Source: Balneolales bacterium
GTDB lineage: Bacteria > Bacteroidota > Rhodothermia > Balneolales > Natronogracilivirgulaceae
DNA length: 53,457 bases
Direction: 5' to 3'
NCBI GenBank assembly: GCA_007128425.1
Contig: SKXL01000072.1
Span: 1 to 53,457 of the forward strand
The notes beneath the pieces are model-generated. The model did not search any database. It worked only from the letters and a program-made list of their open reading frames with translations, and had not been told where the DNA came from. A program made the translations under genes and the position numbers. This document shows, in pieces, positions 1 through 53,457 of the stretch. How positions within the stretch are numbered: position 1 is the stretch's first letter; the number at the start of each line of letters is the position of its first letter.

Positions 1-1
1 C

Positions 2-490
2 ATGCATCGCTCCGGTAACCTTGTGCTTGTCCATTCCCATGATGAATCTGCTGACCGGCATCATGCCCAGGTGATTTCGATCCGGGGTGATATTCTTGCT
101 GAAATAGATTATGAGGATAACGAGATTGAAGGTGTCGAGTTGAGTGACTGTGGCCGTTATGTGACCGCGATGGCTGCAGGAAGGGCGATGGTACATGACG
201 TGACAACCGGCGAACGGCTGGGCAGTGCGAGCTTTCGCGAACGGATTCTCACCGCATCCTACATGCCCGATGGCAATCTGGCAGTGCTTACTGGTACCCG
301 GAGGGGCAGGGAACTTCGTGAGCTTCGCATGCACATCATCGATATCGATCAGCGGCGCGTAGTCCGTGAAGAGACAGCTCTTACCGTTCACACCACCGAC
401 TACTTCCTCCTGTCACTGAGGTACGATGGCGATGCGACCTACAGGTTGCTCGGTGTAAACAGGGAGCTGATTATCAGACACACACTGTAA
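2..490 (+). CDS. C-terminal part of a beta-propeller-like protein (possibly 5' truncated)
   Basis: An open frame runs from the window edge to TAA at 488-490 and gives 162 residues. An ATG lies at bases 2-4, but the frame may continue outside the window, so the true start is unknown. The sequence has no catalytic motif. It alternates short hydrophobic strands with polar turns (for example GRYVTAMAAGRAMVHDV and GNLAVLTGTRRG), spaced like the blades of a WD40/quinoprotein-type propeller. That is a pattern judgement, not a family assignment. It converges on clpC with an 18-bp gap and no visible terminator. Function is unknown. Confidence 0.6.
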   Translation: MHRSGNLVLVHSHDESADRHHAQVISIRGDILAEIDYEDNEIEGVELSDCGRYVTAMAAGRAMVHDVTTGERLGSASFRERILTASYMPDGNLAVLTGTRRGRELRELRMHIIDIDQRRVVREETALTVHTTDYFLLSLRYDGDATYRLLGVNRELIIRHTL

Positions 491-508
491 TCACCCTGTC
501 ACTGGCGG

Positions 509-3091
509 TCAATTGCGGGATTCTTCAGGAAAGTTTTCCGTTGAGGCGCCGTTCTCGGCCTTGTCATCCACTTTCTGATCCCCTTTTTCCGGAACCTTCC
601 AGTCAAATGACAGTCCGTCACGCGATTGATTCATTTTGATGCGGATAATCGAACCTTCTGCCTTTGATGCTCCGAGAATTTCTTCAGCCAGAGGATCCTC
701 CACATACTTTTGAATGGCTCGCTTGAGTGGGCGCGCCCCGAATTTTTGATCAAAGCCCTTGTCAGAGAGAAACTCCTTGGCTCCCTTGGTGATTTCCACT
801 TTGTAGCCAAGGTTTTCAATTCTGGCGAACAGTTCTTCAGCCATATTGTCGATGATCTTGAAGATATCTGATTTCTCGAGTGGCTTGAAGACAATCACGT
901 CATCCACACGATTCAGGAACTCGGGGTTGAATACCTTGTTGAGTGCATCCTGAATGGTTGCCTTCATCTTGGCATAATCGAAGGTCGCCTCCGAATTGGA
1001 AAAGCCGATACCCCGGCCAAGATTCTTGATGTCACGCGCTCCGATATTGGAGGTCATGATGATAATGGTGTTCCTGAAATCGACTTTTCTTCCGAGGCTG
1101 TCGGTCAGAATGCCGTCATCGAGCACCTGCAGCAGAAGATTGAATACGTCCGGATGCGCCTTCTCGATCTCGTCAAGCAGAACCACACTGTAGGGTTTGC
1201 GGCGCACTTTTTCGGTGAGAATGCCGCCCTCCTCGTAACCGACGTATCCCGGAGGTGCACCGACAAGACGTGACACGGAGAATTTCTCCATGTATTCACT
1301 CATATCGATCCGAATCAGCGCGTCGGTAGAGTCAAAGAGGTATTTTGACATCACTTTTGCAAGCTCGGTTTTACCGACTCCGGTGGGTCCCAGAAAGATA
1401 AACGAACCGATCGGTCGGAATGGATCTTTCAAGCCGGCCCGCGTGCGTTGAATGGCCTTGCTAAGCTTGAGGATGGCTTCGTCCTGACCAATGACATTGG
1501 TTGCGAGTTCCTCTTTCATCTTGAGCAGCTTCTGACCTTCGCTTTGCGCGATCTTGTTGACAGGAATGCCGGTGATCATGGCGATTACCGTAGCCACATC
1601 AGATTCGTCAACATCGTGAATGATCTTTTCACATTCCTTTTCCCATGCCCGCTGCTCTTTCTCAAGTTCATCTATAAGCTGCTTTTCCCTGTCGCGCAAC
1701 CTCGCAGCATCTTCAAACCGTTGCTTTTTGACCATGTTGTTTTTTTCAGCGCTGGTGAGTTCAATCTCCTCCTCCAGCTTCACAATGTGATCCGGCACGG
1801 TTATGTTCGATAGATGCACACGTGCACCTGCCTCATCAAGCGCATCGATGGCCTTGTCTGGTAAAAAGCGATCGGTGATGTAACGGTCGCTTATGGTAAC
1901 ACACGCCCGGATAGCCTCTTCGGAGTAGCGCACATTATGGTGCTTCTCGTATTTTCCTTTAATCTGGTTGAGGATGGTGATGGTCTCCTCTGGTGATGTG
2001 GCATCGACCATGATTTTCTGGAACCGACGCTCGAGGGCACCATCTTTTTCAATGTATTGCCGATACTCATTGAGCGTTGTGGCTCCGATAGCCTGTACAT
2101 CACCGCGTGCCAGAGCGGGTTTCAGCATGTTGGATGCATCCAGCGAACCGCTTGCGCCGCCCGCACCGACGATAGTGTGAAGCTCATCAATAAACAGAAT
2201 GATATCCGGAGTTTTTTCCAGTTCGTTCATCACGGCCTTCATGCGCTCTTCGAACTGTCCACGGTATTTCGTTCCGGCTACGAGTGCAGCAAGATCAAGC
2301 GCGACCACACGCTTGTCATACAAAACGCGCGAGACTTTTCGCTTGATGATCCGCAAGGCGAGACCCTCTGCAATGGCTGTCTTTCCCACTCCGGGTTCGC
2401 CGATCAAAACCGGATTGTTTTTTTTGCGCCGGCTAAGAACCTGGGCAACACGCTCTATCTCTTTCTCCCGGCCAACAATAGGATCAAGCTTGTCTTCTTC
2501 CGCCAGCTTGGTGAGATCCCGGCCAAAATTGTCAAGTACTGGGGTCTTGGTCTTTTCCATTTTTCGTTCTCTAGCACTACCGGATGATGATTTGGGGTTA
2601 CGGGATGAGGGTGTCTCTCCAGCCTGTGTCTGGGAAATGTCTGATTTGGGAGCCTGGCCTGATACAATCAGATCAAGATCTTCCCTCACAGCGTCGTATG
2701 TTATATTAAACTGATGCAGGATCTGTGCGGCAATGTTTTCATCGTCACGCAGCAACGATAAAAGCAGATGTTCCGTGCCAATGGTATCGCTCTTGTACAG
2801 CTTGGCTTCCAGATAGGTGATGCGAAGCACTTTTTCGGCCTGCTTGGTGAGGGGAATGTTGCCGACCGTCACGGCCGCCCCCGTGCCGCGTACCGTCTCC
2901 TCAATGGTTTTCTTAAGTTTGTACAAATCACAGCGCAGATTCTTCAGTATTTTGATGGCAACACCATCACCAAGCCTGAGAATACCTAAAATAAGATGCT
3001 CTGTTCCGATATAATCATGACCCAGCCGCAGCGCTTCTTCCCGGCTGAACTGGATTACATCACGAACTCTGTTTGAGAAATTTCCTTCCAT
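509..3091 (-). CDS. clpC: ATP-dependent Clp protease ATP-binding subunit ClpC
   Basis: HSP100 unfoldase that feeds damaged or adaptor-bound proteins to the ClpP peptidase in the cytoplasm. I start at [12 protein letters not shown], the usual ClpC N-terminus, giving 860 residues; the frame stays open 30 codons upstream but that part looks unlike ClpC. Two Clp-N repeats occupy about residues 5-140. The first ATPase has Walker A GEPGVGKT at 231-238 and an FIDELHT Walker B near 300. A UVR-like coiled middle domain ([15 protein letters not shown]) lies around 457-471. The second ATPase has GPTGVGKT at 568-575 and [11 protein letters not shown] near 637-647. The ClpP-docking loop is the tripeptide IGF at 695-697. 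The UVR middle domain separates ClpC from ClpA and ClpB. No ctsR or mcsAB neighbours are present, so classical Firmicute regulation is not expected. Confidence 0.96.
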
Positions 3092-3350
3092 ACAAAAATT
3101 ATCAGGGTCAAATCTTGGTCGGTATGCTGAATGCGCTGATCTGTTTCGGATACTGCAAGCAACATGGAGACGAATCCGCACAGGTTACAATAACCACCGC
3201 AGTCCTGTTAGCGTTCGAAACCAGTAACGAATGTAGGTCTGGCTTAGTGTAAATGCAAGTCCGGCCCAAACAAATTTTCATTCAAATTATATTGAATCGG
3301 CCAGCAACGCAATAAGGAAATATTGGCAAAAAGGATGTGACCGTTCGGAA

Positions 3351-4862
3351 TTAAAACAGCGGCTTGCCTGTCATCTCTTCAGGTTGAGATAATCCCATCA
3401 ATTTCAGGAGCGAGGGGGCTACATCCGCCAGAATTCCGTCTTTGGCAGATGTCACAGCCGGTTCATTGACCACAATGAAAGGTACATTGGCAGTGGTATG
3501 AGCGGTATGCGGGCTGCCATCCTTCTCTTTCATTTTGTCGGCATTGCCATGGTCGGAGATGACGATCGTCTTGTAGCCCTTGTCATTGGCCATTTCAATT
3601 ACCCGTTTGAGGCACTGGTCTACGGTTTCCACCGCTTTGACCGTGGCTTCGAAATCGCCTGTGTGGCCTACCATGTCCGGATTGGCATAGTTCAGAATGA
3701 TCATGTCATAGATATCCTGCTGAATGAACGCAACCAGCTCGTCAGTCAGCTCGGGTGCGCTCATTTCCGGTTGATGATCATAGGTGGGCACTTTCGGACT
3801 TGGAACCATCTTCCGGTCTTCTCCCTTGTTCGGTTCTTCCACACCCCCATTAAAAAAATAGGTGACATGCGGATACTTCTCGGTCTCCGCCATGCGGAGC
3901 TGGCGCAAGCCACGTGCGGCAACAACTTCACCCAATGTGTTTCTCATGGAAAGGGGAGGATAAGCCACGTGTACGTTGTTGAAACGCTTGTCGTACTGCG
4001 TGAATGACACATAATGAAGATGCCGATCTTTCTCTGTTTCAAATCCGTCAAAACCGGGATCCGTAAGTGCTGATGTGATCTGGCGTGCACGGTCGCCCCG
4101 GATGTTGTAAAAAATCACGGGATCACCTTTCTGAAGGCGGGATTCCGGGTTTTGATCCAACAGAATGGGTTTGATGAACTCATCGGTTACGCCGTCATCA
4201 TATGATTTTTTCACGGCGGCCTGAGGATCATTGGAAGCGTGTCCCTTGCCCCTGACCAGAAGGTCGTAAGCCAACCGGGTGCGTTCCCATCGTCTGTCCC
4301 GGTCCATGGCATAATACCGTCCCACAATCGATGCCAGTTTGCCGGTACCAATCCTGGCGGCCTGCTCCTGGAATTCGGCTACATAACGCGCTCCACCGTG
4401 GGGAGATGTATCGCGACCGTCTGTAAAGGCATGGACAAATACGTTATCAATGCCCTGTTCTTTGAAAAAAGAGAGCAGGGCGAATACGTGATTGTTGTGG
4501 CTGTGGACCCCGCCGTCGGAAAAAAGGCCCATTACATGCACTTTACCAGATTTTTTCGCCTGTTCTGCTGCATCCAGCAAGACCTTGTTGGAGGAAAAAC
4601 CACCCTCCTCAATATCCTTGTTTACCCGGGTAAGTTCCTGCCAGACGATTCTGCCGGCACCAATATTCAAGTGTCCAACCTCCGAGTTGCCAAACTGACC
4701 GTCAGGAAGGCCAACATCCATTCCGGATGCACTCAGTTTTGAATGGGGACAGCGCTCAAAAAGCGAATCGATGAAAGGGGTTTTTGCTTTTTTGATGGCA
4801 CTGACCGAGTCATCCTCGGGAATGCCATAACCGTCGAGAATTGCAAGGAGGGCTTTGGCCAT
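3351..4862 (-). CDS. gpmI: 2,3-bisphosphoglycerate-independent phosphoglycerate mutase
   Basis: Interconverts 3-phosphoglycerate and 2-phosphoglycerate in glycolysis and gluconeogenesis, using two metal ions (usually Mn) and a phosphoserine intermediate. The 503-residue product has the usual length. It begins MAKALLAILDGYG, where the Asp is a metal ligand. The nucleophile is the Ser of NSEVGH (Ser60). Later metal-ligand motifs are VISDHGNADKM and SPHTAHTTANVPFI near the C-terminus. HAFTDGRDTSPHGG is the typical lid/substrate segment. The gene lies between clpC and rpsT on the same strand with gaps above 200 bp on both sides, so it is probably its own transcription unit. Confidence 0.96.
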   Translation of the reverse strand: MAKALLAILDGYGIPEDDSVSAIKKAKTPFIDSLFERCPHSKLSASGMDVGLPDGQFGNSEVGHLNIGAGRIVWQELTRVNKDIEEGGFSSNKVLLDAAEQAKKSGKVHVMGLFSDGGVHSHNNHVFALLSFFKEQGIDNVFVHAFTDGRDTSPHGGARYVAEFQEQAARIGTGKLASIVGRYYAMDRDRRWERTRLAYDLLVRGKGHASNDPQAAVKKSYDDGVTDEFIKPILLDQNPESRLQKGDPVIFYNIRGDRARQITSALTDPGFDGFETEKDRHLHYVSFTQYDKRFNNVHVAYPPLSMRNTLGEVVAARGLRQLRMAETEKYPHVTYFFNGGVEEPNKGEDRKMVPSPKVPTYDHQPEMSAPELTDELVAFIQQDIYDMIILNYANPDMVGHTGDFEATVKAVETVDQCLKRVIEMANDKGYKTIVISDHGNADKMKEKDGSPHTAHTTANVPFIVVNEPAVTSAKDGILADVAPSLLKLMGLSQPEEMTGKPLF

Positions 4863-5085
4863 GGGAAAGTTGGATTTGCGTCAGCTGCGGGACAGTCACA
4901 CCCGGCCGACATTATGAATACTTTTTAATGTTCAGATAACGGCGTGAAACGCTATACTGTAATGATACAGGTGGCATAACCGGTGATCACGGGCGGCCTG
5001 CAACTGCCTGATGTTTCCGAAATTCAAATCGAAGCAATCGGCAAAGGATGCAGGGCATGCAAGTGGAGCTATGCTCCAGGTGTTG

Positions 5086-5340
5086 TTACCCGAGGTTGTT
5101 TACATGTTTGACCAGGGAAGACTTGCGGTTTGCGGCCGTATTCTTGTGAACAAGGCCTTTGCACGTCATTCTGTCAATGTAGGATACCGCATCATTAAGC
5201 AGTGCTTCTGCCTGCTCCTTTTCCTGAGACTCCATCACTCTGCGGGTTAGCGTGCGCATTTTGGAGCGCTTTTCCCGGTTTGCCAGTCGCCGTTTGATGG
5301 ATTGGCGTGCTCGTTTTTCAGCTGATTTGTGTTGAGGCAT
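5086..5340 (-). CDS. rpsT: 30S ribosomal protein S20
   Basis: Small, strongly basic 84-residue protein that binds 16S rRNA in the 30S body. It has the family pattern MPQHKSAEKRARQSIKRRLANR, then a Lys/Arg-rich helix (SKMRTLTRRVMES) and the C-terminal KGLVHKNTAANRKSSLVKHVN. Length is normal for S20. It is monocistronic: cmk diverges upstream and gpmI lies 223 bp downstream. A Bacteroidota-type promoter sits about 60 bp upstream (see 5397-5427). Confidence 0.95.
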   Translation of the reverse strand: MPQHKSAEKRARQSIKRRLANREKRSKMRTLTRRVMESQEKEQAEALLNDAVSYIDRMTCKGLVHKNTAANRKSSLVKHVNNLG

Positions 5341-5396
5341 AATTTATAGCAAAAAAAAACATTCAATGGTGCGTGTTATAAAATCAGAATAGAAAC

Positions 5397-5427
5397 CAAA
5401 TTTATGATTTAATAAGACTTTTTACAA
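5397..5427 (-). promoter_or_regulatory. Predicted rpsT promoter (Bacteroidota type)
   Basis: Read on the minus strand, TTG (5425-5427) is followed after 20 bases by TAAATTTG (5397-5404). This is an exact match to the -7 element TAnnTTTG and within the 19-21 base spacing known for Bacteroidota primary-sigma promoters. The predicted start of transcription is about 50 bases upstream of the rpsT ATG. Untested, but the same pattern recurs before rpsF and rpsL. Confidence 0.6.
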
Positions 5428-5509
5428 GAAAATTTTGCAAAAAAATGATTTAAGGCATAAATTACTCAACATTTTGAAAAATGCAGTAGCAGGTTAATGG
5501 AACGGATAA

Positions 5510-6193
5510 TTGATCGTAGTAATTGATGGTCCGGCAGGAGCCGGAAAAAGTACAACAGCCAGGGAAATTGCGCGTCGCACCGGTTTTGATTATGTGGATA
5601 GCGGCGCAATGTATCGTGGGTTTACGTACCTCTATCGCTTGCACGGTTTTGATCGTTCCAGTCTCCTGAAAAAACTGGCTGACCACAGACTTCGATTCGA
5701 ATTTCATGTCACTGATGCCCGGGCATTTCATGGTGACAGGGAGATTACGGATGAGATCAGGTCAGACAGCGTGAATGAACGCGTAAGTGAAGTGGCGGCC
5801 ATGGCCGAAGTTAGAGAAGCCGTGCGCCATATGCTGCGTAAGGTTTCGAAGAACCGTAACGTCGTACTGGAAGGCAGGGATCTGGGTACTGTGGTGTTTC
5901 CGGATGCCGACTTCAAGTTCTTTCTCACAGCTGATCCGACGGCGCGAGCCCGCCGCAGATATGAAGAGCGCATAGGCAGGGGTGAAACGCAGGTTTCCCT
6001 CGAAGATGTACGCAGAAATGTGGAAAAACGGGATCATATTGATTCCACAAGGGATATCGCACCTTTGAAGAAAGCAGATGATGCCGTGGAAATCGACTCC
6101 ACGTTTTTAACATTTGAAGAGCAGGTTACACGAATTCTCGAACATATTCGTAATACACCTGAAGCACATAATATGACGTTTACCAGAATATAG
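5510..6193 (+). CDS. cmk: Cytidylate kinase
   Basis: Phosphorylates CMP and dCMP with ATP in pyrimidine nucleotide salvage. The 227-residue product opens with the P-loop IDGPAGAGKST. It then shows DYVDSGAMYRGFT (nucleotide-monophosphate binding), VVLEGRDLGTVVFPDADFKFFL, the lid RARRRYEE, and RDIAPLKKADDAVEIDST near the end, all typical of Cmk. The start must be TTG at 5510: the codon just before it is an in-frame TAA (5507-5509) and the P-loop begins seven codons later. The gene is followed by rpsA after 68 bp, a pairing common in bacteria (cmk-rpsA), so the two are probably co-transcribed. Confidence 0.95.
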   Translation: MIVVIDGPAGAGKSTTAREIARRTGFDYVDSGAMYRGFTYLYRLHGFDRSSLLKKLADHRLRFEFHVTDARAFHGDREITDEIRSDSVNERVSEVAAMAEVREAVRHMLRKVSKNRNVVLEGRDLGTVVFPDADFKFFLTADPTARARRRYEERIGRGETQVSLEDVRRNVEKRDHIDSTRDIAPLKKADDAVEIDSTFLTFEEQVTRILEHIRNTPEAHNMTFTRI

Positions 6194-6261
6194 TCAACAT
6201 TAACCATAATCCCCTGAACGGAATATCGATCAGGTGGCTAACTGAAACAAAGGATATCTAA

Positions 6262-8451
6262 ATGACCGATGAAGTAAAGAAAGACCTCGAAAAAGAAGAA
6301 CCGACCGAACAGACAGCAATTGCATCCGAACAGAAAGAAGACAAGAAGCGGGAGGATATCGCAGAAAAAAGTACTGCTTCTGAACAGAAAAAAAGCCAAA
6401 CCGAAGACAAAGCCGATGAAAAGGATGCTGGAAAAGTTGCTGAGAAGACCGATGAAGCGGCAGCGGAAAAGGTGGAGGATGCAGCAGAAGAGGCGAAATC
6501 ATCAACAGAAGAACCCACTGTAAAAGAGGAAAAGGGAGCAGCAGAGGCAGGAGAAACCGAAGCCGGTGGTGGTGCCGTTCAGGAGCCGGAAAAAGAGGAT
6601 TCCGACACGGAAGCAAAAACAGAAGAAGCGTACGTGCTGCCGACATTTACAGGTGAAGTCGGTGAAAAAGTGTATAGAATGGAAGAGCTGGAAGAAGCTT
6701 CCGAAGAATATGACGACGACCAGTTCAATCAGATGGTCAAAATGTATGAAGGCACTCTTACCGCATTCACGGAGAAAGAGATCGTTACCGGTCGTGTGCT
6801 TTCGATGGATGAAAAGTATGTTATTGTTGATATTGGTTTCAAATCGGAGGGCATTGTTCCTCTTAACGAATTCAAGAATCCCGATCAACTAAATATCGGT
6901 GATGAAGTCGAAGTTTTTCTTGACAAAGTTGAAGACCGGGACGGGCAGCTTGTCCTCTCCCGCCGCAAGGCCGACTCCCTTCGTGTCTGGCAGGATATTG
7001 AAGATGCACACAACTCCGAGAAAATCATCGAAGGATACATCAAACGCCGGATCAAGGGCGGAATGGTCGTGGATATCCACGGTATTGATGCCTTCCTCCC
7101 GGGTTCACAGATCGATGTGCGACCGGTTCGCGACTTCGATGCCTATGTCGGCAAAACCATGGAATTCATGGTAGTCAAACTCAACATGTCCAGTGAAAAC
7201 GTGGTCGTTTCACACCGCGCATTGGTGGAGTCGGATCTGGAAGAACAGCGCGAACAGATCCTGGCCAGTATGGAATCCGGACAAATCCTCGAAGGAGTGG
7301 TCAAAAACATTACCGACTTCGGTGTCTTTATCGACCTGGGTGGTGTGGACGGACTCCTTCACATCACCGACCTCTCCTGGGGCCGGGTAGAGCATCCTTC
7401 CGAAATCGTCAGGCTGGACCAGCGCCTGAATGTTGTGGTTCTTGAATTTGATGAGGACCGTAAACGCATATCACTGGGACTCAAACAGCTTCAACCCCAT
7501 CCGTGGGATGAAATCGATGCCAAGTACCCCGAAAAAGTCCAAGTGCAGGGCAAGGTGGTTTCTATCGCAGATTATGGTGCTTTCATTGAGCTGGAGAAAG
7601 GCGTGGAAGGGCTGGTGCACATCAGTGAAATGTCCTGGACACAGCACATCAAGCATCCGTCTCAACTGGTGGAAAAGAACCAGGTCATCGAATGCGTCGT
7701 ACTCAACATCAATAAAGATGAGCGCAAGGTTTCTCTTGGCGTTAAACAGCTTCAATCCGATCCGTGGGAGGACCTTCTCGAACGTTATCCGGTGGGATCA
7801 AAGCACAAGGGCGTGGTTCGAAATCTTACCAACTTCGGTGTATTTGTGGAGCTTGAACCCGGCATTGACGGCCTTGTGCACATTTCAGATATGAGCTGGA
7901 CCGACAAGGTTCATCACCCCAGTGAAATAGTAAACAAGGGGGATGAACTGGAGGTGGTCATCCTCTCGATTGACTTTGACAACCGTCGGATTTCTCTCGG
8001 TCACAAACAGATTGACGAGAATCCGTGGGAGAAATATGCGACCGAATATGCCGTTGGAAACGAGACCGAAGCGGTTGTGACCCGTGTGACTGACAAGGGA
8101 GTGTTCGCCAAGCTGCCCCTGGGTGTTGAAGCCTATATGCCCGCAAGGGAATCTGAACATGGGGACAACCTGGCAGAGTCTTACAAGGAAGACGACAAGT
8201 TGAACGTGGTTGTCATTGACTTTGATGAGAACGGAAAAAGTATTGTCATAAGCCAGAATAAGGTTGGCAAAATGGACAAGAAAAAAGAAACGGCTTCCAA
8301 AAAGAAAGAACAGAAGGAGGCAACTTCCTCATCTTCCGGTGCGCTGACCCTCGGCGAGATGTCCGGTTTGCAGGATCTGAAGGCAAAGCTTCAGAAAAGG
8401 GAAGATGACGCTAAGGAGAACGAGAAAAAGAATGATGACAAGGAAAGCTGA
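6262..8451 (+). CDS. rpsA: 30S ribosomal protein S1 with long acidic N-terminal extension
   Basis: S1 helps recruit and unfold mRNA on the 30S subunit. The 729-residue protein has six S1 (OB-fold) repeats, roughly at residues 172-238, 255-325, 340-410, 427-497, 512-582 and 600-670. Repeats 3-5 carry the strongest signatures (DFGVFIDLGGVDGLLHITDLSW, DYGAFIEL, NFGVFVEL); repeats 1, 2 and 6 are more diverged, as usual in S1. Unusual are the first 150 residues, which are almost entirely Glu, Lys, Ala, Thr and Asp and predicted disordered, and the Lys/Glu-rich tail after about residue 670. The start ATG at 6262 follows an AAAGGA ribosome-binding sequence. A strong terminator lies 36 bp after the stop. 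Confidence 0.95.
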   Translation: MTDEVKKDLEKEEPTEQTAIASEQKEDKKREDIAEKSTASEQKKSQTEDKADEKDAGKVAEKTDEAAAEKVEDAAEEAKSSTEEPTVKEEKGAAEAGETEAGGGAVQEPEKEDSDTEAKTEEAYVLPTFTGEVGEKVYRMEELEEASEEYDDDQFNQMVKMYEGTLTAFTEKEIVTGRVLSMDEKYVIVDIGFKSEGIVPLNEFKNPDQLNIGDEVEVFLDKVEDRDGQLVLSRRKADSLRVWQDIEDAHNSEKIIEGYIKRRIKGGMVVDIHGIDAFLPGSQIDVRPVRDFDAYVGKTMEFMVVKLNMSSENVVVSHRALVESDLEEQREQILASMESGQILEGVVKNITDFGVFIDLGGVDGLLHITDLSWGRVEHPSEIVRLDQRLNVVVLEFDEDRKRISLGLKQLQPHPWDEIDAKYPEKVQVQGKVVSIADYGAFIELEKGVEGLVHISEMSWTQHIKHPSQLVEKNQVIECVVLNINKDERKVSLGVKQLQSDPWEDLLERYPVGSKHKGVVRNLTNFGVFVELEPGIDGLVHISDMSWTDKVHHPSEIVNKGDELEVVILSIDFDNRRISLGHKQIDENPWEKYATEYAVGNETEAVVTRVTDKGVFAKLPLGVEAYMPARESEHGDNLAESYKEDDKLNVVVIDFDENGKSIVISQNKVGKMDKKKETASKKKEQKEATSSSSGALTLGEMSGLQDLKAKLQKREDDAKENEKKNDDKES

Positions 8452-8486
8452 TTTTCTGCGTTAATTTGTTGATGTATTCTGCTCAC

Positions 8487-8524
8487 GGAGGCATGAGACT
8501 TATCATGCCTCCTATCCTTTTTTT
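8487..8524 (+). terminator. Rho-independent terminator after rpsA
   Basis: A perfect 10-bp stem GGAGGCATGA (8487-8496) / TCATGCCTCC (8503-8512) with a 6-base loop is followed by TATCC and seven T residues (8518-8524). It should end the cmk-rpsA transcript. It lies only 29 bp before the nadA start codon, so nadA either depends on readthrough or has a promoter overlapping the hairpin. Confidence 0.9.
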
Positions 8525-8553
8525 ACAGAGACAGCGATAACCTTTGGAAGATA

Positions 8554-9594
8554 ATGACGACCAAAATGCCGGATGCCGCAACGGCATCTGAAACCCTTGA
8601 CTATCTGAAAGAAACACTGCGGAACATTGTTCCGGAGAGCGAACTGATTCTGAAAGCTGAGATTGCCTACGAAATCAACAGACTGAAAAAAGAGAAGAAC
8701 GCAGTTATCCTGGGTCATAATTATATGGAACCGGCTCTTTTTTACAGTATTCCTGATCATGTCGGGGACTCACTCGGGCTTGCGCGTATTGCAGCTGAAA
8801 CCAGCGCTGATCGCATCGTATTTTGTGGTGTGCGCTTCATGGCGGAAACGGCTAAAATCCTTAATCCTGACCGGATGGTGCTGCTGCCTGCAAAAGTGGC
8901 CGGATGTTCACTCGCAGCCAGCATAACGGCACAGGACGTCAGGGATTTGAAAGCCAGATACCCCGGCATTCCGGTTGTAACCTATATCAATACCTATGCC
9001 GATGTAAAGGCAGAAACAGATGTATGTTGCACGTCCAGCAATGCATCAGAAATTGTAAGAAAACTTGACAGCGATTCGGTTATTTGTCTGCCTGATGAAT
9101 TTCTTGCGAAAAATATTGCCAGGGAAACCGGGAAAAATGTGATTTTTCCCGGTAGTGATCGAACCGGCAGAGATGATATGATTATCTGGGACGGACGATG
9201 CGAGGTGCACGATAAGTTTACTGTAGAGGATATTCAGAACGCACGCCGCCAGTTTCCTGATACCGTAGTAGTCGCCCATCCGGAATGCGCTCCGGAAGTA
9301 GTGGAGGCGGCAGACTATAGCGGCTCAACTACTTCCATGACTCGGTTTGTCCGTGAATCTGATGCCAAAAGATTTCTGATTCTGACGGAGTGTGCTATGG
9401 GTGATAATATCGCCGCCGAAAACCCGGATAAAGAGATGCTCCGAATGTGCAGTATACGCTGTCCGCATATGAATGAAATTACTCTTGAAGATACGCTTGC
9501 CTGCCTGAGGCAGGACATCTATCAAATCGATGTACCGGAGCATATCCGAATCAGAGCCAGACGCTCATTAGACCGTATGCTTGAACTAAGTTGA
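8554..9594 (+). CDS. nadA: Quinolinate synthase A
   Basis: Condenses iminoaspartate with dihydroxyacetone phosphate to quinolinate in de novo NAD synthesis, using one [4Fe-4S] cluster. The 346-residue protein has the three-fold pseudo-repeat of NadA with motifs ILGHNYMEPA, DSLGLARIA, VAGCSLA, TYINTYADVKAETDVCCTSSNA, HPECAPEV, TEC and CSIRCPHMNEITLE. The best cluster ligands are Cys118, Cys245 and Cys303. Length and motifs match the longer NadA type seen in many non-enterobacteria. nadB and nadC are not in the window. The gene stands between two strong terminators, so it forms its own short unit. Confidence 0.95.
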   Translation: MTTKMPDAATASETLDYLKETLRNIVPESELILKAEIAYEINRLKKEKNAVILGHNYMEPALFYSIPDHVGDSLGLARIAAETSADRIVFCGVRFMAETAKILNPDRMVLLPAKVAGCSLAASITAQDVRDLKARYPGIPVVTYINTYADVKAETDVCCTSSNASEIVRKLDSDSVICLPDEFLAKNIARETGKNVIFPGSDRTGRDDMIIWDGRCEVHDKFTVEDIQNARRQFPDTVVVAHPECAPEVVEAADYSGSTTSMTRFVRESDAKRFLILTECAMGDNIAAENPDKEMLRMCSIRCPHMNEITLEDTLACLRQDIYQIDVPEHIRIRARRSLDRMLELS

Positions 9595-9607
9595 GTATCG
9601 AAATGAA

Positions 9608-9655
9608 GATATAAAAAAAGCCCTCATTGATTCCAATGAGGGCTTTTTTTATATC
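9608..9655. terminator. Bidirectional terminator between nadA and the 83-aa gene
   Basis: A 22-bp perfect inverted repeat (9608-9629 and 9634-9655) with a 4-base loop. The core is GCCCTCATTG/CAATGAGGGC, flanked by seven A residues on the left and seven T residues on the right. It therefore works as an intrinsic terminator in both directions, ending nadA from the left and the leftward 83-aa gene from the right. Confidence 0.95.
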
Positions 9656-9691
9656 AAACCTGTTGTCTATCTGAAAGCTGGTTCTGCCGTT

Positions 9692-9943
9692 TTATTTCTC
9701 TTTGTAGAAAAAAACTTTTCCATTAACAGTGTCTTTGCCGCTTTTGATTCTGGCACCTGTTTCCCGATTGTATGTGTATACAACGTTTCTCATTGAATTC
9801 AGTTCTTTTTCATTTGAAAAAGTAACTTCCAGTGCATCACCACCTGCTTCGAGTTTATTCAAAGACTCAATTAGTGGTCGAAACTTGGAAGAGCTTTTTT
9901 TGGTAATACGAACATCTGAGCGAGGAACAAATTTTAATTTCAT
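9692..9943 (-). CDS. Small hypothetical protein, 83 aa
   Basis: A basic 83-residue protein that I do not recognise. It has no signal peptide, membrane segment or Cys/His metal motif. The alternating pattern (DALEVTFSNEKELNSMRNVVYTYNRETG) suggests a small alpha/beta domain. It has its own ATG, a candidate TTGACA promoter about 50-80 bp upstream and a perfect terminator 36 bp downstream, which supports a real gene. It follows the moxR-like gene on the same strand by 97 bp. Function unknown. Confidence 0.6.
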   Translation of the reverse strand: MKLKFVPRSDVRITKKSSSKFRPLIESLNKLEAGGDALEVTFSNEKELNSMRNVVYTYNRETGARIKSGKDTVNGKVFFYKEK

Positions 9944-9991
9944 TTCAATTTAAATTTATGTGTTTATAACGTCTTCAAGAAGGTTTAATTC

Positions 9992-10021
9992 AATTTAGTT
10001 ATTTATTCACATAAATGTCAA
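9992..10021 (-). promoter_or_regulatory. Candidate promoter of the 83-aa gene
   Basis: Read on the minus strand, a perfect TTGACA (10016-10021) is followed after 18 bases by TAAATT (9992-9997), a 4/6 match to a sigma-70 -10 box. It lies 48 bp upstream of the ATG in very AT-rich DNA, so chance is a real possibility. Confidence 0.35.
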
Positions 10022-10040
10022 CGATATCACAGTGAATATA

Positions 10041-11042
10041 TTATGGGACCTGAATATTTTTTAGTAGTATCTCTATAATATCTTCTGTTTTTATTTCTTC
10101 AGCTTCTGCTTCGTAAGTAAGTACAATCCTGTGACGTAAAATATCATATGCAACCGCTCGAATGTCTTCCGGCGTAACATAGGCCCTGTGTTTTGTAAAT
10201 GCATGTGCACGTGAGGCAAGGTTTAAATTAATCGTACCTCTTGGTGAAGCACCATAATCAATAAGTCCTTCAATTTTATTTATGTTATACCGTGCGGGAT
10301 ATCGTGTCGCCATGATGAGATCTACAATGTATTGTTCAACCTTTTCATCCATATAGATGTCATTCAGAACTTTTCTTGCTTCCAGAATGGTGAAGGGACT
10401 TACTACCGGATTCAGTGATTGCGGCTTGATCGTTCTGGCCATTCTTCTCATGATAGCCATCTCCTCCTCGTCGGAAGGGTAATCGATGTTGATTTTCATC
10501 ATGAATCGGTCAACCTGTGCCTCCGGAAGAGGGTAGGTTCCCTCCTGCTCTACCGGGTTTTGTGTTGCCAGTACAAGAAAGGGATCGTCAAGTTTGAATG
10601 TCTCTTCACCGATCGTGACCTGACGCTCCTGCATGGATTCAAGCAGCGCACTTTGGACTTTTGCAGGAGACCGGTTGATTTCATCCGCAAGAATGATGTT
10701 TGAAAAAACAGGACCTTTTTTAACCGTGAATTCACCCGTTTTCTGATTGAAGATCAGCGTGCCAATAAGATCGGCAGGCAGCAGGTCGGGAGTAAACTGG
10801 ATGCGCTGGAAATTTGTGTCAATGACTTTTGCAAGGCTTGAAATGGTCAGTGTCTTGGCGAGTCCCGGCACACCTTCAAGCAGTACATGTCCGTCAGATA
10901 GTAAACCGATAAGTAGGCGTTCAATCATCACTTTCTGACCGATGATTACCTTGTCAAGTTCCCTGTAGATGTCCTTGATAAAATGGCTGGTCTCCTGAAT
11001 TCTATCGGTCAGGGCACGCATGTCAGGGCTTTTTCTAATCAT
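10041..11042 (-). CDS. MoxR-family AAA+ ATPase
   Basis: Cytoplasmic AAA+ ATPase thought to act as a chaperone in assembling metal-containing or membrane protein complexes. The 333-residue protein has Walker A GVPGLAKT at 57-64, Walker B NIILADEINRSPAKVQSALLE, the ATQNP sensor segment (LVLATQNPVEQEGTYPLPEAQ), DRFMMK, and the C-terminal helical lid with GASPRGTINL. These are textbook MoxR features. MoxR genes usually sit with a DUF58 protein and VWA-domain proteins; here the downstream gene is an unrelated 83-aa protein and the upstream neighbour is the divergent nuo operon, so it is an orphan copy. ATG at 11042 is used; a second Met at residue 8 is an alternative. Confidence 0.92.
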   Translation of the reverse strand: MIRKSPDMRALTDRIQETSHFIKDIYRELDKVIIGQKVMIERLLIGLLSDGHVLLEGVPGLAKTLTISSLAKVIDTNFQRIQFTPDLLPADLIGTLIFNQKTGEFTVKKGPVFSNIILADEINRSPAKVQSALLESMQERQVTIGEETFKLDDPFLVLATQNPVEQEGTYPLPEAQVDRFMMKINIDYPSDEEEMAIMRRMARTIKPQSLNPVVSPFTILEARKVLNDIYMDEKVEQYIVDLIMATRYPARYNINKIEGLIDYGASPRGTINLNLASRAHAFTKHRAYVTPEDIRAVAYDILRHRIVLTYEAEAEEIKTEDIIEILLKNIQVP

Positions 11043-11298
11043 GTTTAGAGAGCATTAATGGTGGTAATAAAAAGTGATAATCTGGAAAAAAAAATGAAGT
11101 AAAAACAAACTTTTCTTAACTTCCCGCACGAATTTAAAAAAAAATCAGACACTATTTCACATGAGCTTTGCAGGTATTTGATTTTTTGTCAAACGTTCCG
11201 TCTCATGTTTTTTTCTAATTTCTGTAAACATAGCAGATATAGTTGAAGACACAAAGTTTTTTAACTACCTTAATGCTCATTTTAAATTGCGCCATTTC

Positions 11299-11826
11299 AT
11301 GGAGACTTACATCTTTATCCTTTTTGCAACGCTGGCTGTCGCTTCTGCAGTAGGCATGGTTGCCAGTCGGGATACGGTAAACAGTGCGCTTTTTCTGGTT
11401 TTGAATCTCATTTCCGTGGCGGGAATATTCCTGCTGCTCAAAGCCCAGTTTCTGGCCGTTGTCCAGGTGCTTGTTTACGGTGGTGCCATTATGGTGCTTT
11501 TTCTGTTTGTCATTATGCTGCTTAATCTGTCCGATGAAGAGAACATGCTCAGCCGGTTTAGCCTCAGGTACACTGTGGCATTCTTCCTTGGTGTCATCGT
11601 CCTGGCCCAGCTGCTCTACGCGATCGCAAGTGTCACCGGTACGCTACCTCAGGTTCATCCGGATATGGAACAGATTGGTACGGTGGAATCGATAGGTGAT
11701 GCACTCTTCACAGTTTACATGTTACCGGTGCTGGTAACCGCCATATTGCTTACTGCCGCAGTTGTCGGAGCTCTTCTGCTGGCACAGCGTAAAATCAGTA
11801 GTGAAAAAGGGAAAGGGAGTGAATAA
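11299..11826 (+). CDS. nuoJ: NADH-quinone oxidoreductase subunit J
   Basis: Membrane subunit of complex I; its third transmembrane helix carries the pi-bulge near the E-channel. I start at ATG 11299 ([13 protein letters not shown]), giving 175 residues; a TTG four codons earlier is less likely. Five hydrophobic helices are visible. The family signature [48 protein letters not shown] spans about residues 29-77 (quoted by position; key parts [13 protein letters not shown] and [11 protein letters not shown]). It is the first gene of a membrane-arm operon and overlaps nuoK by one base (TAATG). Confidence 0.93.
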
Positions 11827-12125
11827 TGGAAATGGATTGGTACCTTGGTCTGTCAGCTGTCTTGTTCACTATCGGGGTGATTGGTGTTCTGACACGTAAA
11901 AATGCCATCGTTATCTTTATGTGTGCCGAGCTGATGCTCAATTCTGTCAACCTCACACTGGTATCTTTCAGCGCACAGCTTGGTGATGTACACGGCCAAA
12001 TACTCGTCTTTTTCGCACTCTGTGTCGCAGCCGCAGAGGCTGCCGTCGGCCTTGCCATCATCATCGCCATCTACCGGAACAACCTCACTGTCGATGTAAC
12101 GCGGATCAACTTGCTACGATGGTAA
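11826..12125 (+). CDS. nuoK: NADH-quinone oxidoreductase subunit K
   Basis: A 99-residue, three-helix membrane subunit of complex I, homologous to MrpC. Key residues are the two buried Glu residues: one in [13 protein letters not shown] and one in [13 protein letters not shown]. These are the proton-path glutamates of the family. The start ATG overlaps the nuoJ stop by one base, indicating translational coupling; MDWYLGL two codons later is an alternative start. The gap to nuoL is 101 bp, unusually long within this operon, and shows no terminator. Confidence 0.94.
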
Positions 12126-12226
12126 TCACGGTGATTATGTTTTATCTATAAAAATACGCACCACAGGCTCTTTTCGACCATCATGTTCAAAATCGAAATA
12201 ACCATAAACGGAAATAGCTAAACTTC

Positions 12227-14245
12227 ATGGACGCATACGTTCATCTCGTACCCTGGATCGTTCTTATACCGCTGGCCGGGTTTCTGTTCAATGGCTTGCT
12301 TGGGCTCTCGTCCGAATCATTCCGGGCCATGAAGCCTCTTATCGGAGGGGTAGCGACTCTGGCCGTCTTTATTCCATTTCTGATTGCCGTTTGGCTGTTT
12401 TTTATGATGACAGGGGAGAGCGAAGCGGCAACGGTGAGCCTGTTTACATGGATCGAAGCCGGAAGTTTCAGTACGGACATCGGTTACCGTCTGGACCAGC
12501 TTTCCCTGCTCATGACACTTGTCGTGACCGGTGTCGGCGCGCTTATCCACTTCTATGCTATCGGCTACATGGCCGGAGATGAAGGTTTCTGGAAGTTCTT
12601 CTCTTTTATGAACCTGTTTATCTTTGCCATGCTCAATCTTGTACTGGCCGATAACATGCTCCTGCTGTTTCTCGGATGGGAGGGTGTCGGACTCTGCTCC
12701 TATCTGCTTATCGGCTATTGGTACGCTGATATGTCCAAATCCGATGCCGCTAAAAAGGCGTTTCTCTACAACAGGGTGGGTGATTTCGCTTTCCTTATCG
12801 CGTTGTTCATGATCTTTCAGGTCGTCGGCTCTCTGCGGTTTGAGGATATTCTGGCCGGAACCGCACTGTTCACCACCGACCAGGTTTTCCTGATCGGTTT
12901 GCTGATCCTCATAGGCGCCACCGGGAAAAGTGCCCAGATTCCGCTGTTTGTCTGGCTCCCGGATGCCATGGCCGGCCCCACACCCGTATCGGCCCTCATC
13001 CATGCCGCCACCATGGTTACCTCCGGCGTCTACGTGATCTCACGCTTGTCGCCGTTCTTCATGCAGTCGCCTGAACTGATGCTCATCGTTGCAGTTACAG
13101 GTGGATTTACAGCGGTCATCGCAGCCACTATCGCGCTTACAAAGTACGACATCAAGGCAGTTCTGGCCTACTCCACAGTTTCCCAGCTTGGGTTCATGTT
13201 CCTTGCACTTGGTACTGGAGCTTACGTCGCCGCCATGTTTCATGTGGTGACACACGCTTTTTTCAAAGCCTGTCTTTTTCTCGGATCCGGGTCGGTGATC
13301 CATGCCATGCATAACGTGGAGCACAAGCTGAATGAAGATCGAAAGCACGTCCATTTTGATCCGCAGGACATGCGCTTCATGGGTGGGCTGCGCAGGTACA
13401 TGCCTTCAACCTACAGAACGTTTCTCATCGCCACCATCGCCATTGCCGGCATACCACCACTGGCCGGATTTTTCTCAAAGGACGAAATCCTGGTGATGAC
13501 ATTCAATGCCGGTATGGGAGGCTTTGGCGCAGTTTACATTGGATTATGGGCGCTGGCACTCGTCACGGCATTCATGACCGCGTTCTACATGTTCCGGCTT
13601 ACACTGGGTATTTTTCACGGCGATTTTCGTCTTCCCAGAAAACTCAGCAAAGCCCAGGGTTATGAACAGCACCTGCATGAGAGCCCGTTTACCATGACTT
13701 CCGTTCTTTGGGTACTTGCGGGTCTCTCCATTCTCGGAGGCTTTATCGGTATTCCAAATTTTGTAGTGGCAACATTCACCGGCACGGCCGATGTTAATCT
13801 GCTTTCCAACTGGCTGGACAAGGTCACACTCGATGCCGATCTTATTCTCAGCAAACAGGTGGAATGGATGCTGCTCTTTGGATCCGTGCTGATTGCACTC
13901 GCAGGCGTATTCGTCGCTTTCCGGCTCTATGACAACAATGAACTGGAAGAACCCGACGCCGGCATTGCCGAGCGATTCGGAGCAATTTATCAGGTCTGGA
14001 GTGACAAGTACAAAGTTGACGAAATTTACGAAAGTCTCATCATTCGCCCGACCGTTCGCTTTTCCGATCGTGTACTCGCTGTATTCGACATGAAAGGTAT
14101 TGACGGATTCGTGAACGTCATCGCCTCGACCGTCCGGTTTGCCGGCAGTGTCGTCCGTTACTTCCAGACCGGACTGGTGCAGACCTATGCTTACGGTATT
14201 GTTCTTGGAGTCATCCTCGTCTTTTTCATGTTGCTGTTCCGATAA
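12227..14245 (+). CDS. nuoL: NADH-quinone oxidoreductase subunit L
   Basis: Distal antiporter-like proton pump subunit of complex I with 16 expected transmembrane helices and the long lateral helix (672 residues, normal). Key charged residues are present: Glu in FLGWEGVGLCSYLL, Lys in GATGKSAQIPLFVWLPDAMAG, the HAATM motif, Lys in HAFFKACLFLGSG, and Lys in AGFFSKDEIL. The C-terminal lateral helix and final anchor are in the last 170 residues or so. It is followed by nuoM after 9 bp. Confidence 0.96.
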   Translation: MDAYVHLVPWIVLIPLAGFLFNGLLGLSSESFRAMKPLIGGVATLAVFIPFLIAVWLFFMMTGESEAATVSLFTWIEAGSFSTDIGYRLDQLSLLMTLVVTGVGALIHFYAIGYMAGDEGFWKFFSFMNLFIFAMLNLVLADNMLLLFLGWEGVGLCSYLLIGYWYADMSKSDAAKKAFLYNRVGDFAFLIALFMIFQVVGSLRFEDILAGTALFTTDQVFLIGLLILIGATGKSAQIPLFVWLPDAMAGPTPVSALIHAATMVTSGVYVISRLSPFFMQSPELMLIVAVTGGFTAVIAATIALTKYDIKAVLAYSTVSQLGFMFLALGTGAYVAAMFHVVTHAFFKACLFLGSGSVIHAMHNVEHKLNEDRKHVHFDPQDMRFMGGLRRYMPSTYRTFLIATIAIAGIPPLAGFFSKDEILVMTFNAGMGGFGAVYIGLWALALVTAFMTAFYMFRLTLGIFHGDFRLPRKLSKAQGYEQHLHESPFTMTSVLWVLAGLSILGGFIGIPNFVVATFTGTADVNLLSNWLDKVTLDADLILSKQVEWMLLFGSVLIALAGVFVAFRLYDNNELEEPDAGIAERFGAIYQVWSDKYKVDEIYESLIIRPTVRFSDRVLAVFDMKGIDGFVNVIASTVRFAGSVVRYFQTGLVQTYAYGIVLGVILVFFMLLFR

Positions 14246-14254
14246 CTATCACAT

Positions 14255-15943
14255 ATGTCAATGGAATTACTGCTAAATATTGTCATTTATCTGCCGCTTT
14301 TCGGAGCGTTGCTCCTTTTGTTTATCAGACGTGATGGATGGGTGCGCTGGACCAGTTTCTTCATTACAACAGCAACTTTCCTCCTTTCACTGCCGCTGTT
14401 GTTTCAGTTTGATATCTCCATTACCGGTACGGCACAATACCTGACTGTTGGCGAACCGTTTCTTGGCGACTGGGATGTGAAATATATCGTGGGACTGGAC
14501 GGTCTCAGCATGCTCCTGTTCATGCTCACCACGTTCATGGCACCGATCGTGGTGCTTTCCTCTTGGAGTTCCATTACAAAACACGTTGCCGGTTTTTACT
14601 CCATGCTGCTCATCCTCCAAACCGGCTCACTCGGTGTTTTTGCAGCACTAGATCTCTTCATGTTTTATATCTTTTTCGAGCTCACGCAGATTCCCATGTT
14701 CTTCCTGATCGGCATCTGGGGCGGGGAGGACCGGATCTATGCCACCGTTAAGTTTTTCATCTACACCCTGGTGGGCTGGCTGCTGATGCTTGTAGCCCTG
14801 ATTTATGTCGGCTATGCGGCCGGCAATATGGTCAACGACGGCGTCTTTACCACCGACTGGAGACTGATCACAAGCCCCGAATTCCAGCTTGGACTCGTCG
14901 AGCAGACCTGGCTCTTTCTGGCCTTCGGGTTTGCTTTCTGCATCAAAATACCCATTTTCCCGTTCCACAGCTGGCTGCCGCTTGCACACACCGAAGCGCC
15001 GACAGCCGGTTCCGTTGTGCTCGCCGCCATTGCCCTTAAAATGGGAACCTACGCGGTGCTCCGCTATCTGATCCCGCTGTTTCCCAATGCAGCCATCGCA
15101 TTTGCACCCATGTTTGCCGTACTTGGCGTCATCGGCATCATCTATGGCGCCCTGGTTGCCATGGTACAGAAGGACGTGAAAAAACTGGTCGCCTACTCCT
15201 CCATAAGTCACCTTGGATTCGTCGTTCTCGGCATGTTTGCCTTCAACACCACCGCCGCACAGGGAGCCATCATCCAGATGGTGAACCACGGACTCTCTAC
15301 CGGCGCACTCTTTATCATTGTCGGGATGCTGTATGAACGTCGCCACAGCCGCTTGATCGCTGATTTTGGCGGAGTGGCCAAAATGATGCCGGTTCTGACC
15401 GTCATGTTCATGATCGCCACACTGGCATCGATCGGACTGCCGGGGCTTAACGGATTCGTCGGCGAGTTTTTGATCCTGGTCGGTACGTTCAATTCCGGGG
15501 TCCTCGGATCCTACTGGTATGCCGTGTTGGCCGCACTTGGAGTGATACTCGCCGCCGGCTATATGCTATGGATGTTCCAGAGAGTGATGTTCGGACCTGT
15601 TACCCACGATGAAAACAAAAAGCTGACCGACATCAATGCCCGCGAAATCGCACTATTGGTACCCATCATGATCTTTATCGTCTGGATCGGGATCCGGCCA
15701 ACCGACTTTACCAGATATTCCGAAGCCCAGGTGATGTGGATGCTTGAGGATACCCAGACCAGAGCAGAAGGTATAGCGCAAAACGCAGCCTCCGAAAAGC
15801 TGCCGGTCTGGGCCGAAAGGCTGTACGATGTCACCCCGCAACTGGCGTTGGAAACAGACAAGCTGACAGAGAAACCGATTAACATCGATCAGACAAGGAT
15901 CGAAGAATTTGAATATGAATCAACAATGAATAGGGAGCACTGA
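14255..15943 (+). CDS. nuoM: NADH-quinone oxidoreductase subunit M
   Basis: Second antiporter-like proton pump of complex I. The 562-residue protein is slightly longer than E. coli NuoM because of a hydrophilic tail after the last helix. Conserved elements are Glu in FFELTQIPMFFLIGIWGG, Lys in FCIKIPIFPFHSWLPLAHTEAP, Lys in AIALKMGTY, the SSISHLGF motif and Glu in GLNGFVGEFL. ATG at 14255 is used; ATG two codons later is possible. The stop codon is two bases before the start of the pterin dehydratase gene. Confidence 0.96.
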   Translation: MSMELLLNIVIYLPLFGALLLLFIRRDGWVRWTSFFITTATFLLSLPLLFQFDISITGTAQYLTVGEPFLGDWDVKYIVGLDGLSMLLFMLTTFMAPIVVLSSWSSITKHVAGFYSMLLILQTGSLGVFAALDLFMFYIFFELTQIPMFFLIGIWGGEDRIYATVKFFIYTLVGWLLMLVALIYVGYAAGNMVNDGVFTTDWRLITSPEFQLGLVEQTWLFLAFGFAFCIKIPIFPFHSWLPLAHTEAPTAGSVVLAAIALKMGTYAVLRYLIPLFPNAAIAFAPMFAVLGVIGIIYGALVAMVQKDVKKLVAYSSISHLGFVVLGMFAFNTTAAQGAIIQMVNHGLSTGALFIIVGMLYERRHSRLIADFGGVAKMMPVLTVMFMIATLASIGLPGLNGFVGEFLILVGTFNSGVLGSYWYAVLAALGVILAAGYMLWMFQRVMFGPVTHDENKKLTDINAREIALLVPIMIFIVWIGIRPTDFTRYSEAQVMWMLEDTQTRAEGIAQNAASEKLPVWAERLYDVTPQLALETDKLTEKPINIDQTRIEEFEYESTMNREH

Positions 15944-15945
15944 TT

Positions 15946-16227
15946 ATGGCTGAAGCATTGCAACCGGCAGAATTGGAAAAAGAACTCAAAGAATTGAAAG
16001 GATGGAGCGTCGAAGGGGACAAACTGACGAAGCAATTTTCGTTTGCCGACTTTCGCCAGGCAATGGCCTTTATGGTCAGGGTAGCCTTCGAGGCAGAAGA
16101 ACAGGCGCATCATCCCGAATTTTTCAATGTGTACAAAGATGTGAGGATTCAACTGGCCACTCACGACGCCGGTGGCAAAATCACCTTAAAGGATATCGCA
16201 TTGGCGAAACGTATTGACGCTATCTAA
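15946..16227 (+). CDS. phhB: 4a-hydroxytetrahydrobiopterin (pterin-4a-carbinolamine) dehydratase
   Basis: Dehydrates 4a-hydroxytetrahydrobiopterin, which recycles the cofactor of aromatic amino acid hydroxylases. The 93-residue protein has the active-site signature EEQAHHPEFFNVYKDV followed by LATHDAGG, with the two adjacent His residues and His of THDAGG that define active members, and the usual N-terminal LKGWSVEGDKLTKQFSFADF. It begins two bases after the nuoM stop and ends nine bases before nuoN, so it is clearly part of the nuo transcript. I recall the same placement among complex I genes of Rhodothermus marinus. Whether it works for pterin recycling, complex I, or neither cannot be told from sequence. 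The gene name is by analogy to phhB/pcd. Confidence 0.93.
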   Translation: MAEALQPAELEKELKELKGWSVEGDKLTKQFSFADFRQAMAFMVRVAFEAEEQAHHPEFFNVYKDVRIQLATHDAGGKITLKDIALAKRIDAI

Positions 16228-16236
16228 ACCAAATTC

Positions 16237-17667
16237 ATGGAATCAGCAAACGAATTATTGACCATACTGCCCCTGATCATCATTGGTGCAGCCGGACTCA
16301 TTGTGATGATGCTGGATGCCTTTACAGGCAGTGTGCGAATGGCATACTATGTTACGGTATTTTTTTCGGGAGCAGCCCTCGTTGCAGCGTTTTCGAGCCT
16401 TTTTGGTCCGACCGGCGAAGCATTCCACAGTGTCATTGTCTATGGTGGAACATCAGCCTTCGGCATGGTACTGGTGATGACCGGTACGCTTTTTTCCGTG
16501 ATTCTCACCCGCGATTACCTGGAAAAAACAGGAACACATATCGCGGAAGTTTACTCCATGATCTTGTTTGCATCATTCGGGATGCTGTTGCTTGTTGCTT
16601 CAAATAACCTGCTGACGGTCTTTCTGGGTATCGAAACCATGTCCATTTCGTTGTATGTGCTGGCCGGACTGGTCCGGGATCGCAAACAGGGGGTTGAGGC
16701 CGCATTGAAATACTTTCTGCTCGGCGCTTTCGCAACCGGTTTTCTGCTCTATGGCATTGCGCTGCTCTATGGCGCATCCGGTTCAACATTTCTGGTGGAA
16801 ATCGCTGCAACCGAGAATAAGGGTATGATCTACTGGGCGGGTGTCGGTCTGCTTCTGGTCGGATTTTTTTTCAAAGTATCGGCCGTTCCATTTCATATGT
16901 GGACTCCTGACGTGTATCAGGGTGCACCAACGACCATCACGGCCTTCATGGCAACAGCCTCCAAAGCAGCTGCGTTTGTCGCCTTCATTCTGGTGCTCAG
17001 CCGGGCGCTTCCGGAAGCGCGTGACGGATGGGGCGATGTAATCTGGCTGTTTGCCATTTTTACCATGGTAGTCGGCAATATTCTTGCCCTGGTCCAGGAC
17101 AATGTGAAACGTATGCTCGCCTACTCCAGTATTGCCCACGCCGGCTATATCATGATCGGCCTTGCCGCGGGAACGGCCGCAGCCTACGGCGCCGTACTCT
17201 TCTATCTGTTTGCATACACATTGATGAATATCGGTGCATTTGGTGTCGTTGCTTATTATGAGTGGCACAAAGGGTATGATTTTACAGACGTAAAAAACTA
17301 CTCCGGACTTGGTTTTCAACAGCCGGTCATGGGTGTACTTATGGCCGTATTTCTTTTCTCCATGGTGGGAATTCCTCCATTTGCGGGATTCATCGGAAAG
17401 TATCGTGTATTTGCCGCCGCTGTCGACGAAGGATTGATAAGCCTGGTGGTGGTCGGTGTACTTGCCAGTGCCGCCAGCGTTTACTATTACCTGCGGGTAC
17501 TGGTACAACTCTACATGAAAGAGAATGAAACCGGCATCACTCTCACACGTCCGGGTACAGTCTATACTGCTGCTCTACTTCTAATGGGGTTGCTTACTCT
17601 CTATTTTGGAGTAAATCCGGGGGTACTGACCGATCTTCTGGGTTCATTCAAGTACGTTGGTTACTGA
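16237..17667 (+). CDS. nuoN: NADH-quinone oxidoreductase subunit N
   Basis: Third antiporter-like proton pump subunit of complex I, 476 residues with about 14 membrane helices. Key residues are Glu in FLGIETMSISLYVLAGL, Lys in FFFKVSAVPFHMWTPDVYQGAP, Lys in ATASKAAAFVAF, the SSIAHAGY motif and Lys in FAGFIGKYRVF. It closes the operon nuoJ-K-L-M-phhB-N. No strong terminator follows within 150 bp. Confidence 0.96.
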   Translation: MESANELLTILPLIIIGAAGLIVMMLDAFTGSVRMAYYVTVFFSGAALVAAFSSLFGPTGEAFHSVIVYGGTSAFGMVLVMTGTLFSVILTRDYLEKTGTHIAEVYSMILFASFGMLLLVASNNLLTVFLGIETMSISLYVLAGLVRDRKQGVEAALKYFLLGAFATGFLLYGIALLYGASGSTFLVEIAATENKGMIYWAGVGLLLVGFFFKVSAVPFHMWTPDVYQGAPTTITAFMATASKAAAFVAFILVLSRALPEARDGWGDVIWLFAIFTMVVGNILALVQDNVKRMLAYSSIAHAGYIMIGLAAGTAAAYGAVLFYLFAYTLMNIGAFGVVAYYEWHKGYDFTDVKNYSGLGFQQPVMGVLMAVFLFSMVGIPPFAGFIGKYRVFAAAVDEGLISLVVVGVLASAASVYYYLRVLVQLYMKENETGITLTRPGTVYTAALLLMGLLTLYFGVNPGVLTDLLGSFKYVGY

Positions 17668-17804
17668 CGGGCTTTTCAGGCTCGTTCGATGGACTTGTGC
17701 TGCGGACAGCTTATGCAAAGTTTTCCGGTCTGCGCAGTTCGCCAGGATGAACCAGCCGGACTCCCAGAATCAGCCCGACTCTACCTGATTCCTTGAGTAC
17801 AAAA

Positions 17805-17835
17805 TTGCATTAGAGCCGCAATCTGTTTATCTTTG
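17805..17835 (+). promoter_or_regulatory. Predicted rpsF operon promoter (Bacteroidota type)
   Basis: TTG (17805-17807) is followed after exactly 20 bases by TATCTTTG (17828-17835), a full match to TAnnTTTG. Transcription would start near 17841, leaving a leader of about 50 bases with a stable hairpin (17844-17864). Inferred by pattern only. Confidence 0.6.
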
Positions 17836-17843
17836 CGCCGCCT

Positions 17844-17882
17844 GCCGCTGGAGAAACCAGCGGCTGTTTCCAAAAACAACCG
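17844..17882 (+). promoter_or_regulatory. Hairpin plus CCG in the rpsF leader
   Basis: An 8-bp perfect stem GCCGCTGG (17844-17851) / CCAGCGGC (17857-17864) with loop AGAAA lies just after the predicted promoter. It is followed by an unpaired stretch containing CCG (17880-17882) directly before the ribosome-binding site AAGG. S6:S18 autoregulatory sites in rpsF leaders also use a hairpin plus a CCG trinucleotide. The outer helix of that motif would need bases inside the predicted -7 element, so the match is only partial. Confidence 0.35.
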
Positions 17883-17890
17883 AAGGTGAT

Positions 17891-18259
17891 ATGAAAACCA
17901 ATTTTTATGAAGTAACCTTTATTATCAATCCGGTTCTTGAAGAAGAACAGGTAAAGGAAGTCAAAGATGGTTTTGAATCCTTTATTAAGGAAAAAGAAGC
18001 CGAGATTGATGAAGTGGAAGAGTGGGGCATCAAACGCCTTGCCTATGAAATCGACGGGAAAAACAGTGGCTACTACGTGAACGCCTACTTTCACGCGCCG
18101 GGAACCATTATCAGTGACCTTGAAAGATATTTCAAGCTGAATGAAAACATCATCCGGAATATCGTCCTCAAGTATGACAACAAAATGCTGAAACACAGAG
18201 AGCTCCAGAAAAAAGGAAAACTCCCTGTCATATTCAGCGAAACTCCCGAAGAGGAATAA
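17891..18259 (+). CDS. rpsF: 30S ribosomal protein S6
   Basis: S6 binds 16S rRNA as a heterodimer with S18 in the 30S platform. The 122-residue protein has the ferredoxin-like pattern [42 protein letters not shown] and the strand [20 protein letters not shown], with a short acidic tail. It is first in rpsF-rpsR-rplI and preceded by a GAAGG ribosome-binding site. Confidence 0.95.
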
Positions 18260-18293
18260 TTTACCCCCTACCCATTTCTTAAAGATTTTTACC

Positions 18294-18545
18294 ATGCTGA
18301 AAAACCCCGCACACCCCAAAAAAGGCAACCTGAAGGAGAAAGAGTGCAAATTCTCCAGAGCCGGAGTAGTTTACATCGATTATAAGGATGTGGACACTCT
18401 GGAGCGCTTTATCAATGACCAGGGAAAGATCCTTCCCCGTCGCGTTACCGGTACAAGCGCCAAATATCAGCGTCAGCTTACCCTTGCCATAAAACGTGCA
18501 AGGCATCTCGGATTGCTTCCGTTTGTTGCCGAAAATCTCAGATAA
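18294..18545 (+). CDS. rpsR: 30S ribosomal protein S18
   Basis: 83-residue basic partner of S6 in the 30S platform. Diagnostic segments are [29 protein letters not shown] (residues about 25-53; key part [17 protein letters not shown]) and [12 protein letters not shown] at the end. A single Cys (KECKFSRAG) is present, so the four-Cys zinc form is not indicated. It lies 34 bp after rpsF and 21 bp before rplI. Confidence 0.95.
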
Positions 18546-18566
18546 TCATTTTTCCAGGAGTTAATC

Positions 18567-19016
18567 ATGCAAGTCATTTTAAAAGAGGATGTTGAAAAAC
18601 TGGGGCTGGCCGGTGAAGTAGTTGATGTAAAGGACGGTTACGGAAGAAACTACCTTATTCCAACCGGCAAAGCCGTACTGGCCACAAAAGGCGCCCGCAA
18701 AGCTGTTGACAAACAGATGAAGAAAGTGCTCGAGCAGCGCCTGGCAGATCTTGAAAAATCCAGGGAAACCGCAGAAGAGCTTCAGGGCACCAACGTGACC
18801 ATCGCTGTCAAAGCCGGCGAAGAAGGCAAGATATTCGGTACGGTCACCAATGTTCAGATCGCCGAAGCACTCAAGGAGAAAGGTTTTGAAATTGATCGCC
18901 GCAAAATCCAGATTGACGAAGATGTCAAACAACTTGGCGAATATACCGCAACGGTCAACCTGCATGAAGAGGTCAAGACCAGTCTGACGTTCTGGGTGGT
19001 CAAGGCACAGGATTGA
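18567..19016 (+). CDS. rplI: 50S ribosomal protein L9
   Basis: Two-domain rod-shaped 50S protein at the base of the L1 stalk. The N-terminal domain shows MQVILKEDVEKLGLAGEVVDVKDGYGRNYLIPTGKA (key part GLAGEVVDVKDGYGRNYL), followed by a long Lys/Glu helix, then the C-terminal domain with EEGKIFGTVTNVQIAEAL. At 149 residues it has the normal length. CAGGAG seven bases before ATG is a clear ribosome-binding site. It ends the operon before a terminator. Confidence 0.95.
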   Translation: MQVILKEDVEKLGLAGEVVDVKDGYGRNYLIPTGKAVLATKGARKAVDKQMKKVLEQRLADLEKSRETAEELQGTNVTIAVKAGEEGKIFGTVTNVQIAEALKEKGFEIDRRKIQIDEDVKQLGEYTATVNLHEEVKTSLTFWVVKAQD

Positions 19017-19058
19017 TTATTATTCAACAAGACTAATTGCAGTAAATCAATCGTTCTG

Positions 19059-19094
19059 AAAAGGAAATACAGTTATTTGTATTTCCTTTTTTTT
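19059..19094 (+). terminator. Rho-independent terminator after rplI
   Basis: A 13-bp stem AAAAGGAAATACA (19059-19071) / TGTATTTCCTTTT (19078-19090) with a 6-base loop and T residues continuing to 19094. It ends the rpsF-rpsR-rplI transcript. Confidence 0.88.
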
Positions 19095-19135
19095 AGTGCG
19101 CCCGGCAGGGCGCATCGGGTAACGAACTCGACCTC

Positions 19136-22100
19136 TTGAGAAAACGGATTCTCTTTCTGATTGTCGGATTGTGCCTCTGGGCGCACCCGGATCTGCAGGC
19201 ACAGATCTCATTGGAAAGAGAGCGACAGGTGCCTGCAGCCGGACAGGATTCGATTATCATCCTCGATCCCTGGATCATACCGGAAACATTCCATGTTTAT
19301 GCTGATACGGTATGGCTGGATGAAAACCAGTGGACACTGCATCCGGCAAAGGGAAGGTGGAGCTGGGATGTTTCAGCACCAGAACGAACCCGCTTCGACA
19401 CACTCCGTTTTAGGTACGAATACTGGCCCATCGACCTGCCTGCAACCATTTTTGAACGCCAGCTGGTAACCGTCGACATAACCGACGATCATTATGACCC
19501 GGACGGCGAAGTGCATGTTGCGCGCCGTCCGCTTCGTCAGCAGGAGCTGTTCGCCGATACCCGTCTTCAACGCAGCGGAAGCCTGAGACGGGGCTTTGTT
19601 GCAGGAACAAACCAGGACCTGTCCCTTGAGAGCGGACTCAATTTCGATATCAGTGGTCATATCACAGATGATATTGAAGTGGTTGCCTCACTTACCGACA
19701 GAAGCACACCCATCCAGCCTGATGGAACCACTCAAACACTCAGAGAATTTGACCAGGTCTATATCCGCCTGATGCACGAAATGGGGATGATGCAGATGGG
19801 GGATATTGATATCCGCCTGGACCAGAGCAACTTTGCTGTCATTGATCGCCGGTTGCAGGGAGTCGGATTGCAGGCAGATCTCAACCGGTATGGCAGTTAT
19901 GAGGGATCGGCAGCGGTGGTTCGCGGACAGTATCGGGAAATGCAATTCACAGGAGAGGATGGTGTTCAGGGTCCATACAGACTCAGCGGTTCCGACAATG
20001 AGCAGTTTATCATCGTGCTGGCCGGTTCCGAACGGGTTTATATCAATGGCCGGCGAATGACACGCGGAGAAGAGAACGACTACATAATCGATTACGGCCT
20101 GGGTGAAATCACATTTACATCCAATCGGATCATTACCGATCATTCCCGAATCACAGTGGACTTCCAGTACCTGCGTGATGCCTATACCCGCAGTGTGGTG
20201 GCAGCGGATGCGGAACATGATCACCTGCTAAACGGCCGTGTATCGTTCGGCGCTACGGTCATTCGTGAAGCCGACAATGTCAATCTGAGCACGCAACTTT
20301 TCCTGACGGAGCAGGAGCGTGAGGTGCTCAGACAGGCAGGCAATGACCCGCAGCTTGCCGTCATCAGCGGAGCAGATTCGGTCGGATTTCGACGTGATGC
20401 CGACTTCCTGCTTTACAGCAAAATCGACACCCTCTTTCAGGGTCAGGAGTTTGAAATATTCAAACATTTCCCCGGTGACTCTTCCGGAGTGTTCCGGGTG
20501 CAGTTCAGTCGTGTTCCGGACGGCGAAGGCGACTACCGAAGAGTCGGTCGCGCTGCAAATGGCATCCTCTACGAGTGGGCCGGACCAGGTATGGGCAACT
20601 ACATGCCACAGCGGCGGCTTTCCCGCCCATTGGAACAAAACATGATTGCATTGCGGAGCCGGGTAAAGGCCACCCCTAAGCTGAACCTTTACGGGGAGTG
20701 GGCAGGAAGTTATTTCGATCGCAACAGGCTCTCACCTGTCGGCAATGAAAACAACCAGGATTTAAGCTTTCTGGCCGGCGTGCAACTTGATCCCGTATCC
20801 ACTCGTCTCGGTATGGTTTCATTTGACCTCAAGGGACGCTATGAGGGAGAACATTTTGCCTATTTCGACCGTGTTCGCGAAGTGGAATTTGATCGCCGGT
20901 GGAATCTGATGCACATGGAAGAATCAAGAGAAGAGCGGCTGGAAGGCACTGCCGGCTGGGCCCCCACCGGCAATACCAGGCTGGATATCGGAGCCGGCGG
21001 AATACAGCGGCAGGGGTTCCAGGGTGTGCGAGGCGATGTCCATTTCGTTTCCAGGGAAGAGGGTCTGCCCGGATTGGACTATTTCATTGAACGAATAGAA
21101 AGCGAAGACCGTAATTTCGGTGAAAACGGGGCCTGGTTACGCCAGAGTGGACGGGTTGACTACGATATATCGTTGCCGATCGGAAATCTGCAGCCCGAAT
21201 TTGAGTTTGAACACGAAGATCGGCTGCAAAAAGACAGAGAAGCCGATTCGTTGATGGCAGGATCGCTGCAGTTTGTTGAAATTGGCCCGGGATTGTACTA
21301 CCTGTTGTCGGATCGCTTTCGTGTAGGCAGCACGATACGCTATCGGAAAGACCGTGGCATCCTGAATGGCCGTCTTGCTGACGAATCAAGAGGAATCACC
21401 CAGCGGTATATCCTGGATTATCGCCACAGCTCGCTGTTTCAGACCCGTAATACCGTAGGCTTGCGTCAGCGTCAATTCGAAGAGATATTCCGGATAGATC
21501 AACAGCGACTTGACAGCAGGGGAGTATTGTTGAGATCGGTAACCGACTATCGCCCATGGAACAGATTTATTGAAACACAATTTCTATACGATGCCAATAC
21601 AGAACGGCGGCCATTGCTCCAGGAAGCCTTTATCGAGGTAGGACCCGAGTTGGGTCAGTATGTCTGGATTGATCTGAATGATGACGGTGTGCAACAGGTC
21701 GATGAGTTCTTCCCTGAACAGGGTCCGAACGAAGGTACGTTCATCAAGCAGCTGGTACCGTCTGAAGAGCTTTTCCCGGTAATTGCATTGCGAGCACGCT
21801 GGCGGACGACGGTGAATCCCGAGCAGATCATTGATCCCTTTGACGCCAGATACTCCAGATGGCTCGATTTTCTCTCCGGAATACGGTGGCATTCGCTTGT
21901 TGATATCCGCGAGGAAAATAGAACCGGACAGCTTGAAGATATCTATCTGATGCGCCTGAACAAGTTTCGGGATGACTCACTCACTATCAACGGTCGTCTC
22001 TTTATTGAGCAGGATATTGAGTTTTTTCGCAATAATACCCGCCGGGAACTCAGGATTACAGCCGATCGCTTGCGCTCTAAGCAGCGCCAGGCCAGTGGCC

Positions 22101-22642
22101 TGGAACATCGCAGCTCGGAAAATTTTCAGGTACGGGCAGGCAGTCGAATTTCTCGCCGTTACCGTATAATGGTCCTGGCACTTATTGGCCGAAATGAAAA
22201 CCAGAGTGAAACATTTGCGTCCCGTAATTATACCATCAGCGGTGGTGAAGTAAGACCCAGACTTGATATTCGCTGGAGCCAGAGATTACAATCGGGTGCC
22301 GGTTTTTCCCTGCTGAACAAATCCGACCATTTTGCGGAGGATCCGGCACGAGTCCGCGGATTGACTCTGCGGACGGATTCGAGAATGACTATCGGACGTC
22401 GCCTTCAGGCATCGGTTCGGCTCGAAAGACGCAGCTACAGCCTGTCAGGAGGCCCATCAACCAGTATGGGCGAATTTGAGTTGACGGATGGTGCCGGAAT
22501 TGGCCAAACATGGGCCTGGTCTCTTCAATCTGATTACCGTATTAGCGACTTTTTGAGGGCAAGCCTGCAGTATGACGGACGTACGGTTCCAGCAAGACCT
22601 GCCATCCAAACGCTTCGTTTCACCGTCAATGCTGTGTTTTAA
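19136..22642 (+). CDS. Large outer-membrane/surface protein of the FCB group
   Basis: A 1168-residue exported protein with no firm family name. The start is TTG at 19136, the only one that gives the full signal peptide MRKRILFLIVGLCLWAHPDLQA, with cleavage before QISLE. The middle contains GTNQDLSLESGLNFDISG, then IEVVASLTDRSTPIQPDG and LREFDQVYIRLMHE (about residues 156-216), a block I associate with large cell-surface proteins of Bacteroidota and relatives, including parts of SprA. YINGRRMTRGEENDYIIDYGLGEITFT looks like a beta-sandwich repeat. The second half consists of amphipathic beta strands with frequent Arg/Tyr ends and closes on a strand ending VNAVF, as expected for a barrel. It is far shorter than SprA (about 2,400 residues), so it is a relative at best. 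It has its own unit after the rplI terminator. Confidence 0.72.
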   Translation: MRKRILFLIVGLCLWAHPDLQAQISLERERQVPAAGQDSIIILDPWIIPETFHVYADTVWLDENQWTLHPAKGRWSWDVSAPERTRFDTLRFRYEYWPIDLPATIFERQLVTVDITDDHYDPDGEVHVARRPLRQQELFADTRLQRSGSLRRGFVAGTNQDLSLESGLNFDISGHITDDIEVVASLTDRSTPIQPDGTTQTLREFDQVYIRLMHEMGMMQMGDIDIRLDQSNFAVIDRRLQGVGLQADLNRYGSYEGSAAVVRGQYREMQFTGEDGVQGPYRLSGSDNEQFIIVLAGSERVYINGRRMTRGEENDYIIDYGLGEITFTSNRIITDHSRITVDFQYLRDAYTRSVVAADAEHDHLLNGRVSFGATVIREADNVNLSTQLFLTEQEREVLRQAGNDPQLAVISGADSVGFRRDADFLLYSKIDTLFQGQEFEIFKHFPGDSSGVFRVQFSRVPDGEGDYRRVGRAANGILYEWAGPGMGNYMPQRRLSRPLEQNMIALRSRVKATPKLNLYGEWAGSYFDRNRLSPVGNENNQDLSFLAGVQLDPVSTRLGMVSFDLKGRYEGEHFAYFDRVREVEFDRRWNLMHMEESREERLEGTAGWAPTGNTRLDIGAGGIQRQGFQGVRGDVHFVSREEGLPGLDYFIERIESEDRNFGENGAWLRQSGRVDYDISLPIGNLQPEFEFEHEDRLQKDREADSLMAGSLQFVEIGPGLYYLLSDRFRVGSTIRYRKDRGILNGRLADESRGITQRYILDYRHSSLFQTRNTVGLRQRQFEEIFRIDQQRLDSRGVLLRSVTDYRPWNRFIETQFLYDANTERRPLLQEAFIEVGPELGQYVWIDLNDDGVQQVDEFFPEQGPNEGTFIKQLVPSEELFPVIALRARWRTTVNPEQIIDPFDARYSRWLDFLSGIRWHSLVDIREENRTGQLEDIYLMRLNKFRDDSLTINGRLFIEQDIEFFRNNTRRELRITADRLRSKQRQASGLEHRSSENFQVRAGSRISRRYRIMVLALIGRNENQSETFASRNYTISGGEVRPRLDIRWSQRLQSGAGFSLLNKSDHFAEDPARVRGLTLRTDSRMTIGRRLQASVRLERRSYSLSGGPSTSMGEFELTDGAGIGQTWAWSLQSDYRISDFLRASLQYDGRTVPARPAIQTLRFTVNAVF

Positions 22643-22801
22643 AGGTATATGTGATATATTGGTTGTCAGTCACCGGAAAAATGCCGGTAAGATATACTTG
22701 CCGGATGATCCGCCCGTTTGTAGTGGATATTGATAAATTAATATCAAATTTTACTATTTAATGTGATGCATATTTTGCAAGTTTTTGTATTATAACCTTG
22801 C

Positions 22802-22877
22802 AATGTCAAAGTCCGTCAGATTTGTCTGCAAGTGATGGAGTTTATAATAACTCCTGATGCATCTGAACTTTGACATT
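22802..22877. repeat. 11-bp inverted repeat overlapping the exbB -35 box
   Basis: AATGTCAAAGT at 22802-22812 is the exact reverse complement of ACTTTGACATT at 22867-22877, with 54 bases between. The right arm contains the -35 box TTGACA. Between the arms lies a 6-bp stem GGAGTT/AACTCC with loop TATAAT. It may be an operator pair with arms about six helical turns apart, or a foldable leader; it has no T-tract. Confidence 0.6.
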
Positions 22878-22898
22878 TGATGCAAAATAGTCTATAAT
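22870..22898 (+). promoter_or_regulatory. Consensus sigma-70-type promoter of the exbB operon
   Basis: TTGACA (22870-22875), 17 bases, TATAAT (22893-22898): a perfect match to the classical -35/-10 consensus and ideal spacing. Transcription would start near 22905, about 45 bases before the ATG. The Bacteroidota -7 element TAnnTTTG is not met here. Confidence 0.7.
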
Positions 22899-22950
22899 CA
22901 CCCTATTGTATTACAAAGAATTCAACATTTGGAAATAATCGGAGAATCGT

Positions 22951-23709
22951 ATGACCCTCTCGTTTAGTGCACTACTTTTCCAGGGCGCCCTGGAAGAAGG
23001 CTTATTCAATATGCTTGTGGGATATTTCAACGAAGGCGGTCCGTTTATGTGGCCCGTACTCATTGCTCTTATCCTCGGACTTGCCATTTTTCTTGAGCGG
23101 CTTATTACGCTCAACAGAGCCGATATCAACACCCGTAAATTCATTCTTGATGTGAAAGAAGCCCTGCAGGAGGGTGGAATTCAATCAGCTGAAGAGCTAT
23201 GCTCCTCCACCAGAGGTCCGGTTGCTTCGGTTTTCCAGGCTGGTCTTCTTCGCGCCGACGAAGGAATTGATGCTGCTGAAAAAGCGATCACTTCCTACGG
23301 CTCTATTGAGATGAGCTTCCTGGAAAGAGGTCTTGTCTGGCTTTCCCTTTTTATTGCCATCGCTCCCATGCTTGGATTTACCGGTACGGTTATCGGAATG
23401 ATTCAGGCGTTCGATGCTATTGAGGCAGCCGGTGACATTTCACCCAGCCTTGTGGCCGGTGGTATTAAAGTGGCCCTTCTTACTACAGCATCCGGTCTGA
23501 TTGCCGGTATTATACTGCAGGTCGGATACAACTATTGCGTTTCCAAAATTGACCGTCTTGTTGTGGACATGGAAGAGAGCTCCATTGTACTGGTAGACTC
23601 TATTGCACTCCTTCAGCAGGGCAAGCAGATTATCTCTGACGAAGAGCGTGCCGAGCGTGAAGCCGGTAAAAGCGATACTTCTTCTGAAGAAGGCAAATCC
23701 GATTCCTAA
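22951..23709 (+). CDS. MotA/TolQ/ExbB-family proton channel protein
   Basis: Inner-membrane proton channel subunit that, with ExbD/TolR partners, uses the proton gradient to energise outer-membrane processes through a TonB- or TolA-like protein. The 252-residue protein has an N-terminal helix (WPVLIALILGLAIFLERLITL), a cytoplasmic domain, then the conserved pair of helices with LFIAIAPMLGFTGTVIGMIQAF and VAGGIKVALLTTASGLIAGIILQ, where the Thr and Gly-rich turns line the pore. The C-terminal tail is acidic. It is first in an operon with a small membrane protein and two ExbD-like genes. No tonB or tolA lies beside it, so ExbB cannot be told from TolQ. Confidence 0.92.
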   Translation: MTLSFSALLFQGALEEGLFNMLVGYFNEGGPFMWPVLIALILGLAIFLERLITLNRADINTRKFILDVKEALQEGGIQSAEELCSSTRGPVASVFQAGLLRADEGIDAAEKAITSYGSIEMSFLERGLVWLSLFIAIAPMLGFTGTVIGMIQAFDAIEAAGDISPSLVAGGIKVALLTTASGLIAGIILQVGYNYCVSKIDRLVVDMEESSIVLVDSIALLQQGKQIISDEERAEREAGKSDTSSEEGKSDS

Positions 23710-23738
23710 CCATTTATTTACCAATACACACATCTATT

Positions 23739-24008
23739 ATGTACGTACCTATAGCAATCGGACTGATGCTGGCATTGGTAGCCATTGGAGTCGCGTCCAT
23801 GATTGGATTTGGCATTAAGAATGTTGTTCAGGGCAAGCAGGAGCTGATGAAAATCGGTGTTTACCTGGTGCCTGCCCTGATTTTTTTAATCTCCTATCTG
23901 ATCTCTGGCGGTGTAACCGATGCTGCTATTCTTACCATGCTGATCACCATGGCCCTCCTTGCGGTCATGCTGGTTGTCACCGGTCTGCGCACCACTTTCA
24001 AATTCTGA
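23739..24008 (+). CDS. Small three-helix membrane protein between exbB and exbD
   Basis: An 89-residue protein that I do not recognise. It is almost all membrane: helix 1 IAIGLMLALVAIGVASMIGF, helix 2 VYLVPALIFLISYLISG and helix 3 AAILTMLITMALLAVMLVVTG, with a short basic loop (KNVVQGKQELMK) after helix 1 and a basic end. It lies 29 bp after the exbB-like gene and 12 bp before the first exbD-like gene, so it must be co-transcribed. A role as an accessory subunit of the channel is inference from position only. Confidence 0.8.
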   Translation: MYVPIAIGLMLALVAIGVASMIGFGIKNVVQGKQELMKIGVYLVPALIFLISYLISGGVTDAAILTMLITMALLAVMLVVTGLRTTFKF

Positions 24009-24020
24009 TTTCAGTTACAT

Positions 24021-24578
24021 ATGCAATTAAAAAAACGTTCTCGTGAAGTAGCGGAAGTACCTCAGGCAGGGATGGCAGACATTGCCTTCCTTCTTCTGAT
24101 ATTCTTTCTCGTTGTCACGACTATTGACGTTGACACCGGTATAGGCATGCAGTTGCCGCCGCCACCGGATCCCGATCAGGAACCGCCGCCGATTCGCGAG
24201 CGGAACCTCATGAATATTCTGGTGAATGCACAGGGCTTTATCCTGATCAATGAAGAGCGTGCCAGCCTGCCCGAAGTCCAGCAGCTTGTCATGGATTTTG
24301 TTGACAATCAGAACCGCGCTCAGGATCCCAACCTTTCCGAATCCCCTCGTCAGGCGATCGTATCGATTAAAACCGACAGGCAAACGCCCTATGAGATCTA
24401 TATCGATATGCTTGATGAAGTGATTGGAGCCTACCGGCAACTCAGGGATGAAGCCTCCATGAGGGAATTCGGTATTCCTTACCGGCAGTACAACGCCCGG
24501 GTAAGCCGTGAAGACAACGTTATTCGCGAAATGTATCCTCAGAATATTTCTCTGGCTGAGCCGGACCCGGGATCCTAA
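24021..24578 (+). CDS. ExbD/TolR-family protein 1
   Basis: Periplasm-facing partner of the ExbB-like channel. The 185-residue protein has a basic cytoplasmic start (MQLKKRSREVAEVP), one transmembrane helix preceded by the key Asp (GMADIAFLLLIFFLVVTTIDV), then a Pro-rich linker (MQLPPPPDPDQEPPPIRERN) and a TolR-like periplasmic domain (ILVNAQGFILINEERASLPEVQQLV, VSIKTDRQTPYEIYIDMLDEV). The last 45 residues or so are an extension beyond the usual ExbD end. Confidence 0.92.
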   Translation: MQLKKRSREVAEVPQAGMADIAFLLLIFFLVVTTIDVDTGIGMQLPPPPDPDQEPPPIRERNLMNILVNAQGFILINEERASLPEVQQLVMDFVDNQNRAQDPNLSESPRQAIVSIKTDRQTPYEIYIDMLDEVIGAYRQLRDEASMREFGIPYRQYNARVSREDNVIREMYPQNISLAEPDPGS

Positions 24579-24596
24579 AACCATGCAGAGTTAATT

Positions 24597-25055
24597 ATGT
24601 CAAAATTTCAAAAAAAACAGGCTAATACCAAGCAACAGGTTCCAACCGCTGCCATGCCGGACATCATTTTCATGTTGCTTATTTTCTTCATGGTGGTAAC
24701 GGTATTGCGCGAAGTGGAGCTGCAGGTAAGAGTTGACTTTACGCGTGCAGACAACATCGAGAAAATTGAACAAAAACGCCTGGTCAGCTATATCTATATC
24801 GGACCTGAAATTCTTGGTGGAGGCCAATACGGCGATACCCGTGTCCAGATTGACGATGCACTCATCGACGACATTTACGCCATCCGGCGGTTGATGTACG
24901 ACAAGCTGATGGAAGAACCCCGACTAATCGTCTCGCTTCGTGTGGATCAGAAATCGGAAATGGGCATCGTAAGTGATGTGCAACAGGAGCTCCGCGAAGC
25001 AGGCACGCTGCGTATCAATTACTCGACATTGAGGGGAACACAAGTCCCTATGTAA
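24597..25055 (+). CDS. ExbD/TolR-family protein 2
   Basis: Second ExbD-like subunit, 152 residues. The transmembrane helix again carries the essential Asp (AAMPDIIFMLLIFFMVVTVL). The periplasmic part has VQIDDALIDDIYAIRRLMYD and IVSLRVDQKSEMGIVSDVQQEL, the expected substrate-domain strands. It lies 18 bp after the first copy and closes the operon before a strong terminator. Paired, diverged ExbD copies are common in Bacteroidota-type TonB clusters and may form a heteromeric channel core. Confidence 0.92.
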   Translation: MSKFQKKQANTKQQVPTAAMPDIIFMLLIFFMVVTVLREVELQVRVDFTRADNIEKIEQKRLVSYIYIGPEILGGGQYGDTRVQIDDALIDDIYAIRRLMYDKLMEEPRLIVSLRVDQKSEMGIVSDVQQELREAGTLRINYSTLRGTQVPM

Positions 25056-25138
25056 AACCCGATGTGAGTTGTAATGCATCGGAAGATGCACATCCTGGTT
25101 CTCCCAATGTACTGATAAACCCAATGTTGTAACTCATT

Positions 25139-25174
25139 AAAGGCAATCCGGACACCTCCGGATTGCCTTTTTTT
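25139..25174 (+). terminator. Rho-independent terminator after the exbD genes
   Basis: A 13-bp perfect stem AAAGGCAATCCGG (25139-25151) / CCGGATTGCCTTT (25158-25170) with loop ACACCT and a T-tract to 25174. It ends the exbB operon and lies only 11 bp before the thiL start codon. Confidence 0.93.
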
Positions 25175-25185
25175 CTGATAATTAC

Positions 25186-26220
25186 ATGTCCTCTTCGACC
25201 TCAGATAAATCCATCTCAAGTATCGGACGAACCGGCCTTCTCAAAAATATCGCCGGATTCTCAACCTTCCGCTCGGAAAAAGTCGAACAGGGCATCGGTG
25301 ATGACGCCGCTGTCCTGAAAAGCGATGAAACTCGCTACGGACTGATATCCAGCGAGACTTTTGTTGAGGGTGTTGAGTTTGATCTCACCTTCATGCCCTT
25401 CCACCAGATAGGTGCAAAAGTAATAACTGCAGCCGTTAGTGATATCTACGCGATGAACGGCCAGCCTCACGCTGTACTGATCAATCTGGGAGTGCCGAAC
25501 AGAATAACAACGGATATGATAGATAACCTGTATAAAGGCATTGGCATGGCCTGCTCCGATTACGGTTGTCAACTTTCTGGTGGTGACCTGACCGGATCAC
25601 ACAATCCACTCATCATCTCAGTAAGTGTATATGGTGATGTATTACATGAAAAAATAGTGTACAACCGGGGCGCTCAAACAGGAGACGCCGTTTGTGTTAC
25701 CGGTGATCTCGGCAGCGCTATTGCGGGTCTTAAAGTACTTCTCCGGGAAAAGAGACACTGGGAAGAGTCGGAAGACCCCGTCATGCAACCCGACTTGAGC
25801 GAATGGGATTACGTTGTGAAACGTCAGCTTGTACCGGTTGCAAAGAAAGAGATTATCGAAACTTTCCATCAAAAGGAAATCAAGCCGACGGCCATGATCG
25901 ATGTGAGTCAGGGTCTGATTAACGACCTCAGACGCATTGCATCCAATTCGGAGAAAGGGGCGTATATCTATCAGGCCGCACTTCCCATTGATCTGCAAAC
26001 GCGTAGTGTTGCTGACGAAATGAAGGAGGATGTGGATAAATATGCCCTTTTTGGCGGGGAAGATTTTGAACTTCTGTTTACACTGCCCGAAAACCAGGTG
26101 AAAAATCTGACGGATTTCAGCAAGGACTTTACAGTGATCGGTAGAATTACCGATGATTCGGATCGGATTGAAATGCAGACAGCCGAAGGGGACGTGATTG
26201 TATTTGACGACCCCGGCTGA
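25186..26220 (+). CDS. thiL: Thiamine-monophosphate kinase
   Basis: Phosphorylates thiamine monophosphate to thiamine diphosphate. The 344-residue protein has the PurM/SelD-type ATP-binding fold with GIGDDAAVL, SDIYAMNGQPHAVLINLGVP, GGDLTGS, CVTGDLGSA and ALFGGEDFELLFT. The sequence is close to the Bacteroidota form of ThiL. One change stands out: the motif usually DVSDGL or DISDGL reads DVSQGL, with Gln242 (codon CAG, 25909-25911) where an Asp is expected near the ATP/Mg site. The frame is otherwise intact. The gene is not in a thi operon; ftsH follows by 28 bp. Confidence 0.9.
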   Translation: MSSSTSDKSISSIGRTGLLKNIAGFSTFRSEKVEQGIGDDAAVLKSDETRYGLISSETFVEGVEFDLTFMPFHQIGAKVITAAVSDIYAMNGQPHAVLINLGVPNRITTDMIDNLYKGIGMACSDYGCQLSGGDLTGSHNPLIISVSVYGDVLHEKIVYNRGAQTGDAVCVTGDLGSAIAGLKVLLREKRHWEESEDPVMQPDLSEWDYVVKRQLVPVAKKEIIETFHQKEIKPTAMIDVSQGLINDLRRIASNSEKGAYIYQAALPIDLQTRSVADEMKEDVDKYALFGGEDFELLFTLPENQVKNLTDFSKDFTVIGRITDDSDRIEMQTAEGDVIVFDDPG

Positions 26221-26248
26221 TATCTGAAAAATTGCGTATCTTGCAATC

Positions 26249-28375
26249 ATGGCTAAGAAAAAAGACCCCTCTACAGATACGTACGAACCCAGGAAAAAAG
26301 AAGAGAAAAATCCACGATTTCCTGTCTGGATTTACCTGATACTTTTTCTTGTACTCCTTGCCGTTCCCTACCTGTCCGTATTTCCGGACGGTACCAAAAA
26401 ACTCACATACAGCGAGTTTTTGGATCATGTGAGAATGGGGCACATTGAGCGTATCACTATCATAGACGGCAAAACAATTGAAGGTTTTTTTCTGGAAGAT
26501 GCGGTAAAGGAGGGTCACATCACCTTTGAAGAACCATCCGGACCCAGGTGGTTTGAGTCAGACGATGAAGACAAAAAAGCGACCTACCCGTTTAGTCTGA
26601 CCATGATTGAGGGCGATGACATCAGGCCGCTGCTCGATGAGTACAATGTAGCCTACGATGCGCGCATAAGTGGAAACTGGTTTAGTAACGTATTCATATG
26701 GTTTATCCCTCTACTGCTTATTATAGCCTTCTGGTTATTCATATTCCGGAGAATGAATCCCGGTTCGCAGCTCATGAACATCAGTAAAAACAAGGCGTCG
26801 CTCTATGACCGTCAAAGTGAGCACAAAATCACCTTCAGGGATGTAGCCGGCCTTGAAGAAGCAAAGGAAGAAGTGGAGGAGATCGTCGCCTTTCTTAAAG
26901 ATCCAAAGAAATTCACCAGGCTGGGGGGGAATATTCCAAAAGGAGTTCTTTTGGTCGGTCCGCCGGGCACAGGAAAAACCATGCTGGGTAAAGCCACCGC
27001 TGGTGAAGCTGATGTTCCGTTTTTCAGCCTCAGCGGTTCCGACTTTGTCGAAATGTTTGTAGGTGTAGGTGCCTCGAGGGTTCGCGATCTTTTCAAGCAG
27101 GCCAAGGAAAAAGCTCCCTGTATTATTTTTATTGATGAAATCGACGCCATTGGTCGCAGCCGGGGTAAAAACCAGGTAACAGGCTCCAACGATGAACGCG
27201 AAAACACATTGAATCAACTCCTTTCTGAAATGGACGGGTTCAACACAGAGAAGGGGGTTATCATCATGGCGGCTACCAATCGACCGGATGTTCTTGACTC
27301 TGCGTTGATGCGCCCGGGAAGATTCGATCGGCAGATTCTTATCGATAAACCCGATTTGAAGGGCAGAGTGGAGGTGCTTCAGGTCCATACCAAAAAACTG
27401 AAAGTAAATGACAATGTGGATCTTCACCTGCTGGCATCGCAGACACCGGGTTTTGCCGGAGCGGAACTTGCCAACATGTGTAACGAAGCCGCTTTGCTGG
27501 CATCACGGCGCAACAAAGATGCAGTGGAAATGATTGATTTTCAGGATGCCATCGAACGCGTTGTGGCCGGTCTGGAAAAGAAAAATAAAATTATAAGTCC
27601 GAATGAGCGTGAAATAATTGCCTATCACGAGGCGGGTCACGCCATCGTTGGCTGGTACCTGGAACATACGGATCCGGTCATGAAAGTTAGTATCGTGCCA
27701 AGAGGATTTGCGGCACTTGGATACACCCTCCAGACGCCGCTCGAAGATCGCTTTCTGATGACAACCGAAGAACTCGATGATAAAATATGCGCGCTGCTGG
27801 GCGGACGCGTATCAGAAGAAATCATATTTGGAAAAATTTCAACCGGTGCCCGCAACGATCTTGAACGTATATCGACACTGGCCTATGCCATGGTTACCGA
27901 ATATGGCATGAGCAATGAACTTGGCAACATCTCTTACCATGATCCTGCAGCGGAAGACGGGGGGTTCTCTTTCCAGAAAAAATTCTCCGAGCATACGGCA
28001 GAGCGAATAGATGGAGCTGTTCAGGCTATCATCAAAAGAAATTACGATCGGACAAAAATATTGCTTCTTGAGAAAAAAGACAAGCTCGTCACCCTATCAA
28101 AAGCACTGCTGCATAAAGAGATCCTGGGTTCTCATGACCTTTTGACGCTTCTGGGTGAACGTCCGTATGGCAACTATCCTGTGAATTTATCATCTCCGGA
28201 GGCACGTAAAGAGGGTCAGGATTCGTTAAACGAAACGGAAGGATCAGCACTCACGGAAGATGAACCGTTTAAGCAGAACCACAAAGCAGAAGCAGCACCA
28301 GATGGTTCGGTAACGAGAAGTAATCTGAAAGAAAATCAGAAGCTGAATCAGAAAGGTCAGGATCATGATTTTTAG
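26249..28375 (+). CDS. ftsH: ATP-dependent zinc metalloprotease FtsH
   Basis: Membrane-anchored AAA+ protease that degrades misassembled membrane proteins and some cytoplasmic regulators. The 708-residue protein has transmembrane helices at about 26-44 and 148-166 with a periplasmic domain between. The ATPase has Walker A GPPGTGKT at 237-244, Walker [17 protein letters not shown], and the second region of homology ([22 protein letters not shown]). The zinc motif is HEAGH at 460-464, and a distal Asp is expected in the ARNDLERIS segment. The last 70 residues are a polar, low-complexity tail. All catalytic residues are intact. Confidence 0.97.
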
Positions 28376-28458
28376 ATTTTGTTTTTCCAAGGAACCTTTT
28401 AAGATATCATGAATGTTGACGTATCTCCAACATCACACATATACCTTACTAACGGATT

Positions 28459-28878
28459 GTGGTTTACGTCACTCGAAAAGAACATTTCACAGCAGCTCAC
28501 CGGCTTCATAATCCGGACAAGAACCCGGAGTGGAACCAGGCAACATTCGGACCATGCAACCATCCCAACTGGCATGGTCACAACTAAGTGATCGAAGTGA
28601 CAGTTGCCGGACAGCCTGATCCGGAAACCGGATATGTAGTGGATTTGGGAAAACTGAAAAAAGTGATACAGCATCGTATATTGTCCAAATGCGATCACCG
28701 CAACCTCAATCTGGACGTTGATTTTTTGGAAGGTGTAATTCCTTCTGCAGAAAATCTGGCAAAAAACTTTTTTCACGAGCTGAAGGATGATGTAGCGGCA
28801 ATCTGCAAAACCGGTTCGCTGCATTGCGTCAAAGTCTTTGAAACGGAAAGGAACATAGCCGAATACAGAGAAGCGTAA
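28459..28878 (+). pseudogene. 6-pyruvoyltetrahydropterin synthase gene interrupted by an in-frame TAA
   Basis: Read in one frame from GTG 28459, the sequence gives 42 residues, TAA at 28585-28587, then 96 residues to the stop at 28876-28878. Both halves are well-preserved PTPS. Before the stop, His14, Cys33, His39 and His41 match the zinc ligands and catalytic Cys of rat PTPS (His23, Cys42, His48, His50) at a constant offset of nine; the motif is CNHPNWHGHN, with five residues between Cys and HGH. After the stop, Asp79 and His80 match Asp88 and His89. The TAA replaces the Tyr expected in HGHNY, one base from TAC or TAT. No frameshift or decay is seen. Options are a recent nonsense mutation, a sequence error, or readthrough. 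Restart at GTG 28588 would make only the C-terminal part. The start could also be the preceding ATT; a TAA at 28450 limits it. folE2 follows by 21 bp. Confidence 0.88.
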
Positions 28879-28899
28879 ACCATCTATCGAAAAAGTAAA

Positions 28900-29799
28900 A
28901 TGATTACCACGACACTCAAACGTTTTTACGATCCAACTTTTACTGTATCAGAGGAATACAAGAGCTCACTTCCTGATTTGCAGAATGGACCTGCTTCACT
29001 CATTGAGGGAGCAAACGTTCCCATTCAACAGGTTGGCATCTCGAATTTCCGCCTTCCACTAAAATACGAGACTCGTGACGGACAGCAGATTACACTGGAA
29101 ACATCGGTTGATGGTTATGTCAGCCTTGATGCAGGGAAAAAAGGCATTAATATGAGTCGGATTATCCGCACCTTCTATGAATTCCGAGATGAAGTGATCT
29201 CACAGGATGTGCTGGAATATATTTTACGTGCATACCGTGATAACCTCGGCAGCAGGGAGAGTTATCTCAGACTTCATGTGAACTTTCCCATGATTCAGGA
29301 GAGTTTGCGATCCGATCTGAGCGGTTATCAATACTATCCGCTTTCCATTGAAGGTCACATGGACCAGAATGGGAGGATGAAGATGTTCATGCACATCGAT
29401 TTCGAGTACAGCAGCGCCTGCCCCTGTTCATTCGAATTGGCGGAGCATGCACGCAACGCGCGTGATGTTGCCGCAATTTCGCACAGTCAGCGAAGTCTTG
29501 CCAATGTAACGGTGGAATGCTCGGAATTCCTGCATCCGGAAACCCTGGTCGACATGATGCGCAATGCGCTTACGACAGAGACCCAGGTCATGGTAAAGCG
29601 GGAAGACGAACAGGCCTTTGCAGAGCTGAATGGCGCTTACCAGAAGTTTGTGGAAGATGCCGCCCGTCTTGTCTATGATGAGTTGAATAAACGCAGTGAG
29701 ATCGTCGATTTTGTCGTGCGGTGCAATCACATGGAAAGCTTGCACAGCCATGATGCCGTCAGCCGCATCTGCAAGGGCGTGCCTGGCGGGCTTCGGTGA
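28900..29799 (+). CDS. folE2: GTP cyclohydrolase FolE2 (type IB)
   Basis: Converts GTP to 7,8-dihydroneopterin triphosphate, the first step to folate, biopterin and queuosine, using a metal that can be other than zinc. The 299-residue protein matches the FolE2 family: VPIQQVGISNFRLPL, SVDGYVSLDAGKKGINMSRI, the metal-binding Cys of the SSACPCSFELAEHA segment, ISHSQRS, and the end motif FVVRCNHMESLHSHDAVSR. It begins 21 bp after the PTPS gene and supplies that enzyme's substrate, so the two form a pterin unit. It converges on kgd with only six bases between, leaving no room for a terminator. Confidence 0.95.
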   Translation: MITTTLKRFYDPTFTVSEEYKSSLPDLQNGPASLIEGANVPIQQVGISNFRLPLKYETRDGQQITLETSVDGYVSLDAGKKGINMSRIIRTFYEFRDEVISQDVLEYILRAYRDNLGSRESYLRLHVNFPMIQESLRSDLSGYQYYPLSIEGHMDQNGRMKMFMHIDFEYSSACPCSFELAEHARNARDVAAISHSQRSLANVTVECSEFLHPETLVDMMRNALTTETQVMVKREDEQAFAELNGAYQKFVEDAARLVYDELNKRSEIVDFVVRCNHMESLHSHDAVSRICKGVPGGLR

Positions 29800-29805
29800 A
29801 ATATC

Positions 29806-32800
29806 TTACAACCCGAGTGCTTCTCGAACAAGCAGGTCCTGTTCTGCAGCATGAATTTGGGCCGAACCGGTAGCCGGTGATGCCGAGGCAACACGACCGG
29901 CATATTTCAGTGTCCGCTTGTCACCAGCCAGCTCCTCAAAACGGGATCGCATAAAGTTCCAGCCACCCATGTTTTGGGGTTCTTCCTGACACCAGACGAG
30001 CTCTTTTGCATTGCCGTATGCTTCCAGCACATTGTTAATGCTTTCATCAGCAAATGGGTAAAATTGTTCAATTCGAACCAGTGCCACATCCTCCAACTCC
30101 TCCTTCTCACGCATTTCAAGCAAGTCGTAGTACACCTTGCCGGAGCAAAATATGACTCGGTCGACCGAGTTTTTATTCGTAATCGAATCATCATCAAGAA
30201 CCTCATGAAATGCGCCATTGGCAAGTTCCTCTATACTGGAAACCACCTTGCTGTGACGTAACAGGCTTTTTGGGGTCATAATAATCAGAGGCTTTTTGCT
30301 AATGCGCAGTGCCTGTCTGCGCAGAATGTGATAGAATTGCGCAGATGTGGTGCAGTTTACCACCTGTATATTGTTATCGGCGCTAAGCTGCAGAAAGCGT
30401 TCAAGACGCGCCGATGAGTGTTCCGGCCCCTGTCCTTCATAACCATGCGGAAGAAGCATGACAATACCGCTGGTCTGCCGCCATTTTGATTCGCTTGCGG
30501 CGATATACTGATCAATAATGATTTGGGCACCGTTGCTGAAATCACCGAATTGTGCCTCCCATAGCACCAGCGCATCCGGTCGCAGACTGCTGTAGCCGAA
30601 TTCAAATCCCAGTACCGCAAATTCACTCAGCAGACTATTGTAGATCCGGAACTTAGCCTGATCTTCCCCCAGATTGTTGAGCGGCACAAAAACCTGTCCT
30701 TTACTTGTACCGTGAAGCACAGCGTGCCTGTGCGAGAATGTTCCACGTTCAGTATCTTGTCCGGTTATTCGGATCGGATGTTTCTCCGTAAGCAAACTGC
30801 CAAATGCCAGTGCCTCGGCAAAACCCCAGTCAATCTTTTTCAAATTCTTTTCGACAATCTCGCAGCGTTTGGCAAGAATGCGAAGTAACTTTGGATTTGC
30901 GTCAAAATCCTGTGGCAGTGTATTCAGCTTATGACCGATTTGCTTCAACTTGTCGATATCGAAACGGGTTTCCGGTAGATGCTTGGACCAGTCTTTTTGA
31001 GAAAGATCCTTTCGTTTGAGATGGTCGCTGCTTACCTGTCCGATGCTGCCGGCTTTTTTTGCATCCTTGAATGCCGCTTGCAGCAATTGATCAAATTCGT
31101 CAAAGATCTGTTGCACTTCTTTCTTGGTAAACTCGCCACGCATGACAAGTTCTCGTGTATAACGTTCACGAACACTTGGGTGATCATGAATCTCTTTGTA
31201 AAGTCCGGGTTGTGTGAATGCCGGCTCGTCCCCTTCGTTGTGCCCATGCTTTCGATAACAGATTAGATCTATAACAACATCCTTGCCAAATTTTTGACGG
31301 TAATCCAAAGCCAGCTTTATACTTTGGATAGCCGCTTCCGGCTCATCACCGTTGACATGAAAGATCGGTGCCAGTATCATCTTCCCGAGATCAGATGCAT
31401 ATTCGGTAGACCGGCAGTCCTTCGGCAGTGTTGTAAAACCGATCTGGTTGTTTATGATCAGGTGGATTGTTCCACCCGTTTTAAATCCGTCAAGCTGTGA
31501 CATATTCAGGGTCTCGGCGACCACGCCCTGCCCGGCAAATGCGGCGTCCCCATGTATCAGAAGAGGAATCACTTTTTCCGCGGCTTTTTTCCTTCCCAAT
31601 CTGTCCTGCAGAGCCCGAGCTGCACCTTCAACCACTGGATTTACCGATTCCAGGTGGCTGGGGTTTGGCATCAATAGCAAATTGATCTCCTTGTCTTCAC
31701 CGGTTTTATGTACCGCAGTGGTACCAAGATGGTACTTGACATCACCTGTACCCTGGGCACTTTCCGGATCAATGCTGCCTTCAAATTCGGCAAATACCTT
31801 TTTATAGGATTTGCCCATGGTATTGACCAGAACATTAAGACGACCACGATGTGCCATTCCAAGAACCACATCGGTAATATCGTAGCTGCTCGCTCTTTCA
31901 AGCAGATAATCGATCATCGGAATGAGGGTATCGGCACCCTCGAGTGAAAAGCGTTTGTGACCGATATATTTTTTATGCAGAAACTCTTCAAAGGCACTGG
32001 CCTGATTCAGCTTGTGAAGGATCTGCTTTTTTTCCTCCTTGGTAAGTTCCGGATCGTTAGTTGTGGACTCCATGGTGTCGCGCAGCCAGCCACGCTCCTC
32101 AATATCAAGAATGTGGGTGTACTCCGATCCGATGTATCCGCAATATGTTTTGCGCAGGATATCAATGACATTTCGAAGCGAGGTGACCCGGTCGGATCCT
32201 CCCAGATAAGGGACATAGAACTTTCGATCCAGATCCCACATCGTAAGACCATGGTAGTGAAAATCAAGCTCGGGGTTATATCCTGTGCCGAACTGTAGTG
32301 GATTGAGCTCCGCCATTACATGTCCATGTCTGCGGTATCGGTCAACCAGGCGGCTTACAGCTACGGCCTTCTTGTCAGACTCGACACGGTCGGAACCACC
32401 ATCCAGAAAACCGGTGTATTGATCTTCGCCAAAAGGAATAGGCTCATAGGGAATATTGAGTTCCTCGAAAATCGATTCAAAAAAATCGGTAGGGCCGGCC
32501 AGGTACTCCTGAATGCGTGCCAGAAAAGATCCGGATTCTGCCCCCTGTATAATACGATGGTCATAGGTGCATGTGACATTCATCACCCTGCTGATTCCCA
32601 GATGACTCAGCAGCTCCTGGGACATTGACTGAAACTCCGCCGGAAAATTCATCGCTCCGGTTGCAATGATTGCACCCTGACCTTTCATCAGGCGTGGCAT
32701 GGAAGAAACCGTGCCAATCGTGCCAGGATTTGTGATCGTGATGGTGGTATTCTCGAAATCACCTACCTCCAACTTGCCGTTTCGCGCCCGTCCGATCAGA

Positions 32801-33567
32801 TCCATAAAAGCATTCAGGAATTCATCGAAGGTCATTTTGTCAACACCCTTTATGTTGGGAACCACCAGGGTGCGGGATCCATCCTTGTTGGGAAGATCAA
32901 TTGCAATCCCCAGATTGACAGATTTTGGAATGACCTTTGCAGGTTTGCCGTCTTTCTCCCCAAAGTGGTAGTTGAGCTGGGGGTACTCGCCAAGGGCCCT
33001 TACAACAGCCCAGGCTATGAAATGGGTCAGTGTCGCTTTTGGCTGAAGTCGCTTCTCCAGATAGCTGTTGATTATGCGCCGGTCCTCCATGAGCATTTTG
33101 ACCGGAATGACTCGAAGGGAGGTGGCTGTCGGCACCTCCAGACTCGACTCCATGTTGGTGGCCAATTTACCCGCAACACCTTTCAGTGGCTTGTACTCAA
33201 AGAGCGATTCTTTTTCCTCTTCATCAGATGTATCAGCCGTTTTGGGATCAATTTTGCCGTCGGTCTTTATTTTGGGCTTTGTTTCTGGCGGTTTATCAGC
33301 TGTTTTATCAAATTCCTTTTCCTGTTTCTTCTCACGGGCTGCAATTTTTTCATCCCTGTTTGCCGAATCAGCCTTTTCCTCTGCGGGCGATTCCGGTTTT
33401 CTCTTATGGTCCGGTTTGACAGCTTTTTCTGAAGGCGCGCCATTGCCCATCTCGTCAAAATACTGACGCCAGTAATCAGGTACCGATTCCGGATTTTCGA
33501 GGTATTGGTCGTAGAGTTCTTCTACCAGAGCTGCGTTTGGACCGAATTGTGCTTCTATCTGCTTCAA
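29806..33567 (-). CDS. kgd: Fused 2-oxoglutarate dehydrogenase E1 with E2-like acyltransferase domain (Kgd/OdhA type)
   Basis: TCA-cycle enzyme acting on 2-oxoglutarate. The 1253-residue protein begins with the E1 docking segment (FGPNAALVEELYDQYLENP, residues 8-26). A Lys/Glu-rich linker covers about 45-120. An E2 acyltransferase domain follows at about 140-360 with the catalytic DHRIIQGAESG at 336-346. The thiamine-diphosphate E1 core runs from about 400 (RYRRHGHVMAELNPL, then HGDAAFAGQGVVAETLNMS and INNQIGFTT). No lipoyl domain is present. This order is that of mycobacterial Kgd and corynebacterial OdhA. The start is TTG at 33567: an in-frame TGA lies eight codons upstream and the first ATG would remove the docking segment. 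Confidence 0.94.
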   Translation of the reverse strand: MKQIEAQFGPNAALVEELYDQYLENPESVPDYWRQYFDEMGNGAPSEKAVKPDHKRKPESPAEEKADSANRDEKIAAREKKQEKEFDKTADKPPETKPKIKTDGKIDPKTADTSDEEEKESLFEYKPLKGVAGKLATNMESSLEVPTATSLRVIPVKMLMEDRRIINSYLEKRLQPKATLTHFIAWAVVRALGEYPQLNYHFGEKDGKPAKVIPKSVNLGIAIDLPNKDGSRTLVVPNIKGVDKMTFDEFLNAFMDLIGRARNGKLEVGDFENTTITITNPGTIGTVSSMPRLMKGQGAIIATGAMNFPAEFQSMSQELLSHLGISRVMNVTCTYDHRIIQGAESGSFLARIQEYLAGPTDFFESIFEELNIPYEPIPFGEDQYTGFLDGGSDRVESDKKAVAVSRLVDRYRRHGHVMAELNPLQFGTGYNPELDFHYHGLTMWDLDRKFYVPYLGGSDRVTSLRNVIDILRKTYCGYIGSEYTHILDIEERGWLRDTMESTTNDPELTKEEKKQILHKLNQASAFEEFLHKKYIGHKRFSLEGADTLIPMIDYLLERASSYDITDVVLGMAHRGRLNVLVNTMGKSYKKVFAEFEGSIDPESAQGTGDVKYHLGTTAVHKTGEDKEINLLLMPNPSHLESVNPVVEGAARALQDRLGRKKAAEKVIPLLIHGDAAFAGQGVVAETLNMSQLDGFKTGGTIHLIINNQIGFTTLPKDCRSTEYASDLGKMILAPIFHVNGDEPEAAIQSIKLALDYRQKFGKDVVIDLICYRKHGHNEGDEPAFTQPGLYKEIHDHPSVRERYTRELVMRGEFTKKEVQQIFDEFDQLLQAAFKDAKKAGSIGQVSSDHLKRKDLSQKDWSKHLPETRFDIDKLKQIGHKLNTLPQDFDANPKLLRILAKRCEIVEKNLKKIDWGFAEALAFGSLLTEKHPIRITGQDTERGTFSHRHAVLHGTSKGQVFVPLNNLGEDQAKFRIYNSLLSEFAVLGFEFGYSSLRPDALVLWEAQFGDFSNGAQIIIDQYIAASESKWRQTSGIVMLLPHGYEGQGPEHSSARLERFLQLSADNNIQVVNCTTSAQFYHILRRQALRISKKPLIIMTPKSLLRHSKVVSSIEELANGAFHEVLDDDSITNKNSVDRVIFCSGKVYYDLLEMREKEELEDVALVRIEQFYPFADESINNVLEAYGNAKELVWCQEEPQNMGGWNFMRSRFEELAGDKRTLKYAGRVASASPATGSAQIHAAEQDLLVREALGL

Positions 33568-33765
33568 GGCTATAGAGATTACGGTGTGTCAGGTTGCGTT
33601 ATGTTATGCCAAAAATCAATATGATTGCCGTTCACCGAACAGTAAAACGATAACAAAGGAGAATATGTTAGGAAAACGGATGACAAAACAAATAACGAAA
33701 ACGGCATCAAAAACGTTGACATTTTTTTCTTATACTCCGTCATCGTAAATGCCCCGCAAATTATT

Positions 33766-35571
33766 ATGAAGAAGAATAAAAAAACAGGTGCAGAAGAGGT
33801 TTGCTGGGACCTGTCAGATCTCTACAAAAATCCGAATGACCCGGCCATTGAAGCCGATCGAAAGAAGGTGCTGGAGCTTGCCGCTTCATTTGAAGCATCC
33901 TATCGGAAACGGGTCACCGAACTCTCGCCGGCTGAGTTTGCCGAAGCTCTGGACCGGTATTCAGAAATAGTGGAGATTATGAGCAGGCTGAGTTCCTTTG
34001 CCTACCTGAACTGGACCATAAATACGGAGGATCCGGCTCTGGGAAAAGCCGTACAGGAAACCACCGAACATTCATCAGAACTATCACAAAAAATCATTTT
34101 TTTCACAATTGAGTGGCTGGATCTGGACGAGGATTCGGCCCGGAAACTTATTCATAGCAAGGAGCTTTCATTCTACAGCCACTACCTGGAAACTTCCAGG
34201 CTGGATAAACCGCATATGCTGGAAGAAAAGGAGGAAAAAATTCTGTCCGCCAAATCGGTAACGGGCGCAAGAGCATGGGTTCGTTTTTTTGATGAAACAC
34301 TCGGTGCATCCCGTTTCCAATTCAATGGCGAAGAGCTGACCGAATCGCAGATCCTGAGCAAGATGAGTGATCCGGATCGTGATGTCCGACGTGAGGCGTC
34401 CATGGTTTTCACTGAGGGCCTTGTCAGGATGAAACATCCTCTGACCTATGTCTTCAATACGTTGCTTGCCGACAAGCATACCAACGATCGGCTGCGAAAG
34501 TATCCCCATTGGTTAAAACCCCGAAACCTTGCAAACGAGATATCCGATGAGAGTGTACAGGCTTTGGTTGATGCGGTAACCGGTCAATACCTGCTGGTTC
34601 ACAGATTCTACCGGCTGAAAAAACAGCTTCTGGGCGTGGATGAGATGCTTGAATATGACAGATACGCTCCTGTATTAAAAAATCGCGAAAAAATTCTCTG
34701 GGGAGATGCAAAAGACATGGTGCTGGATGCATACTCCGAATTTCATCCCGAAATGGGAGCTGTCGCAGAGCGTTTTTTTCGAGAGAAATGGATCGATGCA
34801 GCGATTAAACCGGGCAAGAGGGGCGGAGCCTATTCGGCTTCCACCATTCCCTCGGTTCATCCGTATGTGTTTATGAATTACGATGGAAAAATTCGTGATG
34901 TGCAGACCCTTGCCCACGAACTTGGCCATGGTGTGCATCAGTACCTTTCCCGCAAGCAGGGAATATTGCAGTCCGGCACACCGCTGACCACCGCAGAGAC
35001 CGCCTCTGTTTTCGGAGAGATGCTGGTATTCCGCAAGTTGCTGGGCAACCTGAACAACCCGGAAGAGAAGATGGCATTACTGATAGGCAAAATTGATGAC
35101 AGCATTGCCACGGTATTCCGCCAGGTTTCCATGAATCGTTTCGAGGATCGGATTCACCGCGCCCGGCGCGAAGAAGGTGAATTGACAACCGATCGTTTTT
35201 CAGAACTCTGGATGGAGACCCAGACCCCGGTTTACGGTGATTCTGTCACCCTGTCCGAAAACTACAGGCTCTGGTGGAGCTATATCCCTCATTTCATTCA
35301 CACTCCGGGCTATGTTTATGCCTACGCTTTCGGTGAGCTGCTGGTTCTTGCTCTGTACCAGGAGTTTCTGAATTCCGGAAATGAATTCAATGAAGCGTAT
35401 ATGAAAATGCTGGAGAAAGGAAGTTCCGACTGGCCCGCGAACATCATGGTTGAGCTGGGGGTCGATATAAATGACGAAACTTTTTGGAATCGTGGCCTGC
35501 AAGCAATTGAGGAACTGATCGATGAGGCTGAAGCCCTGCTGCCGGAAGTAGCCCTGCCAAAACAATCGTAA
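33766..35571 (+). CDS. pepF: Oligoendopeptidase F (M3 family)
   Basis: Cytoplasmic zinc peptidase that trims oligopeptides. The 601-residue protein has the M3 active site HELGH at 384-388 (TLAHELGHGVHQYLS), the third ligand Glu in TTAETASVFGEM, and the substrate segment HFIHTPGYVYAYAFGELL with the conserved His and Tyr residues. The N-terminal helical domain has the PepF pattern CWDLSDLY. Length is normal. It diverges from kgd (198-bp gap) and probably starts its own unit; a hypothetical GAF protein follows by 88 bp. Confidence 0.95.
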   Translation: MKKNKKTGAEEVCWDLSDLYKNPNDPAIEADRKKVLELAASFEASYRKRVTELSPAEFAEALDRYSEIVEIMSRLSSFAYLNWTINTEDPALGKAVQETTEHSSELSQKIIFFTIEWLDLDEDSARKLIHSKELSFYSHYLETSRLDKPHMLEEKEEKILSAKSVTGARAWVRFFDETLGASRFQFNGEELTESQILSKMSDPDRDVRREASMVFTEGLVRMKHPLTYVFNTLLADKHTNDRLRKYPHWLKPRNLANEISDESVQALVDAVTGQYLLVHRFYRLKKQLLGVDEMLEYDRYAPVLKNREKILWGDAKDMVLDAYSEFHPEMGAVAERFFREKWIDAAIKPGKRGGAYSASTIPSVHPYVFMNYDGKIRDVQTLAHELGHGVHQYLSRKQGILQSGTPLTTAETASVFGEMLVFRKLLGNLNNPEEKMALLIGKIDDSIATVFRQVSMNRFEDRIHRARREEGELTTDRFSELWMETQTPVYGDSVTLSENYRLWWSYIPHFIHTPGYVYAYAFGELLVLALYQEFLNSGNEFNEAYMKMLEKGSSDWPANIMVELGVDINDETFWNRGLQAIEELIDEAEALLPEVALPKQS

Positions 35572-35659
35572 AATATTCATGCAGACCAAAACCTGCAGCA
35601 AGACGAAAAAAAGAAAAACAAGACAATAATGCAGTCTCAAGACCTTAAAGCGCAATGGT

Positions 35660-37144
35660 ATGAATTTTAAACCAGGTGATGACAGGGAAAAAGACAATCT
35701 CCAGAATTTCAAGAAGGTTGTTCGGGACATGCTTAAGCTCCTCAGGACCTCCCTGCAGGTAGAGACCGTCTCCATGCACTGGGTGAATCCTCATCGTGAC
35801 ATCTTTGTGCTTGCCGGCTACTCTACCATGAGAAAAGACGTTGTGTATCAGGATCGGGTCAGGCGTGAAAACCATTTCCTAAAAAATTACAACTCCATCA
35901 AGTCCATAACACGGCTGGAAAAGAACATACACTTCAAGCCCCGGGAACTGGAGCACTACACCTCATCACCTCCGATTAATTACATCTACCTGATCCCGTT
36001 TGTGTTTAATGCCGAAACTGTGGCCATAACCACAGTGGAGTCAGCAACGAAGCCCGAACTCAAGGTATGGGACGAACAAATGGTTGCCGCCTATCAAAAA
36101 GTGCTAACCCGTATGCTGCAGTCATATCAGGAGATAAGCGAGCTTGTTGAAAAACAGTCTGAGTGGGTGGAATATGATCATACCATACGTGATCTGACCA
36201 AAGCTGAAGACCCGCTGGAACTTGCAATGATGTTGGTGGAAAAACTGCAGCTTTTTATGGGAGACGGTGGTGGTGTGGTCATGCTTGCGAGAGGGCTCGA
36301 TGAATGGCACAGTGTCCTCTATTCTGCTGGAGCAAAATACCCTCCGCCGATCGGACTGGCCATGGAAAAAGGTTCCATTGCCGCAAAGGCGCTATCAGAT
36401 GGTGAGCCATTTTACTCACCCCATTTCAATGCCAGTCCGAAACGCATATCTACTTTGGAACCATTGTGTAACGGAGCCTCGCTTGCCATACCTGTGATGC
36501 ACAGGCAAAGACGCCAGTTGCTGATTCTGGCATACAGTGAAAACCCGTTGCTTTTCAGTGAAGCTGTTAAGCACAAAATCAGTAACTTGTGTCGTGTTGC
36601 CGGCCTTAAGCTGGAGGCCATGCTTCCTGACCTCGATGTCTATGAAAATATATTCGCTACCGGCGTATCCAGCTACTCCAGAACACTGGTAAGCGGCATA
36701 TTAACGCAACTCACCCGGCACATACGGTTGCAAGACCCGACTATGCCCACATGGATAGGTATGCTGACTATTGGCAATATTAATGACTTGCGCACCCGCT
36801 ATAGACTGGAGGAACTCACGAGTATGCAACAGCAGGTAATGGCAAAACTCAGACCACAGAATTTTGGTATTCCTGGCATTATTGGTGCTTACAGTGATTA
36901 TGTGTATACTTTTTTACTGCAATCAACCGATGAATCGGCCCTTCTTGCATGGACAGGCAGTGTGAAAGAGGCTTTCCGGAATCCATTACCTATCTCTGAA
37001 AAAGACGAAATAGTGTTGCGAATTAATACGGGCGTTGTCAGGTTGAATGGAGAAATGGATACAAAAACGGACACCATCATCCAGAATATAAAAAAAGCAA
37101 TGAATGATGCCGTAAAACAGCAAAAGTTTATCGTTGAGGTGTGA
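35660..37144 (+). CDS. GAF-domain protein with degenerate GGDEF-like C-terminus
   Basis: A 494-residue soluble protein with no exact family I can name. Residues about 20-155 and 180-330 look like two GAF folds (VETVSMHWVNPHRDIFVLAGYS; LQLFMGDGGGVVMLARGL). Residues about 365-494 have the strand and helix order of a GGDEF domain: WIGMLTIGNINDLRTRYR, then GIIGAYSDYVYTFLLQ in place of the GGDEF loop, then the end strand IVLRINTGVVRLN and an acidic/basic helix resembling the NADxALYxAK tail. The catalytic GG(D/E)EF is missing, so diguanylate synthesis is not expected. A signalling or scaffold role is inference. It runs into deoB with a one-base gap. Confidence 0.7.
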   Translation: MNFKPGDDREKDNLQNFKKVVRDMLKLLRTSLQVETVSMHWVNPHRDIFVLAGYSTMRKDVVYQDRVRRENHFLKNYNSIKSITRLEKNIHFKPRELEHYTSSPPINYIYLIPFVFNAETVAITTVESATKPELKVWDEQMVAAYQKVLTRMLQSYQEISELVEKQSEWVEYDHTIRDLTKAEDPLELAMMLVEKLQLFMGDGGGVVMLARGLDEWHSVLYSAGAKYPPPIGLAMEKGSIAAKALSDGEPFYSPHFNASPKRISTLEPLCNGASLAIPVMHRQRRQLLILAYSENPLLFSEAVKHKISNLCRVAGLKLEAMLPDLDVYENIFATGVSSYSRTLVSGILTQLTRHIRLQDPTMPTWIGMLTIGNINDLRTRYRLEELTSMQQQVMAKLRPQNFGIPGIIGAYSDYVYTFLLQSTDESALLAWTGSVKEAFRNPLPISEKDEIVLRINTGVVRLNGEMDTKTDTIIQNIKKAMNDAVKQQKFIVEV

Positions 37145-37145
37145 A

Positions 37146-38309
37146 GTGGCGGTATGTTATCTGGTAATCATTGACGGTTTGGGCGTAGGTGCGCTTGAGG
37201 ATGCCCATCTGTATGGTGATGAGGGAAGCAATACCCTTGGCCACGTGGTGGCGCTGACACACTGTAAGCTGCCGGAAATGCAACGACTCGGTATAGGCAA
37301 CATCATACCGCTGGACAGCGTGCCTCCAGCCGGCAATCCCCTTGCCGCTTATGGCAAGATGCGGGAATTCTCTCCCGGAAAAGATTCTACTACCGGACAT
37401 TGGGAGATCGCGGGACTTCAGTTGGAACATGCATTTCCAACATATCCCGATGGGTTTCCTGATGACATAATCGACAAGTTCTGTGCACTTACAGGAGTAT
37501 CCGGGGTGCTTGCCAACAAACCGGCATCGGGGACGGAAGTCATCGAGGAGTTTGGAAAGGAGCATGGGGAAACCGGGCTTCCCATAGTTTACACATCGGC
37601 TGACAGCGTATTCCAGGTGGCATGTGATGTGAATACCGTACCCCTGGAAACACTTTACAGGTGGTGCGAGATTGCAAGAAACGAAGTGATGGTTGGCGAA
37701 CATGCGGTAGGCCGTGTGATTGCAAGGCCCTTTGAAGGGAAGCCGGGTTCCTTCAGACGACTGTCGAATCAGCGTCACGACTTTTCACTGCAGCCGATAG
37801 AACCGTTTCTCCCCGGCTATTTACAGGAGCAGGGAATAGAGACTGTTTCGGTTGGCAAGGTGATAGATCTTTTTGCCGGTCAGGGCTTTGATCAGGCATA
37901 TCACACAAAGAGCAATTCCGAGGGAATTGAAAAGCTGTTAAGTGTTATGGATTCCACAGACCATGGTTTTGTGTTTGTCAACTTGATCGAAACGGATCAG
38001 AACTATGGTCACAGGAACGATATCGAAGGATATGCAGGTGCCCTTGAAGAGATCGACAAGGCCATTCCCCGCTTTCTTCCAAAATTGAAAAAAGATGACC
38101 TGTTGATCATCACCGGGGATCATGGCAATGACCCATCCATGCCAAGCACGGATCACTCGCGCGAATTTGTACCGATCCTGGTTTATCCGAGGAAGGCGGC
38201 GGTTTCAACGGATCTGTGTACACGAGAAAGTTTTACAGATGTTGCTGTCTCGGTATGCTGCTTTTTTGGGATAAATAATCCCTTTCCCGGAGAATCATTT
38301 GTCAAATAG
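37146..38309 (+). CDS. deoB: Phosphopentomutase
   Basis: Interconverts (deoxy)ribose 1- and 5-phosphate in nucleoside breakdown. The start GTG at 37146 gives 387 residues beginning MAVCYLVIIDGLGVG and is preceded by GAGGTG; a TTG four codons earlier is less likely. The phosphorylated Thr lies in KDSTTGHWE (Thr83). Metal ligands are in IIDGLG, LIETDQNYGHRND, ITGDHGNDPSMPSTDHSRE. The enzyme is of the same superfamily as GpmI in this window but clearly the pentomutase, by length and by the GHWE and DHSRE motifs. It starts one base after the GAF gene's stop, indicating translational coupling. Confidence 0.94.
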   Translation: MAVCYLVIIDGLGVGALEDAHLYGDEGSNTLGHVVALTHCKLPEMQRLGIGNIIPLDSVPPAGNPLAAYGKMREFSPGKDSTTGHWEIAGLQLEHAFPTYPDGFPDDIIDKFCALTGVSGVLANKPASGTEVIEEFGKEHGETGLPIVYTSADSVFQVACDVNTVPLETLYRWCEIARNEVMVGEHAVGRVIARPFEGKPGSFRRLSNQRHDFSLQPIEPFLPGYLQEQGIETVSVGKVIDLFAGQGFDQAYHTKSNSEGIEKLLSVMDSTDHGFVFVNLIETDQNYGHRNDIEGYAGALEEIDKAIPRFLPKLKKDDLLIITGDHGNDPSMPSTDHSREFVPILVYPRKAAVSTDLCTRESFTDVAVSVCCFFGINNPFPGESFVK

Positions 38310-38451
38310 GAAATAAAAAGACACATTTGACGTATAACATCCTTAAATTTGAATCGTTTTTTCAGAAAAGATCTGATGCGGCATTCCTTATTCTGTTTGG
38401 AAAATCCTCTCTGAATGATTGTATCTTGTGTGACGCTATTATTGTCACATA

Positions 38452-39369
38452 ATGCTGTCTGAACTTAAACAAATCAAAATATTTCAAGTGGCCAAGAAGA
38501 AAAAAGAACCCAAAAATCCAAGTCCGAGCGGAATTTCAACGAGAGAATCCCAATCTCTTGACAGATACCTTCAAGAGATTGGTAAAGTCAGTCTGATCAC
38601 ACCGGACGAAGAAGTTGATCTCGCCAAAAAGATACAGGCCGGGGATCAGGACGCCCTTGAAAAACTGACCAAGGCTAATCTGCGGTTTGTTGTCTCTGTT
38701 GCCAAACAGTACCAGAACCAGGGGCTTTCACTTGGCGATCTGATCAATGAGGGAAATCTGGGGTTGATTAAAGCTGCTAAAAGGTTTGACGAGACACGTG
38801 GTTTCAAGTTCATATCCTATGCTGTATGGTGGATTCGTCAGTCCATCCTTCAAGCGTTGGCGGAACAGAGCAGAATTGTTCGCTTGCCACTAAACCGCGT
38901 GGGAGCCTTAAATAAAATCGGAAAAGAACTATCCAAACTGGAGCAGGAGTACGAGCGAATTCCATCAGCAGCCGAACTGGCAGAAAGTCTGGAAATGACG
39001 GTTTCAGAAGTGTCGGATACGCTCAAAATTTCCGGTCGCCATCTCTCTGTGGACGCACCATTCGCACAGGGCGAAGATAACCGGCTGCTGGATGTCCTTG
39101 AAAACGAAGAGACACCAGATCCGGATAATGATCTGATGGGGGAATCGCTCAAAGTGGAGATCGAGCGTGCCCTTTCAAAGCTAACCAAGCGGGAAGCAGA
39201 AGTCATTCGTCTGTATTTTGGTATCGGTCGTGAACATTCACTTACCCTTGAGGAAATCGGTGAAAGATTCGATCTCACCAGGGAGCGGGTGAGGCAGATC
39301 AAAGAGAAAGCGCTCAGAAAACTTCGTCATCACAACCGAAGCCTCGCGCTACGCGTTTACCTTGGATAA
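38452..39369 (+). CDS. rpoD: Primary RNA polymerase sigma factor (short RpoD)
   Basis: Housekeeping sigma factor of Bacteroidota type, lacking region 1.1. The 305-residue protein has region 1.2 ([26 protein letters not shown]), region 2 ([49 protein letters not shown]), region 3 and the region 4 helix-turn-helix ([29 protein letters not shown]; key part [14 protein letters not shown]). The first 30 residues (Lys-rich, [14 protein letters not shown]) are longer than usual; a GTG at codon 13 (38488) could be the real start. Its presence fits the TAnnTTTG promoters seen here. Confidence 0.93.
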
Positions 39370-39739
39370 CATTCGGTAACACCCACCTGAATAACTGCTT
39401 CCGTTTTTGACGAGCGTGAAAGCTTATGGGAGAGAGGGTATTACAAGTTTGACAGGCCATAATATCTCGGTGAGATAAACGAGGTTCCTGACCGAATGAA
39501 CTTTTTTATGTTGAAAACGTAAAAATATGTACAAGGACGCGGATTTCTCCCGAAATATTATATATTGATACTAGGTGAAACAACCGTTCTGTGTGTAATC
39601 AAAGTAAAGAGTACGTGTACACGAAAGAAACTTGAAAATCGTTTTCTATATGGAACGAATGGAACGAATAGACTGAATGTTCGTTTTAGATGGTAAGCAG
39701 CGGATTTTACCGGCAGTAACAAAATAAAAGGAGTACATT
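39370..39739. other. 370-bp gap between rpoD and the repeat lipoprotein gene
   Basis: No gene or RNA is recognised. A 6-bp dyad TATCTC/GAGATA (39463-39477) lies 9 bases after a TTGACA (39449-39454), but no good -10 follows. A 9-base tandem ATGGAACGA occurs twice near 39652-39669. The region is moderately AT-rich and carries an AAAGGAG ribosome-binding site just before the next ATG. The promoter of the lipoprotein gene must lie here but I cannot place it. Confidence 0.5.
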
Positions 39740-40840
39740 ATGGCACATCTGAAAAGCATATCCATGGTTCTGATGGCCGCCTTCATCTTTTCAGGCTGCT
39801 ATACTCAGGTGCATGTAATTGAAGAGCGTCCCGCACGGATGACTACTGATCGCTACAGCGATGAGAGGGCACAGCCGGTAACAGATCAGGATATCTATGA
39901 TCTGGGATACGAAGATGGTTTGTATGATGCCGGTTTACATTTCCGTGATTACGATCGCTATCGTTGGTCCGCCAGTTATCACTATGCACCGCGCTATCCG
40001 CGTTATCGCCCCGTGAGTTCATGGAGTTTTGGATTTTCCTATGGTCATGGCTTTTATAATCCATACTATGACTGGGCCTGGTACGGGCATGGTTATCACC
40101 CCTGGCATTCATTCCATTACTACAGCTGGCATGCACCATACAGATGGCATTCTCCGTATCATTGGCACAGATACCCAGCCTATGGTTACGGTGGATGGTA
40201 CTCGCCATTCGGTCCTAATTATTATGTGGTTTACAATTACTACAACATAACCGGACACCAGTCAACCAGGGTCCGCACCACCAGATCTCCTGTTGCAACA
40301 ACGGCTACCCGGGCAAGTGCTCTGACTCGCGACGGTACCAGAACCACTGGCGTCAGAGGGTCGACGGCACCTCAAAGTGTCACACGTTCCGGTTCGGCTA
40401 CGGTAGATCGAAGAACCAATGTCACCAGAAGCGGATCGACCGCTCCAGCTACTGTTCGGCGTGATGCTGGTACCACGACCAGATCAACAGGCTCTGTAAC
40501 TAGAAATACTGCTCCCACGAGAAGCAGTGGTACGGTGAACCGCAGCAGCACCCCCACCCGCAGCAGTGGTACGGTGAACCGCAGCAGCACAACTACCCGC
40601 AGCAGTGGTACGGTGAACCGCAGTAGCACCCCCACCCGCAGCAGTGGTACGGTGAACCGCAGCAGCACCCCCACCCGCAGCAGTGGTACGGTGAACCGCA
40701 GCAGCACCCCCACCCGCAGCAGTGGTACGGTGAACCGCAGTAGCACAACTACCCGCAGCAGTGGTACGGTGAACCGCAGCAGCACGACCACTCGCAGCAG
40801 TGGCAGCAGCAGTTCCGGTTCAAGGTCACGAAATGATTGA
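39740..40840 (+). CDS. Exported lipoprotein with His/Tyr/Trp-rich middle and Ser/Thr/Arg tandem repeats
   Basis: A 366-residue protein of unknown function. The signal peptide MAHLKSISMVLMAAFIFSGC ends in a lipobox (FSGC), so it is probably a lipoprotein. Residues about 85-175 are extremely rich in Tyr, His, Trp and Pro (for example HYAPRYPRYRPVSSWSFGF, YHYAP-like turns, HSPYHWHRYPAYGYGGWYSP). The last 170 residues are Ser/Thr/Arg/Gly, ending in seven copies of a 13-residue unit RSSGTVNRSST(P/T)T and the tail SSSGSRSRND. The tail is strongly basic and probably disordered. It may be a cell-surface or matrix protein; nothing catalytic is seen. Monocistronic by context. Confidence 0.85.
   Translation: MAHLKSISMVLMAAFIFSGCYTQVHVIEERPARMTTDRYSDERAQPVTDQDIYDLGYEDGLYDAGLHFRDYDRYRWSASYHYAPRYPRYRPVSSWSFGFSYGHGFYNPYYDWAWYGHGYHPWHSFHYYSWHAPYRWHSPYHWHRYPAYGYGGWYSPFGPNYYVVYNYYNITGHQSTRVRTTRSPVATTATRASALTRDGTRTTGVRGSTAPQSVTRSGSATVDRRTNVTRSGSTAPATVRRDAGTTTRSTGSVTRNTAPTRSSGTVNRSSTPTRSSGTVNRSSTTTRSSGTVNRSSTPTRSSGTVNRSSTPTRSSGTVNRSSTPTRSSGTVNRSSTTTRSSGTVNRSSTTTRSSGSSSSGSRSRND
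40520..40792 (+). repeat. Seven tandem 39-bp coding repeats
   Basis: Seven head-to-tail copies of a 39-bp unit encoding RSSGTVNRSST(P/T)T. Copies differ at a few bases only: a Pro/Thr switch in the twelfth codon and synonymous changes such as AGC/AGT. The unit is a multiple of three, so gain or loss of copies keeps the frame. The high DNA identity points to recent expansion by slippage or recombination. Confidence 0.97.
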
Positions 40841-41025
40841 TGCCGCAGTTAAAAACGAGAGGCCTGCTAATATCACATGTTCGAAATAACATGCCCTGAA
40901 GTGATGTTCATCCACGGCAGGAGAATAGGACGCCTGCGTGAAAATCCATCAACTTTACTCGCTCTTCCGTTTGGTACTACAATATTTCTCTGGTTGTTTT
41001 CATTAAAAACTTTTCTCTAACGTAT

Positions 41026-42585
41026 ATGACCAAGATCATTCGATTGTTTACATCCACCCTTATTTTGCTGCTGCTCTTGGCTGGGCTCACAACGGTTCAG
41101 GCACAATACAGCTTTGACGCACTCAGACTGTCCAGGCAAATGCCGGCACAGGATGCACACAGTCTGGCTCTTGGCAGCTCATCCGTTTCTCGCCTACAGG
41201 GATTCGGCTCATACATTGTCAATCCTGCCGTTGCTGCGCAAATGCCTGCAAGCTCATTTTCAGCTGGAATAGGCATCAGGGAAATATCCCAGGAATCCAC
41301 ATTTATTGGTCAGAATAGCTCTTTTAGCGACAACCAAACGGGATTAACCCATATCGGATTCAACTATAAAGTGCCAACGGTTGTTGGCAGTCTGGTTTTC
41401 GGGGGTGGATATGTTCAGACGGCAGACTACAACACGGCATTCACGGTGGATGCCTTTAATGACCTGACATCACGCACATATCAGTTTCTGACAGACTATA
41501 CCAGCGATATCGCCTACAATACCTTTGCGATAGATGACTATAATAACGAACTTGAATCGGTATTTGAATTTGGTGGATTCCAGGGCGTTGACCAGTTTGC
41601 CGAAACCACTCGTCGGGGACAATCAGGTGAGTACAGCCTGTACCTGGCCACCGAATTCCAGGAAAATGTTTTTGTTGGTGTATCGGTTGGCATCCCTGTT
41701 TCCAAATCCGTATTTGAGCAAGTATTTATCGAGTCAACACCCCTGGATGCCTCCCGTCGTCCCGTTTATTCCGGTCAGCAGAATACGGGCAGCTACAACA
41801 TAAACCGTATGCTGTTTGAAGAGAAAATTACGGTGGATGCAATAGGGTTTAATGCAAAAATAGGTTTTCTGTTTACCGGTCTGGATTTAATCGACTTGGG
41901 TGCCAGTTATTCCACCGGTACCCGCTGGAATGTTGAAGAACGGTTCGATGCATTTGTGCAAACCCGTTTTCAGGATGTTGTTACTATTAATGGCCTGGTA
42001 CGTACAGATGATGATGGCGGTACCTTTGGACCTCAGCTAAGCGATGAGCTATCCGGAGAATATTCTTACAGGGTTCGCACTCCTTCACGAATACATTTGG
42101 GTGCGACTACAAAAGATTTGCCGGTTGCAGATATCTCTGTATCAGCTGAAAGAATCGATTATAGTGGTATTCGACTGCGAGATTTTGACTCAGCAGACCG
42201 TGATCTTGAAATCGATGAGAACAATTTCATAAATCAGAATTTCAATGATGTATGGAATTTCAGAGCAGGTGCTGCTGTAACCATGTTCGAATCCATCGAA
42301 CCCCGTTTTGGCTGGAGTTACATGGCAAATCCGTTATCCTATTTGGAGAAAAACGACAGACACTTCCTAAGTGCCGGTATCGGAATCGGTTTGAATCAGA
42401 ATACCTCCTTGGATCTGGGCTTGCAATATGGTTTCTGGGAAACTACAGAAGATTTGTACACCGTTGATGCATCCACCGGCATCATCGTTGATCCACAAAC
42501 CAATGCACCTGTTACTTTCATTGAGACTGCAGATCAGAATGTAGATCGTTTCCATGTCACTTTCGGCATAACGTTCCGGTTTTGA
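41026..42585 (+). CDS. Outer-membrane beta-barrel protein, FadL/OmpP1-like
   Basis: A 519-residue exported protein with a clear signal peptide (LILLLLLAGLTTVQAQ, cleavage near residue 26). The mature start DALRLSRQMPAQDAHSLALGSSSVSRLQGFGSYIVNPA fits the FadL/OmpP1 N-terminal hatch with its GS and NPA turns (key part LGSSSV...NPAVAAQMP). The rest alternates amphipathic strands and ends VDRFHVTFGITFRF, a typical barrel C-terminus with final Phe. Such proteins import hydrophobic compounds or act as PorV-like secretion partners; sequence alone does not decide. It converges on the uspA gene. Confidence 0.82.
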   Translation: MTKIIRLFTSTLILLLLLAGLTTVQAQYSFDALRLSRQMPAQDAHSLALGSSSVSRLQGFGSYIVNPAVAAQMPASSFSAGIGIREISQESTFIGQNSSFSDNQTGLTHIGFNYKVPTVVGSLVFGGGYVQTADYNTAFTVDAFNDLTSRTYQFLTDYTSDIAYNTFAIDDYNNELESVFEFGGFQGVDQFAETTRRGQSGEYSLYLATEFQENVFVGVSVGIPVSKSVFEQVFIESTPLDASRRPVYSGQQNTGSYNINRMLFEEKITVDAIGFNAKIGFLFTGLDLIDLGASYSTGTRWNVEERFDAFVQTRFQDVVTINGLVRTDDDGGTFGPQLSDELSGEYSYRVRTPSRIHLGATTKDLPVADISVSAERIDYSGIRLRDFDSADRDLEIDENNFINQNFNDVWNFRAGAAVTMFESIEPRFGWSYMANPLSYLEKNDRHFLSAGIGIGLNQNTSLDLGLQYGFWETTEDLYTVDASTGIIVDPQTNAPVTFIETADQNVDRFHVTFGITFRF

Positions 42586-42674
42586 CGCGGAATCGTAGTC
42601 TGAATTACCCGGGTTTCGGTATGCCGTACAAACCGAAGATCAGATATTACAGGGTATGGTGACCCATCCATTGG

Positions 42675-43595
42675 TTACATGTCTCGATACTGGTAATGCA
42701 GCTTCCTGGCTTTTTCCGGACTGATACCATGTGGATTTACAGTGAATACGGCATTTTTTACCCTCCGAACCACATGCGAAGCGGTGCTTCCCATCATGAG
42801 ATACTCAATTCCTGTGCGCCCAACCGAAGACATAAAGATCAAATTATAGTTTTTTTCGTGGGCGAGTTGTTCTATTTCCACGTATGGAGTATGTTTGGTG
42901 GTGATCACGTGAGCTTCAACGCGCTTGCGTATATTACGGAAATGCGCATCCGCCAGCTCTTCAATGTCTTTTCTGCGATTTTCGGCAGTCTTTTCAGCAG
43001 CTTTGGCATCGAAAAACTGTTCATCACTAACGATGTGAATCAGATCTATCGATCCCCCTGTGCCTTCGGCTACACTGTTGGCAAATGGGAATACCTTGTA
43101 TGAGTTTTCCGAAAAATCAGTAGTCACAAGGAGAGAAGTCATATCAGCGAGATCTGAAGCATCTGTGACGGTGATCATTGGCTTCTTGCACATCCGCAGA
43201 ACTTTTTCGGTTACTGACCCCATGACAAAACGACTGAAACCGGTCCGGCCATGTGTGCTCATAATCACCAGGTCAAAAGAATTCGATGCATGGATGATAG
43301 CCCTTGCCGGATTTCCTACATCCAGCATTGGAGCCGTGAGGATCTCTGAGTTGACGTGCTTTTCCGAGATCTCATGAAGACGATCTTGCAGAACCTTCTC
43401 TATTTCCGTGTACTTCTCATGAGGAGTAATGCCTGACCCGACATAATAAAAACCATCCAGATCGGTGACAGGAATATAGGCATGAAACGGTGTTACTTTG
43501 CCATCAAACTGCATGGCAAAAATACTTGCCGCTTTCAAGGCATGCTCGCTGAGCTCGGAAAAATCAACCGGAACAAGAATTTTTGGATGTAACAT
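42675..43595 (-). CDS. Universal stress protein with two Usp domains
   Basis: Tandem UspA protein, 306 residues. Domain 1 (about 4-145) begins KILVPVDFSELSEHALKAA and ends with STHGRTGFSRFVMGSVTEKVLR. Domain 2 (about 150-290) begins SLLVTTDFSENSYKVFPFA and ends with SSVGRTGIEYLMMGSTASHVV. Both contain the ATP-binding turn HG or VG, nine residues, then GS, with Ser in place of the first Gly of the usual G-2x-G pattern; nucleotide binding is therefore likely but not certain. The gene diverges from the DUF432-like/mscS pair, suggesting a shared stress role. Confidence 0.93.
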   Translation of the reverse strand: MLHPKILVPVDFSELSEHALKAASIFAMQFDGKVTPFHAYIPVTDLDGFYYVGSGITPHEKYTEIEKVLQDRLHEISEKHVNSEILTAPMLDVGNPARAIIHASNSFDLVIMSTHGRTGFSRFVMGSVTEKVLRMCKKPMITVTDASDLADMTSLLVTTDFSENSYKVFPFANSVAEGTGGSIDLIHIVSDEQFFDAKAAEKTAENRRKDIEELADAHFRNIRKRVEAHVITTKHTPYVEIEQLAHEKNYNLIFMSSVGRTGIEYLMMGSTASHVVRRVKNAVFTVNPHGISPEKARKLHYQYRDM

Positions 43596-43611
43596 GACGG
43601 CTCCCCCTTAT

Positions 43612-43642
43612 CAAATTCATGTGGTTATGTCAAATGAACAAA
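43612..43642 (-). promoter_or_regulatory. Candidate promoter of the uspA-like gene
   Basis: On the minus strand, TTTG (43639-43642) is followed after 19 bases by TGAATTTG (43612-43619), one mismatch from TAnnTTTG. It would give a short leader before the ATG at 43595. Moderate support only. Confidence 0.4.
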
Positions 43643-43822
43643 TTGCTGCATTTACCAATCAACATACTCATAAGGCTTATTATATATGATCAACATCGTG
43701 AACATATAATCAAGATACTCAATGCTTCTGGCATTCGAAACATGGCGGAGCTGAAAAAAGCTGTTTGCTGATTACCTGTGAATCTGCTAATATGCTCCAT
43801 TATCCATTGATATCCAGCATTT

Positions 43823-44599
43823 ATGAGTTCAAAAACCTGGTCCGAAATTACATTGACAGAGGGAGAAGTGCACCGGCACAGAATTGGCCCGCTGACCATA
43901 TTCCTGCGAAAGCTTCTGAATGAAATATGGGTTGCAAGCAGCAGGGATGAAAAAAGAAAGGGGGAGCCGGATAACCTTCCGGACAAGCCGGAATGGGTGC
44001 GCATGGCACTTCCAGGAGAGTTCCGCGTGATTCGTCTTGCTCCGGTGCTTCCGGATCGACCGGTGGTAATTGATACAGAACATGCTTATCGGTTCATGAG
44101 TCAGACACGTACAAAAGTCTACTCCCGGATTCCCGCTTTTGTCCGCATTACCCCTGCCTCACGTGAGGATCTGATCATAGCGGAGATACCGTCTGTGGTC
44201 CTCTCTGAAACCTGGTTCGGCATCTTTACTGAAGGTGAGCTATCCTATTCCCTGTCATCGACTGCCCGCAGGATTTTAACGGATGACCTGCTTGAGCCAT
44301 ACCTGGTGGTTTGCCCAATGGAAATTCGAAATAACAGCAGTGATGAGCTGAAATTTGAAAAGGTGTGTCTGCGAGCAGATCGCCTCTCAATCTATGCAAA
44401 GGACAATGCGCTCTGGGCAGATGAAACTGTAATCACTTACAATGGAATGGATTCCGAAACTCATATGGAGATGAAAGGGGTGGTACCTGGAGAGGCTGCC
44501 GGTGCCAGTCTTGTGAGCCGGCCCAGAAGTCCTGTTAAGAGAAGCATGGGTCTTAAAACATTCAAGCTGTTAAGGGATTTTCATATTCCGGGTTTTTGA
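43823..44599 (+). CDS. DUF432-like conserved protein next to mscS
   Basis: A 258-residue soluble protein with no signal peptide or membrane helix. The pattern HRIGPLTIFLRKLLNEIWVA, RVIRLAPVLPDRPVVIDTEHAYRF, KVYSRIPAFVRIT and SETWFGIFTEGELSYSL recalls the DUF432 family, which I remember beside mechanosensitive channel genes; this is from memory and tentative. It lies 81 bp before mscS on the same strand. No catalytic residues are evident. A regulatory or cytoplasmic partner role for the channel is inference from position. Confidence 0.65.
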   Translation: MSSKTWSEITLTEGEVHRHRIGPLTIFLRKLLNEIWVASSRDEKRKGEPDNLPDKPEWVRMALPGEFRVIRLAPVLPDRPVVIDTEHAYRFMSQTRTKVYSRIPAFVRITPASREDLIIAEIPSVVLSETWFGIFTEGELSYSLSSTARRILTDDLLEPYLVVCPMEIRNNSSDELKFEKVCLRADRLSIYAKDNALWADETVITYNGMDSETHMEMKGVVPGEAAGASLVSRPRSPVKRSMGLKTFKLLRDFHIPGF

Positions 44600-44680
44600 T
44601 GCTCCCGATCATATGTGGTGTATGCGACTGTAGATTTCGAGATTATAAAAAGTTGATTGTACTATAAACCGAGGCTGATT

Positions 44681-45553
44681 ATGGATTTTTTTTCAACACT
44701 GCAAGAGGGTCAGGTTTCTGAGGAGCTGCTGCAATTGGTTCGGGTTTTGATCGTCATTGTCATAGGACTGCCCCTGCTAGTCATTCTTCGGCGTACTCTC
44801 AGCCGGTACGTCGCTAAACACTACTCACCGCACTATGGAATGCTGAGTGGCAAGATATTTTTCTATATCGGAGTGACAATACTTGTGGTAACCGTATTCC
44901 ACGAACTTGGTTTCAGCCTCACGCCTCTCCTGGGTGCTGCCGGAATCCTGGGTATTGCCATTGGGTTTGCCTCTCAGACTACAATTTCAAACGTAATCAG
45001 CGGTTTTTTTCTGATTGCAGAAAAGTCATTTGTGGTCGGTGATGTTATCAATGTGCAGGGTAATGTCGGAGTCGTCTACTCCATTGACACGCTATCGGTG
45101 AAAATCCGGATGTTCGACAATCGCTTCCTGCGAGTACCCAACGAAACCATGATCAAGTCCGAGTTTATCAACATTACCCGTTTTCCGATTCGTCGTGTGG
45201 ATTGCAATATCTCTGTTGCTTACAAGGAGGACCTCAAGCGGGTAAGTGAGGTGCTTTTTGATGTAGCTGAAAAACTTCCGTATTCACTGCAGGAACCACC
45301 GCCATTACTTATCTTTGATAAGTTTGGCAGTTCCTCGATCGATATTTTGTTTGTGGCCTGGACGGCAAAGGAAAACTTCCTGAAACTGCGCAACGGACTC
45401 AACATGGGGATCAAGGAGCGATTCGACAAAGAGGGAATTGAAATTCCTTTCCCGCATGTATCGGTATATGCCGGTTCTGCATCCAATCCGCTACCGGTGG
45501 ATCTGCTATCGAGCGAAAAAAAAGTCTTCTCTGCTTCAAAAAATATTGAATAG
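44681..45553 (+). CDS. mscS: MscS-family small-conductance mechanosensitive channel
   Basis: Inner-membrane channel that opens under membrane tension to release solutes on osmotic downshock. I start at ATG 44681, eight bases after GAGG, giving 290 residues. A TTG at 44657 in the same frame is less likely. Three membrane helices are seen, with the pore helix region LLGAAGILGIAIGFASQTTISNVISGFF (about 84-111; key part GIAIGFASQTTISNVISG) and the beta-domain start VGDVINVQGNVGVVYSIDTLSVKI (key part GNVGVVYSID). The cytoplasmic cage domain follows and is complete. The last 25 residues or so are a polar tail. Confidence 0.93.
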   Translation: MDFFSTLQEGQVSEELLQLVRVLIVIVIGLPLLVILRRTLSRYVAKHYSPHYGMLSGKIFFYIGVTILVVTVFHELGFSLTPLLGAAGILGIAIGFASQTTISNVISGFFLIAEKSFVVGDVINVQGNVGVVYSIDTLSVKIRMFDNRFLRVPNETMIKSEFINITRFPIRRVDCNISVAYKEDLKRVSEVLFDVAEKLPYSLQEPPPLLIFDKFGSSSIDILFVAWTAKENFLKLRNGLNMGIKERFDKEGIEIPFPHVSVYAGSASNPLPVDLLSSEKKVFSASKNIE

Positions 45554-45636
45554 GATGGGGCAGGAGGACAAGTCAATCTGAGAAACTCAGCCAGACTGAA
45601 ATAATCAAACAATCATGAGTTTCCGGGATGGAGCGA

Positions 45637-46362
45637 TTATTCTTCTTTGTGCGCTTCAGGCTCTAGCATCTCATCCAGCAGATGATTAATACCAAGTACC
45701 TTTTCAACATTCAGCACAAATGCGATACCCTTGCCGGGTTTGTCAAGCTCGCCGGTGCGGACAATCGCTTCCAGTACTTTGTCTGTAATCTTTTGAGGCA
45801 CGAGAGTGAGCACTACCTCTTTTTCCGGTTCAATATTAAAGGAAAAAAGTTTGGCGTGCTCATGAACACCCGTCCCGCGACCGGTAATGATGGTGCCACC
45901 TGCAGCACCGGCTTTACGCGAAGCTTCAATAATTTCCTCGCAAAACCCTTTGTTAACAATGGATACAATCAATTCGAATTGTGCAGTGACGTCCATAGAT
46001 TTCAGTGGTTGATCCTCAGGTTTTTGTTTCTTTTTGTGAAGATGCACAGCTCCGGTGAAGCGGGTTATATCCAAAATGAAGGCAACACCGTTACCCGGTT
46101 TGCTCATTTTTACACATTTGCTGATGATATCCAGCACATCTTCGGCATGTTCGTCCGATACCACCGTGAAAATAACATCCTTCTCGGGTTCCATCGGTAT
46201 GCCCCAAAACGTTTTGCATTTCTCGATTCCGGTTCCGCTTCCATGTATAATGGTGGCACCTTCAGCATGTCTTCGTTTTGATGCTTTAATTATCCGGCTG
46301 GTTTTGTTCCGGCTAACTATAGTCAGAATCAGTTTTTGACAATTTTTAAGCTGTTCAATCAT
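45637..46362 (-). CDS. Tandem P-II-like regulatory protein
   Basis: A 241-residue protein made of two GlnB-like (P-II) domains, about residues 8-105 and 128-225, joined by a Lys-rich linker (HKKKQKPEDQP). Domain 2 is the clearest: FELIVSIVNKGFCEEIIEA, AGAAGGTIITGRGTG, NIEPEKEVVLTLVP and GKGIAFVLNVEKV. Domain 1 has matching ATIIHGSGTG, PMEPEKDVIFTVV and GNGVAFILDI. The canonical uridylylated Tyr of the T-loop is not evident, so this is a P-II-like rather than classic GlnB protein. Its start overlaps the stop of the upstream DUF1538 gene by eight bases, so it is translationally coupled to that gene and probably regulates it. Confidence 0.88.
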   Translation of the reverse strand: MIEQLKNCQKLILTIVSRNKTSRIIKASKRRHAEGATIIHGSGTGIEKCKTFWGIPMEPEKDVIFTVVSDEHAEDVLDIISKCVKMSKPGNGVAFILDITRFTGAVHLHKKKQKPEDQPLKSMDVTAQFELIVSIVNKGFCEEIIEASRKAGAAGGTIITGRGTGVHEHAKLFSFNIEPEKEVVLTLVPQKITDKVLEAIVRTGELDKPGKGIAFVLNVEKVLGINHLLDEMLEPEAHKEE

Positions 46363-47083
46363 TTTTTCGTTCTTTCCATGCGTAGAGCAGACCCAACGTA
46401 AGTACGGAAATTATTGGAGCCAATGCAACCAATGCAATCATTCCAAAGCTGTCGACCATCGGGTCTCTGTCCGGCAATACTTCACCGACTCCAAGAGCAA
46501 TCGCCATTATAAACGTAACAGTCATCGGTCCTGTTGCGACACCTCCGGCATCAAATGCTACCGCTGTGAACGTGGGAGAGGTATACTGCATCATGACAAG
46601 GGCAATGATGTACCCCGGAAGTACCAGCCAGACAATGGGAATACCAAACAGCAGGCGAAGCATGGCCAGGGCGATGGAGAATCCGACCCCAATACAAAGT
46701 GTATACAACAATACTTTCTGCGGGATATAACCGCCTGACACCTTGTCAACCTCATGGTTCAAAATCCGTATTGCCGGCTCTGCAATCGTGGCCACAAAAC
46801 CAAGCATAAAACCAATCGGGATCAATACCCACTGATAACTTTTTGAGCCCAATACCTCGCCCATCATCATACCGGCAGGTTCGAAACCGACGTGTACTCC
46901 CTGGAGGAACAAAGTTAGCCCGATGAACGCCAGAACAATACCTTTGATTATATTGGTAACTTTCTTCCATGGCAGGCGCAGCAAAAAGACCTGGGCAATC
47001 AGAAAAAAGATTACAAGTGGAATCAATGCAAAGACCACTTCGATAATCACACTTGTGATACCATTGAAAACGGAGACATTCAT
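46355..47083 (-). CDS. DUF1538 integral membrane protein (second copy)
   Basis: A 242-residue membrane protein with six to seven hydrophobic helices, matching DUF1538 as I remember it. Conserved elements shared with the next gene are GVHVGFEPAG, LGFVATIAEPAIRIL, VAFDAGGVATGPMTV and VALAPIISVLTLGLLYA. No function is known to me; transport is inferred from topology, polar motifs inside membrane segments and the linked P-II-like gene. It lies six bases after the first DUF1538 gene and overlaps the P-II-like gene. Confidence 0.9.
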   Translation of the reverse strand: MNVSVFNGITSVIIEVVFALIPLVIFFLIAQVFLLRLPWKKVTNIIKGIVLAFIGLTLFLQGVHVGFEPAGMMMGEVLGSKSYQWVLIPIGFMLGFVATIAEPAIRILNHEVDKVSGGYIPQKVLLYTLCIGVGFSIALAMLRLLFGIPIVWLVLPGYIIALVMMQYTSPTFTAVAFDAGGVATGPMTVTFIMAIALGVGEVLPDRDPMVDSFGMIALVALAPIISVLTLGLLYAWKERKND

Positions 47084-47089
47084 GCTTGA

Positions 47090-47782
47090 TTAACCATATA
47101 TGATTCCAAGAATGAGGACGGACAGTACCGGTCCAATCGATGCCAGGGCAACCAGCCCAAAGCCACTGTCGGTAGTTTTTCGTCCACCGAGGACTGCGGC
47201 TACACCAATACCGTAAGCCAAAATGAATGGTACCGCAAGCGGACCGGTGGTTACTCCCCCTGCATCAAATGAGATGGATATAAACTGTTTCGGAACAAAA
47301 AATGCAAGAAGAAAAATCAGAAGATACCCGCCGGTCAGCAGGTATTTGATGGGTATGTCGTAGATAATTCTGAGAACTGCCAATCCCACAAAAATCGCAA
47401 GTCCCAACGCGACAGTGTAGATTAGCAGGTGACGGTTGACTTCGCCGTTCGAGACCGTATCAACATAATTTGCCAGAACACGCACATCCGGCTCGGCAAC
47501 AGTCACGACAAATCCCAATACGAAACTGATGAGTACAATCAGCCAGACCTTACCCATTCTGGGCAAAGCGGATCCGATCAATTCACCAATGGGCAGCAGG
47601 CCTATGTGTACACCCATCAGAAAAAAAATGAGCCCTGCCGAAACCATAACCACACCGACGATAAATTGCAGGAAATCTTCCAGTGGAAGCCAGATGATGG
47701 TGAATTGAAGCAGTATCACAATAAATGTTACCGGCAGTACCGCCTGAAATACTTCGCTTGCAGTTTCTCGCAGGCTTTGCAT
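47090..47782 (-). CDS. DUF1538 integral membrane protein (first copy)
   Basis: A 230-residue membrane protein starting at ATG 47782 (MQSLRETASEVFQAVLPVTF). The frame is open to a TTG at 47878, but the extra 32 residues are unlike the family and the second copy lacks them. Helices and motifs parallel the second copy: GVHIGLLPIGELIG, LGFVVTVAEPDVRVL, ISFDAGGVTTGPLAV and LASIGPVLSVLILGIIYG. The shared FDAGGV(A/T)TGP motif is likely functional, perhaps a substrate or ion site. It is first in the three-gene operon. Confidence 0.9.
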   Translation of the reverse strand: MQSLRETASEVFQAVLPVTFIVILLQFTIIWLPLEDFLQFIVGVVMVSAGLIFFLMGVHIGLLPIGELIGSALPRMGKVWLIVLISFVLGFVVTVAEPDVRVLANYVDTVSNGEVNRHLLIYTVALGLAIFVGLAVLRIIYDIPIKYLLTGGYLLIFLLAFFVPKQFISISFDAGGVTTGPLAVPFILAYGIGVAAVLGGRKTTDSGFGLVALASIGPVLSVLILGIIYG

Positions 47783-47913
47783 CGATTCTTGTAGTTGATA
47801 GGTGCAGGTCAGCAGGTTAATTGTAATGTCTGCAGCCGTTTCACAGTGAAAAGGGTGAGCAAATATTCCATCCAACAAATTTTAAAACCACAGATCCATT
47901 CACCTGTTCGTTT

Positions 47914-47960
47914 AACCAACACAAACATCCAATGAAAACCACATGCAACCAATACAAACA
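47914..47960. repeat. Direct repeat upstream of the DUF1538 operon
   Basis: AACCAACACAAACA (47914-47927) and AACCAATACAAACA (47947-47960) match at 13 of 14 positions and start 33 bases apart, about three helical turns. Placement over a candidate promoter suggests a regulator site. Confidence 0.45.
47922..47952 (-). promoter_or_regulatory. Candidate promoter of the DUF1538 operon
   Basis: On the minus strand, TTG (47950-47952) is followed after 20 bases by GATGTTTG (47922-47929), one mismatch from TAnnTTTG. The first ATG is 140 bp away. The two elements each overlap one copy of a 14-base direct repeat. Confidence 0.35.
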
Positions 47961-48027
47961 ATGTGGCGGAGTCCGGTTTTTTCGACTGAAGACAATTATG
48001 TGAACACCATCTGACCCGGATATCATT

Positions 48028-50118
48028 TCAACTCATCCGGAAAAATTTCTTTTTTTCCTCAAGATAGGGGAAAAATTTCCTTCTCAAGGCAGCTGATTCA
48101 TGTCGCTTCAGCTCAGGATCGGCTTCCAGTAATTCCAAAGCGGTGTTTTTAGCAATTTCCAAAAGATATTGATCATTCAGTATATCGGCGTATCGAAACT
48201 CGGGCAGGCCGCTCTGGCGTGTACCGAGAAAATCGCCAGGTCCACGGAGTTTCAGGTCGGCCTCGGCAATCCGGAACCCATCACCGGTTTCTTCCATTGT
48301 TCCAAGTCGGCTTCGGGCCTCTTTGCTTTGCTTCACATCGGTCATGAGCATACAATAGCTTTGACGTGCCCCCCGGCCAATTCTTCCCCGAAGCTGGTGA
48401 AGCTGTGACAGACCGAAACGCTCTGCATGTTCCACTACCATAACAGAAGCATTAGGCACATCAACGCCTACCTCAATGACAGTAGTGGAAACCAATATCT
48501 GAACGCGATTTTTCTTGAAATCCTGCATGACTTGATCCTTCTCGATTGATGGCATGCGGCCGTGCAAGAGTCCGATCTGCACATCCGGGAACTCAACCCG
48601 AAGCTGGTCAAACCCCTCCGTGGCATTTTTCAGGTCCATTGCTTCGGACTCTTCTATCAGCGGATACACAACATATATCTGGCCGCCTTCACGAAGCTGC
48701 TCTGTCATAAACCGGTGGAGCTTGTTTCGTTCAGATTCTTTCAACACCCGGGTAACGATCTCCTTTCTGCCTGGCGGGAGATCGCGGATAATGGAGAGGT
48801 CAAGGTCACTGTAGAGTGTCATGGCAAGAGATCGGGGGATGGGAGTGGCCGACATGACTAAAATATGCGGATTATCTCCTTTTTCTCGAAGCATCGCACG
48901 CTGGGCAACACCGAAGCGATGCTGTTCGTCAATGATGGCCATACCAAGACGATGAAATCGGATGGACTCCTGTATGATGGCATGCGTGCCGACAATAATA
49001 TGGGCTTTGCCACCGGATATATCGGTGAGAATATCTTCCCGCAAGGCTTTTTTCTGATTCCCGGTAAGGAGTCTGATTGTAACCCCGATTGCGTTGAGCC
49101 ATTCGGAAAGAGAATGATAGTGTTGTTCAGCCAGAATCTCGGTGGGCGCCATCATCACAGCCTGATAGCCGCTGTCAATGGCCATGAGCATGGCACCGAT
49201 TGCCACTACGGTTTTGCCCGATCCGACATCCCCCTGAAGAAGACGATTCATCTGTTGTCCGGAACGAATATCTCTCTTGATATCGCCAAGTGCACCAATT
49301 TGTCCGGCAGTCAGCTTAAATGGCAGCACTTCATTAAAAAAACGACTCGAAAACGGTTTGGTCCCGGCCATGACGAGTCCGGGAGTTTTGTCAAAAACTT
49401 CCTTTTTTAATGTCACCACGCTGAGTTCAAAAAGGAGCAGCTCCTCAAACTTGAAACGCTCCAATGCTTTTTGGTGCTGCGCAGGAGATTCGGGAGTATG
49501 AATATGCCGAAATGCTGTTTGACGATCTGGATATCCGAAACGTGCAAGCAGCTCTTGTGGCAAAAATTCGGGAATATGGATGCGATCCAGAATCAGAAGG
49601 ATCCACTTTCGCAGAAGTCCGGATGTGATATAGGTGTTTTTGAAAAACTGGTTGCCCGGGTAAATGGGAATAATTCCGGTAAAACGCTGCTGTCGCTGTT
49701 GGTCCTGGCCGGCAGCGTCTGTCGAAGAGAGCTGTTCTACTTCGGGGTGCGCCATCGAGAGAAAACGGCCAAATAGCCTGACTGTTCCGAAGAAAGCGTA
49801 AAACTCTCCTTTTTTGATCGTTTTTTTGAAATATGAGATACCTTTGAACCAAACCCCTTTCAACTGACCGGTATCGTCCTGCAGTATAGCTTCATACCGT
49901 TTTTTTCTCCCAAACCCGCTTACTCCCACGGCACTGACCGTTCCCATCACAGTCACCTTTTCACCGCTTCCTTTGAGCCGGCGAATTTTGAGAATGGTGC
50001 GACGATCTAGATAGGTTCGCGGAAAATAATGGATAAGGTCTTCGGGTGACAGAATGCCCGATTCTTTCAGTGCCTTGGCTCTCGCAGGGCTGATTCCAGG
50101 TGTGTCAGTGAGTTTCAA
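48028..50118 (-). CDS. recG: ATP-dependent DNA helicase RecG
   Basis: Remodels stalled replication forks and branched recombination intermediates. The 696-residue protein has the N-terminal wedge OB domain (about 50-130), Walker A GDVGSGKT at 296-303, the DEQH box (AIIDEQHRFGV) near 397, SATPIPRSLAMT, and the motif VI segment HQLRGRIGRGARQSYC with the C-terminal GPGDFLGTRQSGLPEFR typical of RecG. The start is TTG at 50118; no in-frame ATG or GTG lies upstream before a TGA at 50137-50139. It diverges from the str operon across 189 bp. Confidence 0.95.
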   Translation of the reverse strand: MKLTDTPGISPARAKALKESGILSPEDLIHYFPRTYLDRRTILKIRRLKGSGEKVTVMGTVSAVGVSGFGRKKRYEAILQDDTGQLKGVWFKGISYFKKTIKKGEFYAFFGTVRLFGRFLSMAHPEVEQLSSTDAAGQDQQRQQRFTGIIPIYPGNQFFKNTYITSGLLRKWILLILDRIHIPEFLPQELLARFGYPDRQTAFRHIHTPESPAQHQKALERFKFEELLLFELSVVTLKKEVFDKTPGLVMAGTKPFSSRFFNEVLPFKLTAGQIGALGDIKRDIRSGQQMNRLLQGDVGSGKTVVAIGAMLMAIDSGYQAVMMAPTEILAEQHYHSLSEWLNAIGVTIRLLTGNQKKALREDILTDISGGKAHIIVGTHAIIQESIRFHRLGMAIIDEQHRFGVAQRAMLREKGDNPHILVMSATPIPRSLAMTLYSDLDLSIIRDLPPGRKEIVTRVLKESERNKLHRFMTEQLREGGQIYVVYPLIEESEAMDLKNATEGFDQLRVEFPDVQIGLLHGRMPSIEKDQVMQDFKKNRVQILVSTTVIEVGVDVPNASVMVVEHAERFGLSQLHQLRGRIGRGARQSYCMLMTDVKQSKEARSRLGTMEETGDGFRIAEADLKLRGPGDFLGTRQSGLPEFRYADILNDQYLLEIAKNTALELLEADPELKRHESAALRRKFFPYLEEKKKFFRMS

Positions 50119-50238
50119 TTGATATACTAGTATATATCAGATGTATAGAAAAAGAAGCTTATATGAGTTGAACGGGTGTCTTATTCGGGTTCTGTTTCAA
50201 CAATCGGGTAGAAACTGAATTTTTATGGCATATGTCAG

Positions 50239-50270
50239 TTGCGAAGTAGCGTGTAGATTCCATATATTTG
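50239..50270 (+). promoter_or_regulatory. Predicted str operon promoter (Bacteroidota type)
   Basis: TTG (50239-50241), 21 bases, TATATTTG (50263-50270): a full match to TAnnTTTG. It would start transcription about 30 bases before the rpsL GTG. A 14-bp perfect palindrome ATATACTAGTATAT (50122-50135) lies further upstream, next to the recG start. Confidence 0.6.
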
Positions 50271-50307
50271 CAAACTCTTTAACATCCATTACCAAATCGA
50301 TTGAACC

Positions 50308-50679
50308 GTGCCAACGATACAGCAGTTAATTCGTAAAGGAAGAAAGCTTAAAACTAAGAAAACTTCGTCACCTGCGCTACAGGACTGTCCGCAGCGGCGA
50401 GGTGTCTGCACACGTGTGTACACAACCACACCGAAGAAGCCGAATTCCGCTTTGCGCAAAGTAGCTCGTGTACGCCTGACCAACGGTATTGAGGTTACTG
50501 CATATATTCCGGGTGAGGGACACAATCTCCAGGAACACAGTATTGTTTTGATCCGGGGCGGACGGGTCAAGGATCTTCCGGGTGTGCGCTACCACATTAT
50601 CCGTGGTGCGTTGGATACTGCCGGAGTTGACGAAAGGCGTCAGCGAAGAAGTTTATATGGCACCAAGCGTCCAAAGTAA
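50308..50679 (+). CDS. rpsL: 30S ribosomal protein S12
   Basis: Decoding-centre protein of the 30S subunit. The 123-residue protein starts at GTG 50308 ([13 protein letters not shown]). Signature parts are [32 protein letters not shown] and [17 protein letters not shown]. The Lys residues in TPKKPNS and RVKDLPG, where streptomycin-resistance changes occur in other bacteria, have the usual sensitive-type residues, and the methylthiolated Asp of KDLPG is present. First gene of the str operon. Confidence 0.97.
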
Positions 50680-50714
50680 ATTGTTTTGTAATGTTAACTT
50701 ATAGTTTTTGACCA

Positions 50715-51182
50715 ATGCGAAGAAGAAGCGCCGATAAGAGAATAGTCAAGCCTGATCCGGATTTCGCGGACAAGTCGGTATCCCTGTTTGTTAACTGCCT
50801 CATGAAAGACGGCAAAAAAACAACGGCCCGCAAGATTTTGAAGCAGGCATTCTCGGTCATCGAAGAAAAGACCGGGAAAGTCGGTCTCGATGTATTTAAA
50901 GAGGCACTTAATAATACCGCGCCGGTAATTGAGGTGAAAAGCCGCCGTGTCGGCGGTTCTACCTACCAGGTGCCCATCGAAGTGCGCCCCGAGCGAAGCA
51001 CAGCACTCAGCATGCGCTGGCTTATCCGTTCGGCCAAGGCGCGAAACGACAAGTCCATGGCTGCCCGTCTTGCGCGTGAGCTCATGGATGCAGCAAACAA
51101 CGAAGGCGGGGCTGTAAGAAAAAAGGACGATACACACCGTATGGCTGAAGCAAACAAAGCTTTTGCCCACTTTCGATTCTAG
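50715..51182 (+). CDS. rpsG: 30S ribosomal protein S7
   Basis: Primary 16S rRNA 3'-domain binder that nucleates the 30S head. The 155-residue protein has the normal length and the motifs [62 protein letters not shown] (key part [13 protein letters not shown]) and [12 protein letters not shown] at the end. It lies 35 bp after rpsL and 27 bp before fusA. Confidence 0.97.
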
Positions 51183-51209
51183 GAATAACGCAACAGGTTA
51201 CAGGATTTC

Positions 51210-53312
51210 ATGTCAGCAACAGCAACAAATAATACCAAGATTGTCGAGCAGATAAAAAAGACACGCAATATAGGCATTATGGCCCATATTGATGCCGGTA
51301 AGACGACAACTACCGAGCGTATCCTGTTCTACACGGGTATCAGTCACCGCATGGGCGAGGTTCATGACGGTGCAGCCACAATGGACTTCATGGAGCAGGA
51401 GCGTGAGCGTGGTATTACCATCACTTCAGCGGCCACCACCTGTTATTGGAATGATCACCGGGTCAACATCATTGATACCCCGGGTCACGTTGACTTCACT
51501 GTCGAGGTAGAGCGCTCCCTTCGTGTACTTGATGGAGCAGTTGCTGTTTTTTGCGCCGTAGGAGCTGTACAGCCACAGTCTGAGACGGTATGGCGCCAGG
51601 CCAATAAATACGGTGTTCCCCGTATGGCATTTGTAAACAAAATGGACCGTACCGGTGCAGACTTTTACAATGTCATCGAACAGATGAAGGTTCGGCTTAA
51701 AGCCAGTCCTGTGCCTCTTCAGATACCCATTGGTTCCGAAGAAAACTTTCGTGGCGTGATTGATCTGATGAGCATGCGAGCCTATATATGGGATGATGCC
51801 ACTCAGGGTAAATCTTTCAAGGAGATAGATATCCCCGCTGAGTTGGCTGAAAAAGCAGATGAGTTCCGTAAGTTGATGATCGAATCCATAGCCGATTACG
51901 ACGACTCGCTCATGGAAAAATATCTCATGGAAGAGGATATTACGGTGGAGGAGATGGAGGCTGCTCTGCGCAAAGCCACACTTGATCTTAGCATCACACC
52001 CGTCCTTTGCGGTTCGGCATTTAAAAACAAAGGCGTGCAGACTCTGCTGGATTCCATTGTCAAATACATGCCCTCCCCGATGGATGTGGATGCCATCGTT
52101 GGCACCAGTGTTTCCGGCAACGGGGAAAAGATGACCCGCCGAACAAGTATTGAAGAGCCTTTTGCTGCGCTGGCTTTCAAAATCATGACCGATCCCTATG
52201 TAGGTAAACTCACCTTTATCAGAGTCTACTCTGGTGTGCTCTCCGCCGGATCATATGTACTGAACGCATCAACCGGGAAAAAAGAACGGATTGGTCGCTT
52301 GCTTAAAATGCACGCCAACTCCAAGGAAGATATAAAGGATGTGCGAGCCGGTGATATCTGTGCTGCAGTGGGTATTAAAAGTGTGCACACAGGTGATACA
52401 CTCTGCAATGAAAAGTCACCAATCATTTTAGAGCAAATGGTGTTCCCTGAACCGGTGATCAAACTTGCTGTTGAGCCAAAGACCAAGGCCGACAACGACA
52501 AGCTGACCAACGGTCTGGCAAAGCTTGCCGAGGAAGATCCCACATTCAAGGTCAATGTAGACGACGAAACGGCTCAGACCACCATTGCCGGAATGGGAGA
52601 GCTTCACCTGGAGGTGATTGTAGACCGGCTAAAACGGGAATTCAAAGTTGAGGCAAATGTCGGGCAGCCTCAGGTATCCTACCGTGAAGCCATCACAAAG
52701 GCGGTGACACACCGTGAAATTTACAAGAAACAGACCGGTGGTAAAGGAAAGTTTGCCGATATCCAGTTTCAAATTACACCTCTTGAGGGGCACACCGGAT
52801 TCGAATTTGAAGATGCTGTCGTTGGAGGTAACATACCGCGCGAATTCATGTCTTCCGTGGAGAAAGGATTCAAGGCAGCTCTGAATAATGGCGTGCTGGC
52901 CAATTATTCTGTAGAAGGGGTGCACGTCCGGGTTTATGACGGATCCTATCACGATGTGGATTCCGATACCATCAGCTTTGAAATGTGCGCCAAGATCGGA
53001 TTCAAGGAAGCTGCCCGGAAAGCAGTGCCTATCCTTCTGGAACCCATTATGAAAGTTGAGGTGATCACGCCGGAAGAGTATATGGGCGATATTATCGGAG
53101 ATTTAAATGGCCGCAGGGGTGTCATCGGGAAAATGGACAATCGCATCGAAGGTTCTGTGATTGATGTTGAAGTGCCGCTTTCAGAGATGTTTGGTTACTC
53201 AACGCACCTACGTTCCCTGTCGCAGGGCAGAGCCGTTTACTCCATGGAATTTGAAAAATACGCACCGGTTCCGGAATCGATTGCGAAAGAAGTTATAGAA
53301 GAAAAAAAATAA
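51210..53312 (+). CDS. fusA: Elongation factor G
   Basis: Translocation GTPase of the ribosome. The 700-residue protein has all five domains. G motifs are [16 protein letters not shown] (G1), [11 protein letters not shown] (G2), DTPGHVDFT (G3), NKMDRTGAD (G4) and CGSAFKN (G5). Later parts include [18 protein letters not shown] and the C-terminal [11 protein letters not shown] and [20 protein letters not shown], usual for canonical EF-G. It lies in the conserved order rpsL-rpsG-fusA-tuf. Confidence 0.97.
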
Positions 53313-53336
53313 CCAGGAAAGCTTAATACGCAAGTT

Positions 53337-53457
53337 ATGGCAAAAGAAACTTTTGAACGGACCAAGCCTCACGTAAACGTGGGAACGATCGGTCACGTGG
53401 ATCATGGAAAGACGACGCTGACCGCGGCAATCACCAGGACCCTGGCGGCCAAGTACG
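53337..53457 (+). CDS. tuf: Elongation factor Tu, 5' part cut by the window end
   Basis: Forty codons from ATG 53337 are visible. They begin [20 protein letters not shown] and continue with the P-loop [15 protein letters not shown], diagnostic of EF-Tu. The gene follows fusA by 24 bp in the str operon and runs off the right edge of the window. Confidence 0.96.

Follow-up and report, generated by a model that had tools for sequence, protein, structure and literature searches.

In a Balneolales genome, an otherwise ordinary gene for a 6-pyruvoyltetrahydropterin synthase of the PTPS-II type has probably been interrupted by a just-arisen nonsense mutation, perhaps at the level of the strain. The gene lies at positions 28459-28878 on the plus strand of the window, the whole stretch of 53,457 nucleotides that was analysed, which is one contig (C177) of a draft assembly of 2.93 Mb in 263 contigs. 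The named genomes nearest to this assembly are Balneolales genomes assembled from metagenomes. An in-frame TAA (28585-28587, plus strand) replaces a Tyr codon that is invariant in the relatives. Four explanations had been offered by a first-pass annotation of this DNA: a just-arisen nonsense mutation, an assembly error at one base, programmed readthrough, and an enzyme made in two pieces, the second of which restarts at the adjacent GTG. The first two fit all of the data, and each is an ordinary, known kind of event; the other two are disfavoured.

Identity of the interrupted frame

The frame opens with a GTG at 28459, a start that is common to the relatives, and closes with a TAA at 28876-28878. 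Its translation (VVYVTRKEHF...HPNWHGHN*VIEV...EYREA*) contains a single internal stop. When this TAA is read as Tyr, the PTPS Pfam family (PF01242) matches residues 4-138 as a full-length domain with a score of 123.5 bits, and a whole-genome search gives the locus 118.9 bits and flags one TAA inside it. The two parts are recognised separately as well, against a Pfam cut-off of 22.4 bits. The N-terminal fragment of 42 codons (28459-28584, plus strand), which carries the zinc ligands H14, H39, and H41 and the catalytic Cys33, scores 23.3 bits alone, and the remaining 96 codons (28588-28878, plus strand), with the catalytic D79-H80 and E128, score 84 bits alone. The match that assigns the predicted product to PTPS is far beyond chance.

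Among solved structures, those of animal-type PTPS match best (1b66, E 8.5e-31). In the alignment to 1b66, the zinc His triad (H14/H39/H41), the catalytic C33/D79/H80, and E128, which corresponds to the substrate-anchoring Glu, are all present. Once it is taken into account that the PDB chain is without its first four residues, H14, C33, H39, H41, D79, and H80 are each nine lower than what we take to be the rat numbers. Thus, the earlier description of a complete PTPS gene with one in-frame TAA, whose zinc and catalytic residues keep a constant offset of nine from the rat enzyme, holds.

Within COG0720, the motif CxxxxxHGH defines subfamily PTPS-II, the biopterin-type enzyme (PMC5041015), and it is present here as C33-NHPNW-HGH. 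In this motif, and in its zinc and catalytic residues, the frame is like the known PTPS-II enzymes, such as those of rat (1b66) and cyanobacteria; it has the full-length domain and the anchoring residue of the subfamily and lacks only the uninterrupted reading frame, given the TAA after HGHN. Identity as PTPS-I (QueD; CxxxHGH) or as PTPS-III (folate; ExxHGH) was rejected on the Cys-x5-HGH spacing and on the P found at the Glu position of ExxHGH. QueD shares the fold family but is a separate gene, with its own Cys-HGH spacing and a role in the queuosine pathway.

The affected codon in relatives

A survey of the order found an orthologue in 112 of 129 genomes. The stop is present in one of these, the present genome, and in none of the 111 others. 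Every one of the 58 loci read in relatives has a Tyr codon at the affected position. These loci form two overlapping sets: 29 genome loci (TAT in 19, TAC in 10) and 29 contig loci (TAC in 15, TAT in 14), with 51 more distant contig loci falling outside the motif used for parsing. G003, at 93% protein identity the nearest relative, has TAT at this codon, from which TAA is reached by one transversion. Comparison with the orthologues therefore bears out the claim that the stop sits directly after HGHN, at the usual Tyr site and one base from a Tyr codon.

No orthologue was found in several relatives whose genomes are at least 90% complete (for example, G023, G026, and G029), which indicates that the PTPS-II gene can be lost. 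G001, which belongs to the same genus, also lacks this gene, but the end of ftsH finds no match there either, which points to a gap in that assembly.

Constraint on the frame and age of the change

The part of the gene that follows the stop is under normal constraint. Relative to G003, its dN is 0.046 and its dS 0.76, a ratio of about 0.06, which is comparable to that of ftsH (dN 0.033, dS 0.46) and of the other neighbours. Furthermore, the numbers of nonsynonymous differences to genus outgroups are the same in the present genome and in G003 (16 vs 16, 16 vs 16, and 17 vs 17), and because these distances are near equal, decay has barely begun. Both results support the earlier statement that nothing else in the gene is decayed. 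As a rough estimate, no more than some 5% of the time since the divergence from G003 can have passed without constraint; had the gene been released for even a modest fraction of it, many extra replacements would be expected. Consequently, any loss of PTPS-II must be very recent. The stop is very recent, or unreal, or not a stop in effect.

Consequences of a loss of PTPS-II

If the mutation is real, one very recent base change would have made TAA out of the Tyr codon that is invariant after HGHN, and translation would end after 42 residues. The product would be an inactive fragment, cut off before the catalytic Asp-His and the Glu that binds the substrate, and dihydroneopterin triphosphate would no longer be converted to 6-pyruvoyltetrahydropterin. 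Such a mutation may be fixed, or it may be a strain-level variant that was captured by the assembly. We infer both the loss of activity and the reality of the TAA base.

A count of PTPS and QueD copies elsewhere in the genome gives a single copy of PTPS-II in the assembly and an intact QueD on contig C132, which has the CxxxHGH motif. A second, intact PTPS-II copy was considered as a backup and rejected, there being none in the assembly. An intact FolB is found on contig C129. Of the GTP cyclohydrolase I-type genes, the assembly yielded folE2 alone, and no FolE (PF01227) was detected in it. Folate synthesis (FolE2, FolB) and queuosine synthesis (FolE2, QueD) are independent of PTPS-II. Given these known pathways and the intact FolE2, FolB, and QueD, loss of PTPS-II need not break either one, and the idea that a dependence on folate would make the loss lethal is not supported, FolB being present. 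With these three genes intact, no aromatic amino acid hydroxylase (phenylalanine-hydroxylase family, PF00351) found in the genome, and relatives at least 90% complete that are without the orthologue, a loss of PTPS-II looks tolerable. However, the gene is kept across most of the order, and its loss is not obviously free.

The missing PF00351 match is also a difference from the known PTPS-II enzymes. It stands as a separate observation that PTPS-II and FolE2 have been kept as neighbours, yet this hydroxylase was not found in the present genome.

Weighing the explanations

The nonsense mutation has parallels among recent bacterial pseudogenes that carry a single nonsense substitution: in both cases one such change strikes a constrained, single-copy gene in one genome only, and the inactivating change is absent from intact relatives. 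The present case differs in that the TAA is known from an assembly consensus, where a base error is possible. The assembly is a draft of metagenome type (263 contigs, 90.8% complete), and a single wrong base in its consensus would mean that the living organism still has its Tyr codon and makes a functional enzyme. Such an error would also predict exactly what is seen in the rest of the gene, which is intact and constrained and has no second decayed feature. On the other hand, substitution errors in short-read consensus are rare, and a comparison of relatives' ORFs with 134 orthologous segments of the same assembly (137 kb, window included) found, gene ends aside, no further internal stop in a sense frame; each internal-stop match that it returned was either an antisense shadow or located ahead of the start codon. 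This comparison is imperfect, as it picked an antisense shadow at the PTPS locus itself, and a few interruptions could be missed. In a codon-composition scan for other interrupted genes, over 361 kb, the top candidates that were inspected looked like antisense shadows or ordinary junctions between neighbouring genes, and the PTPS stop itself was not listed. The lack of other internal stops in the 137 kb makes gross sequence error unlikely. An isolated one-base error is the main rival, and we give it a substantial though lesser share of the probability.

The constraint observed after the stop would also be predicted if the TAA were read through, by programming or by suppression, to give a full-length PTPS-II as a low-level or regulated product. 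The stop, however, is found in none of the 111 relatives with an orthologue, and TAA is a normal terminator in this genome: in the stretches covered, it closes 61 of the 178 long ORFs. The 27 tRNAs detected, an incomplete set, contain a normal tRNA-Tyr (GTA) and none that would act as an ochre suppressor. Over the 93 bases that follow the stop, folding is no stronger than in shuffled sequences (z 0.00), and UAA followed by G is not known as a leaky context. Recoded stops are expected to be conserved in relatives or to come with a dedicated tRNA or signal, and neither is seen here. Readthrough is accordingly very improbable, and there is scarcely any chance that this lineage reads the single PTPS-II UAA as an amino acid and thereby makes a low level of full-length enzyme with an ochre codon beside its active site. 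A split enzyme, whose second chain would restart at the GTG and assemble with the first, is also highly doubtful. The GTG does lie directly after the TAA and opens 96 codons, but relatives with an intact gene (L004, L010, and L011) have the same GTG as an ordinary Val codon, and so it is not an adaptation. Furthermore, the split would place the zinc ligands and the catalytic Asp-His on different chains, and a split form is seen in no relative. Taken together, readthrough and the split enzyme have a probability well below one in ten.

Should the base be real, a bacterial pterin gene has been caught at the first step of its loss, in a group that mostly keeps the enzyme. If it is an error, it is a reminder to ask for read support before an isolated internal stop in a draft metagenome assembly is given a biological reading. 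Neither outcome would much surprise a specialist.

Neighbouring genes and other observations

The order ftsH-ptpS-folE2 is conserved in relatives of the genus. Upstream, ftsH (26249-28375, plus strand) is intact, with Pfam matches to M41, AAA, and FtsH_ext and with orthologues in the relatives' loci. Downstream, folE2, encoding GTP cyclohydrolase IB (28900-29799, plus strand; NCBIfam NF010200, 273 bits against a cut-off of 215), is also intact and begins 21 bases after the PTPS frame, close behind it as had been noted.

Elsewhere in the window, a 2-oxoglutarate dehydrogenase E1 (29806-33567, minus strand) has an E2 catalytic domain, that of the 2-oxoacid dehydrogenase acyltransferases, fused close to its N terminus, an arrangement known from the actinobacterial KGD-type enzymes. 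An ORF of 1168 amino acids (19136-22642, plus strand) is conserved at 71-78% identity in the bacterial family and has no Pfam match at 1e-5. On another contig of the same genome (C114), a gene at 12455-13933 of locus L170 (minus strand) seems to be missing about 170 residues in frame relative to its counterparts of about 670-685 amino acids in two relatives from the family, G013 and G017. There, two tblastn segments lie end to end in one frame, whereas query residues from about 342 to 514 are passed over; either a domain has truly been lost or a repeat has been collapsed.
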